A DNA stretch of 64,000 nt from Luteimicrobium subarcticum. GTDB lineage: Bacteria > Actinomycetota > Actinomycetes > Actinomycetales > Cellulomonadaceae. Under the pieces are notes generated by a model. The model saw only the letters and a program-made list of their open reading frames with translations. It ran no database searches and was not told where the DNA came from. The stretch covers positions 1 to 64,000 of the forward strand of contig NZ_PGTZ01000014.1 in assembly GCF_002798015.1 (NCBI RefSeq), in the 5' to 3' direction. A program made the position numbers and the translations under genes. Every line of letters starts with the position of its first letter. Positions within the stretch are counted from its first letter, which is position 1. Positions 1 through 64,000 of the stretch are shown piece after piece.

Positions 1-228
1 GGCCGTCCAGCTCGTCCGTTCCTCCCTGCCGGGGCAACAACGAGTACGTTACACACCCCCCGACCCCACCGTCAAAACGCCCCGTCAGCGGGCCGCCCGG
101 ACCCGTCCGCCGCCACCGAGCAGTCGCCGGGCCGGCCTCGACGGTCCCCGGCGACGGGCCTCGCCGCCGCGCGCGGGTGCCCGGGACGGTTCGCTCCCGG
201 CCTCCTCCGCTGACGCGAGCCAAAGCAT
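1..228. other. Intergenic region at left edge
   Basis: I see no convincing gene here. On the minus strand the bases complementary to 20-27 read AGGGAGGA, a good ribosome-binding site. This suggests that a minus-strand gene begins at or just beyond the left edge, but no ATG or GTG at suitable spacing is visible inside the window. Confidence 0.35.
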
Positions 229-1083
229 TCACTCGAGCTCGAGAAAGACCTCGTCGCCCGGGCGCGCCTGGGCGAGCCGGTCCACGTCGTCCTCCCCCAC
301 CACGCCGAGCACGGGGTATCCGCCGGTCACGGGGTGGTCGGCGAGGAACACGATCGGCATCCCGTCCGGTGGGACCTGGACCGCTCCACGGACGACGCCT
401 TCGGAGGGGTACTCGTCGTGGCGCCGACGCGGGACGGGCCGCCCGGTGAGACGGACGGCGGTCCGGTTGCTGTCCTGCCCGACGACGTAGGGCGCGGAGC
501 GCAGGACGGCCGCGACGTCCTGCGCGAACCACTCGTCCCGTACACCGCGGGCGAGGCGCACGGACGCCGACGCGCTCCGAGCGCGCCCCGGGGTGGGGAC
601 CTGTGCGACGACCGGTCCGTCCGGCGACGGCACACCCACCGGGAGCAGGTCGCCGGTCCGCAACGGGTCAGGGCCCAGGCCTGAGAGCAGGTCCGTCGAC
701 CTCGAGCCGAGCACGGGCGGGACCGCGATACCGCCCCGGACGCCCACGTAGGTCCGCAGCCCGGTCGTCGGCAGACCGAGGACGAGCTCCTCGCCCGCCC
801 GCGCCAGGAGGACGGCCCACGTCCCGACCGGCACTCCCCCGAGGTGCGCCGCGGCAGGCGCACCGGTGAGGACGAGCACGTGGTCGTCGAGGAACCGCAC
901 CCGGAGACCGCCGAGGGTCACCTCGATCGCGGCGGCGCCGTCCGGGTTGGCGAGCACCCGGTTCGCCAGCCGCAAGGCGCCCCGGTCGGCGGCACCGGAA
1001 CGCGGCACGCCCCAGGCCGCGGCCCCGGTCCGACCCAGGTCCTCGACCAGGGCGAGCGGTCCGGGCGCCAGCACCTCGATCAT
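229..1083 (-). CDS. pxpC: 5-oxoprolinase subunit PxpC (KipA-type carboxyltransferase domain)
   Basis: This 284-aa protein is the C subunit of the ATP-dependent PxpABC 5-oxoprolinase, which opens pyroglutamate to glutamate in the cytoplasm. The N-terminus (IEVLAPGPLALVEDLGRTG) and the region GQDSNRTAVRLTG match the KipA/PxpC family, whose hallmark is a QSDRMGYRL-like stretch. An upstream in-frame extension to 1233 exists, but it is low-complexity and would overlap pxpB heavily. The ATG at 1083 overlaps the pxpB stop as ATGA, which fixes the start. It is the last gene of the pxpA-pxpB-pxpC operon. Confidence 0.9.
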   Translation of the reverse strand: MIEVLAPGPLALVEDLGRTGAAAWGVPRSGAADRGALRLANRVLANPDGAAAIEVTLGGLRVRFLDDHVLVLTGAPAAAHLGGVPVGTWAVLLARAGEELVLGLPTTGLRTYVGVRGGIAVPPVLGSRSTDLLSGLGPDPLRTGDLLPVGVPSPDGPVVAQVPTPGRARSASASVRLARGVRDEWFAQDVAAVLRSAPYVVGQDSNRTAVRLTGRPVPRRRHDEYPSEGVVRGAVQVPPDGMPIVFLADHPVTGGYPVLGVVGEDDVDRLAQARPGDEVFLELE

Positions 1084-1847
1084 CCGGGCCGCCGCCCCGC
1101 CGCGCCGCCCCGCGCCACCGAGCGGTGGTCGTCCACCGGGACGAAGCGGACCGGTCGCCCCGGCTCGACCAGCGCGGGCGGTACCCGCGCGACGTCGAAG
1201 AGCTCGAGCGCGGTACGCCCCAGCAGGCGCCACCCGCCGGGGCTCACCCGGGGATACACGGCCGTCATGCCGCCGGCCACGGCGACGGCGCCGGCCGGGA
1301 CCTTCGCGCGCGGGGAGTCGAGGCGAGTCGCCACGATCCGCGGGTCGAGGCCGCGCAGGTACGCGAAACCCGGTGCGAACCCCACGAACGCCGCCATGTA
1401 CGTCCGCGCCGCGTGCCGCGCCACGAGCTCGTCGACGGTCAGCTCAGAAGCCTGGGCCACGTCGACCAGGTCCGGGCCGTCGTAGACCGTCGGCACCTCG
1501 AGGACGTCGGGGCTCCCCGCGGCCCGCTCGACGGTCCGCGTCACCAGACCCGTCGGGGCACCTGTCGTCGCGCCCGCCGCGGGAGCCGATGTCACGGAGA
1601 GGAGCGCCGCGCGAGCCGCCGCGGCGACCGCCGCGACGTCCACGTCGGCCGCACGCCGACCGTCGGCGAAGATCACGAGGACCGTGCACGCGGCCGGGAC
1701 GACGTCCGCGACCGGGAGGCCCGGGAGCGCGCGGACGGCCGCCGCGACGGCGACCACGCGCGCCGGGTCGTCGGAACCGACGTCGACCATGACCGCACCG
1801 GGGCCGAGGCGGCGCGCCGTGGCGTCCACCGCCGGTCCGCGGGTCAC
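1080..1847 (-). CDS. pxpB: 5-oxoprolinase subunit PxpB (KipI family)
   Basis: This is a 255-aa protein of the KipI/PxpB family, partner of PxpC in 5-oxoproline cleavage. Recognisable family motifs are GFAPGFAYLRGLDP and SPGGWRLLGRT near the C-terminus. The GTG start at 1847 overlaps the pxpA stop as GTGA, and the stop overlaps the pxpC start, so all three genes are translationally coupled. KipI of Bacillus was first described as a histidine-kinase inhibitor. The presence of PxpA and PxpC beside it makes the metabolic role much more likely here. Confidence 0.9.
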   Translation of the reverse strand: MTRGPAVDATARRLGPGAVMVDVGSDDPARVVAVAAAVRALPGLPVADVVPAACTVLVIFADGRRAADVDVAAVAAAARAALLSVTSAPAAGATTGAPTGLVTRTVERAAGSPDVLEVPTVYDGPDLVDVAQASELTVDELVARHAARTYMAAFVGFAPGFAYLRGLDPRIVATRLDSPRAKVPAGAVAVAGGMTAVYPRVSPGGWRLLGRTALELFDVARVPPALVEPGRPVRFVPVDDHRSVARGGAAGRRPG

Positions 1848-2629
1848 CGGGCGACCTGGACCGCCGGGCGGACCAGGACGCCGGTGTCGTCGAGCGCCGT
1901 GCGGACGGCACGCAGGACGTCCAGCGCGCCGGGCGTGTCCGAGTGCACGCACACGCTGTCGACGGCGGCGCGAACCGGCGAACCGTCCGAGGCGTCGACC
2001 ACCCCGTCGGTCGCCAGACGCACCACGCGTGCCGCCACCAGCGTCGGGTCCGAGATCACGGCGCCGGGCCGGCCGCGCGGTACGAGCGTCCCGTCGGGCC
2101 GGTACCCGCGGTCGCCGAACGCCTCCGTGAGCTTGCGCACGCCCAGATCGGCCGCGAGGCGCAGCACCGCCGAGCCCGGGAGACCCATCAGCGGGAGGGT
2201 GGCACCGAGGTCGACGACCGCGTCGACCACCGCGGCCGCGTGCACCTCGTCGTGGACGATCCGGTTGTACAGCGCACCGTGCGGCTTGACGTAGGCGACC
2301 CGGGTCCCGGCCGCTCGGGCGCAGGCGTCCAGAGCACCCACCTGGTAGACGACGTCGTCGCGCAGCTCGGTCCGGGACGCGGCGACGTAGCGCCGGCCGA
2401 AGCCCACCAGGTCGCGGTACGCGACGTGCGCACCGACCGCGACGCCGCGCGCGGCCGCCGCCTCGCACACCCGGCGCAGCAGGCTCGGGTCGCCCGCGTG
2501 GAAGCCGCAGGCGACGTTCGCGCTCGAGACCAGGTCGAGGAGGGCGACGTCGTCGACCAGGCTCCACCGGCCGAAGCCCTCGCCCAGGTCCACGTTGAGG
2601 TCGACGACAGGTCCTTCGTGCTGTGCCAC
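1844..2629 (-). CDS. pxpA: 5-oxoprolinase subunit PxpA (LamB/YcsF family)
   Basis: This is a 261-aa LamB/YcsF-family protein. The motifs are DLNVDLGEGFGRW at the N-terminus, then ANVACGFHAGDPSLLRR, VGAHVAYRDLVGFGRR and VKPHGALYNRI, all characteristic of the family, with His and Asp residues likely at the active site. It is the first gene of the pxpABC operon and is of normal length. The GTG start at 2629 is preceded at 6 nt by CATGAT on the minus strand, consistent with leaderless initiation. An ATG 11 bases upstream is out of frame. Confidence 0.92.
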   Translation of the reverse strand: MAQHEGPVVDLNVDLGEGFGRWSLVDDVALLDLVSSANVACGFHAGDPSLLRRVCEAAAARGVAVGAHVAYRDLVGFGRRYVAASRTELRDDVVYQVGALDACARAAGTRVAYVKPHGALYNRIVHDEVHAAAVVDAVVDLGATLPLMGLPGSAVLRLAADLGVRKLTEAFGDRGYRPDGTLVPRGRPGAVISDPTLVAARVVRLATDGVVDASDGSPVRAAVDSVCVHSDTPGALDVLRAVRTALDDTGVLVRPAVQVAR

Positions 2630-2691
2630 CCGCCCATCATGCCGGTCGCGGACCGTCGCGTCCGGTGCGACGGCGCGCGACCGGACGCCGG

Positions 2692-2697
2692 TAGGTT
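2692..2697 (+). promoter_or_regulatory. Leaderless -10 element for GNAT gene
   Basis: TAGGTT lies exactly 6 nt before the GTG at 2704. Transcription would start at or next to the start codon, and no Shine-Dalgarno sequence is present. Confidence 0.5.
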
Positions 2698-2703
2698 GGC
2701 CGC

Positions 2704-3273
2704 GTGACCGCTCCCGACCCGCAGCCCGTCGTCCGTCCTGCCACGACGGACGACCTGGAGGCCCTCGCCGACGTCGCCGCCGCGACCTTTCCGCTCGCGT
2801 GCCCGCCGGGCACCACGCCCGAGGACGTCGACGCGTTCGTCGCGGCGCACCTGAGCCGCGAGCGCTTCACCGCCTACCTCGGGGACGAGCGGCGGGACGT
2901 GCTCGTCGCCGTCGAGGGCGGCGGGGACGGTGGCGAACCCGGCACCGTCATCGGGTATGCCATGACCGTCGCCGGCGAGCCCGCGGACGCCGACGTCGGT
3001 CGCGCCGTCCGGGCCCGTCCCACGCTCGAGCTCAGCAAGCTCTACGTGCTGCCCGGCCACCACGGCGCCGGCGTGTCCGCCGAGCTGGTCGCTTCCGTCC
3101 TGGAGTGCGCGCAGGTGCGCGGGGTCGCATCCGTGTGGCTCGGCGTCAACCAGCTCAACGTGCGCGCCCAGCGGTTCTACACGAAGTCCGGGTTCGCGCG
3201 GGTGGGCACCAAGACGTTCCAGGTCGGCGACCAGCTCCACGACGACTACGTGATGGAGCGGGTCGTCCGGTGA
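2704..3273 (+). CDS. GNAT-family N-acetyltransferase
   Basis: This is a 189-aa acetyl-CoA-dependent acyltransferase fold. The N-terminal stretch VVRPATTDDLEALADV is the typical first strand and helix. LSKLYVLPGHHGAGVSAELV is the acetyl-CoA-binding loop, although its usual Q/RxxGxG/A is degenerate (HHGAGVS). WLGVNQLNVRAQRFYTKSGF is the classic C-terminal strand, helix and strand. The substrate cannot be read from the sequence. The start is the GTG placed 6 nt after TAGGTT. Its stop overlaps the start of the DapA-like gene as GTGA, so the two are co-expressed. Confidence 0.85.
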   Translation: MTAPDPQPVVRPATTDDLEALADVAAATFPLACPPGTTPEDVDAFVAAHLSRERFTAYLGDERRDVLVAVEGGGDGGEPGTVIGYAMTVAGEPADADVGRAVRARPTLELSKLYVLPGHHGAGVSAELVASVLECAQVRGVASVWLGVNQLNVRAQRFYTKSGFARVGTKTFQVGDQLHDDYVMERVVR

Positions 3274-4151
3274 GGGCGTTCACCGGCCTCCTGGCGTACC
3301 CCATCACCCCGCTGAGCGAGGACGGGGGCCCGGACCTCGACGGTGTGGTGGAGCTCGTCGGCCGGGCGGGTGCCGCCGGGGTCGACGCCGTGACCATGCT
3401 CGCGTCGAGCGGCGACGGGCGGGCGTTCGACACGGGTGAGCGCGACGCGGTCGTCCGCTCCGCCGTCGCCGCCGCGGGCCGCATGCCGGTGCACGTCGCC
3501 GTGAGCGCGGTGGGCACCCGCGAGGTGCTGGCCCACGCGCGTGCGGCCGAGAGCGCCGGTGCGAGCGGGCTGCTGTGCGCCCCCTTCGCGTACGCGCCGC
3601 TCCTCGACGACGAGGTGGTAGGGCTCGTCCGCGCGGTCGGTACCGTGTCGGCTCTCCCCCTGTGCTTCTACAACAAGCCCGTGCAGACGCAGTACGACGT
3701 GCCGGCGCGGGTGCTCGGGGAGCTGCACCACTCGACGACGCTCGTGGCCGTCAAGGACCCGGCGGCGACGGCCGCGCGACCGGGCGGACGCGTCGCCGCG
3801 CTGCACGCGAGGGTTCCCGGGCTCGTCGTCGGCCTGTCGGGGGACGCCGCGCTCGCCGGCACGGCCGAGCCGGCCGACGCCTGGCACACCGGGCTCGCGG
3901 CGCTCCTGCCTGCCGAGTACGCGGCGATGCGACGCGCGCGGGTCGCCGGTGATCCCGGGCCGGACGAGACCCGGTCGTGGCTGGCGTCGCTCGTCGCCGA
4001 GGTGCTGACCCTGCGGCCCGTCCCGGCGCTGCACGTCCTGGCGAACCTGCTGGGCGTCCCGACCGCGCCTCCGCGCGGGCCGTGGCTGCCGGCGACGGAC
4101 GACCAGGTGGCGCGGCTCCGCGCGGTCGTCGAGCGGCGGCCCGTCGGCTGA
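3270..4151 (+). CDS. Dihydrodipicolinate synthase/N-acetylneuraminate lyase family protein
   Basis: This is a 293-aa TIM-barrel class I aldolase-type lyase. The Schiff-base lysine is visible in LVAVKDP and the conserved tyrosine in LCFYNKPVQ. The N-terminus (FTGLLAYPITPLSEDGG) is standard for the family. The SSGDG loop replaces the more usual GTTGE of true DapA, and the overall sequence looks divergent. It is therefore more likely a catabolic aldolase (a 2-keto-3-deoxy sugar acid or similar lyase) than the lysine-biosynthetic enzyme. The GTG start overlaps the stop of the acetyltransferase gene. It converges on ligA with only 25 bases between stops. Confidence 0.82.
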   Translation: MRAFTGLLAYPITPLSEDGGPDLDGVVELVGRAGAAGVDAVTMLASSGDGRAFDTGERDAVVRSAVAAAGRMPVHVAVSAVGTREVLAHARAAESAGASGLLCAPFAYAPLLDDEVVGLVRAVGTVSALPLCFYNKPVQTQYDVPARVLGELHHSTTLVAVKDPAATAARPGGRVAALHARVPGLVVGLSGDAALAGTAEPADAWHTGLAALLPAEYAAMRRARVAGDPGPDETRSWLASLVAEVLTLRPVPALHVLANLLGVPTAPPRGPWLPATDDQVARLRAVVERRPVG

Positions 4152-4176
4152 TCCGGTCGACGGGCGACAGCGTCGG

Positions 4177-8994
<4,818 letters not shown>

Positions 8995-10017
8995 TCAGGC
9001 GGTCGCCGCGTCCCACCAGCGCAGCACCCGCAGCGCCTGCATCGTCAGCCACCGCGACGGCTCCCCCACGCCGTCCTCGACGCCGAACCACGTCCGCCCG
9101 CGCAGCTCGCGCTCGAGCGCCCAGCGGCCGTCGGGCCGCCGCTTGCCGCGCAGGACGTCGACCGCCCCGGCGAGCCGCGGGTCGGGTCGCGGGTCGGGCA
9201 CGGCGTGCGACGCGCCGTCCGGCGCCGCGCGGTCCAGGGCCGCCGCGACCCGGAAGTGGTCCAGACCGCGCAGCACGTCGTGGTGGAAGCGCGCCGGGTG
9301 GTGCAGCAGCAGGTACGAGGGATCAGCCGGCTCGCCGGTGCTCGCGCGGCGGAACAGGCCGCGCGCGAGGAGGAACTCCTCGCCGCTGCGGCGCGCCGCA
9401 CGCGTCGCAGCCGTCCCCCCAGTCGCCGCCTCGAAGGCTGCGAGGCCCTCGAGGACGTTGATCGTCGAGTCGAACGACGAGCGCACCGACCCCTCGGCCC
9501 GCTCGCAGTTCCATCCGCCGTCCGGCTGCACCTCGCCCGCGAGGCGCTCGGCCAGCGCCGACATGTCCACACCGAACCAGCAGCCGTCGGCGAGCGTCCG
9601 GCCGTTGATGCACTCCTCGACCTCGCCGTCCCAGAACGGCTGGTCGCCCTCGTCCCAGCGGGCGTTCGCTCCGACGAGCCGCACCGTGCGCCGCGCCGCG
9701 TCCGACGCCGGGTCGAGGCCCAGGTCGCGCAGGTCGTGGACCGCCCAGGCGGTCGCCGTCCACGGCTGGCCCTCGTCTTCCCACTGCCGGCGCGTGAAAC
9801 CGCTCGGGAAGAACGCGCCGCCCGCCCACAGCCCGTCGTCGTCCTGGAGCGCCAGCAGGCGCGCGCCCCAACCCTCGGTCGCGACCCGCGCTCGCTCCGC
9901 GCGCCACACGTCCTCCGGGGCGTCGAGCAGGTCGCGCAGCACCTGCCAGCGCACCGCCGGGTCTCCCTCGAGCAGCCAGCCGACGACCTCGTCCGGTACG
10001 GGCGCGGGGGCGGTCAC
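8995..10017 (-). CDS. Squalene-cyclase/prenyltransferase-like (alpha/alpha-toroid) protein
   Basis: This is a 340-aa protein without a secure function. The repeated units DDDGLWAGG, QPDGGWNCERAEGSVRSSF and RPDGRWALERELRGRTWF resemble the QW-type repeats of squalene cyclases and related alpha/alpha barrels. No DxDD cyclase motif is seen, so cyclase activity is unlikely. It begins with a GTG overlapping the stop of the upstream membrane-protein gene (GTGA), so the two are coupled. The stop converges on the peptidase gene. It could also be a toroid-fold binding protein. Confidence 0.75.
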   Translation of the reverse strand: MTAPAPVPDEVVGWLLEGDPAVRWQVLRDLLDAPEDVWRAERARVATEGWGARLLALQDDDGLWAGGAFFPSGFTRRQWEDEGQPWTATAWAVHDLRDLGLDPASDAARRTVRLVGANARWDEGDQPFWDGEVEECINGRTLADGCWFGVDMSALAERLAGEVQPDGGWNCERAEGSVRSSFDSTINVLEGLAAFEAATGGTAATRAARRSGEEFLLARGLFRRASTGEPADPSYLLLHHPARFHHDVLRGLDHFRVAAALDRAAPDGASHAVPDPRPDPRLAGAVDVLRGKRRPDGRWALERELRGRTWFGVEDGVGEPSRWLTMQALRVLRWWDAATA

Positions 10018-10547
10018 GACCAGCCCCGTGGGAGCGGACGTGCCGACGGACGACGCCGCACGATCCCCAGCGGCGGAGCCGTCCACGCGGCCAGGAGGAA
10101 GCACAGCGGGAGCTGCAGGGTCAGGACGCCGAGCAGCAGCGCCACCAGGCCGTACTGGACGGGCGACCGGGTCTCGTCGACGAACCCGTTGCCGAACGCC
10201 AGCAGGACGGTGACGACCCCGAACACGACCGTGCACAGGATCGCGACCGTCCACCGGGACTCGAGCGGCGTCGCCCAGAGCCACACCGTGACCAGCGCAC
10301 CCACGACGAACGGCAGGACGAACGACGACGCGAGGAACCAGTCGTCCGCGAACGCCACCCACCGCGCAGGGGCGATCCCGAAGAACCCGCCGCCCGTGAG
10401 CGGGAACCCTTCGCGCCACCGGGTGAGGACGGCGGCGCCGCCCCCCAGCAACCAGGGGCCGAACGCGACGAGGGCGGCGAACAGCACGATGCGCAGCGCG
10501 CGCGGCAGGCCGCCGGTGGGCTCGTGCCCCGTCGACACCATGGGCAT
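10014..10547 (-). CDS. Hypothetical multi-pass membrane protein
   Basis: This is a 177-aa protein with about four hydrophobic segments: LRIVLFAALVAFGPWLLGGG, FVLPFVVGALVTVWLWA, VAILCTVVFGVVTVLLAF and GLVALLLGVLTLQLPLCFLL. I do not recognise the family. The ATG at 10547 has GGGGGA about 5 nt upstream, and a second ATG two codons later is possible. Its stop overlaps the start of the toroid-like protein gene, which suggests that the two products work together. Confidence 0.7.
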   Translation of the reverse strand: MPMVSTGHEPTGGLPRALRIVLFAALVAFGPWLLGGGAAVLTRWREGFPLTGGGFFGIAPARWVAFADDWFLASSFVLPFVVGALVTVWLWATPLESRWTVAILCTVVFGVVTVLLAFGNGFVDETRSPVQYGLVALLLGVLTLQLPLCFLLAAWTAPPLGIVRRRPSARPLPRGWS

Positions 10548-10591
10548 AGCGTCCCCCGGTGCCGCTGCCTGCGCCTGCGGAACGCCCGGCC

Positions 10592-11641
10592 TCACCCGTC
10601 GGCCCGCTCCGCGACGACCGCCGCGACGCGGACGAGGGTCGCCAGGTCGCCGCGCGCATCCTGCAGCGACCGTGCCGTCGGCGACGGGACGGGCCCGGCG
10701 AGCGAGGGCGCGCTCTCGGTGGCGCGCACCACGACGTCCGCGAGACCGGCGAGCGGCAGCCCGACCCGGCGCCACGGCACCGTGAGCGCGTCCGCGACGC
10801 GTCCCACGTCCGGCCCCGCGCACTGCGACACCACCGCGCGCGGCAGGCCGGCCCAGAACGTCCGGCCGCGCTCGACGAGCCGCGCGACCGTCTCCCAGGT
10901 CCGTTCGTCCCACCGGCCGACGTCGAGCCCCACACCGTCTGCGCCGGCGAGCACCGCGGGCGCGACGCCCGTCCATGCCGCGCCGACGTGCACGGCCGAC
11001 GTCGCGCCCGCGGCCGCGACCGCGCCCAGTACCGGGCGCAGACCCTCGACGAGGTCGGGCCCGGGCACGGCCCGCAGGCGCGCATAGCCGGAGAAGGTCG
11101 GCAGCGCCCCGGCGCCCACCGGGGCGAGCAGCGGCTCCTCGACCTGCACGACGACGTCGACCACCCCGGGCACCTGGGCACGGACGTCCGCGACGAGCTC
11201 GCGGACACCTGCTCCGAGCGCCTCCGCGACCTCGGCGGCCGCGCCCCGGTCCGCGAGGACGCGGTCGCCGCGCGCCAGGTACAGGGTCGCGGCCGTCGTC
11301 CACGGGCCGAGGACCGACAGGGTCAACGGGCCGTCGTAGCCGTGGGCCGCGACGGACAACGCCGTGAGGTCGTCGCGCAGCGCGTGCCGAGCGCGCCGCT
11401 GGTCGGCGCCCGGTCGGTCGGCCAGCTTCCAGCCGTGGGGGCCGAGCTCGACGGCCAGCTCGCCGAGCAGTGCGGCGGTGCGGCCGACCGCGTCGGAGCC
11501 CGCTCCGCGCGCCGGGAGCTGGACGACGAACGGCAGCCCGTCGACCCCGAACGGCGTGTCGACCAGGTGCTCGAGGACGGCGAGCTGCGCGTCGAGCGGC
11601 TCCGTCCCGGGGAACGGGCCGCCACCGGTGACGCGGGTCAT
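10592..11641 (-). CDS. Cobalamin-independent methionine synthase-like (UROD/MetE C-terminal) protein
   Basis: This 349-aa protein has the TIM-barrel fold of the uroporphyrinogen decarboxylase/MetE superfamily. Visible features are [15 protein letters not shown] at the N-terminus, [31 protein letters not shown] and [15 protein letters not shown]. In MetE the corresponding strands carry zinc-binding His and Cys; the full metal set cannot be made out here and VSQCAGPD contains the only obvious cysteine. It is half the length of full MetE. The ATG overlaps the mnmA stop (ATGA), so it may have a role linked to sulfur or methyl transfer. Confidence 0.78.
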
Positions 11642-12789
11642 GCGGTGCGGGCCGGCGCGGTGCGGGCCGGTGCGCGTCGGGCCGACGCGACGGTCGCCTG
11701 GCCGAGCACGCGCGTCCCGGAGTACACGACGAGGGACTGGCCGGCGGCGACGCCGCGCAGGCGCTCGCCCGTGAGCTCGCACTCGAGCGCGGGGGCGGTG
11801 CCGGCGGCGTGACCTGACCGGACGCGGACGCGCGCCGGGACCGGCGCGCCGTGCGCCCGGACCTGGACCTCCGCGTCGAGCCAGTCGTCCGCGGGGACGT
11901 CCGCGGCGAGCCACACCGTGCGCTCCCCCGCGATCTCGTCGACCGTGAGCAGCTCGGCCGGTCCGACGACGACCGTGTTCGTCGCAGGCTGCACGTCGAG
12001 CACGTAGCGGGGCCGGCCGTCGGGCGCGGGCCGGTCGATCTTCAGACCCTTGCGCTGGCCGACCGTGAACGCGTAGGCGCCCTCGTGCTCGCCGAGCACC
12101 TCGCCGTCGGGCGTGACGATCTCACCGGGCCGCTCGCCGAGCCGGTCGCGCAGGAAGCCGGGGGTGTCCCCGTCGGCGACGAAGCAGATGTCGTAGGAGT
12201 CGGGCTTCGCGGAGACCGACAGGCCGCGCTCCGCCGCAGCCGCGCGGACCTCCGCCTTCGACGCGAACCCGCCGAGCGGGAACATCGCCCGGGCGAGGCG
12301 CCCGGGACCCATCACCGCGAGGACGTAGGACTGGTCCTTCTCGGTGTTCGGCGACCGGTGCAGCTCGTGGACCGTCCCGCCCGCGGCCTCACGGGCGACC
12401 AGCCGTGCGTAGTGACCCGTCGCGACGGCATCGAAGCCCAGCGCGGTCGCCTTGTCGAGCAGCGCCTCGAACTTGATGTGCTCGTTGCAGCGCACGCACG
12501 GGTTGGGCGTGCGGCCCGCCTCGTACTCGGACAGGAAGTCCGCGACGACCGTCTCCTCGAACCGCTCCGACAGGTCCCAGACGTAGTACGGGATGCCGAG
12601 GACGTCGGCCGCGCGGCGTGCGTCGCCCGCGTCCTCGATCGAGCAGCAGCCGCGCGAGCCGGTGCGGAACTGGTCGCGGCTGCGCGACAGCGCCATGTGG
12701 ACGCCCACGACCTCGTGGCCGGCCTCGACCGCGAGCGCGGCCGCGACCGCCGAGTCCACGCCGCCCGACATGGCGGCCAGGACGCGCAT
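11638..12789 (-). CDS. mnmA: tRNA-specific 2-thiouridylase MnmA
   Basis: This 383-aa enzyme places sulfur on U34 of tRNA Lys, Glu and Gln. It has the N-type ATP pyrophosphatase P-loop [14 protein letters not shown], the first catalytic cysteine in [12 protein letters not shown], the TGHYARL motif, and the second catalytic cysteine in [16 protein letters not shown]. The C-terminal beta-barrel ends in [13 protein letters not shown]. Starts GTG (12792) and ATG (12789) both overlap the cysteine desulfurase stop; I chose the ATG. The adjacent desulfurase is the natural sulfur donor. Confidence 0.96.
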
Positions 12790-14000
12790 CACAGCCCCCC
12801 GGCCGACACGAGACCCGCGGCACGGGCACGCTCGACGACGCCCGGGAGGACGTCGAGCACGAGGTCGACCTCCTCGTCGGTGCTCGTCGCGCCCAGCGAG
12901 AACCGCAGCGCACCCCGCGCGTCACGCTCGGGGACGCCCATCGCGAGCAGGACGTGCGAGGGCCGCGGGACGCCCGCCTGGCAGGCCGAGCCCGTCGAGA
13001 CCTCGACGCCCGCGGAGTCCAGGAGGTAGAGCAGGGAGTCGCCCTCGCAGCCCGGGAAGGTCAGGTGCGCGTTGCCCGGCAGGCGGGCGGCGGTGCCGTC
13101 CGCGGCGAGCGACAGGTCGGCCGGTCCGCGCAGCACCGCGTCGGGGACCCGCTCGAGGACGCCCGCGACGAGCCGGTCGCGCAGCGCGGCAAGCCGTAGC
13201 GCCCGCTCGGGCCGGGCCGCCACCGCGTCCTCGACGGCGACGGAGAACGCACGGATCCCGGCGACGTCCAGGGTGCCGGAGCGCACGCCGCGCTCCTGCC
13301 CGCCGCCGTGCAGCACCGGGGTCAGGTCGAGGTCGCGGCGCGCGACGAGGGCGCCCGTGCCGACCGGGCCGCCCAGCTTGTGGCCCGTGACCGTCATCGC
13401 GTCGAGGCCCGACGCCGCGAAGTCGACGGGCAGCTGCCCGGCCGCCTGGACGGCGTCGGCGTGCACAGGGACGCCGTGCCGGTGCGCGAGCTGGACGACG
13501 TCGCGCACCGGCTCGACGGTCCCTACCTCGTTGTTCGTCCACATGACGGAGACGAGCGCTGTCTCGTCCGCGTGCGCTGCGAGCTCCTCCCGGAGGGCGT
13601 CGAGGTCCAGAACCCCTGCGGCGTCGACGGGCAGCAGCACGATCTCGGCGCCCGCGTGCTCGGCCATCCAGAACGCAGGGTCCAGCACCGCGTGGTGCTC
13701 GACCGCGGACACGAGGATGCGTCGGCGCTCGGGGTGGGCCGTCCGGCGCCCCCAGAACATGCCCTTGACGGCGAGGTTGTCGGCCTCCGTGCCTCCGCCC
13801 GTCAGGACGACCTCCGACGGGCGCGCGCCCAGCGCGGCGCCGAGGCGCTCGCGCGACTCCTCGACCGTGCGCCGGGCGCCGCGTCCGGCGGTGTGCAGCG
13901 ACGACGGGTTGCCGACGCGCGCCAGCTCCTCGGTCATCGCCGCGAGGGCCGCCGGGGACACCGGCGTCGTCGCGGCATGGTCGAGGTAGGCACGGGTCAC
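12789..14000 (-). CDS. Cysteine desulfurase (NifS/IscS class)
   Basis: This is a 403-aa PLP enzyme that takes sulfur from cysteine. Hallmarks are [15 protein letters not shown] at the N-terminus, [39 protein letters not shown], the PLP lysine in [16 protein letters not shown], and the mobile-loop catalytic cysteine in [15 protein letters not shown]. It is coupled to mnmA, so it probably feeds tRNA thiolation and possibly Fe-S assembly. The GTG start is 6 nt after a TAGACT hexamer on the minus strand (14012-14007). Confidence 0.95.
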
Positions 14001-14006
14001 GGCACC

Positions 14007-14012
14007 AGTCTA
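14007..14012 (-). promoter_or_regulatory. Leaderless -10 element for cysteine desulfurase-mnmA operon
   Basis: TAGACT on the minus strand is followed by 6 nt and then the GTG at 14000. It likely drives the desulfurase, mnmA and MetE-like genes together. Confidence 0.5.
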
Positions 14013-14072
14013 CGAACCGCGCCGCGACGCTTCGGTCCGGCCTGTGTCGGAGGCGGCGTGCACGATGGCTCC

Positions 14073-14954
14073 ATGACCGACGTCGCGGTGATCTTCCTCC
14101 CGTCGTGGCCGCCCGAGCGGCTGCTGCCCGTCGCACGTGCCGCGGAGGCGGCCGGCGTGCAGGAGCTGTGGCTCTGGGAGGACTGCTTCAAGGAGGCGGG
14201 GATCGGTGCGGCGGGCGCGGTCCTCGGGGCGACCGAGCGGCTGCGCGTGGGCATCGGCGTCCTTCCTGTGCCCCTGCGCAACGTCGCGCTGACCGCGATG
14301 GAGGTCGCGACGCTCGCGCGCGCGTTCCCCGGACGCCTGGTGCCGGGCGTCGGGCACGGCGTCCAGGAGTGGATGGGCCAGGTCGGCGCGCGCGTGCCGT
14401 CGCCGCTGAGCCTGCTGCGCGAGCACCTGACCGCGCTGCGCGCCCTGCTGGCCGGCGAGCGTGTCACCGTCGACGGACGCTACGTCCACCTCGACGACGT
14501 CGCGCTCGACTGGCCCCCGACGACCGTGCCCCCGGTGCTCTCCGCCGCGACCGGCCCCCGCACGCTCGAGCTCGTCGGGCAGGTCGCCGACGGGGTGGTG
14601 CTCACCGGCGACCACTCCCCGGGCTCGGTGCGGCGGCTGCGCGACGCGGTGGAGGACGCGTGGCGGGCCGCGGGCCGCGCCGGCTCGCCGCACGTGGTCG
14701 TGAACGTCGCGACCGTCACCGGGCCGGGTGCGCGGGAACGTCTGGCGAAGGCGACCGACGGCCCCGACGCCGACCTCGAGGCCGGCGCGGGCGCCGCCGG
14801 CGACGTGACCCAGATGGTCGAGGCGCTGGCCCGCTACGTCGACGCGGGTGCCGACACGCTCGCCCTGACGCCCGCGATGGACATGCCCGCGGAGGACGCC
14901 GAGGAGTTCGTGCGCTTCGTCGGCGAGGAGGTCGCGCCGCTGCTCGGCCGGTAG
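14073..14954 (+). CDS. LLM-class flavin-dependent oxidoreductase
   Basis: This is a 293-aa luciferase-like (alpha/beta)8 barrel that likely uses FMN or F420. Family features are ELWLWEDCFKEAGIGAAGAVLGAT, RLRVGIGVLPVPLRN, FPGRLVPGVGHGVQEWMGQVG and the C-terminal segment GADTLALTPAMD. The acidic EDCF stretch near the N-terminus resembles F420-dependent members, but the cofactor is inference. The ATG at 14073 is 6 nt after CACGAT, and the gene is divergent from the desulfurase. Only 7 bases separate its stop from that of the next gene. Confidence 0.88.
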   Translation: MTDVAVIFLPSWPPERLLPVARAAEAAGVQELWLWEDCFKEAGIGAAGAVLGATERLRVGIGVLPVPLRNVALTAMEVATLARAFPGRLVPGVGHGVQEWMGQVGARVPSPLSLLREHLTALRALLAGERVTVDGRYVHLDDVALDWPPTTVPPVLSAATGPRTLELVGQVADGVVLTGDHSPGSVRRLRDAVEDAWRAAGRAGSPHVVVNVATVTGPGARERLAKATDGPDADLEAGAGAAGDVTQMVEALARYVDAGADTLALTPAMDMPAEDAEEFVRFVGEEVAPLLGR

Positions 14955-14961
14955 TCCGGGG

Positions 14962-15597
14962 CTACCCCGCCCGACTGTGGTCGGTCTGGCCGCTCTGGTC
15001 GGTCTGACCGTCGACGTCGTGGCCGTGCCACAGGTCGTCGCACGGGACCTCGAGCACACGCCGCGTCACGAGGTACGGCCGGGCGCCGACGTCGCCCGCG
15101 ACCGAGGCGAGCAGGGGCGCCCAGTGCGCGCGACCGATCAGCACGGGGTGGCCCGGGCGTCCGCCGTAGGTGGCCTGGCGCAGGCAGCCGGGCGTCGCAC
15201 CCGCGACGACGCGCCCGACCGCCTCGGCGGCCAGGTCGGGGACGTCGACGGTCGCGACGACGACCGCGCGGGTCGCCGCCCCGAGCCGCCCGCCCGGGTC
15301 GAGGCCCACCGCGGACAGCGACGTCAGCGCCCGGCGCAGCGACGCCGACACGCCGTCGGGCCAGTCCGGCACGTGCACGACCTGCGCCCACCCGGGGACG
15401 AGCGCGGCCGCCTCGTCGCGCCCCGCGCCGAGGGCCACGACCACCCGGTCCGCTCCCCCGCCGCGCAGCGCCCGGGCCACGCGCTCGACCCACGGCGTCC
15501 CGTCCGCTGTGCGCGCGAGCGCCTTCGGGCCACCGAACCGGGTCCCGGCACCGGCGGCCAGCACCACCCCGACCACCGCGCCCGCCGCCCGGCTCAC
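14962..15597 (-). CDS. MocA-like nucleotidyltransferase (possible molybdopterin cytidylyl/guanylyltransferase)
   Basis: This 211-aa protein has the MobA/MocA Rossmann-like fold. The NTP-binding signature VVLAAGAGTRFGGPKAL is at the N-terminus, VATVDVPDLAAEAV is the metal-binding DxP motif, and GRPGHPVLIGRAHWAPL is typical of MocA. It would attach CMP or GMP to molybdopterin for molybdoenzymes such as the xanthine-dehydrogenase-type proteins nearby. The start GTG overlaps the guanine deaminase stop (GTGA). The C-terminal tail is Gln/Thr/Asp rich (DGQTDQSGQTDHSRAG), an oddity with no known role. Confidence 0.82.
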   Translation of the reverse strand: MSRAAGAVVGVVLAAGAGTRFGGPKALARTADGTPWVERVARALRGGGADRVVVALGAGRDEAAALVPGWAQVVHVPDWPDGVSASLRRALTSLSAVGLDPGGRLGAATRAVVVATVDVPDLAAEAVGRVVAGATPGCLRQATYGGRPGHPVLIGRAHWAPLLASVAGDVGARPYLVTRRVLEVPCDDLWHGHDVDGQTDQSGQTDHSRAG

Positions 15598-17048
15598 GCG
15601 CTGACCTTCCGTCCGCGCACGTACACGGCCTCGATCGACGCCTCCCGCATGCCCAGGAGCAGGGTGAACAGCGTCTGGGCGGTCGCCTCGACCGGGTCGT
15701 CCGACCGGACGCCGTGGCGCAGCGCCCGCGCGAGCGTGGGCTGCCGGTCGGGGTCGACGAGCACCAGGTCGGCCTCCTTGCCGACGTCGAGGTTGCCCGT
15801 GAGGTGCTCCTGGTCGAGGGCACGCGACCCGGCGAGCGTCGCGAGGAACAACAGCTCGGCGGGCTCGATCGCGACGCCGGCCTCGCCCTGCTCGCTCATG
15901 TGGACCTTGAAGCAGTCCGACGCGACCCGTGGCAGCAGCCACTCGTCGCCCGCCCCGACGTCCGACGCGAGCGCGACGTGCACGCCCGACGCGGCCGTCC
16001 GGCGCCACGGCATCGTGCCGGACCCGAGGAACAGCTGGGACGTCGGGCAGTGCGCGATCGACGAGCCGGTCTCCGCGAGCCGGGCGAGCTCGCCGTCCTC
16101 GCAGTGGACCCCGTGCGCGAACACGCTGCGACGCCCCAGCAGACCGGGACGCCGCGGCACGTCCGGGCCGTGGTGGCCGCCGTCGTACGCGTCGAGGTAG
16201 CGCGCGACGCCGAACTGCTCGCGCACCGCAGCGCACTCGCCCCACGGTCCGCCGTCGTTCTCCGACAGGTGCGTGTGCACGTAGACGCCGCGGCGCGACA
16301 CGTCGGCGTAGAGGTCGCCGAGCGCGTCGAGCGTGCGTGGCGTGACCGACAGCGCGAAGCGCGGGACGAGCGCGACCTGCAGCATCGCGTCCCGCTCGGC
16401 CGTCCCGGGCCGGGGGTCGACGCCGTGCCAGCGCTCGATCTCGACGCGGGCCAGGCCGCTCACGGCGTCCTCGCTCGTGAGCAGCGGCTTGGCGGAGTCC
16501 GGGCCGACGGTCTGGATGCCGCGCCCCGAGACGGTCCGCAGACCGTGCTCCAGGCTCTGGGAGAAGAGGGCGTCCTGCGCGTGCAGGAACGCCGACCCGA
16601 AGACCATCGCGGACGTCGTGCCGGCCGCGACCCGCTGCTCGCAGAAGTCCGTCGCGATGCGGTCGGCCACCTCGGGGTCCTGGAGCCGCGCCTCGGCCGG
16701 GAAGATGCAGCGCTCGAGCCAGTCGAGGAGCTGTCCGCCGCCGTACGCGTCGACGGAGTACGTCTGCGCGAGGTGCAGGTGCGTGTCGACGAAGCCCGGC
16801 AGGACGAACCCCGTCCGGCGCCGCGGCCGCGCGGCGTGCTCGGCTGGCAGGTCCGCCCGGTGCCCCACCCAGCCCACGCGGCCCGAGCCGTCGACCGCGA
16901 CCGCGCCGTCGGGCAGCGACACCAGGGCGTCGTGCACCTCGGGGGGAGCCGGGCTGCCCGACACGTGGAGCACGTGACCCTCGACCACGAGCCCGTCCAC
17001 GGGGCCGTCCACCGGCCCCGGACCACTCTTCTGCTGCACGGTGCGCAC
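15594..17048 (-). CDS. Guanine deaminase-like amidohydrolase
   Basis: This is a 484-aa cytosolic metal-dependent amidohydrolase that likely converts guanine to xanthine. The metal ligands are visible in order: GFVDTHLHLAQT, THLSENDG, FAHGVHCED and ALASDVGAGDEW; PTSQLFLGSG precedes the last. The spacing matches guanine deaminase, and the neighbouring xanthine-dehydrogenase-type genes and nucleobase-type ABC importer support that reading. 8-oxoguanine or another aminopurine is also possible. GTG codons at 17048 and 17042 are both candidate starts, and GGGAAGGG just upstream fits the second slightly better. Confidence 0.85.
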   Translation of the reverse strand: MRTVQQKSGPGPVDGPVDGLVVEGHVLHVSGSPAPPEVHDALVSLPDGAVAVDGSGRVGWVGHRADLPAEHAARPRRRTGFVLPGFVDTHLHLAQTYSVDAYGGGQLLDWLERCIFPAEARLQDPEVADRIATDFCEQRVAAGTTSAMVFGSAFLHAQDALFSQSLEHGLRTVSGRGIQTVGPDSAKPLLTSEDAVSGLARVEIERWHGVDPRPGTAERDAMLQVALVPRFALSVTPRTLDALGDLYADVSRRGVYVHTHLSENDGGPWGECAAVREQFGVARYLDAYDGGHHGPDVPRRPGLLGRRSVFAHGVHCEDGELARLAETGSSIAHCPTSQLFLGSGTMPWRRTAASGVHVALASDVGAGDEWLLPRVASDCFKVHMSEQGEAGVAIEPAELLFLATLAGSRALDQEHLTGNLDVGKEADLVLVDPDRQPTLARALRHGVRSDDPVEATAQTLFTLLLGMREASIEAVYVRGRKVSA

Positions 17049-17292
17049 CCCTTCCCGGGGAGCCCGCCACCGGTCCGCTCCCGCCTGCGCGCCACGGTAG
17101 ACGCGTCGTGTTACGCGCCGATGCCGTTTCGCGCCCGGTTCGTTACGCCCGGGAAACGCCGCCGGTGGACGGCCGGAAACACGGGCTGCCTAGCGTCTGG
17201 CACGTCGACCACGGCAGCCCCTGGGCCCTGCCGGTTCGGCCCTCACCCGTGGCCTGCGGCACCCGCAGCCCACCGACAGACAGGAGTGCCCG
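17049..17292 (+). promoter_or_regulatory. Promoter/leader region of the ABC importer operon
   Basis: This is the region between the divergent deaminase and importer genes. TGGACG (17166-17171) and TAGCGT (17191-17196) form a candidate sigma-70-type promoter with 19-nt spacing. It would give an unusually long leader, for this genome, of about 90 nt before the GTG at 17293. I see no known riboswitch in that leader. CAGGAG at 17281-17286 is the ribosome-binding site. Confidence 0.4.
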
Positions 17293-18375
17293 GTGCAGAA
17301 CACCCTCCGTTCCCGCCGTTCCCACCGTTCCCGCGTGCTCGCCCTGACCTCCGTGGTCGCCGGCGCGGCGCTCGCCCTGAGCGCCTGCTCGAACTCGTCC
17401 GACGACGACGCCGCGGCCGGCGGCAGCACGGCCTCCGGGCCCGCGGACTACGGCGACCTCGCCGTCCAGCTCTCCTGGATCAAGAACTCCGAGTTCCTCG
17501 GCGAGTACATGGCCGACACGAACGGCTACTACAAGGACGCCGGCTTCTCGAAGGTCAACCTCGTCGCGGGCCCGTCGACCGGCGTCGCCGAGCTCGTCTC
17601 GAAGAAGGCCGACGTCGCCCTCTCGGACGCGGTGTCCGTCGGGACGGCCGTGGCCAACGAGGACGCGCCCGTGAAGATCATCGGGACGACCTACCAGAAG
17701 AACCCTTTCACGGTCCTGTCCCTCAAGGACGGCGCGAACATCTCCACGCCGCAGGACCTCGTCGGCAAGAAGATCGGCGTGCAGGACTCGAACCTGTCGC
17801 TCTTCCAGGCGCTGCTCGCGGCCAACGGGATCGACAAGAGCAAGGTCACGGTCGTGCCCGTGCAGTACGACCCGTCGGTGCTCACGAACGGCGAGGTCGA
17901 CGGGTACATCGCGTACCTGACGAACGAGTCGATCATCGTCGAGAACGAGGGTCACGCCGTCACGAACCTGCCGTTCGCGGACAACGGCCTGCCGTTCGTC
18001 GCCGAGACCTTCACGGTCACCGACGACTCGATCAAGAACGACCGGGCCGAGCTCGAGGCGTTCCTCACGGCCGAGATCAAGGGCTGGAAGGACGCGCTCA
18101 AGGACCCCGCCGGCGCGATCGCGGTCGACCAGAAGTCGTACGGGCAGGACCTCAAGCTCGACGCGAAGACCGAGGCCCAGTCGGCCGACGCGCAGGCGAA
18201 GCTCATCGAGTCGGACGACACCACGACCAACGGCCTGTTCACGATCTCCGACGAGCTGCAGCAGGAGACCCTGAAGTCGCTCGAGGGCGCCGGCCTCAAG
18301 CTCGAGGCGTCCGACCTGTTCGACATGTCGCTGCTCGACGACGTCTACAAGGCTCACCCGGAGCTGAAGGGCTGA
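17293..18375 (+). CDS. ABC transporter substrate-binding lipoprotein (NMT1/ThiY-SsuA type)
   Basis: This 360-aa protein has a lipoprotein signal peptide: a basic start, a hydrophobic core, and lipobox LSAC near residue 34. The mature part begins [19 protein letters not shown] and contains [34 protein letters not shown] and [12 protein letters not shown], which match the NMT1 family. That family binds pyrimidine precursors, sulfonates, nitrate or nucleobase-like ligands outside the membrane. With guanine deaminase and xdhC next to it, a purine-like ligand is my inference. The GTG start has CAGGAG 6 nt upstream. The ATPase gene starts one base after its stop. Confidence 0.9.
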
Positions 18376-18376
18376 C

Positions 18377-19198
18377 ATGACGACCGACGTCACCACCGGT
18401 GCCCAGGGCGTGACCGCCCTGGGCACCGGGGTCCAGATCTCCGGGCTGTCGAAGGTCTTCAGCATGGGCGCCGGGGGGCGTCGCAGCGTGACGGCCCTGC
18501 AGGACACCGACCTGCACACCGAGCAGGGCAGCTTCCTGGCCCTGCTCGGCCCGTCGGGCTGCGGCAAGTCGACGATCCTGCGGATCCTCGCCGGGCTCGA
18601 GAAGCCGACCAGCGGCACCATCCGCGTCGACGGGAAGTCGCCGACCGAGCTCCGCAGCGGCCACGAGCTCGGCATCGCGTTCCAGGACTCCGCGCTCCTG
18701 CCGTGGCGCAGCGTCCTCGCGAACGTCCGGCTGCCGTTCGAGGTGGCCGGCGTGCCCGTCGACCACGCGTACGTGCGCGAGCTCATCGCGCTCGTCGGGC
18801 TCGAGGGCTTCGAGAAGGCGAAGCCGGCGCAGCTGTCCGGCGGCATGCGGCAGCGCGTCTCGATCGCCCGCGCGCTCGTCCTCAAGCCGTCCGTGCTGCT
18901 CCTCGACGAGCCGTTCGGCGCGCTCGACGACATGACCCGGCAGCGGCTCAACCTCGAGCTGCTGCGCATCTGGACCGAGAAGCCCGCGACCACCCTGCTC
19001 GTCACGCACGGCATCTCGGAGGCGATCTTCCTGTCCGACCAGGTGGCCGTCATGAGCCCCCGGCCGGGCCGCGTCAAGGAGGTCATGACGATCGACCTGC
19101 CGCGCCCCCGCCTGCCCGAGATGCAGCGCACCCCGGAGTTCCACGCGTACGTCGACCAGGCGTCGGAGCTGCTGTTCGGCACCGCGGAGGACGCGTGA
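18377..19198 (+). CDS. ABC transporter ATP-binding protein (nitrate/sulfonate/pyrimidine importer type)
   Basis: This is a 273-aa ATPase with Walker [18 protein letters not shown]-loop [14 protein letters not shown], signature [16 protein letters not shown], Walker [14 protein letters not shown] and H-loop [14 protein letters not shown]. This is the SsuB/TauB/ThiZ pattern that pairs with NMT1-type binding proteins. It powers uptake through the two following permeases. Its stop overlaps the first permease start (GTGA). Confidence 0.95.
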
Positions 19199-20052
19199 GC
19201 GCCGCCGCCGAGCCCGGCCCGGTCCGGCCGGCCGCCGGAACGCCCGGACCGCGCGAGCGGCGCCACCTGCCGCCGTGGGCCGTCGGGCTGCTCGGCGCCG
19301 TCGCGCTCGTCGCGGTCTGGTGGATCGGCGCGCTCACCGTGTTCGCGGACGTCGGTCCCGGGCACGCGCAGGCCATCCCGACGCCGTGGCAGGTCGTCCA
19401 GCAGTGGGCGGACGACGGCTGGGAGTTCTACCGCCGCAACTTCCAGGTCACGCTCGCCGAGGCCGGCCTCGGGTTCCTGTGGGGCAACGGCGCGGCGCTC
19501 GTCCTGTCGGCGCTCGTGCTCGTCGTCCCGCGGCTCGAAGGGGCCGTCACGCAGATCGCGATCATCACGTACTGCGTGCCGATCGTCGCGATCGGGATCC
19601 TCGTGAGCATCATCATCCCCGCGCCCGAGGTCGGTCACCCCGCCGGGACCGCCGTGTTCCTCGCCGCGCTGAGCTGCTTCTTCACGACCGTCGTCGGGAC
19701 GCTGCTCGGGCTCAAGGCGGCCGACCGGTCGTCGCTCGACGTCGTCGCCGTCCTCGGCGGCGGACGCCTGCGCCAGCTCGTCAAGGTCCGGCTGGTCGCC
19801 GCCCTGCCGTCCGTGCTCACGGCGCTGCAGATCGCCGTGCCCGCCGCGTTCCTCGGCGCGATCCTCGGCGAGTACCTCGGCGGCGTGGACGTCGGGATCG
19901 GCCCCGCGATGACCAACGCGCAGAACACCCTGAACGCCGCGCGCGTCTGGGGCCTGGCCCTGGCGTCCGGCGCCGTCGCGATGATCGGGTACCTGCTCCT
20001 GGGCCTCGTCGCCCGGTTCGTGACCCCCTGGACCCGCGGGAGGACCGCATGA
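19195..20052 (+). CDS. ABC transporter permease 1
   Basis: This is a 285-aa inner-membrane protein of the BPD_transp_1 family. It has about six hydrophobic segments, starting with [20 protein letters not shown], and an EAA-like loop around [32 protein letters not shown], which contacts the ATPase. GTG start and ATGA-type overlaps couple it to both neighbours. Having two different permease genes suggests a heterodimeric channel. Confidence 0.92.
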
Positions 20053-20906
20053 GCAGCTCCGCCACCTACGAGCTCGCGCTCGTGCGGCGCCGCGTGCGGC
20101 GCCAGGCCGCCCGGTCCGTCCTCGGGGCCGTCGGACGCAGCCTCCTGACGTTCGTCCTCACCGTCGCCCTCGTCCTCGTGATCTGGTGGGGCGTCCTCGC
20201 GGTGTTCCACGTCGACCCGTTCGTCGCGAAGAGCCCCGCCGACGTGTGGGAGTACCTCGTGACGTCACCGCGGGCCGCCGAGCACCGGGCGGACGTGCTC
20301 GACCCGCTCGGCACCACGCTCGTCGACGCGCTCATCGGGTTCACCGCCGGCCTCCTCGCCGCCCTGGTCGGAGCCACCGTCTTCCAGCTCTCGAAGGGCG
20401 TGGAGAACGCGCTCATGCCCGTCGCGATGCTCCTGCGGTCCGTGCCGCTCATCGCCATGGCGCCCGTGATCATCATGATCTTCGGGCGCGGGACGGCCGT
20501 CGTCGCCGTGATCGGCGGGATCGTGGTGCTCTTCCCCGCGCTGGTGACCATCGCGTACGGGCTCAAGCAGGCGCCGCCCGCGTCGACCGACCTCGTGCAC
20601 GTCTACGGCGGCGGGTCGTGGTCCGCGCTGCGCAAGGTCGCCCTGCCCGCGTCGCTGCCCTCGTTCTTCGCCGCCGTCCGCATCTCGGTGCCCGGCGCGA
20701 TCACGGGAGCCCTGCTCGCCGAGTGGCTCGCCACCGGGACGGGCATCGGCCACGCCGTGAGCGAGGCCAAGACCCAGGTCCAGTTCTCGTTCCTGTGGTC
20801 GTCGGTCGTGGTCGTCACCGCCGTCTCGCTCGTGCTCTACAACCTCGTCGCCCTGCTCGAGAGCATCGCGCTCGCTCGCGCCGGCATGAAGCAGACGCAG
20901 GTCTGA
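20049..20906 (+). CDS. ABC transporter permease 2
   Basis: This 285-aa permease has exactly the length of its partner. Hydrophobic segments include LLTFVLTVALVLVIWWGVLA and LIAMAPVIIMIFGRGTAVVAV, and the EAA loop is STDLVHVYGGGSWSALRKVALPASLPS. It starts at an ATG that overlaps the first permease stop. Its own stop overlaps the xdhC start as TGATG, so transport and molybdoenzyme maturation are translationally coupled. Confidence 0.92.
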   Translation: MSSSATYELALVRRRVRRQAARSVLGAVGRSLLTFVLTVALVLVIWWGVLAVFHVDPFVAKSPADVWEYLVTSPRAAEHRADVLDPLGTTLVDALIGFTAGLLAALVGATVFQLSKGVENALMPVAMLLRSVPLIAMAPVIIMIFGRGTAVVAVIGGIVVLFPALVTIAYGLKQAPPASTDLVHVYGGGSWSALRKVALPASLPSFFAAVRISVPGAITGALLAEWLATGTGIGHAVSEAKTQVQFSFLWSSVVVVTAVSLVLYNLVALLESIALARAGMKQTQV

Positions 20907-21958
20907 TGCTCGAGCTCGCCGCCCCGGTCCTCGAGCGTCTCCGACGCGGCGAGCCCGTCGTCGTCGCGACCGTCGTGGGGGTCCACGGCAGCGCACCGCG
21001 GCCGGTCGGGGCGGCGATGCTCGTCGACGCGTCCGGGGCCGTCGTCGGGTCCGTGTCGGGTGGGTGCGTCGAGGCGGCCGTCCACCAGGCGGCGTGCGAG
21101 ATGCTGGCGACCGTCACCGGGCCGGGCGCGGGGCGAGCGCCCGAGCAGGGCGCCGGGCAGGTGTGCGGGTTCGGGTACGACGACGAGCTCGCCTGGACCG
21201 TCGGGCTCTCGTGCGGCGGGCAGGTCGACGTCGCCCTGACCCCCCTGGGGGTCACCGGTCCCGTCGACCCGGGCGTCGTCCGGGCCTTCGAGCTCGCGGC
21301 CGCGGGAGAGGCGGCCGCGGTGGACGTCGTCGTGCGCGGGCCGGGAGCCGGAACCGTCCGGTCCGCGCACGCGACGGACGTCCCCACCCCGGGCGACGCC
21401 GTGCGCGTCGCCGTCGAGGCGGCGCCGCGGTGCGTCGTCGTCGGCGCCGCGGACGTCGCCGGGGCCGTGTCCGAGCTCGCGGCGTTCGCCGGCTTCCGCG
21501 TGACCGTGGTCGACGCCCGGGCCACGTTCGCGACGCCCGCACGGTTCCCGGCCGCGTCGGAGATCGTCGTCCGGTGGCCGCACGACCACCTGCGCGCCGA
21601 GCAGGACGCGGGCCGGCTGGACGCGCGGACCGTCGTCGTCGTCCTCACGCACGACGCACGGTTCGACGTCCCCGCGATCGAGGCGGCGCTCCGGTCGGAC
21701 GCCGGGTTCGTCGGGGCGCTGGGGGCGCGCGCGACGTGCGCGCGGCGCCGCGACGCGCTCCTCCGGGCCGGTCTGACCGCCGCCGAGCTCGACCGGTTGC
21801 ACGCCCCCCTCGGCCTCGACCTCGGCGGCCGGTCCCCGCAGGAGACGGCCGTGTCCGTGCTCGCGGAGGTCGTCGCCTGGCAGCACGGCCGCTCGGGAGA
21901 GCCGCTGCGGGAGACGTCGGGCGCCCTGCACGGCGCGGTCCCGGAGGCCGCGCGCTAG
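20906..21958 (+). CDS. xdhC: XdhC family molybdenum-cofactor insertion protein
   Basis: This 350-aa protein has the XdhC/CoxI architecture: an N-terminal domain with VVGVHGSAPRPVGAAMLVD, GSVSGGCVEAAV and GLSCGGQVDV, then a C-terminal Rossmann domain (CVVVGAADVAGAVSEL) and GFVGALGARATCARRRDALL. XdhC proteins bind sulfurated molybdenum cofactor and load it into xanthine dehydrogenase. The ATG overlaps the permease stop by one base. The Moco enzyme itself lies 3 kb downstream on the other strand. Confidence 0.9.
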   Translation: MLELAAPVLERLRRGEPVVVATVVGVHGSAPRPVGAAMLVDASGAVVGSVSGGCVEAAVHQAACEMLATVTGPGAGRAPEQGAGQVCGFGYDDELAWTVGLSCGGQVDVALTPLGVTGPVDPGVVRAFELAAAGEAAAVDVVVRGPGAGTVRSAHATDVPTPGDAVRVAVEAAPRCVVVGAADVAGAVSELAAFAGFRVTVVDARATFATPARFPAASEIVVRWPHDHLRAEQDAGRLDARTVVVVLTHDARFDVPAIEAALRSDAGFVGALGARATCARRRDALLRAGLTAAELDRLHAPLGLDLGGRSPQETAVSVLAEVVAWQHGRSGEPLRETSGALHGAVPEAAR

Positions 21959-21961
21959 GGT
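21956..21961 (+). promoter_or_regulatory. Leaderless -10 element overlapping the xdhC stop
   Basis: TAGGGT contains the xdhC stop codon TAG and lies 6 nt before the ATG at 21968. The next gene can therefore be transcribed on its own without a leader. Confidence 0.45.
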
Positions 21962-21967
21962 CGGACG

Positions 21968-22456
21968 ATGAAGCCGTCATCGCCGACCGAGCTCACGTCA
22001 CCCGTGCTGTTCCTCGCCGACCACGCGGCGGTCGAGAGCGGCAAGCTGTACGTCAACGGCGGGTGCTGGAACCGCCTGACGTTCCCCGACTTCCCCGCGA
22101 GCGTCACCTTCAGCGTGGTCGCCGTCATCCTCGTGCCGTGGCGCGACACGTCCTCGCACGAGTTCACCGTCCGGTTCGAGGACCCCGACGGCAGCCCGCT
22201 CGGCGCCGTGCTGAGCGGTGAGCTGACCGCCGGCACCCCCGACGACGCCCACGCCGGCGACCCCACGCTCGTCCCTATCACGGCCGTGATCGACCACTTC
22301 ACGGTCGAGCGGCCCGGCGACTACACCGTCGTCCTGGAGGTCGACGGCGAGCGCAAGAACGACTGGTCGTTCCGGGTGCTGCACCTCGTCGAGGACGACG
22401 GCCACGGCGGCGCGTTCCCCGACCCCAGCGACCCGACGAACCTGCCGTTCGGCTGA
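21968..22456 (+). CDS. Hypothetical protein (DUF6941-like)
   Basis: This is a 162-aa cytoplasmic protein. Its opening SPVLFLADHAAVESGKLYVNGGCWNRL resembles a small family in which a LADxA-type start precedes GKLNxxGGxW; I recall it as DUF6941, but this is from memory. The rest looks like a beta-sandwich (PGDYTVVLEVDGERKNDWSFRV). Function is unknown. The ATG follows TAGGGT by 6 nt. Confidence 0.75.
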   Translation: MKPSSPTELTSPVLFLADHAAVESGKLYVNGGCWNRLTFPDFPASVTFSVVAVILVPWRDTSSHEFTVRFEDPDGSPLGAVLSGELTAGTPDDAHAGDPTLVPITAVIDHFTVERPGDYTVVLEVDGERKNDWSFRVLHLVEDDGHGGAFPDPSDPTNLPFG

Positions 22457-22487
22457 CCGCCCCGCGCCGCTCGCACGGCATCACGGC

Positions 22488-23765
22488 TCACGCATCGTCG
22501 CGGTCGCGCCGCGGGATCAGCCGCCACGCCGTCGCCGGGGCGAGGGCGACGAGGGCGAACGTCAGCGGGAAGCCCATCCCGGCGACCCCCGCACCGACGA
22601 CGGGCCCGACCGCCGACGCGGCGAGGAACTGTCCCGTGTTCTGGATGCCGAGCGCCCGCCCCGACCACGACGACCCCGCGGCCTCCGCCACCGACGTGTA
22701 CGCGAGGCCGTTGTCGGCGACGCTGACCGTCGTCGCCACGACGAGGAGCGCGGCGCCCGCCGCGGACCAGCTCAGCGCGCCGGCGAGCGCCAGCGACGCC
22801 ATGAGCACGACGCCGCTCGCCGCGACCCAGCGCAGCACGCGCACACGGCTTCCGACGCCGTCGCTCAGGGCGCCGACGCCGATGCGTCCGACCGCGCCGA
22901 CGACCTGGGCCAGCCCGATGACGACGCCCGCCGCGGAGGTCCGCCAGCCGAGCTGCGTCACGAGCCACACCATCCCGAACGTCGAGAGCGTGAACTGCGG
23001 CAGCACGAGCAGTGCGGACAGGGCGTGAACCCGGACGAGGAACGCATCGCGGCGGTAGGGGTTGGCGGGTGCCGGGTCGGCCGTCGCGCGGGCAGCCGCC
23101 CCGGGAGGCGCGCTGCGCGGCGGGTTGCGCACGACGACCGCGCACGCGACGGCCAGCACCGCGAGCACGGCGGCCGCGACGACGAGCGGTCCGGCGACCC
23201 CGTGCGCGGACGCGAGCGCGGGCACCGCGAGCGCCGCGGCGGCCGCGCCGAGCGGCTGCGACATCTGCCGGATCCCCATGGCGAGGCCGCGCCGCGACCG
23301 GGGGAACCAGCCGACGACGACCCGTCCGCTCGCCGCGTTGGTGCTCGCGGCGGCTGCACCGGCCAGGCCGAACATCACGCCGAGACCCGCGAGCCCGTGC
23401 ACCGGGAGCGTGGCGGCGGCGACGACGGCCGCGAGCGCCAGGCCTCCGGCGATGACGCCACGCTCGCCGCGGCGGTCCGCGAGCGCACCCCACGCGACGA
23501 GCGTCAGGACCATGCCGAGCGTCGGCGCGGACGCGAGCAGGCCAGCGCGCACCAGCGGGACGCCCTGCTCGACGTGCAGCAGCGGGATGAGAAACACGGG
23601 GATGCTCACGAGGAACGTCCCGGCCGCCTGCGCGGCCACACCGAGCGCCAGCATGGCCCACGCGGCGCCGGCGACGCGGTCGCGTGCCGGCTCGGGCGTC
23701 GCGCCGAACCCGGCGGGCTTCTCGTGCGGTGAGGGGGCTGTGGTCGGGACGGCCGGGGTCGTCAT
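22488..23765 (-). CDS. MFS transporter
   Basis: This 425-aa membrane protein has about 12 hydrophobic segments. The MFS loop 2-3 motif is seen as WGALADRRGERGV, with a corresponding LSDGVGSRVRVLRWV in the second half. It most resembles the oxalate/formate or cyanate-type major facilitator groups. The substrate is unknown; the context suggests a nucleobase or an organic acid. The ATG at 23765 has GGAG 5 nt upstream. It is divergent from a GntR regulator across a short operator-like region, so it is very likely its target. Confidence 0.9.
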   Translation of the reverse strand: MTTPAVPTTAPSPHEKPAGFGATPEPARDRVAGAAWAMLALGVAAQAAGTFLVSIPVFLIPLLHVEQGVPLVRAGLLASAPTLGMVLTLVAWGALADRRGERGVIAGGLALAAVVAAATLPVHGLAGLGVMFGLAGAAAASTNAASGRVVVGWFPRSRRGLAMGIRQMSQPLGAAAAALAVPALASAHGVAGPLVVAAAVLAVLAVACAVVVRNPPRSAPPGAAARATADPAPANPYRRDAFLVRVHALSALLVLPQFTLSTFGMVWLVTQLGWRTSAAGVVIGLAQVVGAVGRIGVGALSDGVGSRVRVLRWVAASGVVLMASLALAGALSWSAAGAALLVVATTVSVADNGLAYTSVAEAAGSSWSGRALGIQNTGQFLAASAVGPVVGAGVAGMGFPLTFALVALAPATAWRLIPRRDRDDA

Positions 23766-23790
23766 GGCACTCCTTCGCCGGTGTACGATC

Positions 23791-23813
23791 TGGGATACCA
23801 CATTGGTATACCA
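23791..23813. promoter_or_regulatory. Paired GntR-type operator between MFS gene and regulator
   Basis: Two ten-base elements, TGGGATACCA (23791-23800) and the perfect palindrome TGGTATACCA (23804-23813), sit 13 bp apart in the 65-bp divergent gap. FadR-subfamily GntR regulators bind short palindromes of this kind, and the position would allow repression of both genes. Confidence 0.6.
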
Positions 23814-23830
23814 CCAGTCGGAGGAGCCCG

Positions 23831-24508
23831 ATGAGCCCGTCCGCCCAGCAGTCCGCCTACGACGCGCTCCGGGCCGCGATCCTGTCGCTCGACCTCGCCC
23901 CGGGCGAACGGCTCAGCGAGCGCGGGCTCGAGGACCGGCTCGGCGCGTCGCGCACCCCGATCCGCGCCGCCCTGCTCCGCCTGCAGAGCGAAGGCCTCAC
24001 ACGTCGCGACGGCGGCTGGCAGGTTGCGCCGATCGACGTCGCCGAGGTGCGCTCCGCCATGGAGTACCGCGAGGTCGTCGAGGCGGGCGTCGTCGCGCTC
24101 GCCGCCCGGCGGGCGTCCGACGACGACCTGCGCGCGCTGCTCGCCGTCGCCGCGGGCAGCGGGGACGACGGCCAGAGCGCGGTCCTGCAGGACGGCACCG
24201 AGTTCCACGGCGCGCTCGCCGCGCTCACCGGCAACGCGTTCCTCGTCGCCGCGATCACCGACGTCCTCACGCGCCTGCACCGGACGCGGTGGCTCGAGGC
24301 ACGCAGCGCCGCGGCACGCGCCACCGCCCGCGCCGAGCACACGGCGATCGTCGAGGCGCTGCTCGCGCGGGACGGCGCGCTCGCCACCGAACGGGTCGTG
24401 GCGCACAGCCGCGGGACCCGTGACCGCCTCCTCGCGATGCTCGACGCGGAACGGCAGCGCCTGCGCGGGACCGGGGTCGCGATCGTGGAGAGCACCGCGA
24501 GCCCGTGA
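23831..24508 (+). CDS. GntR-family transcriptional regulator (FadR/FCD subfamily)
   Basis: This is a 225-aa regulator with an N-terminal winged helix (AYDALRAAILSLDLAPGERLSERGLEDRLGASRTPIR) and a helical FCD effector domain (EYREVVEAGVVALAARR, GTEFHGALAALTGN). The FCD domain usually binds organic acids with a metal. GGAGGAG lies just upstream of the ATG at 23831. It probably controls the divergent MFS gene and itself through the TGGTATACCA sites. Confidence 0.9.
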   Translation: MSPSAQQSAYDALRAAILSLDLAPGERLSERGLEDRLGASRTPIRAALLRLQSEGLTRRDGGWQVAPIDVAEVRSAMEYREVVEAGVVALAARRASDDDLRALLAVAAGSGDDGQSAVLQDGTEFHGALAALTGNAFLVAAITDVLTRLHRTRWLEARSAAARATARAEHTAIVEALLARDGALATERVVAHSRGTRDRLLAMLDAERQRLRGTGVAIVESTASP

Positions 24509-24550
24509 GGACAGGAGCGACGGACCCCGCGACGAGCTCGCTCGCGGTGC
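24492..24550. terminator. Long-arm inverted repeat around the gntR stop
   Basis: GCACCGCGAGC (24492-24502) and its exact reverse complement GCTCGCGGTGC (24540-24550) flank the gntR stop codon, and a smaller CCGCGA/TCGCGG stem lies inside. It sits between convergent genes, so a bidirectional transcription stop is plausible. There is no U-tract. Confidence 0.35.
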
Positions 24551-24551
24551 G

Positions 24552-24788
24552 TCAGGGACGGACGACGACCGGACCCAGCCGCCGCTGGATGCTGCGCAGC
24601 CGCCCGAGCGTGCCCGCGTCGTCGTAGCCGGTGGTGGTCTGCCAGTCGGTGCCCGAGCCGTGGACGTCGCTCACGAACGCGATCTCGGCGGCCACGAGAG
24701 CCGACGCGGTCAGCCCGCGCAGGCCCGGGCCCACGATCTCCAGGTCGCGCAGGAACCAGGTGAGCCGCGCGGCCGGCCGGGGGGCCAT
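24552..24788 (-). CDS. Small hypothetical protein downstream of xanthine dehydrogenase-type gene
   Basis: This is a 78-aa protein beginning MAPRPAARLTWFLRDLEIV and continuing with a hydrophobic VAAEIAFVSDVHGSGTDWQ stretch. It starts 8 bases after the large xdh subunit stop; a GTG at 24818 overlapping that gene is an alternative start. There is no clear Shine-Dalgarno sequence and I recognise no family. Coding status rests on position and on an uninterrupted frame that ends 43 bases before the convergent gntR stop. Confidence 0.4.
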   Translation of the reverse strand: MAPRPAARLTWFLRDLEIVGPGLRGLTASALVAAEIAFVSDVHGSGTDWQTTTGYDDAGTLGRLRSIQRRLGPVVVRP

Positions 24789-24796
24789 CCTGCCAG

Positions 24797-27658
24797 TCAG
24801 CCCTGCAGCATCCGCCACACCCGGTCGCGGCTGAACGGCGACTCGGTCGGCCGCACGCCCACCGCGCGACGGATCGCGTTCCCGACCGACGCGACCACGG
24901 GGTTGAACGGCGACTCGCTCATCGACTTGGCGCCGAACGGTCCGAGGTCGTCGGACGTCTCCGCGAAGTAGACCTCCGTGTGCGGCACGTCGGCGAGCTG
25001 CGGCACCCGGTAGCCGCGGAAGGCCGCGTTGACGACGCGTCCCTCGTCGAGCAGCACCTCCTCGAGCAGCGCGCTGCCGAAGCCCTGCGCGACGCCGCCC
25101 TCGACCTGCCCGCGGCACTGCTCCGGGTTCATCACCGTGCCCGCGTCGGCGGCGTGCACGGACTGCAGGACCCTGACCTCGCCCGTCCGGACGTCGACCG
25201 CGACCCGCACGGCGTGGACATCGAACGCGAGCGAACGCAGGACGCCGTCCTCGCGCCCCTCGGCCAGGATGCCCGGCGCGTCGCCCACGTCGTCGCCGAA
25301 AGCGCCCACGAGCGTGCCGAGGACGACGACGCCGACCGGCGTCGCGACGCCGTCCGGCCCGAGCGTGCACTCGCCGACCGGGACGCGCATGAGGGACGCC
25401 GCGTGCTCGACGAGGCGGGCGTGCAGCGCGAGCGCGGCTGCGTGCACCGCCTTACCGGCGACGGTCGTGCCCGCGGACGCGAACGCCCCGGTGTCGTACG
25501 ACGTGGCGTCGGTGTCCGACTGGTGCACGCGCACCCGGTCGGGCGTGGTCGCGAGGGCCGTCGCGGCGATCTGCGTGTGGACGGTCGTCGTCCCGTTGCC
25601 GAACTCGGCGGTCCCGACGCCGATCTCGTAGGTGCCGTCGCCGCGCAGGGTCACGGACGCGACGGCCCGGTGCCCGAACGGCGCCATCGTCGCGATCATG
25701 GCCGCCGCCATGCCCTCGCCGACCCGCCAGTGGTCCCCCGCCGGGACGGGCAGCGGGACCGACCCGTCCGGCGCGGGCTCGCCGGCACGGCCTCGCGCCA
25801 GGGCGTCCTGGGCGAGGTCGAGGCACTGGTCGAAGCCGTACGAGCCCCAGGCGAGGTCGACCTCGTGGTCCTCGTCGGTCGTGCGCACCGGGTCGCCGGG
25901 CCGCACGGCGTTGCGGCGCCGCAGCTCGAACGGGTCGAGGTCGAGGCGCAGCGCCAGCTCGTCGAGCGCCGACTCGACACCCAGCGCCACCTGCCCCAGC
26001 CCGTACCCACGGAACGCGCCCGACGGCGGGTTGTTCGTGTACACGGCGGTGCCGTCGACGCGGACGTCCGTGAACCGGTACAGCGAGATCGACTCCGCGA
26101 CCCCGTGGAACAGCACGCCGCGCGAGTGGTTCCCGTACGCGCCCGCGTCGCTCAGCACGTCCACGTGCAGCGCCGTGAGGGTGCCGTCGGACCGGGCGCC
26201 CACCCGGACGCGGACCCGCATCGGGTGCCGGAACGTCGTCCGGACGAACTCCTCCTCACGCGTCATCTCGTACACGACCCGGCGCCGCAGCCGCAGCGCC
26301 GCCGCGACCACGACGTCCTCGGTGAGCATCTCCTGCTTGCCGCCGAACCCGCCGCCCACGCGCGCCGTGAGCACGCGCACCGCCTCGGGTTCCAGGTCGA
26401 ACACGCGGCACAGCTCGTCCCGCACCAGGAACGGCACCTGCGACGACGTCCGCACCACGAGCCGGCCGTCGTCCGCGAACCACGCGACCGACCCGTGCGT
26501 CTCGAGCTGGGCGTGCGCCACGCGCTGCGTGCGCCAGGTCCCCTCGACCACGACGTCCGAGCCCGCGAGCGCCGCGTCCACGTCCCCGCGCTCGGCGTGG
26601 TGGTCGACGACGACGTTGCGGGCGGCGTCGTCGACGCGGTCGGCCGGGGTGCGGTCCGGGTGCAGGACGGGGGCGCCCGGCGCGCGGGCCTCCTCGGGGT
26701 CGAACACGGCAGGCAGCACCTCGTACTCCACGTCGACCGCGGCGCACCCCGCCTCGGCCGCCGCCGGCGACGACGCGACCACCACCGCGACCCGCTGACC
26801 CACGAACCGGACGGTGTCGTCCAGCAGGACGGTGTCGTCGGGGTCGTCGACGCGGTGCTCGTGCCGCCCCGACGAGTACCGGAACGCGGGCGCGTCCTTG
26901 TGCGTCAGGACGAGCTCGACGCCCGGTACCCGCTGCGCGCGGCTCGTGTCGATCGCCGTGATGCGCGCGTGCGGGTGCGGGCTGCCGAGGACCTTGACGT
27001 GCAGCGCGTCCGACAGGTCGAGGTCCATCGTGAACGGCTCCCGGCCCGCGACGACGCGCCGCGCGGCGGGCGGGTGCACCGATCGGCCGACCGCGGCGTC
27101 GGGCGCCGCCGTCGCCGGACCCCCGCCCGGGCCGCGGGGCGTGGGCGCCGCGTGGGTGCACGCCAGCCGCTCCCCCGCGCACGACGCCTCGACGCCCGCC
27201 CGCACCGCGTCCTCGACGGACCGGTACCCGGTGCAGCGGCACAGGTTGCCCTTGAGGCGGCGGGGCAGGTCGTCGAGGTCCTCCGGGCCGAGCGTCGACG
27301 CCGTGACCACCATGCCCGCGGTGCAGAACCCGCACTGGAACCCGAACCGCTCGACGAAGGCCTCCTGGACGGGGTGCAGGTCGTCCGGCTTGCCGAGCCC
27401 CGACGCCGTCGTGACCTCCTTGCCCGCCGCGCGCGCCGCCGGGAACAGGCACGAGTGGACCGGCAGCCCGTCGACCAGGACCGTGCACGCGCCGCAGTCC
27501 CCGGAGTCGCAGCCCTTCTTGACGTCGTCGTAGCCGTGCTCGCGCAGCAGCGTCCGCAGGCACTGGCCCGGGCGCGGGGTGACCTCGCGCGTCCAGCCGT
27601 CGACCGTGACGCGGAGGCTGCCCGGACCTGCGCCGCGCCGCCCGCTGCCGCCGGTCAC
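24797..27658 (-). CDS. Xanthine dehydrogenase-type molybdoenzyme, fused Fe-S and Mo-binding subunit
   Basis: This 953-aa protein joins two parts that are often separate. Residues 1-160 carry two [2Fe-2S] clusters ([18 protein letters not shown], then [11 protein letters not shown] and [11 protein letters not shown]). From about 190 onward is the aldehyde-oxidase/xanthine-dehydrogenase Mo-binding part, with [12 protein letters not shown], a Gly-rich Moco loop and [15 protein letters not shown] near the end. The order resembles E. coli XdhD. It should hydroxylate a purine or related heterocycle, passing electrons to the FAD subunit. The GTG overlaps the FAD-subunit stop. The active-site Glu is plausible in GAKSMSESP, but I did not assign it. 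Confidence 0.9.
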
Positions 27659-28491
27659 GCCGCCACCTGCGAGCCGTCGGGCTCACGGAGCTCACGGAGC
27701 TCGCTCAGGACCTCGTCCGCGAGGACGGCGCTCACCCCGCGCCGCCAGTCGGCCGGGCCGTGCGGGTCGGTGAAGTAGGCGTCCACGGCCAGCACGTCGT
27801 CGCGCACCGCGCCCGCCTCGGGCAGCGCCGCGTACCGGAGCACCACCGGGCGGCTCGTCGCGGCCGTCACCGTGAGGACGAACGCGCCGTCCTCGTCGAG
27901 GCGCCCGATCACGACCGCGCCCGAGCGGCCGTGCGCGCTCAGCGCGATCTTGCGGAACGCCGTGCGCGCCCGCAGGGCGCGTCCCGGGATCTCGACCGCC
28001 CGCAGCACCTCGCCGGGCGCGAGCGTCGTCACACCGTTGCCGACGACGAGGTCCGCCACCGCGACCCGGCGCTCGCCGCCCTCGGCGGGCCACAGCACCG
28101 CCTCCGCGTCGAGCGCGGCGCACAGCGACACCAGCGCACCCGCCGCGAAGCCGTTGCAGACGTTCCCGCCCACGGTCGCGAGGTTCCACACCTTGAACGA
28201 CGCCAGCAGCGCGTGGCAGCACTGCCCGAACAGCGGGTGCGCCCGCCAGTCGTGCGCCGCGGGCATCCGTGCCAGCTCCCCGACCCGGCACGTCGCCGCG
28301 ACCCGCAGCCCGTCGAGCGTGCCCTCCCACGGGACCCAGCCCATGCCGGTGACGTCGACCAGTCCGGTGACACCGGGCTGCGGCTCCGAGAACATCCACG
28401 TGCCGCCCGCGACGAACCGCTCCCCCGGCGCGAGCACGAGGTCCGCGCGCTCGTGCGCCCGCCGGTACGTCTCGACGGTGACCAGGTCCAC
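27655..28491 (-). CDS. FAD-binding subunit of the xanthine dehydrogenase-type enzyme
   Basis: This 278-aa molybdopterin dehydrogenase FAD-binding domain has [19 protein letters not shown] (the first FAD loop), [16 protein letters not shown] (the typical TxGGN motif) and a CO-dehydrogenase flavoprotein C-terminal region. A longer in-frame reading to 28743 exists, but GGAGG 4 nt before the GTG at 28491 clearly decides the start. Overlap with the Fe-S/Mo subunit ensures balanced synthesis. Confidence 0.9.
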
Positions 28492-28721
28492 GCCGCCTCC
28501 TCGCTCCGCCGATCCGGCGGGCAGGAGCGCCGGTCCGGGTGCGCCCAGTGAAGCGCGCCGACGTGTCAGGGGTGTGACGCGGGCGTCACGGGCGCTGGTC
28601 GAGAACGTCTTCCAGGCCCCGCGAGCACGTGTTCCGAGCCCGTGGATCGTGGTGTAGGGGCCCGGATCACAGGTTCGGCGAAGGGGGTGGGGCGCGAGCC
28701 GACGGGAGACGGCCGTGGCAG
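28492..28721 (-). promoter_or_regulatory. Promoter region of the xdh operon, with palindrome
   Basis: This is a gene-free stretch between the mog/moaE stop and the FAD subunit start. GTGACGC-GG-GCGTCAC (28574-28589) is an inverted repeat with 7-bp arms about 80 nt upstream of the GTG, a candidate operator for the xdh genes. No clear -35/-10 pair was identified. Confidence 0.4.
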
Positions 28722-29699
28722 TCAGCCCAGCGAGCCGACCCACTCCGCGGAGCCGTCGTCGAAGAACTGCTCCTTCCAGATGGGCACGCGGTGCTTGACC
28801 TCGTCGACGAGCGCCTCGACGGCGTCGAACGACGCGCCCCGGTGCGCGGACGCGACCGCGGCGACGATCGCGACGTCACCGATCCCGAGGTCGCCGTACC
28901 GGTGCACGACGGCGAGCCGCACGTCCGGGTGCGCGCCCGCGACCTCGGCCGCGACGTCGGCGATGACGGCCGTCGCGTCAGGGTGCGCCTCGTAACGCAG
29001 GCGCTCCACACCGCGCCCTTCGTCGTGGTCGCGGACCAGGCCCGTGAACGTCGCGACCGCGCCGCACGTGGCGTCGGCGACCAGCGCGACGAGCTCGTCG
29101 AGGACGCCCGTGAGCGAGGCGTCGACCACCTCGGCCCGCAGCACCCGTTCGGGAGCCGGGACGAGCCCCGCGGCGTCGGACGGGCGCTCGTGGTCGCCGC
29201 GAGCGCCCCCCGCGACCTGGTCGACGGCGTGCCCGAGGACGTCGTCGAGCACGGCCAGCCCGTCCCGCACGCCGCCAGGCGACCCGGGCAGGTTGACGAC
29301 GACCGTGCGTCCGGCGACGCCGGCGAGGCCGCGGCTCAGCACCGCGGTGGGGACGACGTCCGCACCGCGCGCACGGATCGCCGCGGCGAGCCCGGGGAGC
29401 TCGCGGTCGAGCACCGCGGCGGTCTGCTCGGGCGTCGCGTCGGTCGGTGAGACGCCCGTCCCGCCCGTCGTGAGGACGACCTCGACCCCCTGCGCCACGA
29501 GGTCGCGCAGCGCCGCGCCGACGGCGTCGCCGTCCGCGACCACCCGCACGGGACCGACCTGCCAGCCGCGCTCCACGAGCCAGGCCGCGATCACCGGGCC
29601 GGTCGTGTCCACGGCGAGGCCCTGGGCGCCGCGCGTCGACGCGACGACGACTCCCGCCGCCCCGCGCGCCGGGGGCCCGGCGTGCGCCGCGCCGCTCAC
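28722..29699 (-). CDS. Mog/MoaB-MoaE fusion protein (molybdopterin adenylyltransferase + MPT synthase large subunit)
   Basis: This is a 325-aa two-domain protein. Residues about 14-165 form the MogA/MoaB molybdopterin-binding domain (LTTGGTGVSPTDATPEQT, NLPGSPGGVRDGL). Residues about 187-325 form MoaE (ATFTGLVRDHDEG, LRYEAHPDA, HRYGDLGIGD and the catalytic-lysine motif KHRVPIWKEQFFDDG). It would both make molybdopterin with MoaD and adenylate it. The GTG overlaps the moaC stop. Two separate genes are the commoner arrangement, although such fusions occur in actinobacteria. Confidence 0.9.
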   Translation of the reverse strand: MSGAAHAGPPARGAAGVVVASTRGAQGLAVDTTGPVIAAWLVERGWQVGPVRVVADGDAVGAALRDLVAQGVEVVLTTGGTGVSPTDATPEQTAAVLDRELPGLAAAIRARGADVVPTAVLSRGLAGVAGRTVVVNLPGSPGGVRDGLAVLDDVLGHAVDQVAGGARGDHERPSDAAGLVPAPERVLRAEVVDASLTGVLDELVALVADATCGAVATFTGLVRDHDEGRGVERLRYEAHPDATAVIADVAAEVAGAHPDVRLAVVHRYGDLGIGDVAIVAAVASAHRGASFDAVEALVDEVKHRVPIWKEQFFDDGSAEWVGSLG

Positions 29700-30220
29700 G
29701 CCTGCTCCTCGCGGACCCACGTGCCGGTCGTGCCGCCCGACTTCGCGACCACCTGGACGTCCGTCAGCACGGCCGCCCGATCGACGGCCTTGATCATGTC
29801 GTAGACGGTCAGACCCGCCACGGTCACGGCGGTCAACGCCTCCATCTCGACCCCCGTGCGGGACGTCGTGCGGACCGTCGCGGACAGCGCCACGTGGTCG
29901 CCCGACGGGACGACGTCGACGTCGACGCCCGAGATCGGCAGCGGGTGGCACAGCGGCACGAGCTCGTGCGTCCGCTTCGCCGCGAGGATGCCCGCGACCC
30001 GCGCGACCGCGACCGCCTCACCCTTCGGCAGGTCGCCCGTCGCGATCCGCGCCACGACATCGGGGCGCGTGCGCAGCACCGCAGTGGCGGTCGCCTCGCG
30101 GGCCGTGACGTCCTTCGCGGACACGTCCACCATGTGCGCTGCGCCGTCGGCCCGGTAGTGCGTCAGGCCGCCCGCACCGTCCCTGTCGTCCGCGTGCGTC
30201 GCGCGCGTCTCGTCCGTCAT
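29696..30220 (-). CDS. moaC: Cyclic pyranopterin monophosphate synthase MoaC
   Basis: This 174-aa enzyme acts after MoaA in the first step of molybdopterin synthesis. Family motifs are AHMVDVSAKDVTAREATA, KRTHELVPLCHPLPI, GVEMEALTAVTVAGLTVYDM and the C-terminal Lys-rich loop (IKAVDRA, VVAKSGGTTG). The ATG overlaps the moeA stop as ATGA. Its 5' part encodes an acidic and His/Asp-rich extension before the core. Confidence 0.96.
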   Translation of the reverse strand: MTDETRATHADDRDGAGGLTHYRADGAAHMVDVSAKDVTAREATATAVLRTRPDVVARIATGDLPKGEAVAVARVAGILAAKRTHELVPLCHPLPISGVDVDVVPSGDHVALSATVRTTSRTGVEMEALTAVTVAGLTVYDMIKAVDRAAVLTDVQVVAKSGGTTGTWVREEQA

Positions 30221-32391
30221 GCGATCTCCCAGACCTCGACCTCGTCCCCCGCCTCGAGGCGTCGGACGCCGACGGGGACCTGCACGAGGAGCGTAGCCGC
30301 GGCGTAGCGCGCCACGAGGTGCGACCCCGGACCGCCGACGAGCACGACGCGCCCGTCCGCGTCCAGCGCGCCCCGGCGCACCTGGTGCAGGTGCGGCGGC
30401 GAGTCGAGCGGCTCGGCGAGGGTCGCCGTCCACCGCCGACGCTCGGCCGGGACGAGCCCCGCAGCGCGGGCGAGGACCGGCCGCAGGAACGTCTCGAACG
30501 AGACCAGCGCGCTCACGGGGTTGCCGGGGAACGCGACGACAGGGACCGCGGTGCCCTCCGCGTCCGCGGCGACCCGGACGGTGCCGGCGCCCTGCGGGCC
30601 GCCCGGCTGCATCGCGACGTGCCCGAACCAGACGTCCCCCGCCCCGAGCGTCTGCCGCACCACCTCGTACGCGCCCGCGCTCACCCCGCCCGACGTGACG
30701 ACGACGTCCACGTCCGCTGGCACGTCGGCGAGCGCCCGGGCCAGGGCGTCGTCGTCGTCGGGCACCACAGCCGTCGTGACCCGCGCGCCGACCTCCCGGA
30801 GCGCGGCCGCGAGCGCCGCGCCGTTGACGTCCGGGACCTGCGCGGGACCGAGCGACGCGCCGGCCGGGGCGAGCTCGGACCCCGTCGAGACGAGCAGGAC
30901 GTGCGGCGCACGCCGCACCGCGACCTCGGCGACGCCGGCGGCGACCAGCGCGCCGAGCCGCGCCGGACCGAGCCGCTCCCCCGCCCGCACGACCACGTCG
31001 CCCGCCGCGAGATCGCTGCCCGTGGGACGCACGTACGTGCCCGGGGCGAGCGGGTCGCGGACACGCACCACGGACCCGGGATCGACGAAGCGAGCGGGGT
31101 CGGCATCTTCCACGCGCAGCACCACGTCGGCGCCGGCGGGGACGGGCGCACCCGTCATGATCGGCGCGGCCGTGTCGGGCTCGAGCGGCGCCGGGACCGT
31201 GCCCGCGGGAACGGGGTCGACGACCCGGAGCGCGACCGGCCGGTCCGGCGTCGCGCCCGCCACGTCGGCGGCGCGGAGCGCGTACCCGTCCATCTGCGAG
31301 TTCTCGAACACGGGCGAGGGCAGGGCCGCGACCGCGTCGCGCGCGAGCACCGGGGAGCCGTGGGCACCGGTGAGCAGGTCGGCGACGGCGACCACCTCGT
31401 CGCCGCGCGTCGCCAGGGCTGGCTCGACGAGCGCCGCGACGCGGTCCGCGTGGTCGGCCACGGTGCGGGGACGGTCGACGTGCTCCTGCTCGTCCTCCTG
31501 CTCGTGCGCGGGGCGCGCGGCGGACGGCTGCGGCCCGGGGGCGTGGGAGTCGGTCACATCGACGATCGTGCCAGGTGCACGGTCGGGCGTGGTTGCGGCG
31601 CCGTGCCGGGGGCGGTGCGGCGGGTCGTGCGGGTCGGCCACGTCGAGCCACGGCATCCCGGCGAGGAACGCGCTGTGCCGGGCGCCGAGCACCGCCCGGA
31701 CCGGCCCCTGGTCGACGGCCCTTCCCCGCTCGATCACGACGACGTCGTCGGCGAGCGCGAGCACGTCGTCGAGGTCGTGCGTCACGACGACGGCGGTGAG
31801 CCCGCGGAGCACGTCCGCGACGACGCGGCGCAGGCGCGGCACGGACGGCTGGTCGACCGCCACGAACGGCTCGTCGAGCAGCACGACGTCGGGCGCGGCG
31901 GCGAGCGCCCGGGCGAGCGCGACGCGCTGGGCCTGCCCGCCGGAGAGCGAGCCGGGGCGGCGGCGCGCGAGCGTCCCCGCGCCGACGACGTCGAGCCAGT
32001 GGTGCGCCTCCGTGCGCGCCGTCCGGCGTGACGTCCCGGCCGACCGCGGGCCGAACGCGACGTTGCCGGTGCACGTGAGGTGGCCGAACAGGACGGGACG
32101 CTGCTCGAGCAGGCCCACGGCGCGGCGGTGCGCCGGGACGAGGACGCCCGTGGCGGTGTCGGTGAGAGCGCGCTCGCCGACGGCCACGCGCGCGACCGGG
32201 GGCACGTAGAGTCCGGCGACGGTCTGCAGGAGGGTCGACTTGCCGGCGCCGTTGGGCCCGACGACGGCGAGCGTGCGCCCCGCGGCCACGGTCACGTCGA
32301 GCCGGACGTCGCGACCGGCGTCGTCGATCGTGACCACGAGCGCGGACGCGGCGGGCGAACCGGACGGCGCGGCGGGCGAGCGGGGGGTCAT
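30217..32391 (-). CDS. ModC-MoeA fusion: molybdate ABC ATPase joined to molybdopterin molybdotransferase
   Basis: This is one uninterrupted 724-codon frame. Residues about 18-250 are an ABC ATPase: Walker A VVGPNGAGKSTLLQT, signature SLSGGQAQRVALARAL, Walker B VVLLDEPFVAVD and H-loop VVVTHDLDD. It lacks the C-terminal Mop domain of usual ModC. A hydrophilic linker (about 251-309) leads into full-length MoeA: PVFENSQMDGYALRAAD, PIMTGAPVPAGADVVL, TSGGVSAGAYEVV and FPGNPVSALVSFETF. A GTG at 31557 could start MoeA alone, but it has no Shine-Dalgarno sequence or -10 element. The ATG overlaps the modB stop. Uptake ATPase and Mo-insertion enzyme in one chain is unusual. Confidence 0.85.
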   Translation of the reverse strand: MTPRSPAAPSGSPAASALVVTIDDAGRDVRLDVTVAAGRTLAVVGPNGAGKSTLLQTVAGLYVPPVARVAVGERALTDTATGVLVPAHRRAVGLLEQRPVLFGHLTCTGNVAFGPRSAGTSRRTARTEAHHWLDVVGAGTLARRRPGSLSGGQAQRVALARALAAAPDVVLLDEPFVAVDQPSVPRLRRVVADVLRGLTAVVVTHDLDDVLALADDVVVIERGRAVDQGPVRAVLGARHSAFLAGMPWLDVADPHDPPHRPRHGAATTPDRAPGTIVDVTDSHAPGPQPSAARPAHEQEDEQEHVDRPRTVADHADRVAALVEPALATRGDEVVAVADLLTGAHGSPVLARDAVAALPSPVFENSQMDGYALRAADVAGATPDRPVALRVVDPVPAGTVPAPLEPDTAAPIMTGAPVPAGADVVLRVEDADPARFVDPGSVVRVRDPLAPGTYVRPTGSDLAAGDVVVRAGERLGPARLGALVAAGVAEVAVRRAPHVLLVSTGSELAPAGASLGPAQVPDVNGAALAAALREVGARVTTAVVPDDDDALARALADVPADVDVVVTSGGVSAGAYEVVRQTLGAGDVWFGHVAMQPGGPQGAGTVRVAADAEGTAVPVVAFPGNPVSALVSFETFLRPVLARAAGLVPAERRRWTATLAEPLDSPPHLHQVRRGALDADGRVVLVGGPGSHLVARYAAATLLVQVPVGVRRLEAGDEVEVWEIA

Positions 32392-33320
32392 GCGCGGTCC
32401 TTCGGTGCGGGGGCGTCGGCGGCGTGGGCCGAGGGCGGGTCGTCGGACAGGGTGTCGGACGAGGTCTCGGCGCCGCGCAGGCTCGTGCGCACGCCCGCGC
32501 GCAGCGACGACGTGCCGCCCGCCGCGTACACGACGAGGACGATCACGACCGCGACCCCGACGAGCAGCATGGACAGCGCGACGGCGGCGTCGGGGTCGAC
32601 CTCACGCTGGAGGTACACCTCGAGCGGCAGGGTGCGGGTGACACCCTGGAGCGAGCCCGCGAACGTCAGGGTGGCCCCGAACTCGCCGAGCGACCGGGCG
32701 AGCGCGAGGAGCGCACCGGCTGCGAGGCCGGGCGCCATGGCGGGCAGCGTGACGTGCGTGAACACGCGCCCTGGCCGCGCACCGAGGGTCGCGGCGGCGC
32801 GCTCCTCGCGGTCGCCGCGCACGCGCAGGGCTCCCTCGACGGACAGCACGAGGAACGGCATCGCGACGAACGCCTGGGCGATCACGACCGCCGTCGTCGA
32901 GAACGCGACGGTGATCCCGAGGTGGCCGAGCAGCTCCCCCACCGGGCCCCGGCGCCCGAACGCGGCGAGCAGCGCGAGGCCCGAGACCACGGGCGGCAGC
33001 ACGAGCGGGAGCAGGACGACCGCACGCACGACCTCCTTGCCCCAGAACCGCGACCGGGCGAGGACCACCCCGACGGGCACGCCGAGCACGATGACGACGG
33101 CCGTGGCCACCAGCGCCGTCTCGACCGAGAGCCGCAGGGCCGCGCGCGAGCTCTCGTCCGTCACGAGCGACCAGAACTGTCCCCACCTGACGCGCGACGC
33201 GAGCACGACGACGGGCAGCACGAGGTACGCCACCCCGAGCGCCCCGAGCACGAGCACCCAGGCCGGGGCGCGCGGTCCGACCACGCGCCCCCGGCCCTGC
33301 GGCGTCGGCGGGCGCGTCAC
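32388..33320 (-). CDS. modB: Molybdate ABC transporter permease ModB
   Basis: This 310-aa membrane protein has about six hydrophobic segments and ModB-like motifs: VLPPVVSGLALLAAFGRRGPVG and ATLGARPGRVFTHVTLPAMAPGLAAG, the EAA loop; SLGEFGATLTFAGSLQGVTRTLPLEVYL is diagnostic of the ModB/CysT group. The GTG at 33320 is 10 nt after the modA stop. A GTG at 33347 overlapping modA would add nine residues. It has a longer polar C-terminal tail than usual. Confidence 0.93.
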   Translation of the reverse strand: MTRPPTPQGRGRVVGPRAPAWVLVLGALGVAYLVLPVVVLASRVRWGQFWSLVTDESSRAALRLSVETALVATAVVIVLGVPVGVVLARSRFWGKEVVRAVVLLPLVLPPVVSGLALLAAFGRRGPVGELLGHLGITVAFSTTAVVIAQAFVAMPFLVLSVEGALRVRGDREERAAATLGARPGRVFTHVTLPAMAPGLAAGALLALARSLGEFGATLTFAGSLQGVTRTLPLEVYLQREVDPDAAVALSMLLVGVAVVIVLVVYAAGGTSSLRAGVRTSLRGAETSSDTLSDDPPSAHAADAPAPKDRA

Positions 33321-33330
33321 GGTGCCGTCG

Positions 33331-34194
33331 TCACTTCGCGGTCGCACCGGGCGTGACGTTCGGGGTGCGCGGCACCCCGCTCCTCGTCGGCTCGCCGAAC
33401 CCGGCGTCGGCGAGCACCTGCTGGCCCGCGTCGGACAGGACGTACGTCTCGAAGTCCTCGGCGAGCCCCGTCTTGCCGCCCTTCACGGGTGCGATCGGGT
33501 ACGTGTTGACGACCGACTTCGACTCGGGGAAGTCGACCCGGGTGATTGACCCGGGGTCGGCCGCGAGCGCGCCCTGCGCGTCGGTCACGTAGACGAGACC
33601 GGCGTCGGCCTCGCCCGAGGTGACCTTGGCGAGCACGTCGGTGACCTTCGACTCCTCGCTCACGGGCGCGATGGTCACGCCCGTGACCTGCTCGAGCTGC
33701 GTCGCGGCCGCGCCGCACGGCACCTGCGGCGCGCACACGACGACCTTGAGGTCGGGGTTCGCGAGGTCTTGGAACGAGGTCACGTGGCCGGGGTTGTCGG
33801 ACGGCGTCACGATCGTCATGGTGTTCGACGCGAACGCCTGGGGGGTCTGCGCGGTGAGGCCGGCATCCGCGAGCGTGTTCATGTTCGCCTCGTCCGCCGA
33901 CGCGAAGACGTCGGCTGGCGCTCCCTCGCTGATCTGCGAGACGAGGTCCGACGAGCCCGCGAACGACAGCTGGACGTGGACGCCGGGGTGGTCCTTCTCG
34001 AACCCGTCGGCGATCTCGGTGAACGACGTCGTGAGCGAGGCCGCCGCGAAGACCGTGAGCGTCTGGGACGAGCCCGCCGTCTGCGTGCCGGACGCGCTCG
34101 AGCCGCTGTCTTCGGAGCTGCTGCAGGCGGCGGTGAGCACGAGCGCCGCGGCGCCGCCCAGAGCGAGGACGCCGCGCAGGGTGGGGGTGTTCAT
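33331..34194 (-). CDS. modA: Molybdate-binding lipoprotein ModA
   Basis: This 287-aa binding protein is anchored by a lipobox (LVLTAAC near residue 24). The mature region LTVFAAASLTTSFTEIADGFEK is the standard ModA opening, in which Ser residues bind the oxyanion. VQLSFAGSSDLVSQISEGAPADVFASAD and EADAGLVYVTDA follow family order. The ATG overlaps the stop of the upstream regulator (ATGA), and GAAGGGA lies 6 nt upstream. Tungstate is also possible as a ligand. Confidence 0.95.
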   Translation of the reverse strand: MNTPTLRGVLALGGAAALVLTAACSSSEDSGSSASGTQTAGSSQTLTVFAAASLTTSFTEIADGFEKDHPGVHVQLSFAGSSDLVSQISEGAPADVFASADEANMNTLADAGLTAQTPQAFASNTMTIVTPSDNPGHVTSFQDLANPDLKVVVCAPQVPCGAAATQLEQVTGVTIAPVSEESKVTDVLAKVTSGEADAGLVYVTDAQGALAADPGSITRVDFPESKSVVNTYPIAPVKGGKTGLAEDFETYVLSDAGQQVLADAGFGEPTRSGVPRTPNVTPGATAK

Positions 34195-34589
34195 CCGAGT
34201 CCCTTCGGGGTGTCGATCATGACCGACGTCGCCTTGACGACGGCCGTGGCGAGCGTGCCGACCTCGAGCCCCAGCTCGTGGGCCGACTCCGCGCTGATGA
34301 GCGAGACGATGCGGTGGGGTCCGGCCTGGACCTCGACCTGCGCCATGACGCCGTCGACGGTGACCGCGGTGACGAGGCCGACGAACCGGTTGCGGGCAGA
34401 CCCGGCGCCGCCGTCGCCGGGTGCCCCGGACCGGTCGCGGAGGTACGTCGCGAGCGATGCACCGTCGAGGACGAGGTGGCCGGAGGCGTCCGTGGAGCCG
34501 TCGATCGACCCCGCGGCGACCTGTCGTCGCACGGTGTCGTCGCTGACCCCGAGGAGGCGTGCGGCCTCGTGGACCCGCAGTTGCGTCAT
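34191..34589 (-). CDS. HTH plus Mop/TOBE-domain molybdate-responsive regulator
   Basis: This 132-aa protein has an N-terminal MerR/excisionase-like helix-turn-helix (LRVHEAARLLGVSDDTVRRQV) and a single C-terminal Mop/TOBE domain (ARNRFVGLVTAVTVDGVMAQVEV, SAESAHELGLEVGTLATAVVKATSVMI) that binds molybdate. It is a compact alternative to ModE and is the first gene of the molybdenum operon, so autoregulation of the operon is likely. An upstream in-frame extension to 34715 is rejected because TAGAGT lies 7 nt before the ATG at 34589, indicating leaderless initiation. Confidence 0.88.
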   Translation of the reverse strand: MTQLRVHEAARLLGVSDDTVRRQVAAGSIDGSTDASGHLVLDGASLATYLRDRSGAPGDGGAGSARNRFVGLVTAVTVDGVMAQVEVQAGPHRIVSLISAESAHELGLEVGTLATAVVKATSVMIDTPKGLG

Positions 34590-34724
34590 GAGGAGGACTC
34601 TAGCGTCGCACCTGCGGCTTGGAAGCAACTTCCCGCATTGCGAAGAGGCGACGTTCCGCCGATCGACGCCCGCTTTGCCCCGACCCGCGGCCGGAGCATC
34701 CGTGATCCGGGGCACAATCGGTCC
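34590..34724. promoter_or_regulatory. Divergent promoter region of the molybdenum operon and moaA
   Basis: Minus strand: TAGAGT (34602-34597) is followed by 7 nt and the regulator ATG. Plus strand: CACAAT (34713-34718) is followed by 6 nt and the moaA ATG. GGAAG-CAA-CTTCC (34621-34633) is a small inverted repeat that could be the regulator's binding site. Confidence 0.45.
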
Positions 34725-35798
34725 ATGGCCGCCGTCGTCTCGCTCGGGATCCCGCAGGTCGCGGGGCGCACTCCCGCACGCCCCGCCTCGGTCACCGACC
34801 CCGGGCTCGTCGACCGGTTCGGCCGCGTCGCGACGGACCTGCGCGTGTCGCTGACCGATCGCTGCAACCTGCGCTGCACGTACTGCATGCCCGCCGAAGG
34901 GCTACCGGCCCTCCCCCGCGACCAGGTCATGACCCGCGACGAGATCGTCCGGCTGGTCCGCGTCGCGACCCGCGACCTCGGCGTCCGTCAGGTCCGGTTC
35001 ACCGGTGGCGAGCCCCTGCTGCGCGGCGACCTCGTCGAGATCGTCCGCGGCTGTGCCGAGCTCCCCGACCGCCCCGAGATCTCCCTGACCACCAACGCCG
35101 TCGGGCTCGACCACCGCGCGCAGGCGCTGCACGACGCGGGCCTCGACCGGCTCAACATCTCGCTCGACTCGCTCGACCCCGGCACGTTCGAACGGCTCGC
35201 CCGACGGCCCTTCCTCGACCGCACCCTTGCCGGCATCGACGCCGCCGCACGCGCGTTCGACCAGGTCAAGGTGAACACCGTGCTCGTCCGGGACGTCAAC
35301 GACCACGAGGCCGCCGACCTGCTCGCCTGGTGCCTCGCACGCGGCCTCGAGCTGCGCTTCATCGAACAGATGCCGCTCGACGCCGACCACGCGTGGTCGC
35401 GCGGCACGATGATCACCGCGGCCGAGACCCGCGACCTGCTGTCCGCGCGGTTCGGCCTGACGCCCGACGAGGAGCCCCGCGACGGCGCGCCCGCCGAGCG
35501 GTACCGCGTCACCGCCCCCGACGGCACCCCGCTGGGCACCGTCGGCATCATCGCGTCCGTCACCGAGCCGTTCTGCGGCGACTGCCGCCGCACGCGGCTG
35601 ACCGCCGAGGGCGCGGTCCGCGCCTGCCTCTTCGCGCACACCGAGACCGACCTGCTCGGCCCGCTGCGCGCCGGTGCGAGCGACGCCGAGATCGCCGACC
35701 TCTGGCGCGCCGCGATGTGGGGCAAGAAGCGCGGGCACGGCATGGACGACGCCGGGTTCCACCAGCCGGAGCGCACCATGAGCGCGATCGGCGGCTGA
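34725..35798 (+). CDS. moaA: GTP 3',8-cyclase MoaA
   Basis: This 357-aa radical-SAM enzyme starts molybdopterin synthesis from GTP. The N-terminal SAM cluster motif is SLTDRCNLRCTYCMP (CX3CX2C), followed by FTGGEPLLRGDL, ISLTTNAVGL and LNISLDSLDP. The C-terminal cluster cysteines are in EPFCGDCRRTRLT and VRACLFAHTE. The chain ends in the conserved Gly-Gly (SAIGG). The start ATG lies 6 nt after CACAAT. moaD follows one base after the stop. Confidence 0.97.
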   Translation: MAAVVSLGIPQVAGRTPARPASVTDPGLVDRFGRVATDLRVSLTDRCNLRCTYCMPAEGLPALPRDQVMTRDEIVRLVRVATRDLGVRQVRFTGGEPLLRGDLVEIVRGCAELPDRPEISLTTNAVGLDHRAQALHDAGLDRLNISLDSLDPGTFERLARRPFLDRTLAGIDAAARAFDQVKVNTVLVRDVNDHEAADLLAWCLARGLELRFIEQMPLDADHAWSRGTMITAAETRDLLSARFGLTPDEEPRDGAPAERYRVTAPDGTPLGTVGIIASVTEPFCGDCRRTRLTAEGAVRACLFAHTETDLLGPLRAGASDAEIADLWRAAMWGKKRGHGMDDAGFHQPERTMSAIGG

Positions 35799-35799
35799 G

Positions 35800-36105
35800 A
35801 TGACGACCGTGCCCATCGTGCCGAGCGCCGCGACCACCCGCGTCCACGTGCGGGCGTTCGCCGCCGCTCGCGCCGCCCTCGGCGCACCCGCGCTCGACCT
35901 CGACGTGCCCGCGCGCGACGCACGCGCGGGACACGTGCCCGCGACCGTGCACGACGTGGTGGCCGCCCTGCTCGCCCGGGTGCCGGACGCCGCCGACGTC
36001 GTCGCCCGCTGCTCGGTGCTCGTCGACGGCACCCGCTCGGACGCCGACGCCCCCGTGCCCGCCGGTGCGGTGATCGACCTGCTCCCGCCCTTCGCGGGCG
36101 GGTGA
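35800..36105 (+). CDS. moaD: Molybdopterin synthase sulfur-carrier subunit MoaD
   Basis: This is a 101-aa ubiquitin-like protein ending in the required Gly-Gly (LLPPFAGG), which is thiocarboxylated before sulfur transfer in complex with MoaE. VHVRAFAAARAALGAPAL is the family N-terminal strand and helix. It begins one base after the moaA stop and is co-transcribed with it. Its MoaE partner is the C-terminal half of the Mog-MoaE fusion. Confidence 0.92.
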   Translation: MTTVPIVPSAATTRVHVRAFAAARAALGAPALDLDVPARDARAGHVPATVHDVVAALLARVPDAADVVARCSVLVDGTRSDADAPVPAGAVIDLLPPFAGG

Positions 36106-36138
36106 CCCGTCCGGCGGCCGTCCGACCCGTACCGGCCG

Positions 36139-37470
36139 TCAGCCCCCCGTGACCTCCAGCAGGCGCTTCGACCAGAACAGCACGCCCCCCGCGAACAGCA
36201 CGCGCTCGTCCTGCTCCACGGCGCGCAGCAGCCACGCGGACGTCACCAGCTGGTACGCGGCACCGAGCACCAGCGCGTGACCGAACAGGGCGTCGACGTC
36301 GACCGCGTCGGCCAGGTCCCACGCCTCCGCAAAGGTGCTCCGCGCCGCCGCGAGCTCGTCCGGCTCGACGTGCGAGAGCCACAGGTCGGCGTCGACGAAC
36401 GGGTGCCCGACAGCGGCGTCGGACCAGTCGAGCAGGCACGCCGTACCGTCCGGGCGCAGCCCCGCGTTCGCGGGGTGCAGGTCGCCGTGCACGACGGTCT
36501 CCGGGATCCCGGTCGCGGTGATCGCCGCGGCGGCGTCCTCGACTGTCGGGGCGACGACCCGGAGCCTGTCGAGCGCACCGGCCCCGAGGGCTCGCGACGG
36601 GACGAGCCGGCCCGCGGCCCCCACCACGTCGAGCACGTCCGCGACGTCGTGCGCCAGCGTGCTCGGGCCGCGCACCGCGGCACCCGCCGCGACGACCTCG
36701 TCCGTCCGGCCCGCCCACGCCCGCTGGACGGCCGCGAGCGCGCGCAGACCTGCCGTGTTCGCCGCACGGACCTTCGCGTCGACCGGCCCGATGCCCGCGT
36801 CCGCGAGCAGCAGCCACCCGCGCTGCGGGTCCGCCGCGAGGGGGGACGGCAGGTGGTCGGGTGTGCGCGCCGCGAGGAGGGTGGTGAGCGCCGGCTCGGC
36901 GCCGAAGTAGGGCGTCACCGCCTTGGCGAACAGCGCGCCCCGGTCCGTCGGCACCCGCAGCACGAGCGAGATGCTCCACTGCTGGACGACCTCCGGCGCG
37001 CCCGTCGGGACCGCTCCCGACGCCCGCACCTGCGCGTCGACCCACGCGAGGAACGGCACGATGCCCCCCGGTCGCGCCCAGGGCGCGCGCTCCGCCGGGA
37101 CGGGCGCCCCGCCGAGCTCGGCGAGCCACCGTCCGACCGCGCCACGCAGGCCCTCGGGCACCGCGAGAGCCGCCGGGTCGACGTCCCGAGCCGGGAGCCA
37201 GACATGTCCCGCCGGCGGATCGCCCGGCAGCGCGTCGAGCACACGCAGGACGTACCGGTCGCCGTCGTCCCCCTCCGCGCGACCCGCGCTGCGCAGGTAG
37301 CGGACGTCGCCGAGGAGCTCGGCGACCGGGCGGAGCACGTCGGGGACCTCGGCCCCGCCGTCCGTCGTGACGACGGGCAGACCGGCGCGGCCGTCGGTTC
37401 CGGGCCGGCGCACGAGCACCGCCTCGCCGGACGGTGCGGGCACGAGCAGGAGCTGGACGTCGTGGGGCAC
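36139..37470 (-). CDS. Aminoglycoside phosphotransferase (APH)-family protein
   Basis: This is a 443-aa cytosolic kinase-fold protein. The Brenner-type catalytic loop is TVVHGDLHPANAGLR and the metal-binding motif is LLDWSDAAVGHPFVDADLW. The first ~130 residues (VQLLLVPAPSGEAVLVRRPG onward) form an extra domain with a loosely Nudix-like look. The substrate is unknown; a sugar, choline or antibiotic is possible. The GTG at 37470 is 6 nt after TAGCGT on the minus strand, so it has its own leaderless promoter. Confidence 0.85.
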   Translation of the reverse strand: MPHDVQLLLVPAPSGEAVLVRRPGTDGRAGLPVVTTDGGAEVPDVLRPVAELLGDVRYLRSAGRAEGDDGDRYVLRVLDALPGDPPAGHVWLPARDVDPAALAVPEGLRGAVGRWLAELGGAPVPAERAPWARPGGIVPFLAWVDAQVRASGAVPTGAPEVVQQWSISLVLRVPTDRGALFAKAVTPYFGAEPALTTLLAARTPDHLPSPLAADPQRGWLLLADAGIGPVDAKVRAANTAGLRALAAVQRAWAGRTDEVVAAGAAVRGPSTLAHDVADVLDVVGAAGRLVPSRALGAGALDRLRVVAPTVEDAAAAITATGIPETVVHGDLHPANAGLRPDGTACLLDWSDAAVGHPFVDADLWLSHVEPDELAAARSTFAEAWDLADAVDVDALFGHALVLGAAYQLVTSAWLLRAVEQDERVLFAGGVLFWSKRLLEVTGG

Positions 37471-37476
37471 GCTCGG

Positions 37477-37482
37477 ACGCTA
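37477..37482 (-). promoter_or_regulatory. Leaderless -10 element for APH-family gene
   Basis: TAGCGT on the minus strand lies 6 nt before the GTG at 37470. Confidence 0.5.
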
Positions 37483-37540
37483 CCTGCTCGGGTGGGGGCG
37501 GGCGCCGCGCGGGCACCACGAGTGCTCCGGGCCGGGCGCC

Positions 37541-38701
37541 CTACGCGTCGTCCGCGGGGACCGCCAGCAGCGCCTCCACCCGGTCCACCTCGTCGGCGAG
37601 CTCGTCGACCTCGGCGCGGGTCGGGGTGCCGAACAGGTCGAGGTCGACCTTGCCCTGCGGCGTCGCGCGCCACAGCCCGGCGAGCGTCCCGTCGAGGAAC
37701 ACCGTCGCCGCGGTCCCGCCGTTGCTCCCGGCCCACCGCGCCCGAGCCTCGGGCGTCGTGGCGCGGTCCCGGCCCGCGTGCGCGATGAAGACGTCGTCGT
37801 AGGTGCCGAGCAGGCGCGCCGGCGCAGGGAGGTCGGGGTCTGCGAGCGGCAGGCCGGCGAGATCGTGGACGGTCTTGCCGTCCTCGGTCCGGTACGTGAC
37901 GACCTCGTCCCCGAGCGCTTCGACGAGCGCCCGCGCGCCCGTGATGCCCGACCACGCGGTGAAGTCGGCGGCTGACGCCGGGCCGTACGCCGCGAGGTAG
38001 CGGCGCACCACGCCGGCGCCCGCGGCCCGCGTCGCGTCGGGATCGGAGTGGGATGCGTCGGCGCCGGGTGCGTGGGAGCCGGCGAGGGCGAGCCCCGTCC
38101 ACCGGTCGAGCGTCTGGTAGACGACGCCACCGGAGCGCGCCCACAGGGCGCGCGGCGGCACCTGGACGAGCGGCTCGACGTACCGCAGGACGTTGACCAG
38201 GGCGCTGCCGGGCACGTCCGGGAAGCGCTCCTCGAGCGCCCGACCGAGCGCGCCCACCCGCAGAGGCCCGTCCTCCAGGACCTCCCGGCCCGCCCCGCGG
38301 ACGGACGCGACGGGCAGGTGCGCGGCCGCGTGGGCGTTCCCGGCCGTCCGACCGGCGCGGTCGAGCAGCGGCCGGACCAGCGGGCGCAGCAGCACGGCGT
38401 CCTGCGGGGTGACGAGCCGGATCGTGCCGCGCTGGAGCAGCACCCGCACGAGCCGCCGGTCCGCGAGCGCCGCCGACGCCGTCCGCGGGTCGAAGCCGTC
38501 GAGCCGGGCGGCGAGCCCGAGGTAGGGCGGCAGAGGGTCCTGTGCCTGGAGCCCGACGAGGTGGCGCGACATCGACTCGGCGTCCGCGGACGGGTGGCCC
38601 GCGGGGACGCGTTCGTGCAGGTGCTGGCGCTGCCAGAGCGTCCGCCGCAGGACCCGCTCGGACACCGTGCCGGGCCTGCCGACGTGCTGGATCGGGGTCA
38701 C
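37541..38701 (-). CDS. AlkZ-like DNA glycosylase (HTH_42 / winged-helix superfamily)
   Basis: This 386-aa protein belongs to the winged-helix DNA-binding superfamily that includes AlkZ and YcaQ/AlkX, monofunctional glycosylases which remove bulky or cross-linked alkylated bases. The catalytic QxQ motif is visible in HLVGLQAQDPLPPYLGL (YcaQ has QxD). Other family stretches are RGTIRLVTPQDAVLLRP, YLAAYGPASAADFTAWSGI and APARLLGTYDDVFIAH. The GTG start lies 6 nt after TAGCCT. It is not next to a biosynthetic cluster, so a general repair role is more likely than producer self-protection. Confidence 0.85.
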   Translation of the reverse strand: MTPIQHVGRPGTVSERVLRRTLWQRQHLHERVPAGHPSADAESMSRHLVGLQAQDPLPPYLGLAARLDGFDPRTASAALADRRLVRVLLQRGTIRLVTPQDAVLLRPLVRPLLDRAGRTAGNAHAAAHLPVASVRGAGREVLEDGPLRVGALGRALEERFPDVPGSALVNVLRYVEPLVQVPPRALWARSGGVVYQTLDRWTGLALAGSHAPGADASHSDPDATRAAGAGVVRRYLAAYGPASAADFTAWSGITGARALVEALGDEVVTYRTEDGKTVHDLAGLPLADPDLPAPARLLGTYDDVFIAHAGRDRATTPEARARWAGSNGGTAATVFLDGTLAGLWRATPQGKVDLDLFGTPTRAEVDELADEVDRVEALLAVPADDA

Positions 38702-38707
38702 CCGTCC

Positions 38708-38713
38708 AGGCTA
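38708..38713 (-). promoter_or_regulatory. Leaderless -10 element for AlkZ-like gene
   Basis: TAGCCT on the minus strand lies 6 nt before the GTG at 38701 and supports that start over the internal GTG codons. Confidence 0.5.
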
Positions 38714-38825
38714 GGTGGGATCACCGACACGCCGCCGTCACGGCGGGCCGTCACGTCCTGTGCGCGCGGCGCGTCACACCTTCGACAGGGTGGCCGCCGG
38801 CCGCCCCCACCCCAAGGAGACGAGC

Positions 38826-39155
38826 ATGAGTCCCACGATCCGCGCCCAGGTCGTCCCGGTGTCCGACATCGCCGCCGCGAAGGCCGTCTACACCGCGCTC
38901 TACGGCGAGCCCCACACGGACACGCCCTACTACGTCGGCTTCGACGCCGGCGGCTTCGAGGTCAGCCTCGCCCCGGGCGACACGTCAGGCGGTCCGGTCG
39001 CGTACGCGGACGTCGACGACCTCGAGGCCGCGCGGCAGGCGCTGCTCGACGCGGGCGCCACCGAGCGCACGCCGCCCCAGCCCATCGGCCCGGAGGCGCG
39101 CGTGTGCGTGCTCGACGACGCCGACGGCAACGCGATCGGCCTCCGCGGCAAGTAG
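38826..39155 (+). CDS. VOC-superfamily (glyoxalase/bleomycin-resistance-like) protein
   Basis: This 109-aa protein has paired beta-alpha-beta-beta-beta modules: VPVSDIAAAKAVYTALYGE, FEVSLAPGDTSGGPVAYADVDDL and ARVCVLDDADGNAIGLRGK. The C-terminal DxDGNxIGL is typical. It may bind a metal or be a stand-in binding protein; the substrate is unknown. AAGGAGA sits 7 nt before the ATG. The mobile element begins 21 bases after the stop codon. Confidence 0.85.
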   Translation: MSPTIRAQVVPVSDIAAAKAVYTALYGEPHTDTPYYVGFDAGGFEVSLAPGDTSGGPVAYADVDDLEAARQALLDAGATERTPPQPIGPEARVCVLDDADGNAIGLRGK

Positions 39156-39175
39156 CGCGCGAGCGGGCGCCTCTT

Positions 39176-39232
39176 CCCGCCGAACGGGCGGTGATCCACC
39201 GGAAACGGTGGCGGTCTCAACCCACCAACGCA
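39176..39232 (+). repeat. Left inverted repeat of the mobile element
   Basis: The 57-bp repeat pairs with 42917-42973 in inverse orientation, 50 of 57 positions identical by hand count. The outermost 22 bases and the innermost 16 are perfect. CCGCC-GAACG-GGCGG inside it can form a small hairpin. The transposase ATG is 15 bases inside. Confidence 0.8.
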
Positions 39233-39247
39233 CCGGGTCCGGCGAGG

Positions 39248-40447
39248 ATGGCGTCTGTGGAGGTGGGCGTGGGTTTCACGGTCGAGCAAGAGCACGTGTT
39301 GTGGGAGCGGTGGCGGGCGGGTGACTCTGCGAGGCTGATCGCGCGGACGATCGGGTCGAACCTGGATGCGGTGCGCCGCTTCCTGAGTGCGACGGGCGGC
39401 GTGCGTCCTGCGGCACGTCGCCGTAGTCCTCGGCATCTGAGCTCTGCGGAGCGCGAGGAGATCTCGCGTGGGATCGCGGCGGGTCTGTCGGCGCGGGCGA
39501 TCGCGGAGCGGATCGGGCGGCCTTCGTCGACGGTGTCTCGCGAGATCTCCCGCAACGGCGGCCGCGAGGCCTACCGCGCGGCTACCGCTGACGCGGCGGC
39601 TTGGGACCGTGCGAGAAGGCCGCGTCCGTCGCGCCTGGCCTCGAGCCCCGCACTGCTCGCGCTGGTTCGCGGGAAGCTGGACGCGGACTGGTCGCCCCAG
39701 CAGATCGCGATGTGGTTGCGGCACCAGCATCCCCACGATGCGTCGCGCCGGGTGTCGCACGAGACGATCTACCGCAGCATCTACGTCTCCGGGCGGCGCG
39801 AGCTCGGGCCCGCGCAGGCCAGACGGTTGCGGTCTGGGCGCTCGGTGCGTCGCCCGCGCGGGAAGCAGCAGTCGCACGGACGCGGGCGGCTGCGGAACAT
39901 GGTCTCGATCCATCACCGGCCAGCCGTCGTCGCCGAGCGGGCCGAGGTCGGGCACTGGGAAGGCGACCTCGTGATGGGATCGCGTCCCTCGGCCGTCGCC
40001 ACGCTGGTAGATCGCAGCACGAGATTCGTGCGGGTCGTGCCGCTACCAGACGGCATCAAGGCTGACGCGGTGCGCCGCGCACTCATCCGGAACCTGTCAG
40101 ACCTTCCACCGGCCTTGAGGCGTTCGCTGACCTGGGACCGCGGCCGCGAGATGGCAGAGCACCAAGAACTGGCCGCAGAGCTCGGCATGGACGTCTACTT
40201 CTGCGACCCCCGGAGCCCGTGGCAGCGTCCGAGCAACGAGAACACGAACCGGTTGCTGCGCCAGTACCTACCCAAGCGCACCGACCTGCGCCCCTACTCC
40301 GCACGCGACCTGGACGACATCGCCCACCGGATCAACACCCGACCCCGCCAGGTCCTGGACTGGTCGACCTCGCACGACCTGTTCTGGCCGTTGCTGCTCG
40401 CCGCACGCGGGGCGGACGTGAACGCGTCACCGGCGGGTGTCGCGTAA
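39248..40447 (+). CDS. IS30-family transposase
   Basis: This is a 399-aa transposase. An N-terminal region (TVEQEHVLWERWRAGDSARLIA) is followed by the IS30-type helix-turn-helix (AIAERIGRPSSTVSREISRNGG), then the DDE catalytic domain: first Asp in VGHWEGDLVMG, second in LTWDRGREMAEH, and Glu in RPSNENTNRLLRQYLPK. The final LNTRPRQ-like segment (INTRPRQVLDWSTSHDLF) is typical of the family. All three catalytic residues are present, so it may be active. The exact start is uncertain; I chose the ATG just inside the left repeat. Confidence 0.93.
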   Translation: MASVEVGVGFTVEQEHVLWERWRAGDSARLIARTIGSNLDAVRRFLSATGGVRPAARRRSPRHLSSAEREEISRGIAAGLSARAIAERIGRPSSTVSREISRNGGREAYRAATADAAAWDRARRPRPSRLASSPALLALVRGKLDADWSPQQIAMWLRHQHPHDASRRVSHETIYRSIYVSGRRELGPAQARRLRSGRSVRRPRGKQQSHGRGRLRNMVSIHHRPAVVAERAEVGHWEGDLVMGSRPSAVATLVDRSTRFVRVVPLPDGIKADAVRRALIRNLSDLPPALRRSLTWDRGREMAEHQELAAELGMDVYFCDPRSPWQRPSNENTNRLLRQYLPKRTDLRPYSARDLDDIAHRINTRPRQVLDWSTSHDLFWPLLLAARGADVNASPAGVA

Positions 40448-40468
40448 GGCGATCCCTCACTGGGACAC

Positions 40469-40485
40469 CGGGCGGGTGCCGCCCG
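40469..40485 (+). terminator. Hairpin after the transposase gene
   Basis: CGGGCGG-GTG-CCGCCCG forms a 7-bp stem with a 3-nt loop 22 bases after the transposase stop. It could terminate the transposase mRNA or be a remnant of an IS end. There is no U-tract. Confidence 0.4.
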
Positions 40486-40536
40486 CCATGGCTCGTCCCG
40501 CGAGATCGCGCCATTCTCGGATTCCCGTAAGACCCG

Positions 40537-40560
40537 CCCTTAAAACTGCCCGTTTAAGGG
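40537..40560. promoter_or_regulatory. 24-bp palindrome upstream of the serine recombinase
   Basis: CCCTTAAA (40537-40544) and TTTAAGGG (40553-40560) form perfect 8-bp arms around 8 bases, ending 24 bases before the recombinase ATG. Resolvases bind such imperfect palindromic subsites next to their own gene, so this is a candidate res subsite or autoregulatory operator. It is also strikingly AT-rich for the region. Confidence 0.5.
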
Positions 40561-40571
40561 GTGGCAAACGC

Positions 40572-40577
40572 TACAGT
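40572..40577 (+). promoter_or_regulatory. -10 element of the serine recombinase gene
   Basis: TACAGT lies 7 nt before the ATG at 40585, the leaderless arrangement seen elsewhere in the window. Confidence 0.45.
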
Positions 40578-40584
40578 CACGCTC

Positions 40585-41190
40585 ATGCTCATCGGCTACG
40601 CCCGCGTCTCGACCCTCGTCCAAGACGTGACTGCGCAACGCGACGCTCTGCGGGCCCTTGGCGTGGCCGACGACAGCATCTATGTCGATCACGGCCTCAC
40701 CGGGACGAATCGCGCACGCCCCGGCCTGCGTGAAGCACTCGCCGCGGTCCGGGCCGGCGACACGCTGGTCGTCACCAAGCTCGACCGCCTTGCCCGCTCG
40801 CTGCCCGATTCACGAGACATCGCCGACGAGCTCACCCGCAAGGGAGTCGCTCTCTCACTGGGCGGCAGCGTGTATGACCCGAGCGACCCCGTGGGTCGCC
40901 TGCTGTTCAACGTCCTCGGCATGGTCGCCGAGTTCGAAGCCGACCTGATCCGCATGCGCACCCGCGAGGGCATGGCCGTCGCCAAAGCGAAAGGCCGACT
41001 CCGGGGCAAGAAGCCCAAGCTCAGCCCCGCGCAAGCCCGGCACCTCGTCGCCCTCCACCAACAAGGCAGCCACACCAGCGCTGAGCTTGCGGAGCTGTTC
41101 CAGGTCGCACGGTCCACCGTGTACCGCACCATCCAACGCACCGGCGGACCCGCAACGACGCCGACCAGCCAGCAGCCGTCCACGACATAG
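40585..41190 (+). CDS. Serine recombinase (resolvase/invertase family)
   Basis: This is a 201-aa site-specific recombinase. The catalytic serine is in the N-terminal MLIGYARVST (Ser9). DRLARSLPDSRDIADEL and FNVLGMVAEFEADLIRMRTREGM are the conserved arginine and dimer-helix regions. The C-terminal helix-turn-helix is HTSAELAELFQVARSTVYRTI. Size and order match Tn3-type resolvases and Hin-like invertases. It probably resolves cointegrates of the element or acts on the palindrome just upstream. I prefer the ATG at 40585 over the GTG at 40561, which would be upstream of the -10 element. Confidence 0.92.
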   Translation: MLIGYARVSTLVQDVTAQRDALRALGVADDSIYVDHGLTGTNRARPGLREALAAVRAGDTLVVTKLDRLARSLPDSRDIADELTRKGVALSLGGSVYDPSDPVGRLLFNVLGMVAEFEADLIRMRTREGMAVAKAKGRLRGKKPKLSPAQARHLVALHQQGSHTSAELAELFQVARSTVYRTIQRTGGPATTPTSQQPSTT

Positions 41191-41516
41191 ATCCGTCCCT
41201 GGCGGGCGGCGCATCCACCCTGCTGCGTCGCTGCCCCTCACGCTGCGGCGCGCGCGGGGCTTTCGTCAGGAGTGAGTGCGCTCTGGCTTCTGGCGCCGCC
41301 CCCACACTTGTCGCCACTGGTCTAGGTGTGGTGGCTCATGAGGTGTCACGGTGACGGGTGAAGTTCACGGGGTTACGGAAGTCCGCGACCAGATTTGCCC
41401 TACTGAGGGCACGACCATGATAGAACTTCCTCGCCGGGGGCCAAAGGGTGCATTCCGGTTCGGGGCCCGGGGCGTTCCCTGGCCTGAGCTCGACTCTCAC
41501 AAAGGAGTGTCAGTAG
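41191..41516 (+). other. Intergenic region before the broken secreted-protein gene
   Basis: There is no supportable gene in this stretch. CCACAC (41310-41315) and GTGTGG (41327-41332 region) can pair into a weak stem. AAAGGAG at 41501-41507 is a strong ribosome-binding site for the following gene. Base composition is less GC-biased than outside the island. Confidence 0.5.
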
Positions 41517-41909
41517 ATGCGCAATACCAAGCGGGCAACTGCGATCGCAGGTGTGGCCCTGATGCTGTTCGGTATCGCCTAGCCGGCCTTCGCCGCCGAC
41601 CCGAAGTACGACTTCACCGCGAAGTTCAAGTACAGGCTCACCTCGGACGGCTTCCACTCTGGCAAGGGAACGAACACGTTCTCCTTCACCTGCACGGCAG
41701 GGAACAAGCAGCAGTACTCGGTCGTGTTCTACCGCGAGAAGGTGCTCGGCGACGACAAGGCAGGGACGCTCACCCTGACCTGCGACACCAGCAAGCCTCA
41801 GAGCGGCACGTGGACTGCTCCGGCGAGCGACGACTACCACTTCGTGATGACGAAGTCGGACAACGACGTCTATATCGTCGGGAGCGGCTACGACCAGCAC
41901 CCGAGCTGA
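41517..41909 (+). pseudogene. Secreted small protein interrupted by an amber codon in the signal peptide
   Basis: Read from the ATG at 41517 (AAAGGAG 9 nt upstream), the frame gives a basic start and hydrophobic core (RNTKRATAIAGVALMLFGIA), then TAG at 41580-41582, then PAFAADPKYDF, a perfect signal-peptidase site. It continues without interruption for about 109 codons to a TGA at 41907. The mature domain is small and beta-rich with two cysteines (FSFTCTAG, LTLTCDTS) that could form a disulfide. A single C-to-T change from CAG would explain the stop. I do not recognise the family. Restart inside would lose secretion. Confidence 0.75.
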
Positions 41910-41943
41910 TCCCAACTCCGGTCGATAGGTAGGAGGTCACCCA

Positions 41944-42519
41944 GTGACGCAGATTTGGCGCATCTACAACGGCTACATACCTTTCATGCTCGTCGGGCTC
42001 GCCGTGTGGGCCGCGACCGGCTATGTGGTATATCGGGTTCGGGTGCGACGAGGTCAGCCGCGAGCTGCGGAGCGGACGGTTGGCGACTTCCTGCTTTCGG
42101 CGTACATCCTTGGGCTGCTGGTAGTCACCATGGGGCCATCGTCGGGCGCGGAGCGCTCGGTTGAACTGATGCCGGGCAGCAGCTTGATGGATTTTGTCCA
42201 CAAGCCCGACATCACTGCACCGCTGGTCGAGGTTCTCCTGAACATCGCCATGTGGATCCCTCTGCCAATGCTCGTGGGCTACCGGTTCCCAAAGCTAGGG
42301 GCATGGCCGCTGCTTTGGGTCGCGGTCGTCGGCGCCACAACGCTTGAAGTGCTGCAACTGATCCTTGGCATCGGGCGTGCAACGAGCGTGGACGACGTGC
42401 TCGCCGCAGCCCTCGGGGCTGGGATTGGGCTGGGCTTGCGAGCGTTGTTTCGCTCCGGGCGCGGACGGAGAGCTGGCCACGACGAGGTGCGGGGCGAGGG
42501 TGCTACCGCGTCGGCATAA
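41944..42519 (+). CDS. VanZ-like membrane protein
   Basis: This is a 191-aa protein with about four or five hydrophobic helices. VanZ-family signatures are LMPGSSLMDFV, LLNIAMWIPLPMLVGYRF, TTLEVLQLILGIGRATSVDDVLAAALGAGIG, the last holding the conserved acidic DDV. VanZ confers low-level teicoplanin resistance by an unclear mechanism, but most family members are uncharacterised. AGGAGG lies 7 nt before the GTG. It follows the broken secreted-protein gene by 34 bases and is probably co-transcribed with it. Confidence 0.88.
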   Translation: MTQIWRIYNGYIPFMLVGLAVWAATGYVVYRVRVRRGQPRAAERTVGDFLLSAYILGLLVVTMGPSSGAERSVELMPGSSLMDFVHKPDITAPLVEVLLNIAMWIPLPMLVGYRFPKLGAWPLLWVAVVGATTLEVLQLILGIGRATSVDDVLAAALGAGIGLGLRALFRSGRGRRAGHDEVRGEGATASA

Positions 42520-42916
42520 CAACCGAGATTCGAGCACCTGACACCAAGTCGAAGGAGGAAGGTGACGCCCCCGCGGGCATCCGCAGGGGCGCCACCTCGC
42601 CGTGTGCCGCGACGGCCCAGACCTTCGGCACACCAGCGCCGTGGGTTCCGTCGGTGGCGAACAATGGTCCGGCCGGACTTCCTCCCTTGAACAGCCCGCG
42701 AGACGCGCACACCTAAGGGCCGAGCAACCCTCTCAAGCGGCCAATAGATCGGGCGCAAATTCCGTCCGGACCCGCCGCGGAGGCTCGATCACACGCCATT
42801 GACGTTAGTAGCTCTCCAACCAGGTGTCCCCCGTTGGCGACTTCAGCGTCGGACCATTCACCGGAACGCAAGACATGTCGGCAACGACGGTAGTGAACCG
42901 ACCTGGTCTCCAGCGA
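42520..42916. other. Non-coding right part of the mobile element with two strong hairpins
   Basis: No gene is supported here. Two consecutive stems are visible: GGTGACGCCCC pairs with GGGGCGCCACC (about 42561-42596, one bulge), and GTGTGCCG (42602-42609) pairs with CGGCACAC (42626-42633). They could be a terminator for the VanZ transcript, a structured RNA or recombination sites. The remaining bases to the right repeat show no pattern I recognise. Confidence 0.5.
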
Positions 42917-42973
42917 TGCGTTGGTGGGTTGATGCCACCGTCGTTTCGGGCGGATCACCGCCCGTTCGGCGGG
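42917..42973 (-). repeat. Right inverted repeat of the mobile element
   Basis: This is the inverse partner of 39176-39232 (50/57 identities). The innermost bases match TCAACCCACCAACGCA of the left copy exactly. It ends 17 bases from the etfA stop codon. Confidence 0.8.
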
Positions 42974-42990
42974 GAGGGGGGAGGCGGGGA

Positions 42991-43998
42991 CTACCGGCCC
43001 TGGTGCTCGCGGATGCGGGCCGCCGCCTGCGGCAGCACCTCCGCGAGGTCGCCGACCACCGCGAAGTCGCTGATCTCGAAGATCGGGCACTCGGGATCGG
43101 CGTTCACGGCCACGATGACCTGCGACGCCTGCATGCCGCCGCGGTGGTGCGGCGCGCCCGAGATCCCGGCCCCGACGTAGAGGCGCGGCGCGACGGTCAC
43201 GCCGGTCTGGCCGATCTGCGCGTCGTGGCCGATCCAGCCCTCGTCGACGCAGTCGCGCGTCGCACCGACGGCCGCACCGAGGGCGTCGGCGAGGTCCTCG
43301 ACCGGGGTGAAGTCGCCGAACGTGCCCCGACCCCCGGCGACGACGACCGCGGCCTCCGCGAGCGCCGGTCGGCCCGACGCTCCGGCCACCACGTGCACCT
43401 CGCGCGACGTGGGCACCGACGCGAGCGCCAGTGCCGACGGGCTCACGTCGAACCCCTCGACGTCGACCTCCACGGGTGCGTCGGCGGGCGCGGCGACGAC
43501 CGCGTTGGCGCGCACGGTGACCACGGCCTTGTCGGTCACGACCTCGCAGACCGTGTCCCACGACCCGGCGAACACGCGCTTGCCGCCGACGACGTGCCCG
43601 TCGTCGGACGTCGTGACGGACGCCGCGTCGACGATCAGCCCGGCACCCGTGAGCCAGGCGAGGCGGGCCGCGGACTCCTTGTTGGGGAAGGTCGCGGTGA
43701 GCAGGACGACGTCCGCGTCCGACACCTCGACGGCCCGGGCGAGGACCTCGGCGACGAGCGGGGTGGACGTCGCGGCGGCCTCGGCTCCGAGCGACCCGCC
43801 GCCCTTCGCCTGCCGGACGAGCTCGACGCCGTACGAGCCGAGCTGCGCGAGCGTGGCGACGCTGGGCGACCCGATGCTCACGGCCTCGACCCGTCCCAGC
43901 TCGCGGGCGACGGTGAGGAGCTCGAGCGCGGAGCTGGACAGCTCGGTCAGGGGCGTGTCGAGCAGGACGAGGACGGTGCGGTTGTGCTGCGGTGCCAT
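42991..43998 (-). CDS. etfA: Electron transfer flavoprotein subunit alpha
   Basis: This 335-aa subunit binds FAD and passes electrons from acyl-CoA or related dehydrogenases. The FAD-binding C-terminal domain shows VVAGGRGTFGDFTPVEDLADALGAAVGATR, GQTGVTVAPRLYVGAGISGAPHHRGGM and IVAVNADPECPIFEISDFAVVGDL. GAGGCG lies 5 nt before the ATG. It follows etfB by 11 bases. Its stop codon is only 17 bases from the mobile element. Confidence 0.95.
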   Translation of the reverse strand: MAPQHNRTVLVLLDTPLTELSSSALELLTVARELGRVEAVSIGSPSVATLAQLGSYGVELVRQAKGGGSLGAEAAATSTPLVAEVLARAVEVSDADVVLLTATFPNKESAARLAWLTGAGLIVDAASVTTSDDGHVVGGKRVFAGSWDTVCEVVTDKAVVTVRANAVVAAPADAPVEVDVEGFDVSPSALALASVPTSREVHVVAGASGRPALAEAAVVVAGGRGTFGDFTPVEDLADALGAAVGATRDCVDEGWIGHDAQIGQTGVTVAPRLYVGAGISGAPHHRGGMQASQVIVAVNADPECPIFEISDFAVVGDLAEVLPQAAARIREHQGR

Positions 43999-44009
43999 CG
44001 GGACGCCTC

Positions 44010-44852
44010 TCAGACCAGCTCGTTGCGGATGAGGTACTCGGCGAGCGCGATGCCGCCCTCGCCCTTGTCGACGACGATCTCCGGCTCGGGCCGCTCGGGC
44101 CGCGGCTCGGCGGAGAGCGTGCGGGTGCGCGGCGTCGTCAGCGTGGCGACGTCGAGGCCGAGGGACCCGGCGGCGTCCGCGACCTCCGCGAGCGACCAGA
44201 CGTCCACGTTCTTGGTGCGCGCCGCCATGATGAGCTTGAAGTTCGGGAACCGCGGGTCGTTCGCGTGGTCCGTGACGGACACGACGGCGGGGCGCGGGAC
44301 CTCGACCTGCTCGGTCGCGCCGTCGAGCTCGCGGGTCGCGCGCAGCACGGGCGCCCCGGAGGCGTCCTGCGCGAGCTCGAACGCGGTGACCAGGCCGACG
44401 GCGGGCCAGCCGAGCGCGGCCGACGTGATCGTCGGCACGACCGACCCCAGGCCGTCGAGCGCCGCCATGCCGGTGAGCACGAGGTCGACGGGCCGCTCCG
44501 CGGCGAGCGTCGCGACGGCCACGGCCACGGCGCCGGCGGTCGCGAAGTAGTCGGCGCCAGCGAGCGCGTCGTCGGTGACGCGGACCGCCCGGTCGGCGCC
44601 GAGCTGGTAGGCCTTGCGGAGGGCCTGCTCGGCGTCCGCGGGACCGACGGTGAGCACGACGACCTCGCTCGCGGCGCGGTCCTCCTCGCCGAGGGCCTCG
44701 ACGAGGCGCAGGGCCGCCTCGACGGCGTTCTCGTCGAGCTCGTTGAGGGTTCCGTCGTCGCTCGTGCGGACGACGCGCCCGTCCACGAAGCCGCGGTCGG
44801 ACTGGATGTCGGGCACGTACTTCACGGCGACGACGATGCGCAGGGCGCTCAT
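44010..44852 (-). CDS. etfB: Electron transfer flavoprotein subunit beta
   Basis: This 280-aa AMP-binding subunit pairs with EtfA. It begins LRIVVAVKYVPDIQSDRGFVDG and contains NELDENAVEAALRLVEAL, VLTVGPADAEQALRKAYQLGADRA and VVSVTDHANDPRFPNFKLIMAA, all in family order. The ATG at 44852 has GAGGAG 9 nt upstream, which excludes the longer reading to 45032. It is the first gene of the etfBA operon and divergent from glgX. Confidence 0.95.
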   Translation of the reverse strand: MSALRIVVAVKYVPDIQSDRGFVDGRVVRTSDDGTLNELDENAVEAALRLVEALGEEDRAASEVVVLTVGPADAEQALRKAYQLGADRAVRVTDDALAGADYFATAGAVAVAVATLAAERPVDLVLTGMAALDGLGSVVPTITSAALGWPAVGLVTAFELAQDASGAPVLRATRELDGATEQVEVPRPAVVSVTDHANDPRFPNFKLIMAARTKNVDVWSLAEVADAAGSLGLDVATLTTPRTRTLSAEPRPERPEPEIVVDKGEGGIALAEYLIRNELV

Positions 44853-44988
44853 GCCGGGCTCTCCTCGCGTTCGACCGGGACCGCGCCGGGGTCGGCGGCG
44901 GTCGGGACGCCACGAGCCTACCGGCGCGGTCCGCGGCGCGGACGTGTGCCCGCTGGACGGACGCGCGTGACCTCGGTCCCGTCGCTGG

Positions 44989-44994
44989 CACACT
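44989..44994 (+). promoter_or_regulatory. Leaderless -10-like element for glgX
   Basis: CACACT lies 7 nt before the GTG at 45002. It is a weak -10 match but has the same spacing as other genes here. Confidence 0.35.
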
Positions 44995-45001
44995 GGGACG
45001 C

Positions 45002-47227
45002 GTGCACCCTGGTCAGCAGCACGTCGCCACACCGCCGCTCGGAGTCCACGTCACGCCGGACGGGATCACCGTCGCCGTCGCGGCGCCGCGTGCCGACGCG
45101 GTCGACCTCTGCCTCCTCGACGACGACGGCACGGGCGGCCTGACGGAGCGGCGGGTCGAGCTTCGCGGGCCGAGCTTCGGCGTCTGGTGGGCCCGTGTGC
45201 CGGGCGTCCGGCCGGGGCAGCGGTACGGGTTCCGGGTGCACGGGTCGTGGAACCCCGCCCGAGGGCTGCTGCACAACCCGGCCAAGCTGCTCGTCGACCC
45301 GTACGCGCGCGGGCTCGCGGGCACCTTCGACCACGCTCCCCAGGCGTACGGGTACGTGGCGCAGGGCGTCCCCGGCAGCGTCTCGGGCGACGCCGCGGGC
45401 GCGGCCGACCCGCGGGACTCGGCGCCGCACGTGCCGCACTCGGTCGTCGTGGACGTCGCGGCGGTCCGCGAGCGCACCCCTGACCCGGCCGCGAACCGGC
45501 CCGCGGTGGCATGGTCCGACACGGTGCTCTACGAGGCGCACGTGCGCGGCCTGACGATGCTGCACCCGGGCGTCCCGGACGAGCTGCGCGGGACGTACCG
45601 CGGGCTCGCGCACCCCGCCGTCGTCGAGCACCTCGTGCGTCTCGGCGTCACGACGGTCGAGCTGCTGCCCGTGCACGCCGCGGTCGACGAGCCGCACCTC
45701 GTCGCGAAGGGCCTCACGAACTACTGGGGCTACAACACCCTCGGGTACTTCGTGCCGGACGCGCGGCTCGCGACGGCGGCGGCGCGCGACGCCGGTCCGG
45801 GCGCGGTGCTCGCCGAGGTCCGCGAGGCGGTGCACGCGCTGCACGAGGCCGGCATCGAGGTCGTCCTCGACGTCGTCTACAACCACACGTGCGAGGCCGG
45901 GGCGGACGGTCCGACGCTGTCGTGGCGCGGGCTCGACAACGTCGGCTACTACCTGCACGACGGCGGCTCCCCCGCGCGCCTGTTCGACACCACCGGGTGC
46001 GGCAACACGCTGGACTTCCGGCGGCCCCGCGTCGTGCAGCTCGCGCTCGACTCGCTCCGGTACTGGGCGGACGTCGTGGGCGTCGACGGGTTCCGGTTCG
46101 ACCTCGCCGTGACCCTCGGGCGCTCCTGGGACGGCTTCGACCCGCACCACCCGTTCCTCGTCACCCTCCAGGCGGACCCGTCGCTCGCCAACCTGAAGAT
46201 GATCGCCGAGCCGTGGGACCTCGGCCCGGGCGGCTGGCAGACGGGCGGGTTCCCCGCGCCGTTCGCGGAGTGGAACGACCGGTTCCGCGGCGCGGTGCGG
46301 CAGTTCTGGCTGTCCGACGTCGCCGGGCTGCAGGCGGGACACCTGCCGCACGAGGGCGTGGGCGACATGGCCACGCGGCTCGCGGGGAGCGCCGACCTGT
46401 TCGGGCACAGCGACCCGCCGCTGCTGCGCGGGCCGGTGGCGTCGATCAACTTCGTCACCGCGCACGACGGCTTCACGCTGCGCGACCTGGTGACGTACGA
46501 CGACAAGCACAACGAGGCCAACGGCGAGCACGGCCGCGACGGCACGAGCGACAACCGGTCGTGGAACCACGGGCTGGAGGGCGACGGGCTGGTCGGGCTC
46601 GCCGACACGGTCCGGCGCGAGCAGCTGCGCCGCCGGTCGATGCGCAACCTGCTCGCGACCACCGTCCTCGCGGCGGGCACGCCCATGATCACGGCGGGCG
46701 ACGAGTTCGGGCGCTCCCAGGGCGGCAACAACAACGCGTACTGCCAGGACAACCCCGTGTCGTGGGTGTCGTGGGACCTCGCGCCCTGGCAGCGCGACCT
46801 GCTCGAGCACACGCGCACCCTGCTGGCGCTGCGTCGCGACAACCCGGCGTTGCGGGTCGACGCGTTCTACCGCGGCCGGCCGCTGCCGGGGGACGAGCCG
46901 ACCCAGCCCGACCTGTCGTGGTTCGACGCCGCGGGCGAGCCGCTCACCCGCGACGACTGGCAGGACCCGTCGCTGCGCACCCTCCAGATGCTGCGGCGCA
47001 CGCCCGTCGAGGGCTCGGAGCACGTGCTCGTCGCGTTCAACGGCACGCTGCACCCGGTCGAGCTCCGGCTCGCCGGCGAGGGCAACACCGACCGCTCGTT
47101 CCGCCGCGTCTGGACGTCGCTGGGTGACGCCATGCCGGCGTCGCAGCGCGTCGAGCGCGAGCCCGGCGACTTCGTCGTGCTGGATGCGCTGTCGTTCGTC
47201 GTGTACCTGGCGGCGCCGCGCGGATGA
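45002..47227 (+). CDS. glgX: Glycogen debranching enzyme GlgX
   Basis: This 741-aa GH13 isoamylase-type enzyme cleaves alpha-1,6 branches of limit glycogen. An N-terminal CBM48-like domain (TVAVAAPRADAVDLCLLDDD, WWARVPGVRPGQRYGFRVHG) precedes the barrel. Conserved regions are DVVYNHTCEA, GFRFDLAVTL (nucleophile Asp), KMIAEPWDLGPGG (acid/base Glu) and NFVTAHDGFTLRDLV. The GNTR-like insert GCGNTLDFRRP is typical of GlgX. It works with the GlgE pathway genes 4 kb downstream in alpha-glucan turnover. Confidence 0.96.
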   Translation: MHPGQQHVATPPLGVHVTPDGITVAVAAPRADAVDLCLLDDDGTGGLTERRVELRGPSFGVWWARVPGVRPGQRYGFRVHGSWNPARGLLHNPAKLLVDPYARGLAGTFDHAPQAYGYVAQGVPGSVSGDAAGAADPRDSAPHVPHSVVVDVAAVRERTPDPAANRPAVAWSDTVLYEAHVRGLTMLHPGVPDELRGTYRGLAHPAVVEHLVRLGVTTVELLPVHAAVDEPHLVAKGLTNYWGYNTLGYFVPDARLATAAARDAGPGAVLAEVREAVHALHEAGIEVVLDVVYNHTCEAGADGPTLSWRGLDNVGYYLHDGGSPARLFDTTGCGNTLDFRRPRVVQLALDSLRYWADVVGVDGFRFDLAVTLGRSWDGFDPHHPFLVTLQADPSLANLKMIAEPWDLGPGGWQTGGFPAPFAEWNDRFRGAVRQFWLSDVAGLQAGHLPHEGVGDMATRLAGSADLFGHSDPPLLRGPVASINFVTAHDGFTLRDLVTYDDKHNEANGEHGRDGTSDNRSWNHGLEGDGLVGLADTVRREQLRRRSMRNLLATTVLAAGTPMITAGDEFGRSQGGNNNAYCQDNPVSWVSWDLAPWQRDLLEHTRTLLALRRDNPALRVDAFYRGRPLPGDEPTQPDLSWFDAAGEPLTRDDWQDPSLRTLQMLRRTPVEGSEHVLVAFNGTLHPVELRLAGEGNTDRSFRRVWTSLGDAMPASQRVEREPGDFVVLDALSFVVYLAAPRG

Positions 47228-47299
47228 GCAGGCGATGAGTCGCCGGGGCGACGGCGGTCCACCCTCTGTTCCCGTCCGCGCTCACCACCCGAGGTCGTC

Positions 47300-47956
47300 A
47301 TGAAGCTGCTGCTCACGTCCGGCGGTGTCACCAACCCGAGCATCCGTGCGGCGCTCGACGACCTGCTCGGCAAACCGATCGCCGACTGCCGCGCGCTGGT
47401 GGTGCCGACCGCGCAGTGGGGGCACCCGATGTGTGGGCCGGAATCGGTGCGGGACCTCGTCGCCGCCACCCCCGACTTCGGGTCCTTCACCGGCCTGGGC
47501 TGGGGGTCGCTCGGTGTCCTCGAGCTCACGGCGTTGCCCAGCATCGGCGCCGACCGATGGGTCCCGTGGGTCCGCGAGGCCGACGTGCTGCTCGTCGACG
47601 GCGGCGACGCGACGTTCCTGGCCCACTGGATGCGGGAGTCCGGGCTGGCCGACCTGCTCGGCTCGTTGCCCGACGCGGTCTGGGTGGGCGTCAGCGCCGG
47701 CAGCATGGTCATGACGCCACGAGTCGGCGAGCACTTCGTCGAGTGGGCTGCCGCGCCGGACGACCGCGGGCTGGGCGTCGTCGACTTCTCGATCTTCCCG
47801 CACCTGGACGCCTTCCCGACCAACACGGTCGAGCACGCCGAGCGCTGGGCAGCCGACATCGGCGGGCAGGCCTACGCGATCGACGAGCAGACGGCGATCC
47901 GCGTCGTCGACGGACGGGTCGACGTGGTGTCCGAAGGACGCTGGCTCGCGTTCTGA
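47300..47956 (+). CDS. Peptidase S51 / PepE-like protein
   Basis: This 218-aa protein has the class I glutamine-amidotransferase-like fold of dipeptidase E. MKLLLTSGGVTNPSIRAAL opens the fold and DVLLVDGGDATFLAHWM contains the conserved Gly-Gly-(D/N). The nucleophilic serine is in WVGVSAGSMVM, and FSIFPHLDAFP supplies a conserved His. No signal peptide is seen. The substrate may be Asp-X dipeptides or something else. GAGG lies 7 nt before the ATG. Confidence 0.86.
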   Translation: MKLLLTSGGVTNPSIRAALDDLLGKPIADCRALVVPTAQWGHPMCGPESVRDLVAATPDFGSFTGLGWGSLGVLELTALPSIGADRWVPWVREADVLLVDGGDATFLAHWMRESGLADLLGSLPDAVWVGVSAGSMVMTPRVGEHFVEWAAAPDDRGLGVVDFSIFPHLDAFPTNTVEHAERWAADIGGQAYAIDEQTAIRVVDGRVDVVSEGRWLAF

Positions 47957-47999
47957 CCGGCGCCTGTCGACACACCCGCGACCCCGCACGTTCGGCAGG

Positions 48000-48005
48000 T
48001 AGCAT
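48000..48005 (+). promoter_or_regulatory. -10 element of the flavoprotein dehydrogenase gene
   Basis: TAGCAT lies 8 nt before the ATG at 48014, and no ribosome-binding site is seen. Confidence 0.4.
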
Positions 48006-48013
48006 CCGCGACC

Positions 48014-49699
48014 ATGAGCGACAACGCCGCGCCCACGCCCCTCGACACCGACGTCGTCGTCATCGGCGCGGGCCTCTCCGGCCTCGTCGCGGCGACCGAG
48101 CTCACCGCTGCGGGACGCCATGTCGTCCTGCTGGACCAGGAGCCGGAGGCGAGCCTCGGCGGTCAGGCCTGGTGGTCGTTCGGCGGGCTGTTCCTCGTGG
48201 GGACGCCCGAGCAGAAGCGGCTGGGCGTGCGCGACAGCGCCGACCTGGCGTTCCAGGACTGGCTCGGCTCCGCGCAGTTCCAGCCCGGCGCCGAGCGCGG
48301 CGAGGGCCCGGACCGGCACGGTTACGCCTGGGCGCGCGCGTTCGTCGACTTCGCCGCGGGCGACATGCGGTCGTGGCTGCACGACAAGGGGGTGCGCTGG
48401 TTCCCCCTCGTGCAGTGGACCGAGCGCGGCGGGTACCTCGCCGACGGGCATGGGAACTCCGTGCCCCGCTTCCACATCACGTGGGGCACCGGGCCGGGCG
48501 TCGTCGCACCGTTCGTCGCGGCGGCCCGTGCCGCGCAGGCCGCCGGCCTGCTGGACCTGCGGTTCCGACACCGGGTGACCGACCTCGTCGTGACCGACGG
48601 CGCGGTGACCGGCGTGCGCGCCGAGGTCCTCGCACCCGACGCGGCGGAGCGCGGGGCGCCGTCGTCACGGGACGTCGTCGGCGACGTCGAGATCCGGGCG
48701 TCCGCCGTGGTCGTCGCGTCCGGCGGGATCGGCGCGAACCACGACACCGTGCGCTCGCGCTGGTCGCCCGAGGCGGGCACCCTGCCGGCGCGCATGCTGT
48801 CAGGCGTCCCCGACTCGACCGACGGCCTCCTGCTCGACGTCGCCCGCGGCGCGGGGGCGGACCTCGTCCACGAGGACCGCATGTGGCACTACCCCGAGGG
48901 CATCCCCAATCACTCCCCCGTGTGGACGGACCACGGCATCCGCATCCTGCCCGGCCCGACGTCGCTGTGGCTCGACGCCGACGGGAACCGCTTCCCCCAG
49001 CCGCTCTACCCCGGGTTCGACGCCCTCGGCGCGCTGCAGCACGTCACACGCCGCGGCGACGACCACTCCTGGTTCGTCCTCAACCGCCGGATCATGGAGA
49101 CCGAGTTCGCCCTCTCGGGTTCCGAGCAGAACCCCGACCTCACGGGCAAGGACGTCAAGCTCCTGTCCAAGCGGGTGCTGCCTGGCGCCGTCGGCCCGGT
49201 CGCGGCGTTCGCCGAGAAGTCCCCCGAGTTCGTGTTCGCGAAGACCCCGGCCGAGCTCGCCGCCGGGATGAACGCCCTGACGGGCGACGACCGCATCGAC
49301 CCCGCCCGCCTCGCGCACACCGTCGCCCTGCGCGACGCACAGGTGCGCAGCGGCCTCGGCAAGGACCACCAGGTCGTCGCGACCGCCATGGCCCGCCGGT
49401 TCAAGGTCGACCGGCTGATCCGCGTCGCGCCCCCGCGCCCGCTCACCGAGCCCAAGGACGGGCCGATGCTCGCCGTCCGCCTGTCCGTGCTGACCCGCAA
49501 GACGCTCGGCGGCCTGCACACCGACGCCGAGGGCCGCGTCCTGCAGGCCGACGGGTCCGTGCTCGACGGGCTGTGGGCCGTCGGCGAGGCCGCCGGGTTC
49601 GGCGGCGGTGGCGTCCACGGGCACCGCGCCCTCGAGGGGACGTTCCTCGGCGGCTGCCTGTTCACCGGGCGGACGGTCGGGCGGGCGCTCTCCCGCTGA
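48014..49699 (+). CDS. FAD-binding dehydrogenase (fumarate reductase/KSTD flavoprotein type)
   Basis: This 561-aa flavoprotein has the dinucleotide-binding motif DVVVIGAGLSGLVAATELTAAG and the second Glu-containing strand VVLLDQEPEASLGGQAWWSFGG. A capping domain occupies the middle. The C-terminus closes with DGLWAVGEAAGFGGGGVHGHRALEGTFLGGCLFTGRTVG, the usual FAD-site return. It belongs to the group annotated as FAD-binding dehydrogenases in mycobacteria. The substrate is unknown; steroid and fumarate-type substrates are possible but not supported by context. Confidence 0.9.
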   Translation: MSDNAAPTPLDTDVVVIGAGLSGLVAATELTAAGRHVVLLDQEPEASLGGQAWWSFGGLFLVGTPEQKRLGVRDSADLAFQDWLGSAQFQPGAERGEGPDRHGYAWARAFVDFAAGDMRSWLHDKGVRWFPLVQWTERGGYLADGHGNSVPRFHITWGTGPGVVAPFVAAARAAQAAGLLDLRFRHRVTDLVVTDGAVTGVRAEVLAPDAAERGAPSSRDVVGDVEIRASAVVVASGGIGANHDTVRSRWSPEAGTLPARMLSGVPDSTDGLLLDVARGAGADLVHEDRMWHYPEGIPNHSPVWTDHGIRILPGPTSLWLDADGNRFPQPLYPGFDALGALQHVTRRGDDHSWFVLNRRIMETEFALSGSEQNPDLTGKDVKLLSKRVLPGAVGPVAAFAEKSPEFVFAKTPAELAAGMNALTGDDRIDPARLAHTVALRDAQVRSGLGKDHQVVATAMARRFKVDRLIRVAPPRPLTEPKDGPMLAVRLSVLTRKTLGGLHTDAEGRVLQADGSVLDGLWAVGEAAGFGGGGVHGHRALEGTFLGGCLFTGRTVGRALSR

Positions 49700-49772
49700 C
49701 CTCGGACCGGTCAGTCGTCGACAGGTCCCGCGTCCTCGTCCGACCTGGCACTCCCCATCTCGCGCACCGATC

Positions 49773-51407
49773 TCACCCCGTGCGCGCCGAGCCGTCCGCG
49801 GCGACCACCACCCGCGCCGCGCCGGACCCGACGATGCTCCATGCCCCGTTGCCGTCCGGCCCGTCGGGTGCGTCGGGCGTCGCGAAGCGCGCGTACGCGA
49901 GCACCTGATAGGTGCCCGCCGGCAGATGCGTCGCCCCCTCCGGGTCGCAGTGGTCGGTCGTGTCCCACCGCGCCGTCAGATGCAGGACGTCGCCGGACCG
50001 CATGGTGCGGTACCCCAGCCCGCGCTCCTCCGGACCGACGCCGACGATCACGCCGTCCCGCACCCAGGCGACAGCCATCCGGGTCGGGGCGGCGACCCGC
50101 ACCGGCTGGGCTGGCTCGATCAGCAGGAGCTGGTAGGTGTACCGCGTACCACTCGAGCCCACGTCCACCCGTGCCGGCTGCAGGGAGACCTGCATGCGGT
50201 CCGCGATCCGTGCCTCGAAGTCGTCCACGCTCTCGCCGCACGCGAGCTCGGAACCCGTCAGCCATGGCGGCTGGTAGCCGAACGGCTGGTCCGACAGCAC
50301 CCTCAGGGGCACCGGATCCGACACGACCCAGTGGTTGCCGTCCGGCGACGAACCGACGGCGACCACGTCGTAGAGCTCGTCGTCGGCACTCCAGCCGTCG
50401 TCCTCGCACGGGTCGAACGTCCTCTCGTGCGGCACGTCGCCCGCCGCGCCGTCAAGGTCGCGCGCGGCGCTCTCGTCCCCCGTCTGCACCCCGTGCGCGA
50501 CGATGACTCCGTCCCGCGTCACGACGACGGTCACGGACATGGCGGCGCCTCCCAGCAGGCGGTGCTGCTCGGACGTCAGCCCGTCCTCGAGCGCGTAGGT
50601 GCCGCGCCACGTCCCTGTCGAGCGGATCGTCGACACGGAGCTGCGCACCGTGAGGCCCTCGTCGCTCCCCAGGGCGGGGTCTGCGGCCGGACGGTCGCCG
50701 CACCGCGTGGGTGCGGGGCGGCGGCTGGCCTCCGTGGCCCGGACACCCGCGCCGGGGTGCGCAGCGCCACGGCCCGGCACCACGAACGACGCGGCTGCCA
50801 CGACCGTCACGAGACCCACCACGGACGCGACGACGAGCGTGGCCCGCCGCCGGGTGCGTCGGCGCCCCAGACGCACCCTCTCGGCGGCCGCGCGTGCCAG
50901 CCCGGTCGTGATGCCCGTCGTTCCGGCCGGGGCGACGGCGTCGAGCACGCTCCGGGTCGTGGTGCCCGCGGCCTCCAGACCCGTGTCACCCGCCCGCCAG
51001 GACTCCTGCACGTCGTCGGCCGACACGCCCAACGAGCGCGCCACGTCGTCGGAGCCCCACCCGTCGGCCCGCAGAGCGAGCGCCGCGCGCACGCCGGGAG
51101 ACAGGTCGTGCCAGGCGGTGCCGCCGCCGTCCGCGCCGACCGGGACGGGGAGGTCCTGCGCCGCCACCACGGCTCGGAGCACCGGGGCGATGACGAGCTC
51201 GTCGACGTCGTCGGTCAGCACCGCGACCTGCTCGCCGCCCCGCGCCGCGACCGTGAGCGGCGACCCGTGCCGGAACACCTGCGCGAGGGCCACGACGAGG
51301 GCCTCGCGCCCGCCCTCGGCGGAGCCCGCGACGACGGCCGCGAACCGGGCGAGCCCGTCGCCCCGCTCCTCGACGACCTCCTGGAGGTCGTCCTCCCACT
51401 GCGACAC
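49773..51407 (-). CDS. Sigma-factor-like N-terminus fused to a transmembrane segment and extracytoplasmic domain
   Basis: This is a 544-aa protein of unknown function. Residues 1-50 (EVVEERGDGLARFAAVVAGS) and 100-140 (SPGVRAALALRADGWGSDDVARSLGVSADDVQESW) look like degenerate regions 2 and 4 of SigE-type ECF sigma factors. After a basic RRRTRRR stretch, residues about 189-210 form one transmembrane helix (TLVVASVVGLVTVVAAASFV). About 330 residues then lie outside, with several Cys and Asp/Trp-rich segments. GTG at 51407 with AGGGGG upstream is preferred to the longer frame to 51461. It could be a membrane-tethered regulator or a sensor. Confidence 0.7.
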   Translation of the reverse strand: MSQWEDDLQEVVEERGDGLARFAAVVAGSAEGGREALVVALAQVFRHGSPLTVAARGGEQVAVLTDDVDELVIAPVLRAVVAAQDLPVPVGADGGGTAWHDLSPGVRAALALRADGWGSDDVARSLGVSADDVQESWRAGDTGLEAAGTTTRSVLDAVAPAGTTGITTGLARAAAERVRLGRRRTRRRATLVVASVVGLVTVVAAASFVVPGRGAAHPGAGVRATEASRRPAPTRCGDRPAADPALGSDEGLTVRSSVSTIRSTGTWRGTYALEDGLTSEQHRLLGGAAMSVTVVVTRDGVIVAHGVQTGDESAARDLDGAAGDVPHERTFDPCEDDGWSADDELYDVVAVGSSPDGNHWVVSDPVPLRVLSDQPFGYQPPWLTGSELACGESVDDFEARIADRMQVSLQPARVDVGSSGTRYTYQLLLIEPAQPVRVAAPTRMAVAWVRDGVIVGVGPEERGLGYRTMRSGDVLHLTARWDTTDHCDPEGATHLPAGTYQVLAYARFATPDAPDGPDGNGAWSIVGSGAARVVVAADGSARTG

Positions 51408-51553
51408 GCGCGACCCCCTGGTGTACGCCGGGCGGCCGCCGACCGGCGTCGCCCGGGGCACAGAGTGCCACGCCCCACCCGGTCCACGCGAGCACCGACC
51501 CGCGGAGGGCCGCCCGACGGCCGTTCAGGCGCCCGCCGACCCGGCGCCCGGGA

Positions 51554-51559
51554 TAGGTT
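51554..51559 (+). promoter_or_regulatory. Leaderless -10 element for the glgE-treS-pep2 operon
   Basis: TAGGTT lies 6 nt before the GTG at 51566. It supports the long N-terminal extension of GlgE as being translated. Confidence 0.5.
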
Positions 51560-51565
51560 CGGTAC

Positions 51566-55817
<4,252 letters not shown>

Positions 55818-55821
<4 letters not shown>

Positions 55822-57278
55822 CAGGGGCGGTGACAGGCGCCGCCGACGTGCCCGCCACGCTGGACGACCTCCTCGCGACCTGGATGCCGACGAGGCGCTG
55901 GTACCCGGCGAAGGGTTCGGGCGCAATCCCCGTCCCGGTCGCCGTGCTGCCGCTCGGCGGGCCCGAGGACCGTCGGGCGGACGACCTACCGGTGGGCCGG
56001 GCGGACGCTGGGGTCGTCGTGGAGGCGCACCTGCTGCGCCTGACCGACCCGGGCAGCGCGGACGACGAGGTCTCGGGTCCGCTGCTGCACGTGCCGCTCG
56101 TGCTCGTCCCGGCAGACCGCGCCGAGCCGGTCGAACCGCCCGACCCCACGGCCCTCGGGACGATCGAGCGGGACGGTCGGAGCTACGTCGTGCACGACGG
56201 GCCGGCGCACGCCGCGTACCTCGCTCACGTCGTCGGGGCGGCGACATGGGTCGGCGACCCGGTGCGCGGCGCCGGGGACCTCGCGGACGCGCGCGTCATC
56301 GCCGGGGAGCAGTCCAACACCTCGGTGATCCTGCCGCGGCTCGCGGGCGGCGCAATCCTCAAGGTGCTGCGGACCGTCGCGCCCGGACCCAACCCCGACC
56401 TCGACGTGCCGCGGGCGCTCGCCGCGACGGGGTGGGACGGCGTCCCCGCGCCGCTCGCCTGGACGTCGATGCCCGCTGCGCCCGGCGCGGGACCCGACGA
56501 CGAGGTCGTCCTGACGATCTGCTCCGCGCTCGTGCCCGGCGCCGACGACGGCTTCGAGCGGGCGTGCCGCGCCGCGCGCGACGGCGTGCCGTTCACCGCG
56601 GACGCGGCCGCCCTGGGCGAGCTCGTGGGCACCCTGCGTGACCGGCTGCGCAGCGCGTTCGGCGACGCCGGTCCGGTCGACGCGTCGTGGCTCGTCGCCG
56701 ACCTGCGCGCTCGTGCCGCCCGCGCGGTGGCCGACGCCGCGCCGCGGCTCGACGACCGGGTGCCCGGGATCGCCCGGCTGCACGACGCCCTGGCCACCGA
56801 TCTCGCCACGGCCGCACACCGCACCACGGCCGACGATCTGCCGGTCCTGCAGCGCGTCCACGGCGACCTGCACCTCGGCCAGGTCCTGCACGGCGACGAC
56901 GGGTGGCGCGTCCTCGACTTCGAGGGCGAGCCGATGCGTCCCGTCGCGCAGCGCACCCGACCCGACCTCGCCCTGCGGGACGCAGCGGGCATGCTGCGCT
57001 CGTTCGACTACGCGGCGGCGGTCGGCGGCACGCGCGACCCCGGGTGGGCGCAGGACGCCCGGACCGCGTTCCTCGACGCGTACCGCGCGGTCGGTACGGA
57101 CGCCGACGGCGGAGCACCCGCCGCGGCCGAGCGCCAGACTCCTGCCCTGGACGACCACCTCCTGGCCGCGCTCGAGCTCGACAAGGCGCTCTACGAGGTC
57201 GTGTACGAGGTCCGCAACCGTCCGGCGTGGGTCGAGATCCCGCTCGCGGGCGTCGACCGGCTGCTCCGCGCGACCTGA
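55818..57278 (+). CDS. Maltokinase (Pep2-type)
   Basis: This 486-aa kinase makes maltose 1-phosphate from maltose and ATP for GlgE. The N-cap domain opens with LLATWMPTRRWYPAKGSG, the family hallmark. Then come VIAGEQSNTSVILPR, LKVLRTVAPGPNPDLDV, and the APH-type catalytic HGDLHLGQVLHGDDGWRVLDFEGEPMRP. The conclusion YEVVYEVRNRPAWVEIPLAGVDRLL is typical. The start is the GTG overlapping the treS stop. In many actinobacteria glgB follows, but here it does not. Confidence 0.95.
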
Positions 57279-57303
57279 GCACCCCGTCGCGCGGAACCCG
57301 GGC

Positions 57304-58146
57304 TCAGCGGGTCGGTGCCGGTCCGGTCGACCCGCGCTCGACGAGGACGTGCGGCGGGGCGGTCCGGTCCTCGACGGGCCCGCCGTGCAGCAGCTCGCGC
57401 GCGACCGCGCCGACCCGCACCCCGATCTCGTGCACGTCGACGCTGAGCACCGTCAGGGGCGGGGTGGTCAGCCGGCACAGCACGGAGTCGTCCCACGCGA
57501 CGATCGACAGGTCGTCCGGGATGCGCAGCCCGAGCGCGGTCGCGACCTCGACGCCGGCCGCGGCCATGACGTCGTTGTCGTAGACGATCGCCGTGGGCCG
57601 TGGCGACGCGGCGAGCAGCTCGCGGGTCGCGCGGGCGCCCTCCTCCGCCGTGTAGTCGGCCAGGGCGGTCACGGTGGTCGCGCCCGCGGCGGCGCAGCGC
57701 TCCGACAGCTCGGCCGTGCGGGCGCGCGTGTGGAGCAGCTCCGCCGGCCCGGCGACGCGCCCGACGCACCGGTGCCCGAGGGCGAGCAGCCGGTCCGCGG
57801 CGACGCGCGCCGCTGCCGAGTCGTCGGCGGACACGTGCGGCGCCGTCGTGCTCGCGGACGCCGGCAGGAGTACGACCGCGGGCAGGCCGAGCGCGTCGAG
57901 GAGGGCGGGTCGCGGGTCGTCCGGGGCGAGGTTGACGAGCACGACGGCCGCGACCGACCGGTCGTGCGCCCAGCGGCGGTACGTGGCGTGCTCCTGGTCG
58001 TGGTCGGGGACGCACTGCAGCACCACGGACCGGCCGTCCTGGGCGAGCTCGTCCTCGATGCCGTACGTCAGCTCGACGTGGAAGGGCTCGAGCCCGAAGG
58101 GCATGTGCGCCCGCACGAGCACGAGACCGACCGGGCGAGTGTCCAC
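57304..58146 (-). CDS. LacI-type sugar-sensing domain protein lacking the DNA-binding helix-turn-helix
   Basis: This 280-aa protein starts directly at the periplasmic-binding-like core of LacI/GalR regulators (RPVGLVLVRAHMPFGLEPFHVELTYGIEDEL) and continues through HVSADDSAAARVAADRLLALGHR, PTAIVYDNDVMAAAGVEVATALG and DDLSIVAWDDSVLCRLTTPPLTVLSVD. The ~60-residue HTH and hinge are absent, and only 30 bases separate it from the upstream beta-mannosidase stop, so there is no room for them. TATCCT lies 7 nt before the GTG. It might bind a sugar and modulate another regulator by mixed dimers. Confidence 0.82.
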   Translation of the reverse strand: MDTRPVGLVLVRAHMPFGLEPFHVELTYGIEDELAQDGRSVVLQCVPDHDQEHATYRRWAHDRSVAAVVLVNLAPDDPRPALLDALGLPAVVLLPASASTTAPHVSADDSAAARVAADRLLALGHRCVGRVAGPAELLHTRARTAELSERCAAAGATTVTALADYTAEEGARATRELLAASPRPTAIVYDNDVMAAAGVEVATALGLRIPDDLSIVAWDDSVLCRLTTPPLTVLSVDVHEIGVRVGAVARELLHGGPVEDRTAPPHVLVERGSTGPAPTR

Positions 58147-58153
58147 GGCGACC

Positions 58154-58159
58154 AGGATA
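58154..58159 (-). promoter_or_regulatory. Leaderless -10 element for the HTH-less LacI gene
   Basis: TATCCT on the minus strand is followed by 7 nt and the GTG at 58146. It indicates an independent transcript that never contains an HTH-coding part. Confidence 0.45.
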
Positions 58160-58176
58160 GGCGGGCCCGGCGCCCG

Positions 58177-60750
58177 TCAGGCCTGTTCGGGGAGGCGCGT
58201 CGCGACGACCGCGTTCGCGGTCCGCAGGACGCGGGGGTCGACCAGGCGTGCCGCGTCGGCGGTCGTGAGGCCGCCGCCCCGCACCCGGAAGGTGTGGGTC
58301 CACCCGGCGGCGAGGTCCACGACGCCGCTGTCCACGGTCGCCTCGGGAGCGACGCGGTCGACGAGCAGGGTCACGCCGCGCGCGAGCGACGTGGCCGCCA
58401 CCAGCACGTCCACGCCGTCGTCGGCCGCACGCACGCCGGCGACGAGCGGGCTCGGGTCGAGCTCGACGTCCACGTCCTCGGCGAACAGGTGGACGGTCCG
58501 GACGTCGTCGAGCACGGCGGTGAGCACCTCGTCGGCGGGGACGGCCACGGCGGCGACGGTCTCGGGCACCGGGACGATCGCGACGGAGCGCGGCGCGACC
58601 GACACGGACACGTCGCGGGCGGCGAGCTCGTGGCCCGCGAGGGTCGTCCGCGCCACCGCGAGCGCCCCCTCCCAGGGCTGCGCCGTGTCGTTGACGACCG
58701 CCACGACCAGGGCGCCGTCCCGCGCGTGCACCGACACGGCCCGGTCGGCGTAGGCGCGGGCGAGCGCGTGCCACAGGGGCTTGGGGCGGCCGTCGCCGTC
58801 GACCGCGGCCCACGACGTGACGGGCCAGCAGTCGTTGAGCTGCCAGACGATCGCGCCGGCGGTGCGCGGCCACCACGACCGGTAGTGCTCGACCGCGTAC
58901 GTCACCGCGCGGGCCTGGTTGAGCTGCGCCGCCCAGGCCCAGGTGTCGAAGTCGTCGGGCACGCCGAGGTGCGGAGCCATGCCTCGGTCGAGCTTGCCGT
59001 CGCCGTCCTCGGCCTTCTGGTGCAGGCGCCACACCGGGTCGGACGTGGACCAGGTCCCGTCCGCGGGCTGCACGGCCCGCTCGAGGGTGGCCCATGTCGG
59101 GGGCGCCTGGAAGCCGAACTCCGAGCAGAACCGCGGGACGTCGTCCCGGTAGCGGTGGTAGTCGACCCGGTTCCACACCTCCCACTCGTGGTGGGTGCCG
59201 TGGTCGGGGTCGTTGGGGTGGCGCTCCCCGGGCGCGGCGCCCGGCGAGTACGGGCTGCCGGCCGAGTAGGGCCGGGACGGGTCGAGCTCGGCCACCACGG
59301 ACGGGAACAGCTCGGTGTAGTACCCGTAGCCCCACGTCGCGCCGTCGAGCTCGTCCTGCCAGCCCCAGTCCATGAAGCCCCAGAGGTTCTCGTTGCCGCC
59401 GTTCCACAGCACCAGCGATGCGTGCGGCATGAGCCGGACGACGTTCTCGCGCGCCTCGGCCTCCATCTCGGAGCGGTGCGGCTCCTCCTCCGGGTAGGCC
59501 GCGCACGCCAGCAGGAAGTCCTGCCAGACCAGGACGCCACGCTCGTCGCACACGTCGTAGAAGTCGTCGGACTCGTAGATCCCGCCGCCCCACACGCGCA
59601 GCAGGTTCATGTGCGCCCCGAGCGCCTGGTCGACACGGGCGGCGAGCCGCTCGCGCGTGATGCGCGTCAACAGGTGGTCGTCGGGGATCCAGTTGGCCCC
59701 CCGGACGAACACGGGCTCGCCGTTGACGAGGATCGTGAACCGGGTGCCGTGCTCGTCGGCGCCGGTGTCGAGCGTGACCGTGCGCAGCCCGACGCGGCGC
59801 GACCAGCGGTCGAGCACCGTGTCGTGGGCGGCCTCGGCCGTCGCGACCTCGACGGTCAGGTCGTGCAGCACAGGGTCGCCGTGGCCGACCGGCCACCACA
59901 GCTGCGGGTCGTCGACGTCGAGGACGAGCGTCGCGGTGGTGGCGTGCGGGGCGACCACGACGTGGCCGGCGACGTCGTCGGCCGTGCCGTCGGTGTCGTC
60001 CGGGCCTGCGGCGCCGCGCAGCGCCGCGCGGACGGTCAGCGGGGTGTCGTCCGCGGTCCCGAGCCCGGAGCGCTCGACGTCCACGTGGACGGTCACCGTG
60101 GCGCTCGCGTGGTCGTCGGCGACGGCGACGACGGGTCGGACCTGCGCGATCCGCGCGATCCGCCAGCGCTCGACCCGCACCGGCTTCCACAGGCCTGCGG
60201 TCTCGAGGTCGGGCCCCCAGTCCCAGCCGAACGAGCAGGCCATCTTGCGGACCATGTTGATCGGGCGCGGGTACGCGGCCGGGCGCGCGCCGATGCGGGC
60301 CGCCTCGGCCTCGCCGACCTCGACGGCCGGCTCGATGTCGACGACGAGCACGCGCTCGGTGCCGTCCGCAAGGTCGCGCACGTCGTAGCGGTACGACCGG
60401 TGCATGTTGGCCGTGCGGCCGAGCTCGCGGTCGCCGAGCCGGACCGTGGCGCACGTGTCGACGCCCTCGAGCAGCAGGTCGACGCGTTCGTCCTCGGCGG
60501 CGGGGTCGAGGGTGAGCGGCGTGCTCCACGACCAGGCGGTGTGCCGCATCCACGCGAGGTCGTCCTCCGCGGTGCCGACATAGGGGTCGACGATCAGGCC
60601 GGCGTCGAGCAGGGCGGTGTGCGAGGTGCCGGGGACGACGGCCGGGACGTCCGCGTCGACCAGCTCGCCGACCAGCGAGGTCGGGACGGGACCGCGGGTG
60701 GCGCGTACCGTCCAGGACGTGAGGTCCGTGCGGACCAGACCGTTGATCAT
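58177..60750 (-). CDS. Beta-mannosidase (GH2)
   Basis: This 857-aa glycoside hydrolase removes terminal beta-mannose from manno-oligosaccharides. The N-terminal sugar-binding domain has VPAVVPGTSHTALLDAGLIVDP and FGWDWGPDLETAGLWKPV, features of GH2 beta-mannosidases. The acid/base Glu is in LVLWNGGNENLWGF and the nucleophile Glu in RFCSEFGFQAPP. RGANWIPDDHLLTRI and GGGIYESDDFYDVCDERGVLVWQDF are also typical. There is no signal peptide, so it likely acts inside the cell on imported oligosaccharides. It starts at an ATG 93 bases from the shared palindrome. Confidence 0.95.
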   Translation of the reverse strand: MINGLVRTDLTSWTVRATRGPVPTSLVGELVDADVPAVVPGTSHTALLDAGLIVDPYVGTAEDDLAWMRHTAWSWSTPLTLDPAAEDERVDLLLEGVDTCATVRLGDRELGRTANMHRSYRYDVRDLADGTERVLVVDIEPAVEVGEAEAARIGARPAAYPRPINMVRKMACSFGWDWGPDLETAGLWKPVRVERWRIARIAQVRPVVAVADDHASATVTVHVDVERSGLGTADDTPLTVRAALRGAAGPDDTDGTADDVAGHVVVAPHATTATLVLDVDDPQLWWPVGHGDPVLHDLTVEVATAEAAHDTVLDRWSRRVGLRTVTLDTGADEHGTRFTILVNGEPVFVRGANWIPDDHLLTRITRERLAARVDQALGAHMNLLRVWGGGIYESDDFYDVCDERGVLVWQDFLLACAAYPEEEPHRSEMEAEARENVVRLMPHASLVLWNGGNENLWGFMDWGWQDELDGATWGYGYYTELFPSVVAELDPSRPYSAGSPYSPGAAPGERHPNDPDHGTHHEWEVWNRVDYHRYRDDVPRFCSEFGFQAPPTWATLERAVQPADGTWSTSDPVWRLHQKAEDGDGKLDRGMAPHLGVPDDFDTWAWAAQLNQARAVTYAVEHYRSWWPRTAGAIVWQLNDCWPVTSWAAVDGDGRPKPLWHALARAYADRAVSVHARDGALVVAVVNDTAQPWEGALAVARTTLAGHELAARDVSVSVAPRSVAIVPVPETVAAVAVPADEVLTAVLDDVRTVHLFAEDVDVELDPSPLVAGVRAADDGVDVLVAATSLARGVTLLVDRVAPEATVDSGVVDLAAGWTHTFRVRGGGLTTADAARLVDPRVLRTANAVVATRLPEQA

Positions 60751-60842
60751 CGTCGACCAGCTCTCGTTCCGGGGGCGTGCAGGAGTGCGTCCGGAGGGAC
60801 GCGTGGGTGGGGGCCGTGGCGGCCGTCGCCGAGAAGACGATA

Positions 60843-60861
60843 CTTTGATCGACGATCAAAG
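60843..60861. promoter_or_regulatory. Perfect 19-bp palindromic operator between beta-mannosidase and alpha-galactosidase
   Basis: CTTTGATCG-A-CGATCAAAG is a perfect inverted repeat with one central base, in the 140-bp divergent gap. Its size and TGATCG half-sites are LacI-like. It is the obvious site for co-regulation of both glycosidases, but the only LacI-type protein in view has no DNA-binding domain. Confidence 0.7.
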
Positions 60862-60890
60862 CAAGTCCCTCTCACGGCCGAAGGAGACCG

Positions 60891-63116
60891 ATGAGCAGCA
60901 ACGGTGCGACGGTGCACACGACGGACCACCTCTCGATGATCCACCTGCGGGCGGGGGGCGTCTCGCTCCTGCTCGACCTCGACGACGACCGGCTCCCCCA
61001 GGTCGTCCACTGGGGGGCCGACCTCGGGGAGCTCGACGACGACGGCGCGCGGGCCGCCCGGGACGTCGCCCGCCTGCAGCCCGTCGGCAACCCCGTCGAC
61101 GGCGCGATGCGGGTCTCCGTCGTGCCCGAGCAGTCCGCCGGCTGGCTCGGCACCCCCGGCCTGGCCGGCAGCCGCGCAGGCACCGACTTCTCGCCGTCCT
61201 TCCGCGTGCACCGCGCCGCGCTCGAGGACGCCCCCGCGGGCTGGCTGCACCGGGTCGTCGTCGAGGCCGCCGACCCGGTCGCCGGGCTCGGGCTCGTCGT
61301 CGAGATCGAGCAGTCGGCCGCGGGCGTCGTGCGCCAGCGGGCACGCGTCGTCTCGACCGTGCAGCCGGCCGCCGGGCGCGACCCGTACACCGTCGACCGC
61401 CTGCTCGTCGCCTACCCGGTCCCGGGACGGGCGGCCGAGCTGCTCGACTTCACGGGCCACCACATGCGCGAGCGCTCGCCGCAGCGCAGCCCGTTCGGCC
61501 ACGGCACGCACCTGCGCGAGTCGCGGCGCGGACGCACCGGGTACGACGCCGCGTTCGTGCTCGCCGCCGGGACGCCAGGGTTCGCGCACCGCGCCGGCGA
61601 GGTCTGGGCGGTCCACACGGCGTGGTCGGGCAACCACGTCTCGCTCGCCGAGCGCAGCTACCACGGCGTCGGGCTGCTCGCGGGCGGCGAGGTGCTGCTC
61701 CCCGGCGAGATCACCCTCGACGCCGGCGAGACCTACGCGTCACCCTGGGTCTACGGGACCTACGGCACCGGGCTCGACGAGGTGTCCGCCCGCTTCCACG
61801 CCACGGTCCGTGCCCGGCCGCGGCACCCCGCCTCGCCACGCAAGGTCGTCGTCAACACCTGGGAGGCCGTGTACTTCGACCACGACCTCGAGCGTCTCAC
61901 CGCCCTGGCGCGGGCCGCGGCGCGGGTCGGCGCGGAGCGGTTCGTCCTCGACGACGGCTGGTTCGGCGCGCGGCGCGACGACCGCCGCGCCCTCGGCGAC
62001 TGGTTCGTCTCCCCCGACGTGTGGCCGGACGGGCTCGGCCCGCTCGTCGACGTCGTCCACGGCCTCGGCATGGAGTTCGGGCTGTGGGTCGAGCCCGAGA
62101 TGGTCAACGAGGACTCCGACCTCGCCCGCGCGCACCCGGAGTGGATCATGGGCCCGGTCGCGAGCGCCCCGGACGCGCCCGGGCGGCTCCCCCGGCCCGC
62201 TCGCAACCAGCAGGTCCTCGACCTCGGCAACCCGGACGCCGCGGCCTGGCTCCTGGACCGCCTCGACACCCTCCTGACCGAGACCCCGGTCGCGTACCTC
62301 AAGTGGGACCACAACCGCGACCTCGTCGAGGCCGGGCACCGCGCGACCGGCCGGCCGGGCGTGCACGACCAGACCGTCGCGACCTACGCCCTGCTCGACG
62401 AGCTGCGCCGACGACACCCGGGCGTCGAGATCGAGTCCTGCTCGTCGGGCGGCGGACGGGTCGACCTCGAGATCCTGGAGCGGACGGACCGCGTCTGGGG
62501 CTCGGACTGCATCGACGCGGTCGAGCGCCAGCAGATCCAGGGCTGGACGAACCTCCTGGTCCCCTACGAGCTCGTGGGGGCGCACGTCGGGGCGCCGGTC
62601 TCGCACACCACCGACCGGGACCTGCCGCTCGCGTTCCGGGCGGCGACCTCGTTGTTCGGCCACTTCGGCATCGAGTGGGACCTCACGCGCGCGTCCGAGG
62701 AGGAGCTCGCCGAGCTCGGCGCGTGGGTCGACCTCTACAAGGAGCTGCGCGGCCTGCTGCACACGGGGACGGTCGTCCACGCGGACGTCGTCGACCCCGC
62801 GTACGCGCTGCACGGGGTGGTCGCACCCGACCGCTCGGACGCGGTGTTCGCGTGGGTCGCGACAGCGTCGTCGGCGTCCTACCCGGTCCCGACGGTCACG
62901 CTCCCCGGGCTCGACCCGGACGGCGTCTACCGGCTGCGCCCGCTCGGTCCGACGGGCCCGGTGCCGGGCATCGCGAGCCGGTGGGGCATCGAGGTGCCGT
63001 GGTGGACGCCGGACGGGCTCGAGGTGCCGGGGGTGGCGCTCGCGCGGGTGGGCGTGGCGCTCCCGGTGCTGTTCCCCGAGCGATCCGTGCTCCTGCGCGC
63101 GACGCGGGTGCGCTGA
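60891..63116 (+). CDS. Alpha-galactosidase (GH36)
   Basis: This 741-aa intracellular GH36 enzyme has an N-terminal beta-sandwich (VHWGADLGELDDDG) and a catalytic barrel (VVNTWEAVYFDHDLERL, FVLDDGWFGARRDDRRALGDW, GLWVEPEMVNEDSDL). The nucleophile Asp is in VAYLKWDHNRDLVEAG and the acid/base Asp in RVWGSDCIDAVERQQIQ; ESCSSGGGRVDLEILERT lies between. It removes alpha-1,6-galactose from raffinose-type sugars or galactomannan fragments. AAGGAG lies 4 nt before the ATG. It shares the palindromic operator with beta-mannosidase. Confidence 0.96.
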   Translation: MSSNGATVHTTDHLSMIHLRAGGVSLLLDLDDDRLPQVVHWGADLGELDDDGARAARDVARLQPVGNPVDGAMRVSVVPEQSAGWLGTPGLAGSRAGTDFSPSFRVHRAALEDAPAGWLHRVVVEAADPVAGLGLVVEIEQSAAGVVRQRARVVSTVQPAAGRDPYTVDRLLVAYPVPGRAAELLDFTGHHMRERSPQRSPFGHGTHLRESRRGRTGYDAAFVLAAGTPGFAHRAGEVWAVHTAWSGNHVSLAERSYHGVGLLAGGEVLLPGEITLDAGETYASPWVYGTYGTGLDEVSARFHATVRARPRHPASPRKVVVNTWEAVYFDHDLERLTALARAAARVGAERFVLDDGWFGARRDDRRALGDWFVSPDVWPDGLGPLVDVVHGLGMEFGLWVEPEMVNEDSDLARAHPEWIMGPVASAPDAPGRLPRPARNQQVLDLGNPDAAAWLLDRLDTLLTETPVAYLKWDHNRDLVEAGHRATGRPGVHDQTVATYALLDELRRRHPGVEIESCSSGGGRVDLEILERTDRVWGSDCIDAVERQQIQGWTNLLVPYELVGAHVGAPVSHTTDRDLPLAFRAATSLFGHFGIEWDLTRASEEELAELGAWVDLYKELRGLLHTGTVVHADVVDPAYALHGVVAPDRSDAVFAWVATASSASYPVPTVTLPGLDPDGVYRLRPLGPTGPVPGIASRWGIEVPWWTPDGLEVPGVALARVGVALPVLFPERSVLLRATRVR

Positions 63117-63117
63117 G

Positions 63118-64000
63118 GTGGCGGGCCTGGCGCGCGGCCTCGTGCGCGGACTGGCGTACGGCGGCGACTACAACCCGGAGCAGTGGTCCGACGACGTGGT
63201 CGCGGAGGACATGCGGCTCATGCGGCAGGCGGGGGTCAACCTCGTCTCGCTGGGCATCTTCTCGTGGGTGGTGCACGAGCCCGCGGACGGCGAGCTCGAC
63301 TTCTCGTGGCTCGACCGGACGCTCGACCTGCTGCACGCGCACGGCGTCGCCGTGGACCTCGGGACCGGGACGGCGTCGCCGCCCATGTGGCTGCACCACG
63401 CGCACCCTGAGATGCTCCCGCAGGACGGGTCGTGGGAGCCCCTCGCGCCGGGCGGACGGATGGGCTGGTGCCCGTCGTCGCCGGTCTACCGGCGGTACGC
63501 GCTGCGGCTCGTCGAGCGCCTGGCGCAGCACGTGGGCGACCACCCGGCGGTGGTGCTGTGGCACGTGTCGAACGAGTTCGGCGGCGGGAACGCGCGCTGC
63601 CACTGCCCGGAGTCGGCGCGGGCCTTCCGCCGCTGGGTCGAGCAGCGCTACGGCACGGTCGACGCCCTCAACGCGGCGTGGGGCACGTCCGTGTGGGGCA
63701 ACCGGTACACGGCGTTCGAGCAGGTCACGACGCCCGCGGGGCGCACGACGCACAACCCGGGCCACCTGCTCGACTTCGAACGGTTCAGCTCGGAGGCGCT
63801 GCTCGCCCACCACCGGGCCGAGCGCGACGTGCTGCGCCGCTGGTCGTCGCGCCCGGTCACGACGAACTTCATGGTCGGCTTCGGCCCGGACGTCGTCGAC
63901 TACGCCCGCTGGGCGCCGCACGTCGACGTGGTGTCGAACGACCACTACACGCACGGCGACGACCCGTGGCGGCACGAGGACGTCGCGTTCGCGGGCGACC
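63118..64000 (+). CDS. Beta-galactosidase (GH42), 3' end outside the window
   Basis: The first 294 codons of a GH42 enzyme that hydrolyses beta-galactosides. The N-terminus RGLAYGGDYNPEQWSDDVVAEDMRLM is diagnostic, and the acid/base Glu is in VVLWHVSNEFGGGNARCHCPESARAFRRWV, where the Cys residues suggest the family zinc site. GYGTASPP-like TGTASPPMWLHHAHPEMLP and WGNRYTAFEQVTTP also match. The GTG at 63118 starts one base after the alpha-galactosidase stop, so both enzymes share a transcript. The nucleophile region lies beyond the edge. Confidence 0.93.
   Translation, partial: MAGLARGLVRGLAYGGDYNPEQWSDDVVAEDMRLMRQAGVNLVSLGIFSWVVHEPADGELDFSWLDRTLDLLHAHGVAVDLGTGTASPPMWLHHAHPEMLPQDGSWEPLAPGGRMGWCPSSPVYRRYALRLVERLAQHVGDHPAVVLWHVSNEFGGGNARCHCPESARAFRRWVEQRYGTVDALNAAWGTSVWGNRYTAFEQVTTPAGRTTHNPGHLLDFERFSSEALLAHHRAERDVLRRWSSRPVTTNFMVGFGPDVVDYARWAPHVDVVSNDHYTHGDDPWRHEDVAFAGD

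Follow-up and report, generated by a model that had tools for sequence, protein, structure and literature searches.

Molybdenum insertases of the MoeA type are known to occur joined to neighbors in their own pathway. Examples include gephyrin and Cnx1, where the partner is MogA, the MobB–MoeA proteins (PRK14491), and archaeal MoeA-PBP, whose C-terminal PBP-like domain bears no more than a resemblance to part of a transporter (PMC11733289, PMC13197769). Physical coupling of the insertase to the supply of molybdate has been described in plants, where Cnx1 is reported to contact molybdate transporters (PMC11434336). On the transport side, a ModC from Methanosarcina acetivorans is reported to carry a dimeric tail that, with molybdate bound, shuts off transport (PMC10710835). 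Here, we describe a gene from Luteimicrobium subarcticum that encodes a ModC-type ATPase and MoeA in one protein of 724 amino acids. The window in which it lies is a stretch of 64,000 nucleotides (contig NZ_PGTZ01000014.1, positions 1 to 64,000), and all window coordinates given below refer to features on the reverse strand. Judging from the genomes compared, the fusion (30217–32391) is real and is kept across relatives. We put at roughly 70% the probability that it is a genuine bifunctional protein, in which a flexible linker tethers MoeA to the ATPase of a ModABC importer in place of the TOBE domain.

Domain content and operon of the fused gene

The gene starts with ATG and runs as a single stop-free frame of 724 codons. 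Pfam assigned ABC_tran to residues 31–176, MoeA_N to 311–486, MoCF_biosynth to 501–641, and MoeA_C to 655–722, all above cut-off, and found no TOBE domain in the 724 residues. The initial annotation, made from the letters alone, had read one open frame consisting of an ATPase without Mop domain, a polar linker, and MoeA, and this reading is borne out. The ATPase part comprises residues 1–245 (31657–32391; Pfam ABC_tran and TIGR02142), a linker of 63 codons follows (residues 246–308; 31468–31656) that is mostly predicted to be disordered, and the MoeA part, delimited by Pfam and NCBIfam profiles and residue alignment, comprises residues 309–724 (30220–31467). In an AlphaFold model, the ATPase and MoeA domains mostly have pLDDT values above 85, residues 256–305 fall below 50, and the pTM is 0.57; therefore, no fixed arrangement of the two domains is predicted.

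The N-terminal half contains an intact ABC ATPase domain according to both Pfam and AlphaFold, with the motifs GPNGAGKST, LSGGQ, LLDEP, and THD, of which we take the first three to be Walker A, the signature, and Walker B. Against TIGR02142 (modC_ABC), it scores 155.6 bits, below the cut-off of 285.05, with profile positions 13–223 of 353 matched, and the C-terminal Mop/TOBE stretch typical of ModC is absent, with MoeA in its place. A PhnT2 model scores 156.3 bits, level with modC_ABC and likewise far below cut-off; we therefore use the name ModC on the strength of the operon, where modA and modB are both present. Like the ModC of ModABC systems, the fused ATPase stands in the order modA-modB-modC, beside the only ModB of the genome that exceeds the TIGR02141 cut-off (32388–33347). 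The stop of modB and the start of the fused gene share an ATGA. Upstream of modB are ModA, the molybdate-binding protein (33331–34194; Pfam and NCBIfam profiles), and, at the head of the operon, a small regulator (34191–34715) with a TOBE/Mop domain, an HTH_17 score of 26.4 bits (cut-off 27), and a TIGR00638 score of 54.5 bits (cut-off 55). The initial annotation had located the Mop domain missing from ModC in this regulator. Its presence there was confirmed by Pfam, while relocation from ModC to the regulator was rejected, as the regulator and a TOBE-bearing ModC coexist in two other loci (L044 and L046). Downstream of the fused gene, a second ATGA joins its stop to the start of MoaC (29696–30220), which we named by reading the protein, and this is followed by a frame that matches profiles of both MogA/MoaB-like proteins and MoaE (28722–29807). 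In several loci of another family, e.g., those of Frigoribacterium (L089) and Agreia (L096), the MogA/MoaB-like protein and MoaE are in different frames.

A single ModB over the TIGR02141 cut-off, adjoining the fused gene, was found in each of the seven genomes searched (a set that leaves G001 aside). The fusion is therefore probably the motor of a ModABC importer, and, in genomes that carry it, probably that of the main one. The window also carries genes for molybdenum enzymes, and the cofactor is therefore needed. Among these is a xanthine-dehydrogenase-type protein (24797–27658) in which the 2Fe-2S part runs straight into the molybdenum subunit, with the FAD-binding subunit encoded by its own adjoining gene.

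Occurrence among relatives and origin

A search of 221 genomes of the family gave matches at 1e-45 in 181, and we mapped the operon genes around moeA at 66 loci, namely the window, 36 among the first 40 stretches, and 29 more, of which two were picked for long matches and the rest were spread over other genera. In 7 of the 66, modC lies directly upstream of moeA; three of these are in Luteimicrobium, the genus of the window, and four in a second genus, g9 (G140, G151, G152, and G153). The whole fusion is unbroken in two Luteimicrobium loci (G000 and G002) and three of genus g9 (G151, G152, and G153). G140 keeps the frame across the junction, with ModC interrupted at an ambiguous base. In G001, a run of C in the linker has one base fewer than in G002, which breaks the frame. 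The G001 assembly, a single contig, has an estimated completeness of 81%, and the second moeA copy there (L007) likewise falls in two frames when set against that of G002. Because of this, the one-base deletion is probably a sequencing error, and the assembly probably holds indel errors. The initial annotation had named a stop between the domains in close relatives as the finding that would speak against a fusion. No stop or frame break was found at six of the seven family junctions, and conservation of the frame thus stands apart from G001, whose deletion is most likely an artifact.

The linker looks coding by its GC content at codon positions 1, 2, and 3 (0.86, 0.56, and 0.90), which resembles that of the flanking ModC (0.83, 0.56, and 0.97) and MoeA parts (0.87, 0.55, and 0.94). 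In the window sequence alone, an open linker is not decisive, because one of the two other same-strand frames is likewise stop-free across it. Among relatives, the linkers of the six in-frame family junctions are 63, 43, 45, 44, 36, and 24 codons long between matching landmarks. Conservation of the frame across these unequal lengths led us to reject a chance open frame.

Beyond the family, a search of 396 genomes of the order (matches to 1e-70) revealed an eighth, diverged fusion, G350, in another family. It is 49% identical over residues 14–723, contains no stop, and has a linker of 76 codons as measured from a different ModC landmark. G350 was the sole fusion match among 60 genomes of its own genus and in overlapping samples of its own family (299 genomes, and 398 with the G350 protein as query). 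The fusion was not found in 295 genomes of family f6, in 198 genomes of the phylum (matches to 1e-80), or among plasmids at 1e-40. Outside the known loci, matches that reached in front of residue 245 were inspected for an upstream ModC, and none was found in the stretches covered (that of G849 is cut off by a contig end): all 10 in the 398-genome sample apart from G350, G613 and G742 from the 299-genome sample, all five from f6, and G094 and G084 from the family search. These searches beyond the family are samples with E-value limits, and rarer or more diverged fusions may escape them. With broader ModC queries, four family loci (L035, L041, L065, and L231) showed an ABC match ahead of moeA in the same orientation, at distances of 1.1 to 2.9 kb; we did not count these as adjacent modC–moeA pairs. 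Of 80 named loci, three have a ModC gene immediately ahead of MoeA in the same orientation. One of these, L126 (Luteimicrobium xylanilyticum HY-24, NZ_CP045529.1), is the G002 fusion again. In Microbacterium memoriense (L094), the stop of an unfused, TOBE-less modC overlaps the moeA start (ATGA), and a GGAGG precedes this overlap. In a Leucobacter (L162), a moaD-like stretch, recognized by eye, lies between ModC and MoeA.

For the ModC tree, unfused ModC proteins were trimmed before the TOBE tail (alignment A3), since the preceding alignment, A2, had set TOBE tails against MoeA. The ATPase halves of the family fusions, with the partial G140 row among them, group here as one clade (95/94), which G350 adjoins on a long branch at 81/86; G028 is a distant row, and branches are long for G028, G350, G012, and G000. 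The MoeA tree places the fused proteins of genus g9, four in all, among unfused MoeA of the same genus (96/93); the Luteimicrobium rows branch below g9, and G000 stands apart from G001 and G002 (91/81). The fused state requires four changes on this tree, at least three of which are forced by well-supported branches. Since the fused MoeA proteins do not form one group, we consider two scenarios. Either there was one old fusion, and other species later lost or replaced its transporter half, or neighboring TOBE-less modC and moeA genes fused repeatedly. The arrangement in L094 is a plausible state before fusion. A TOBE-less modC could have been coupled translationally to moeA by such an overlap and then joined to it through a small frame-changing event.

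A rival reading is that the fusion is real but neutral, i.e., that a lost stop or a frame slip between coupled genes tethered the two proteins with no effect beyond synthesis at a 1:1 ratio. We regard this as a serious alternative, though one with odds clearly below even. An unfused neighbor state with ATGA coupling exists in L094, the fusion is absent from 13 of 17 mapped g9 loci and from all four mapped loci of genus g24, and the linkers diverge freely and vary in length. Amino-acid-changing and silent codons in the linker number 3 and 3, 13 and 10, 11 and 9, and 6 and 7 in four comparisons, so that changing codons are at least as frequent as silent ones in three of the four. Linker residues are therefore little constrained, unlike the ModC and MoeA parts, where silent changes predominate. 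Differences at codon positions 1, 2, and 3 of the linker (2, 1, and 4; 11, 8, and 19; 7, 10, and 15; 4, 6, and 12) are most numerous at the third position in all four comparisons, a weak sign of coding constraint given that counts are small and the comparisons share sequences. What speaks against neutrality is that the frame has survived several length changes, in two genera and in G350 from another family. Two further features of the linkers were noted by eye. The linker of G350 contains a perfect 20-base inverted repeat (L084:8203–8259), and the G153 fusion (L033) carries three similar Gly/Pro-rich inserts in linker and MoeA (ISGPDRPGSGG, LSGAGDPGGS, and LSGPGPGIPG), perhaps a repeat element that has spread in coding sequence.

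The MoeA half, the missing TOBE tail, and internal starts

The C-terminal half has all three MoeA domains above their Pfam cut-offs (PF03453, PF00994, and PF03454). Its best family is the actinobacterial MoeA (MoeA_actino, NF050098), from which it differs in being attached to an ATPase. The score of about 391–393 bits does not reach the curated cut-off of 560; as the unfused MoeA of a relative, L035, scores alike (392 bits), the fusion is not the cause. We also considered Glp, the FtsZ-binding paralogue of MoeA, and rejected it, with about 338–341 bits on NF045515 being below both the cut-off of 475 and the MoeA_actino score. Compared with E. coli MoeA (numbering from the alignment), D59, T100, D142, E188, and D228 are kept, while D259, K275, and K279 are replaced by E, H, and Q, respectively; we take all eight to be residues of the catalytic cleft or active site. 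The Q at the position of K279 (residue 290 of the first row) is invariant in all 14 MoeA proteins of alignment A1, fused or unfused, and is thus a trait of this MoeA group rather than of the fusion. In Cnx1E, the lysine K294 is reported to contribute to the binding of molybdate (PMC13262936), and from our reading of the KPGK motif it would correspond to K279. With this lysine replaced by Q, catalysis by the fused MoeA is not assured. The genome of the window also has a second MoeA, which shares a frame of 747 amino acids with a MobA-like domain of the NTP transferase type (L006:619–2862, reverse strand, contig C8), and the fusion is thus perhaps not its only insertase.

Could the fused MoeA be mainly a regulatory tail that replaces TOBE and slows transport when molybdate or a cofactor precursor builds up? 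MoeA does sit where all five unfused family ModC proteins tested have a TOBE tail, whereas none of the four fusion proteins tested has one by Pfam. M. acetivorans ModC offers a precedent for a tail that inhibits transport on molybdate binding (PMC10710835), and the molybdate-binding lysine is not conserved in the fusion. However, five cleft residues (D59, T100, D142, E188, and D228) are kept. In addition, two unfused ModC proteins from other families (L094 and L162) lack TOBE and have no MoeA attached, leaving TOBE in five of seven unfused ModC proteins overall, so loss of TOBE needs no replacement. We find a mainly regulatory role quite unlikely.

The initial annotation had also weighed a separate moeA start at a GTG codon (residue 279; 31555–31557), which has no Shine-Dalgarno match, and its remark that a good internal ribosome-binding site is missing agrees with our analysis: the start codons in the window linker (one ATG and two GTG) each have a Shine-Dalgarno match of three bases or fewer. 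The linker of G152 has no ATG, GTG, or TTG, and that of G350 has three ATG codons, one with GGAG five bases upstream, from which an extra, free MoeA is possible. In most members of the fusion, a separate start of MoeA is unlikely. That two proteins are made, either from a chance read-through frame with a MoeA start inside the linker or by cleavage of the chain, is the least probable explanation. The GTG at 31557 and the G350 ATG behind GGAG would fit it; against it speak the start-free linker of G152, the weak candidates in the window, and the unbroken loci, where modC lacks a separate stop and translation must continue into MoeA.

Proposed working and comparison with known systems

We return to a bifunctional importer-insertase as the preferred reading, and infer a single mature polypeptide with both activities. 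Its N-terminal half would power molybdate import as the ATPase of ModABC, and its C-terminal half would be MoeA, the presumed catalyst of molybdate insertion into molybdopterin-AMP. A pair of fusion chains would assemble under the ModB dimer and thereby place a MoeA dimer below each transporter, at the position of the dimeric tail in the ModC of M. acetivorans. Imported molybdate would then meet MoeA at a raised local concentration, which would be the simplest benefit of the arrangement. A molybdate-dependent brake of the kind that ModC tails can provide would be gone or replaced. In a more speculative version, which we think unlikely, the MoeA dimer replaces the regulatory dimer under the importer, and the cofactor enzyme itself acts as the brake, so that transport is gated by demand for the cofactor.

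The fusion offers a natural and genetically simple test of direct molybdate hand-over from importer to insertase. It also places an enzyme at the position of the regulatory tail of an ABC importer, with an apparent unfused intermediate available for comparison. No ModC–MoeA fusion was found in the accessible parts of the open-licence literature, supplements aside (including PMC11733289, PMC13197769, PMC11237513, PMC11434336, and PMC13262936). Both halves belong to well-known families, and, by the literature searched, it is their joining that appears to be new. In gephyrin and Cnx1, MobB–MoeA, and archaeal MoeA-PBP, MoeA is likewise one part of a longer chain; in the present fusion, the partner is a transporter ATPase, and it is N-terminal. 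Coupling of importer and insertase in plants has been reported as contacts between separate proteins, with transporters of the MOT1/MOT2 type (PMC11434336), whereas in Luteimicrobium and its relatives the ATPase of an ABC importer and the insertase are encoded in one frame.
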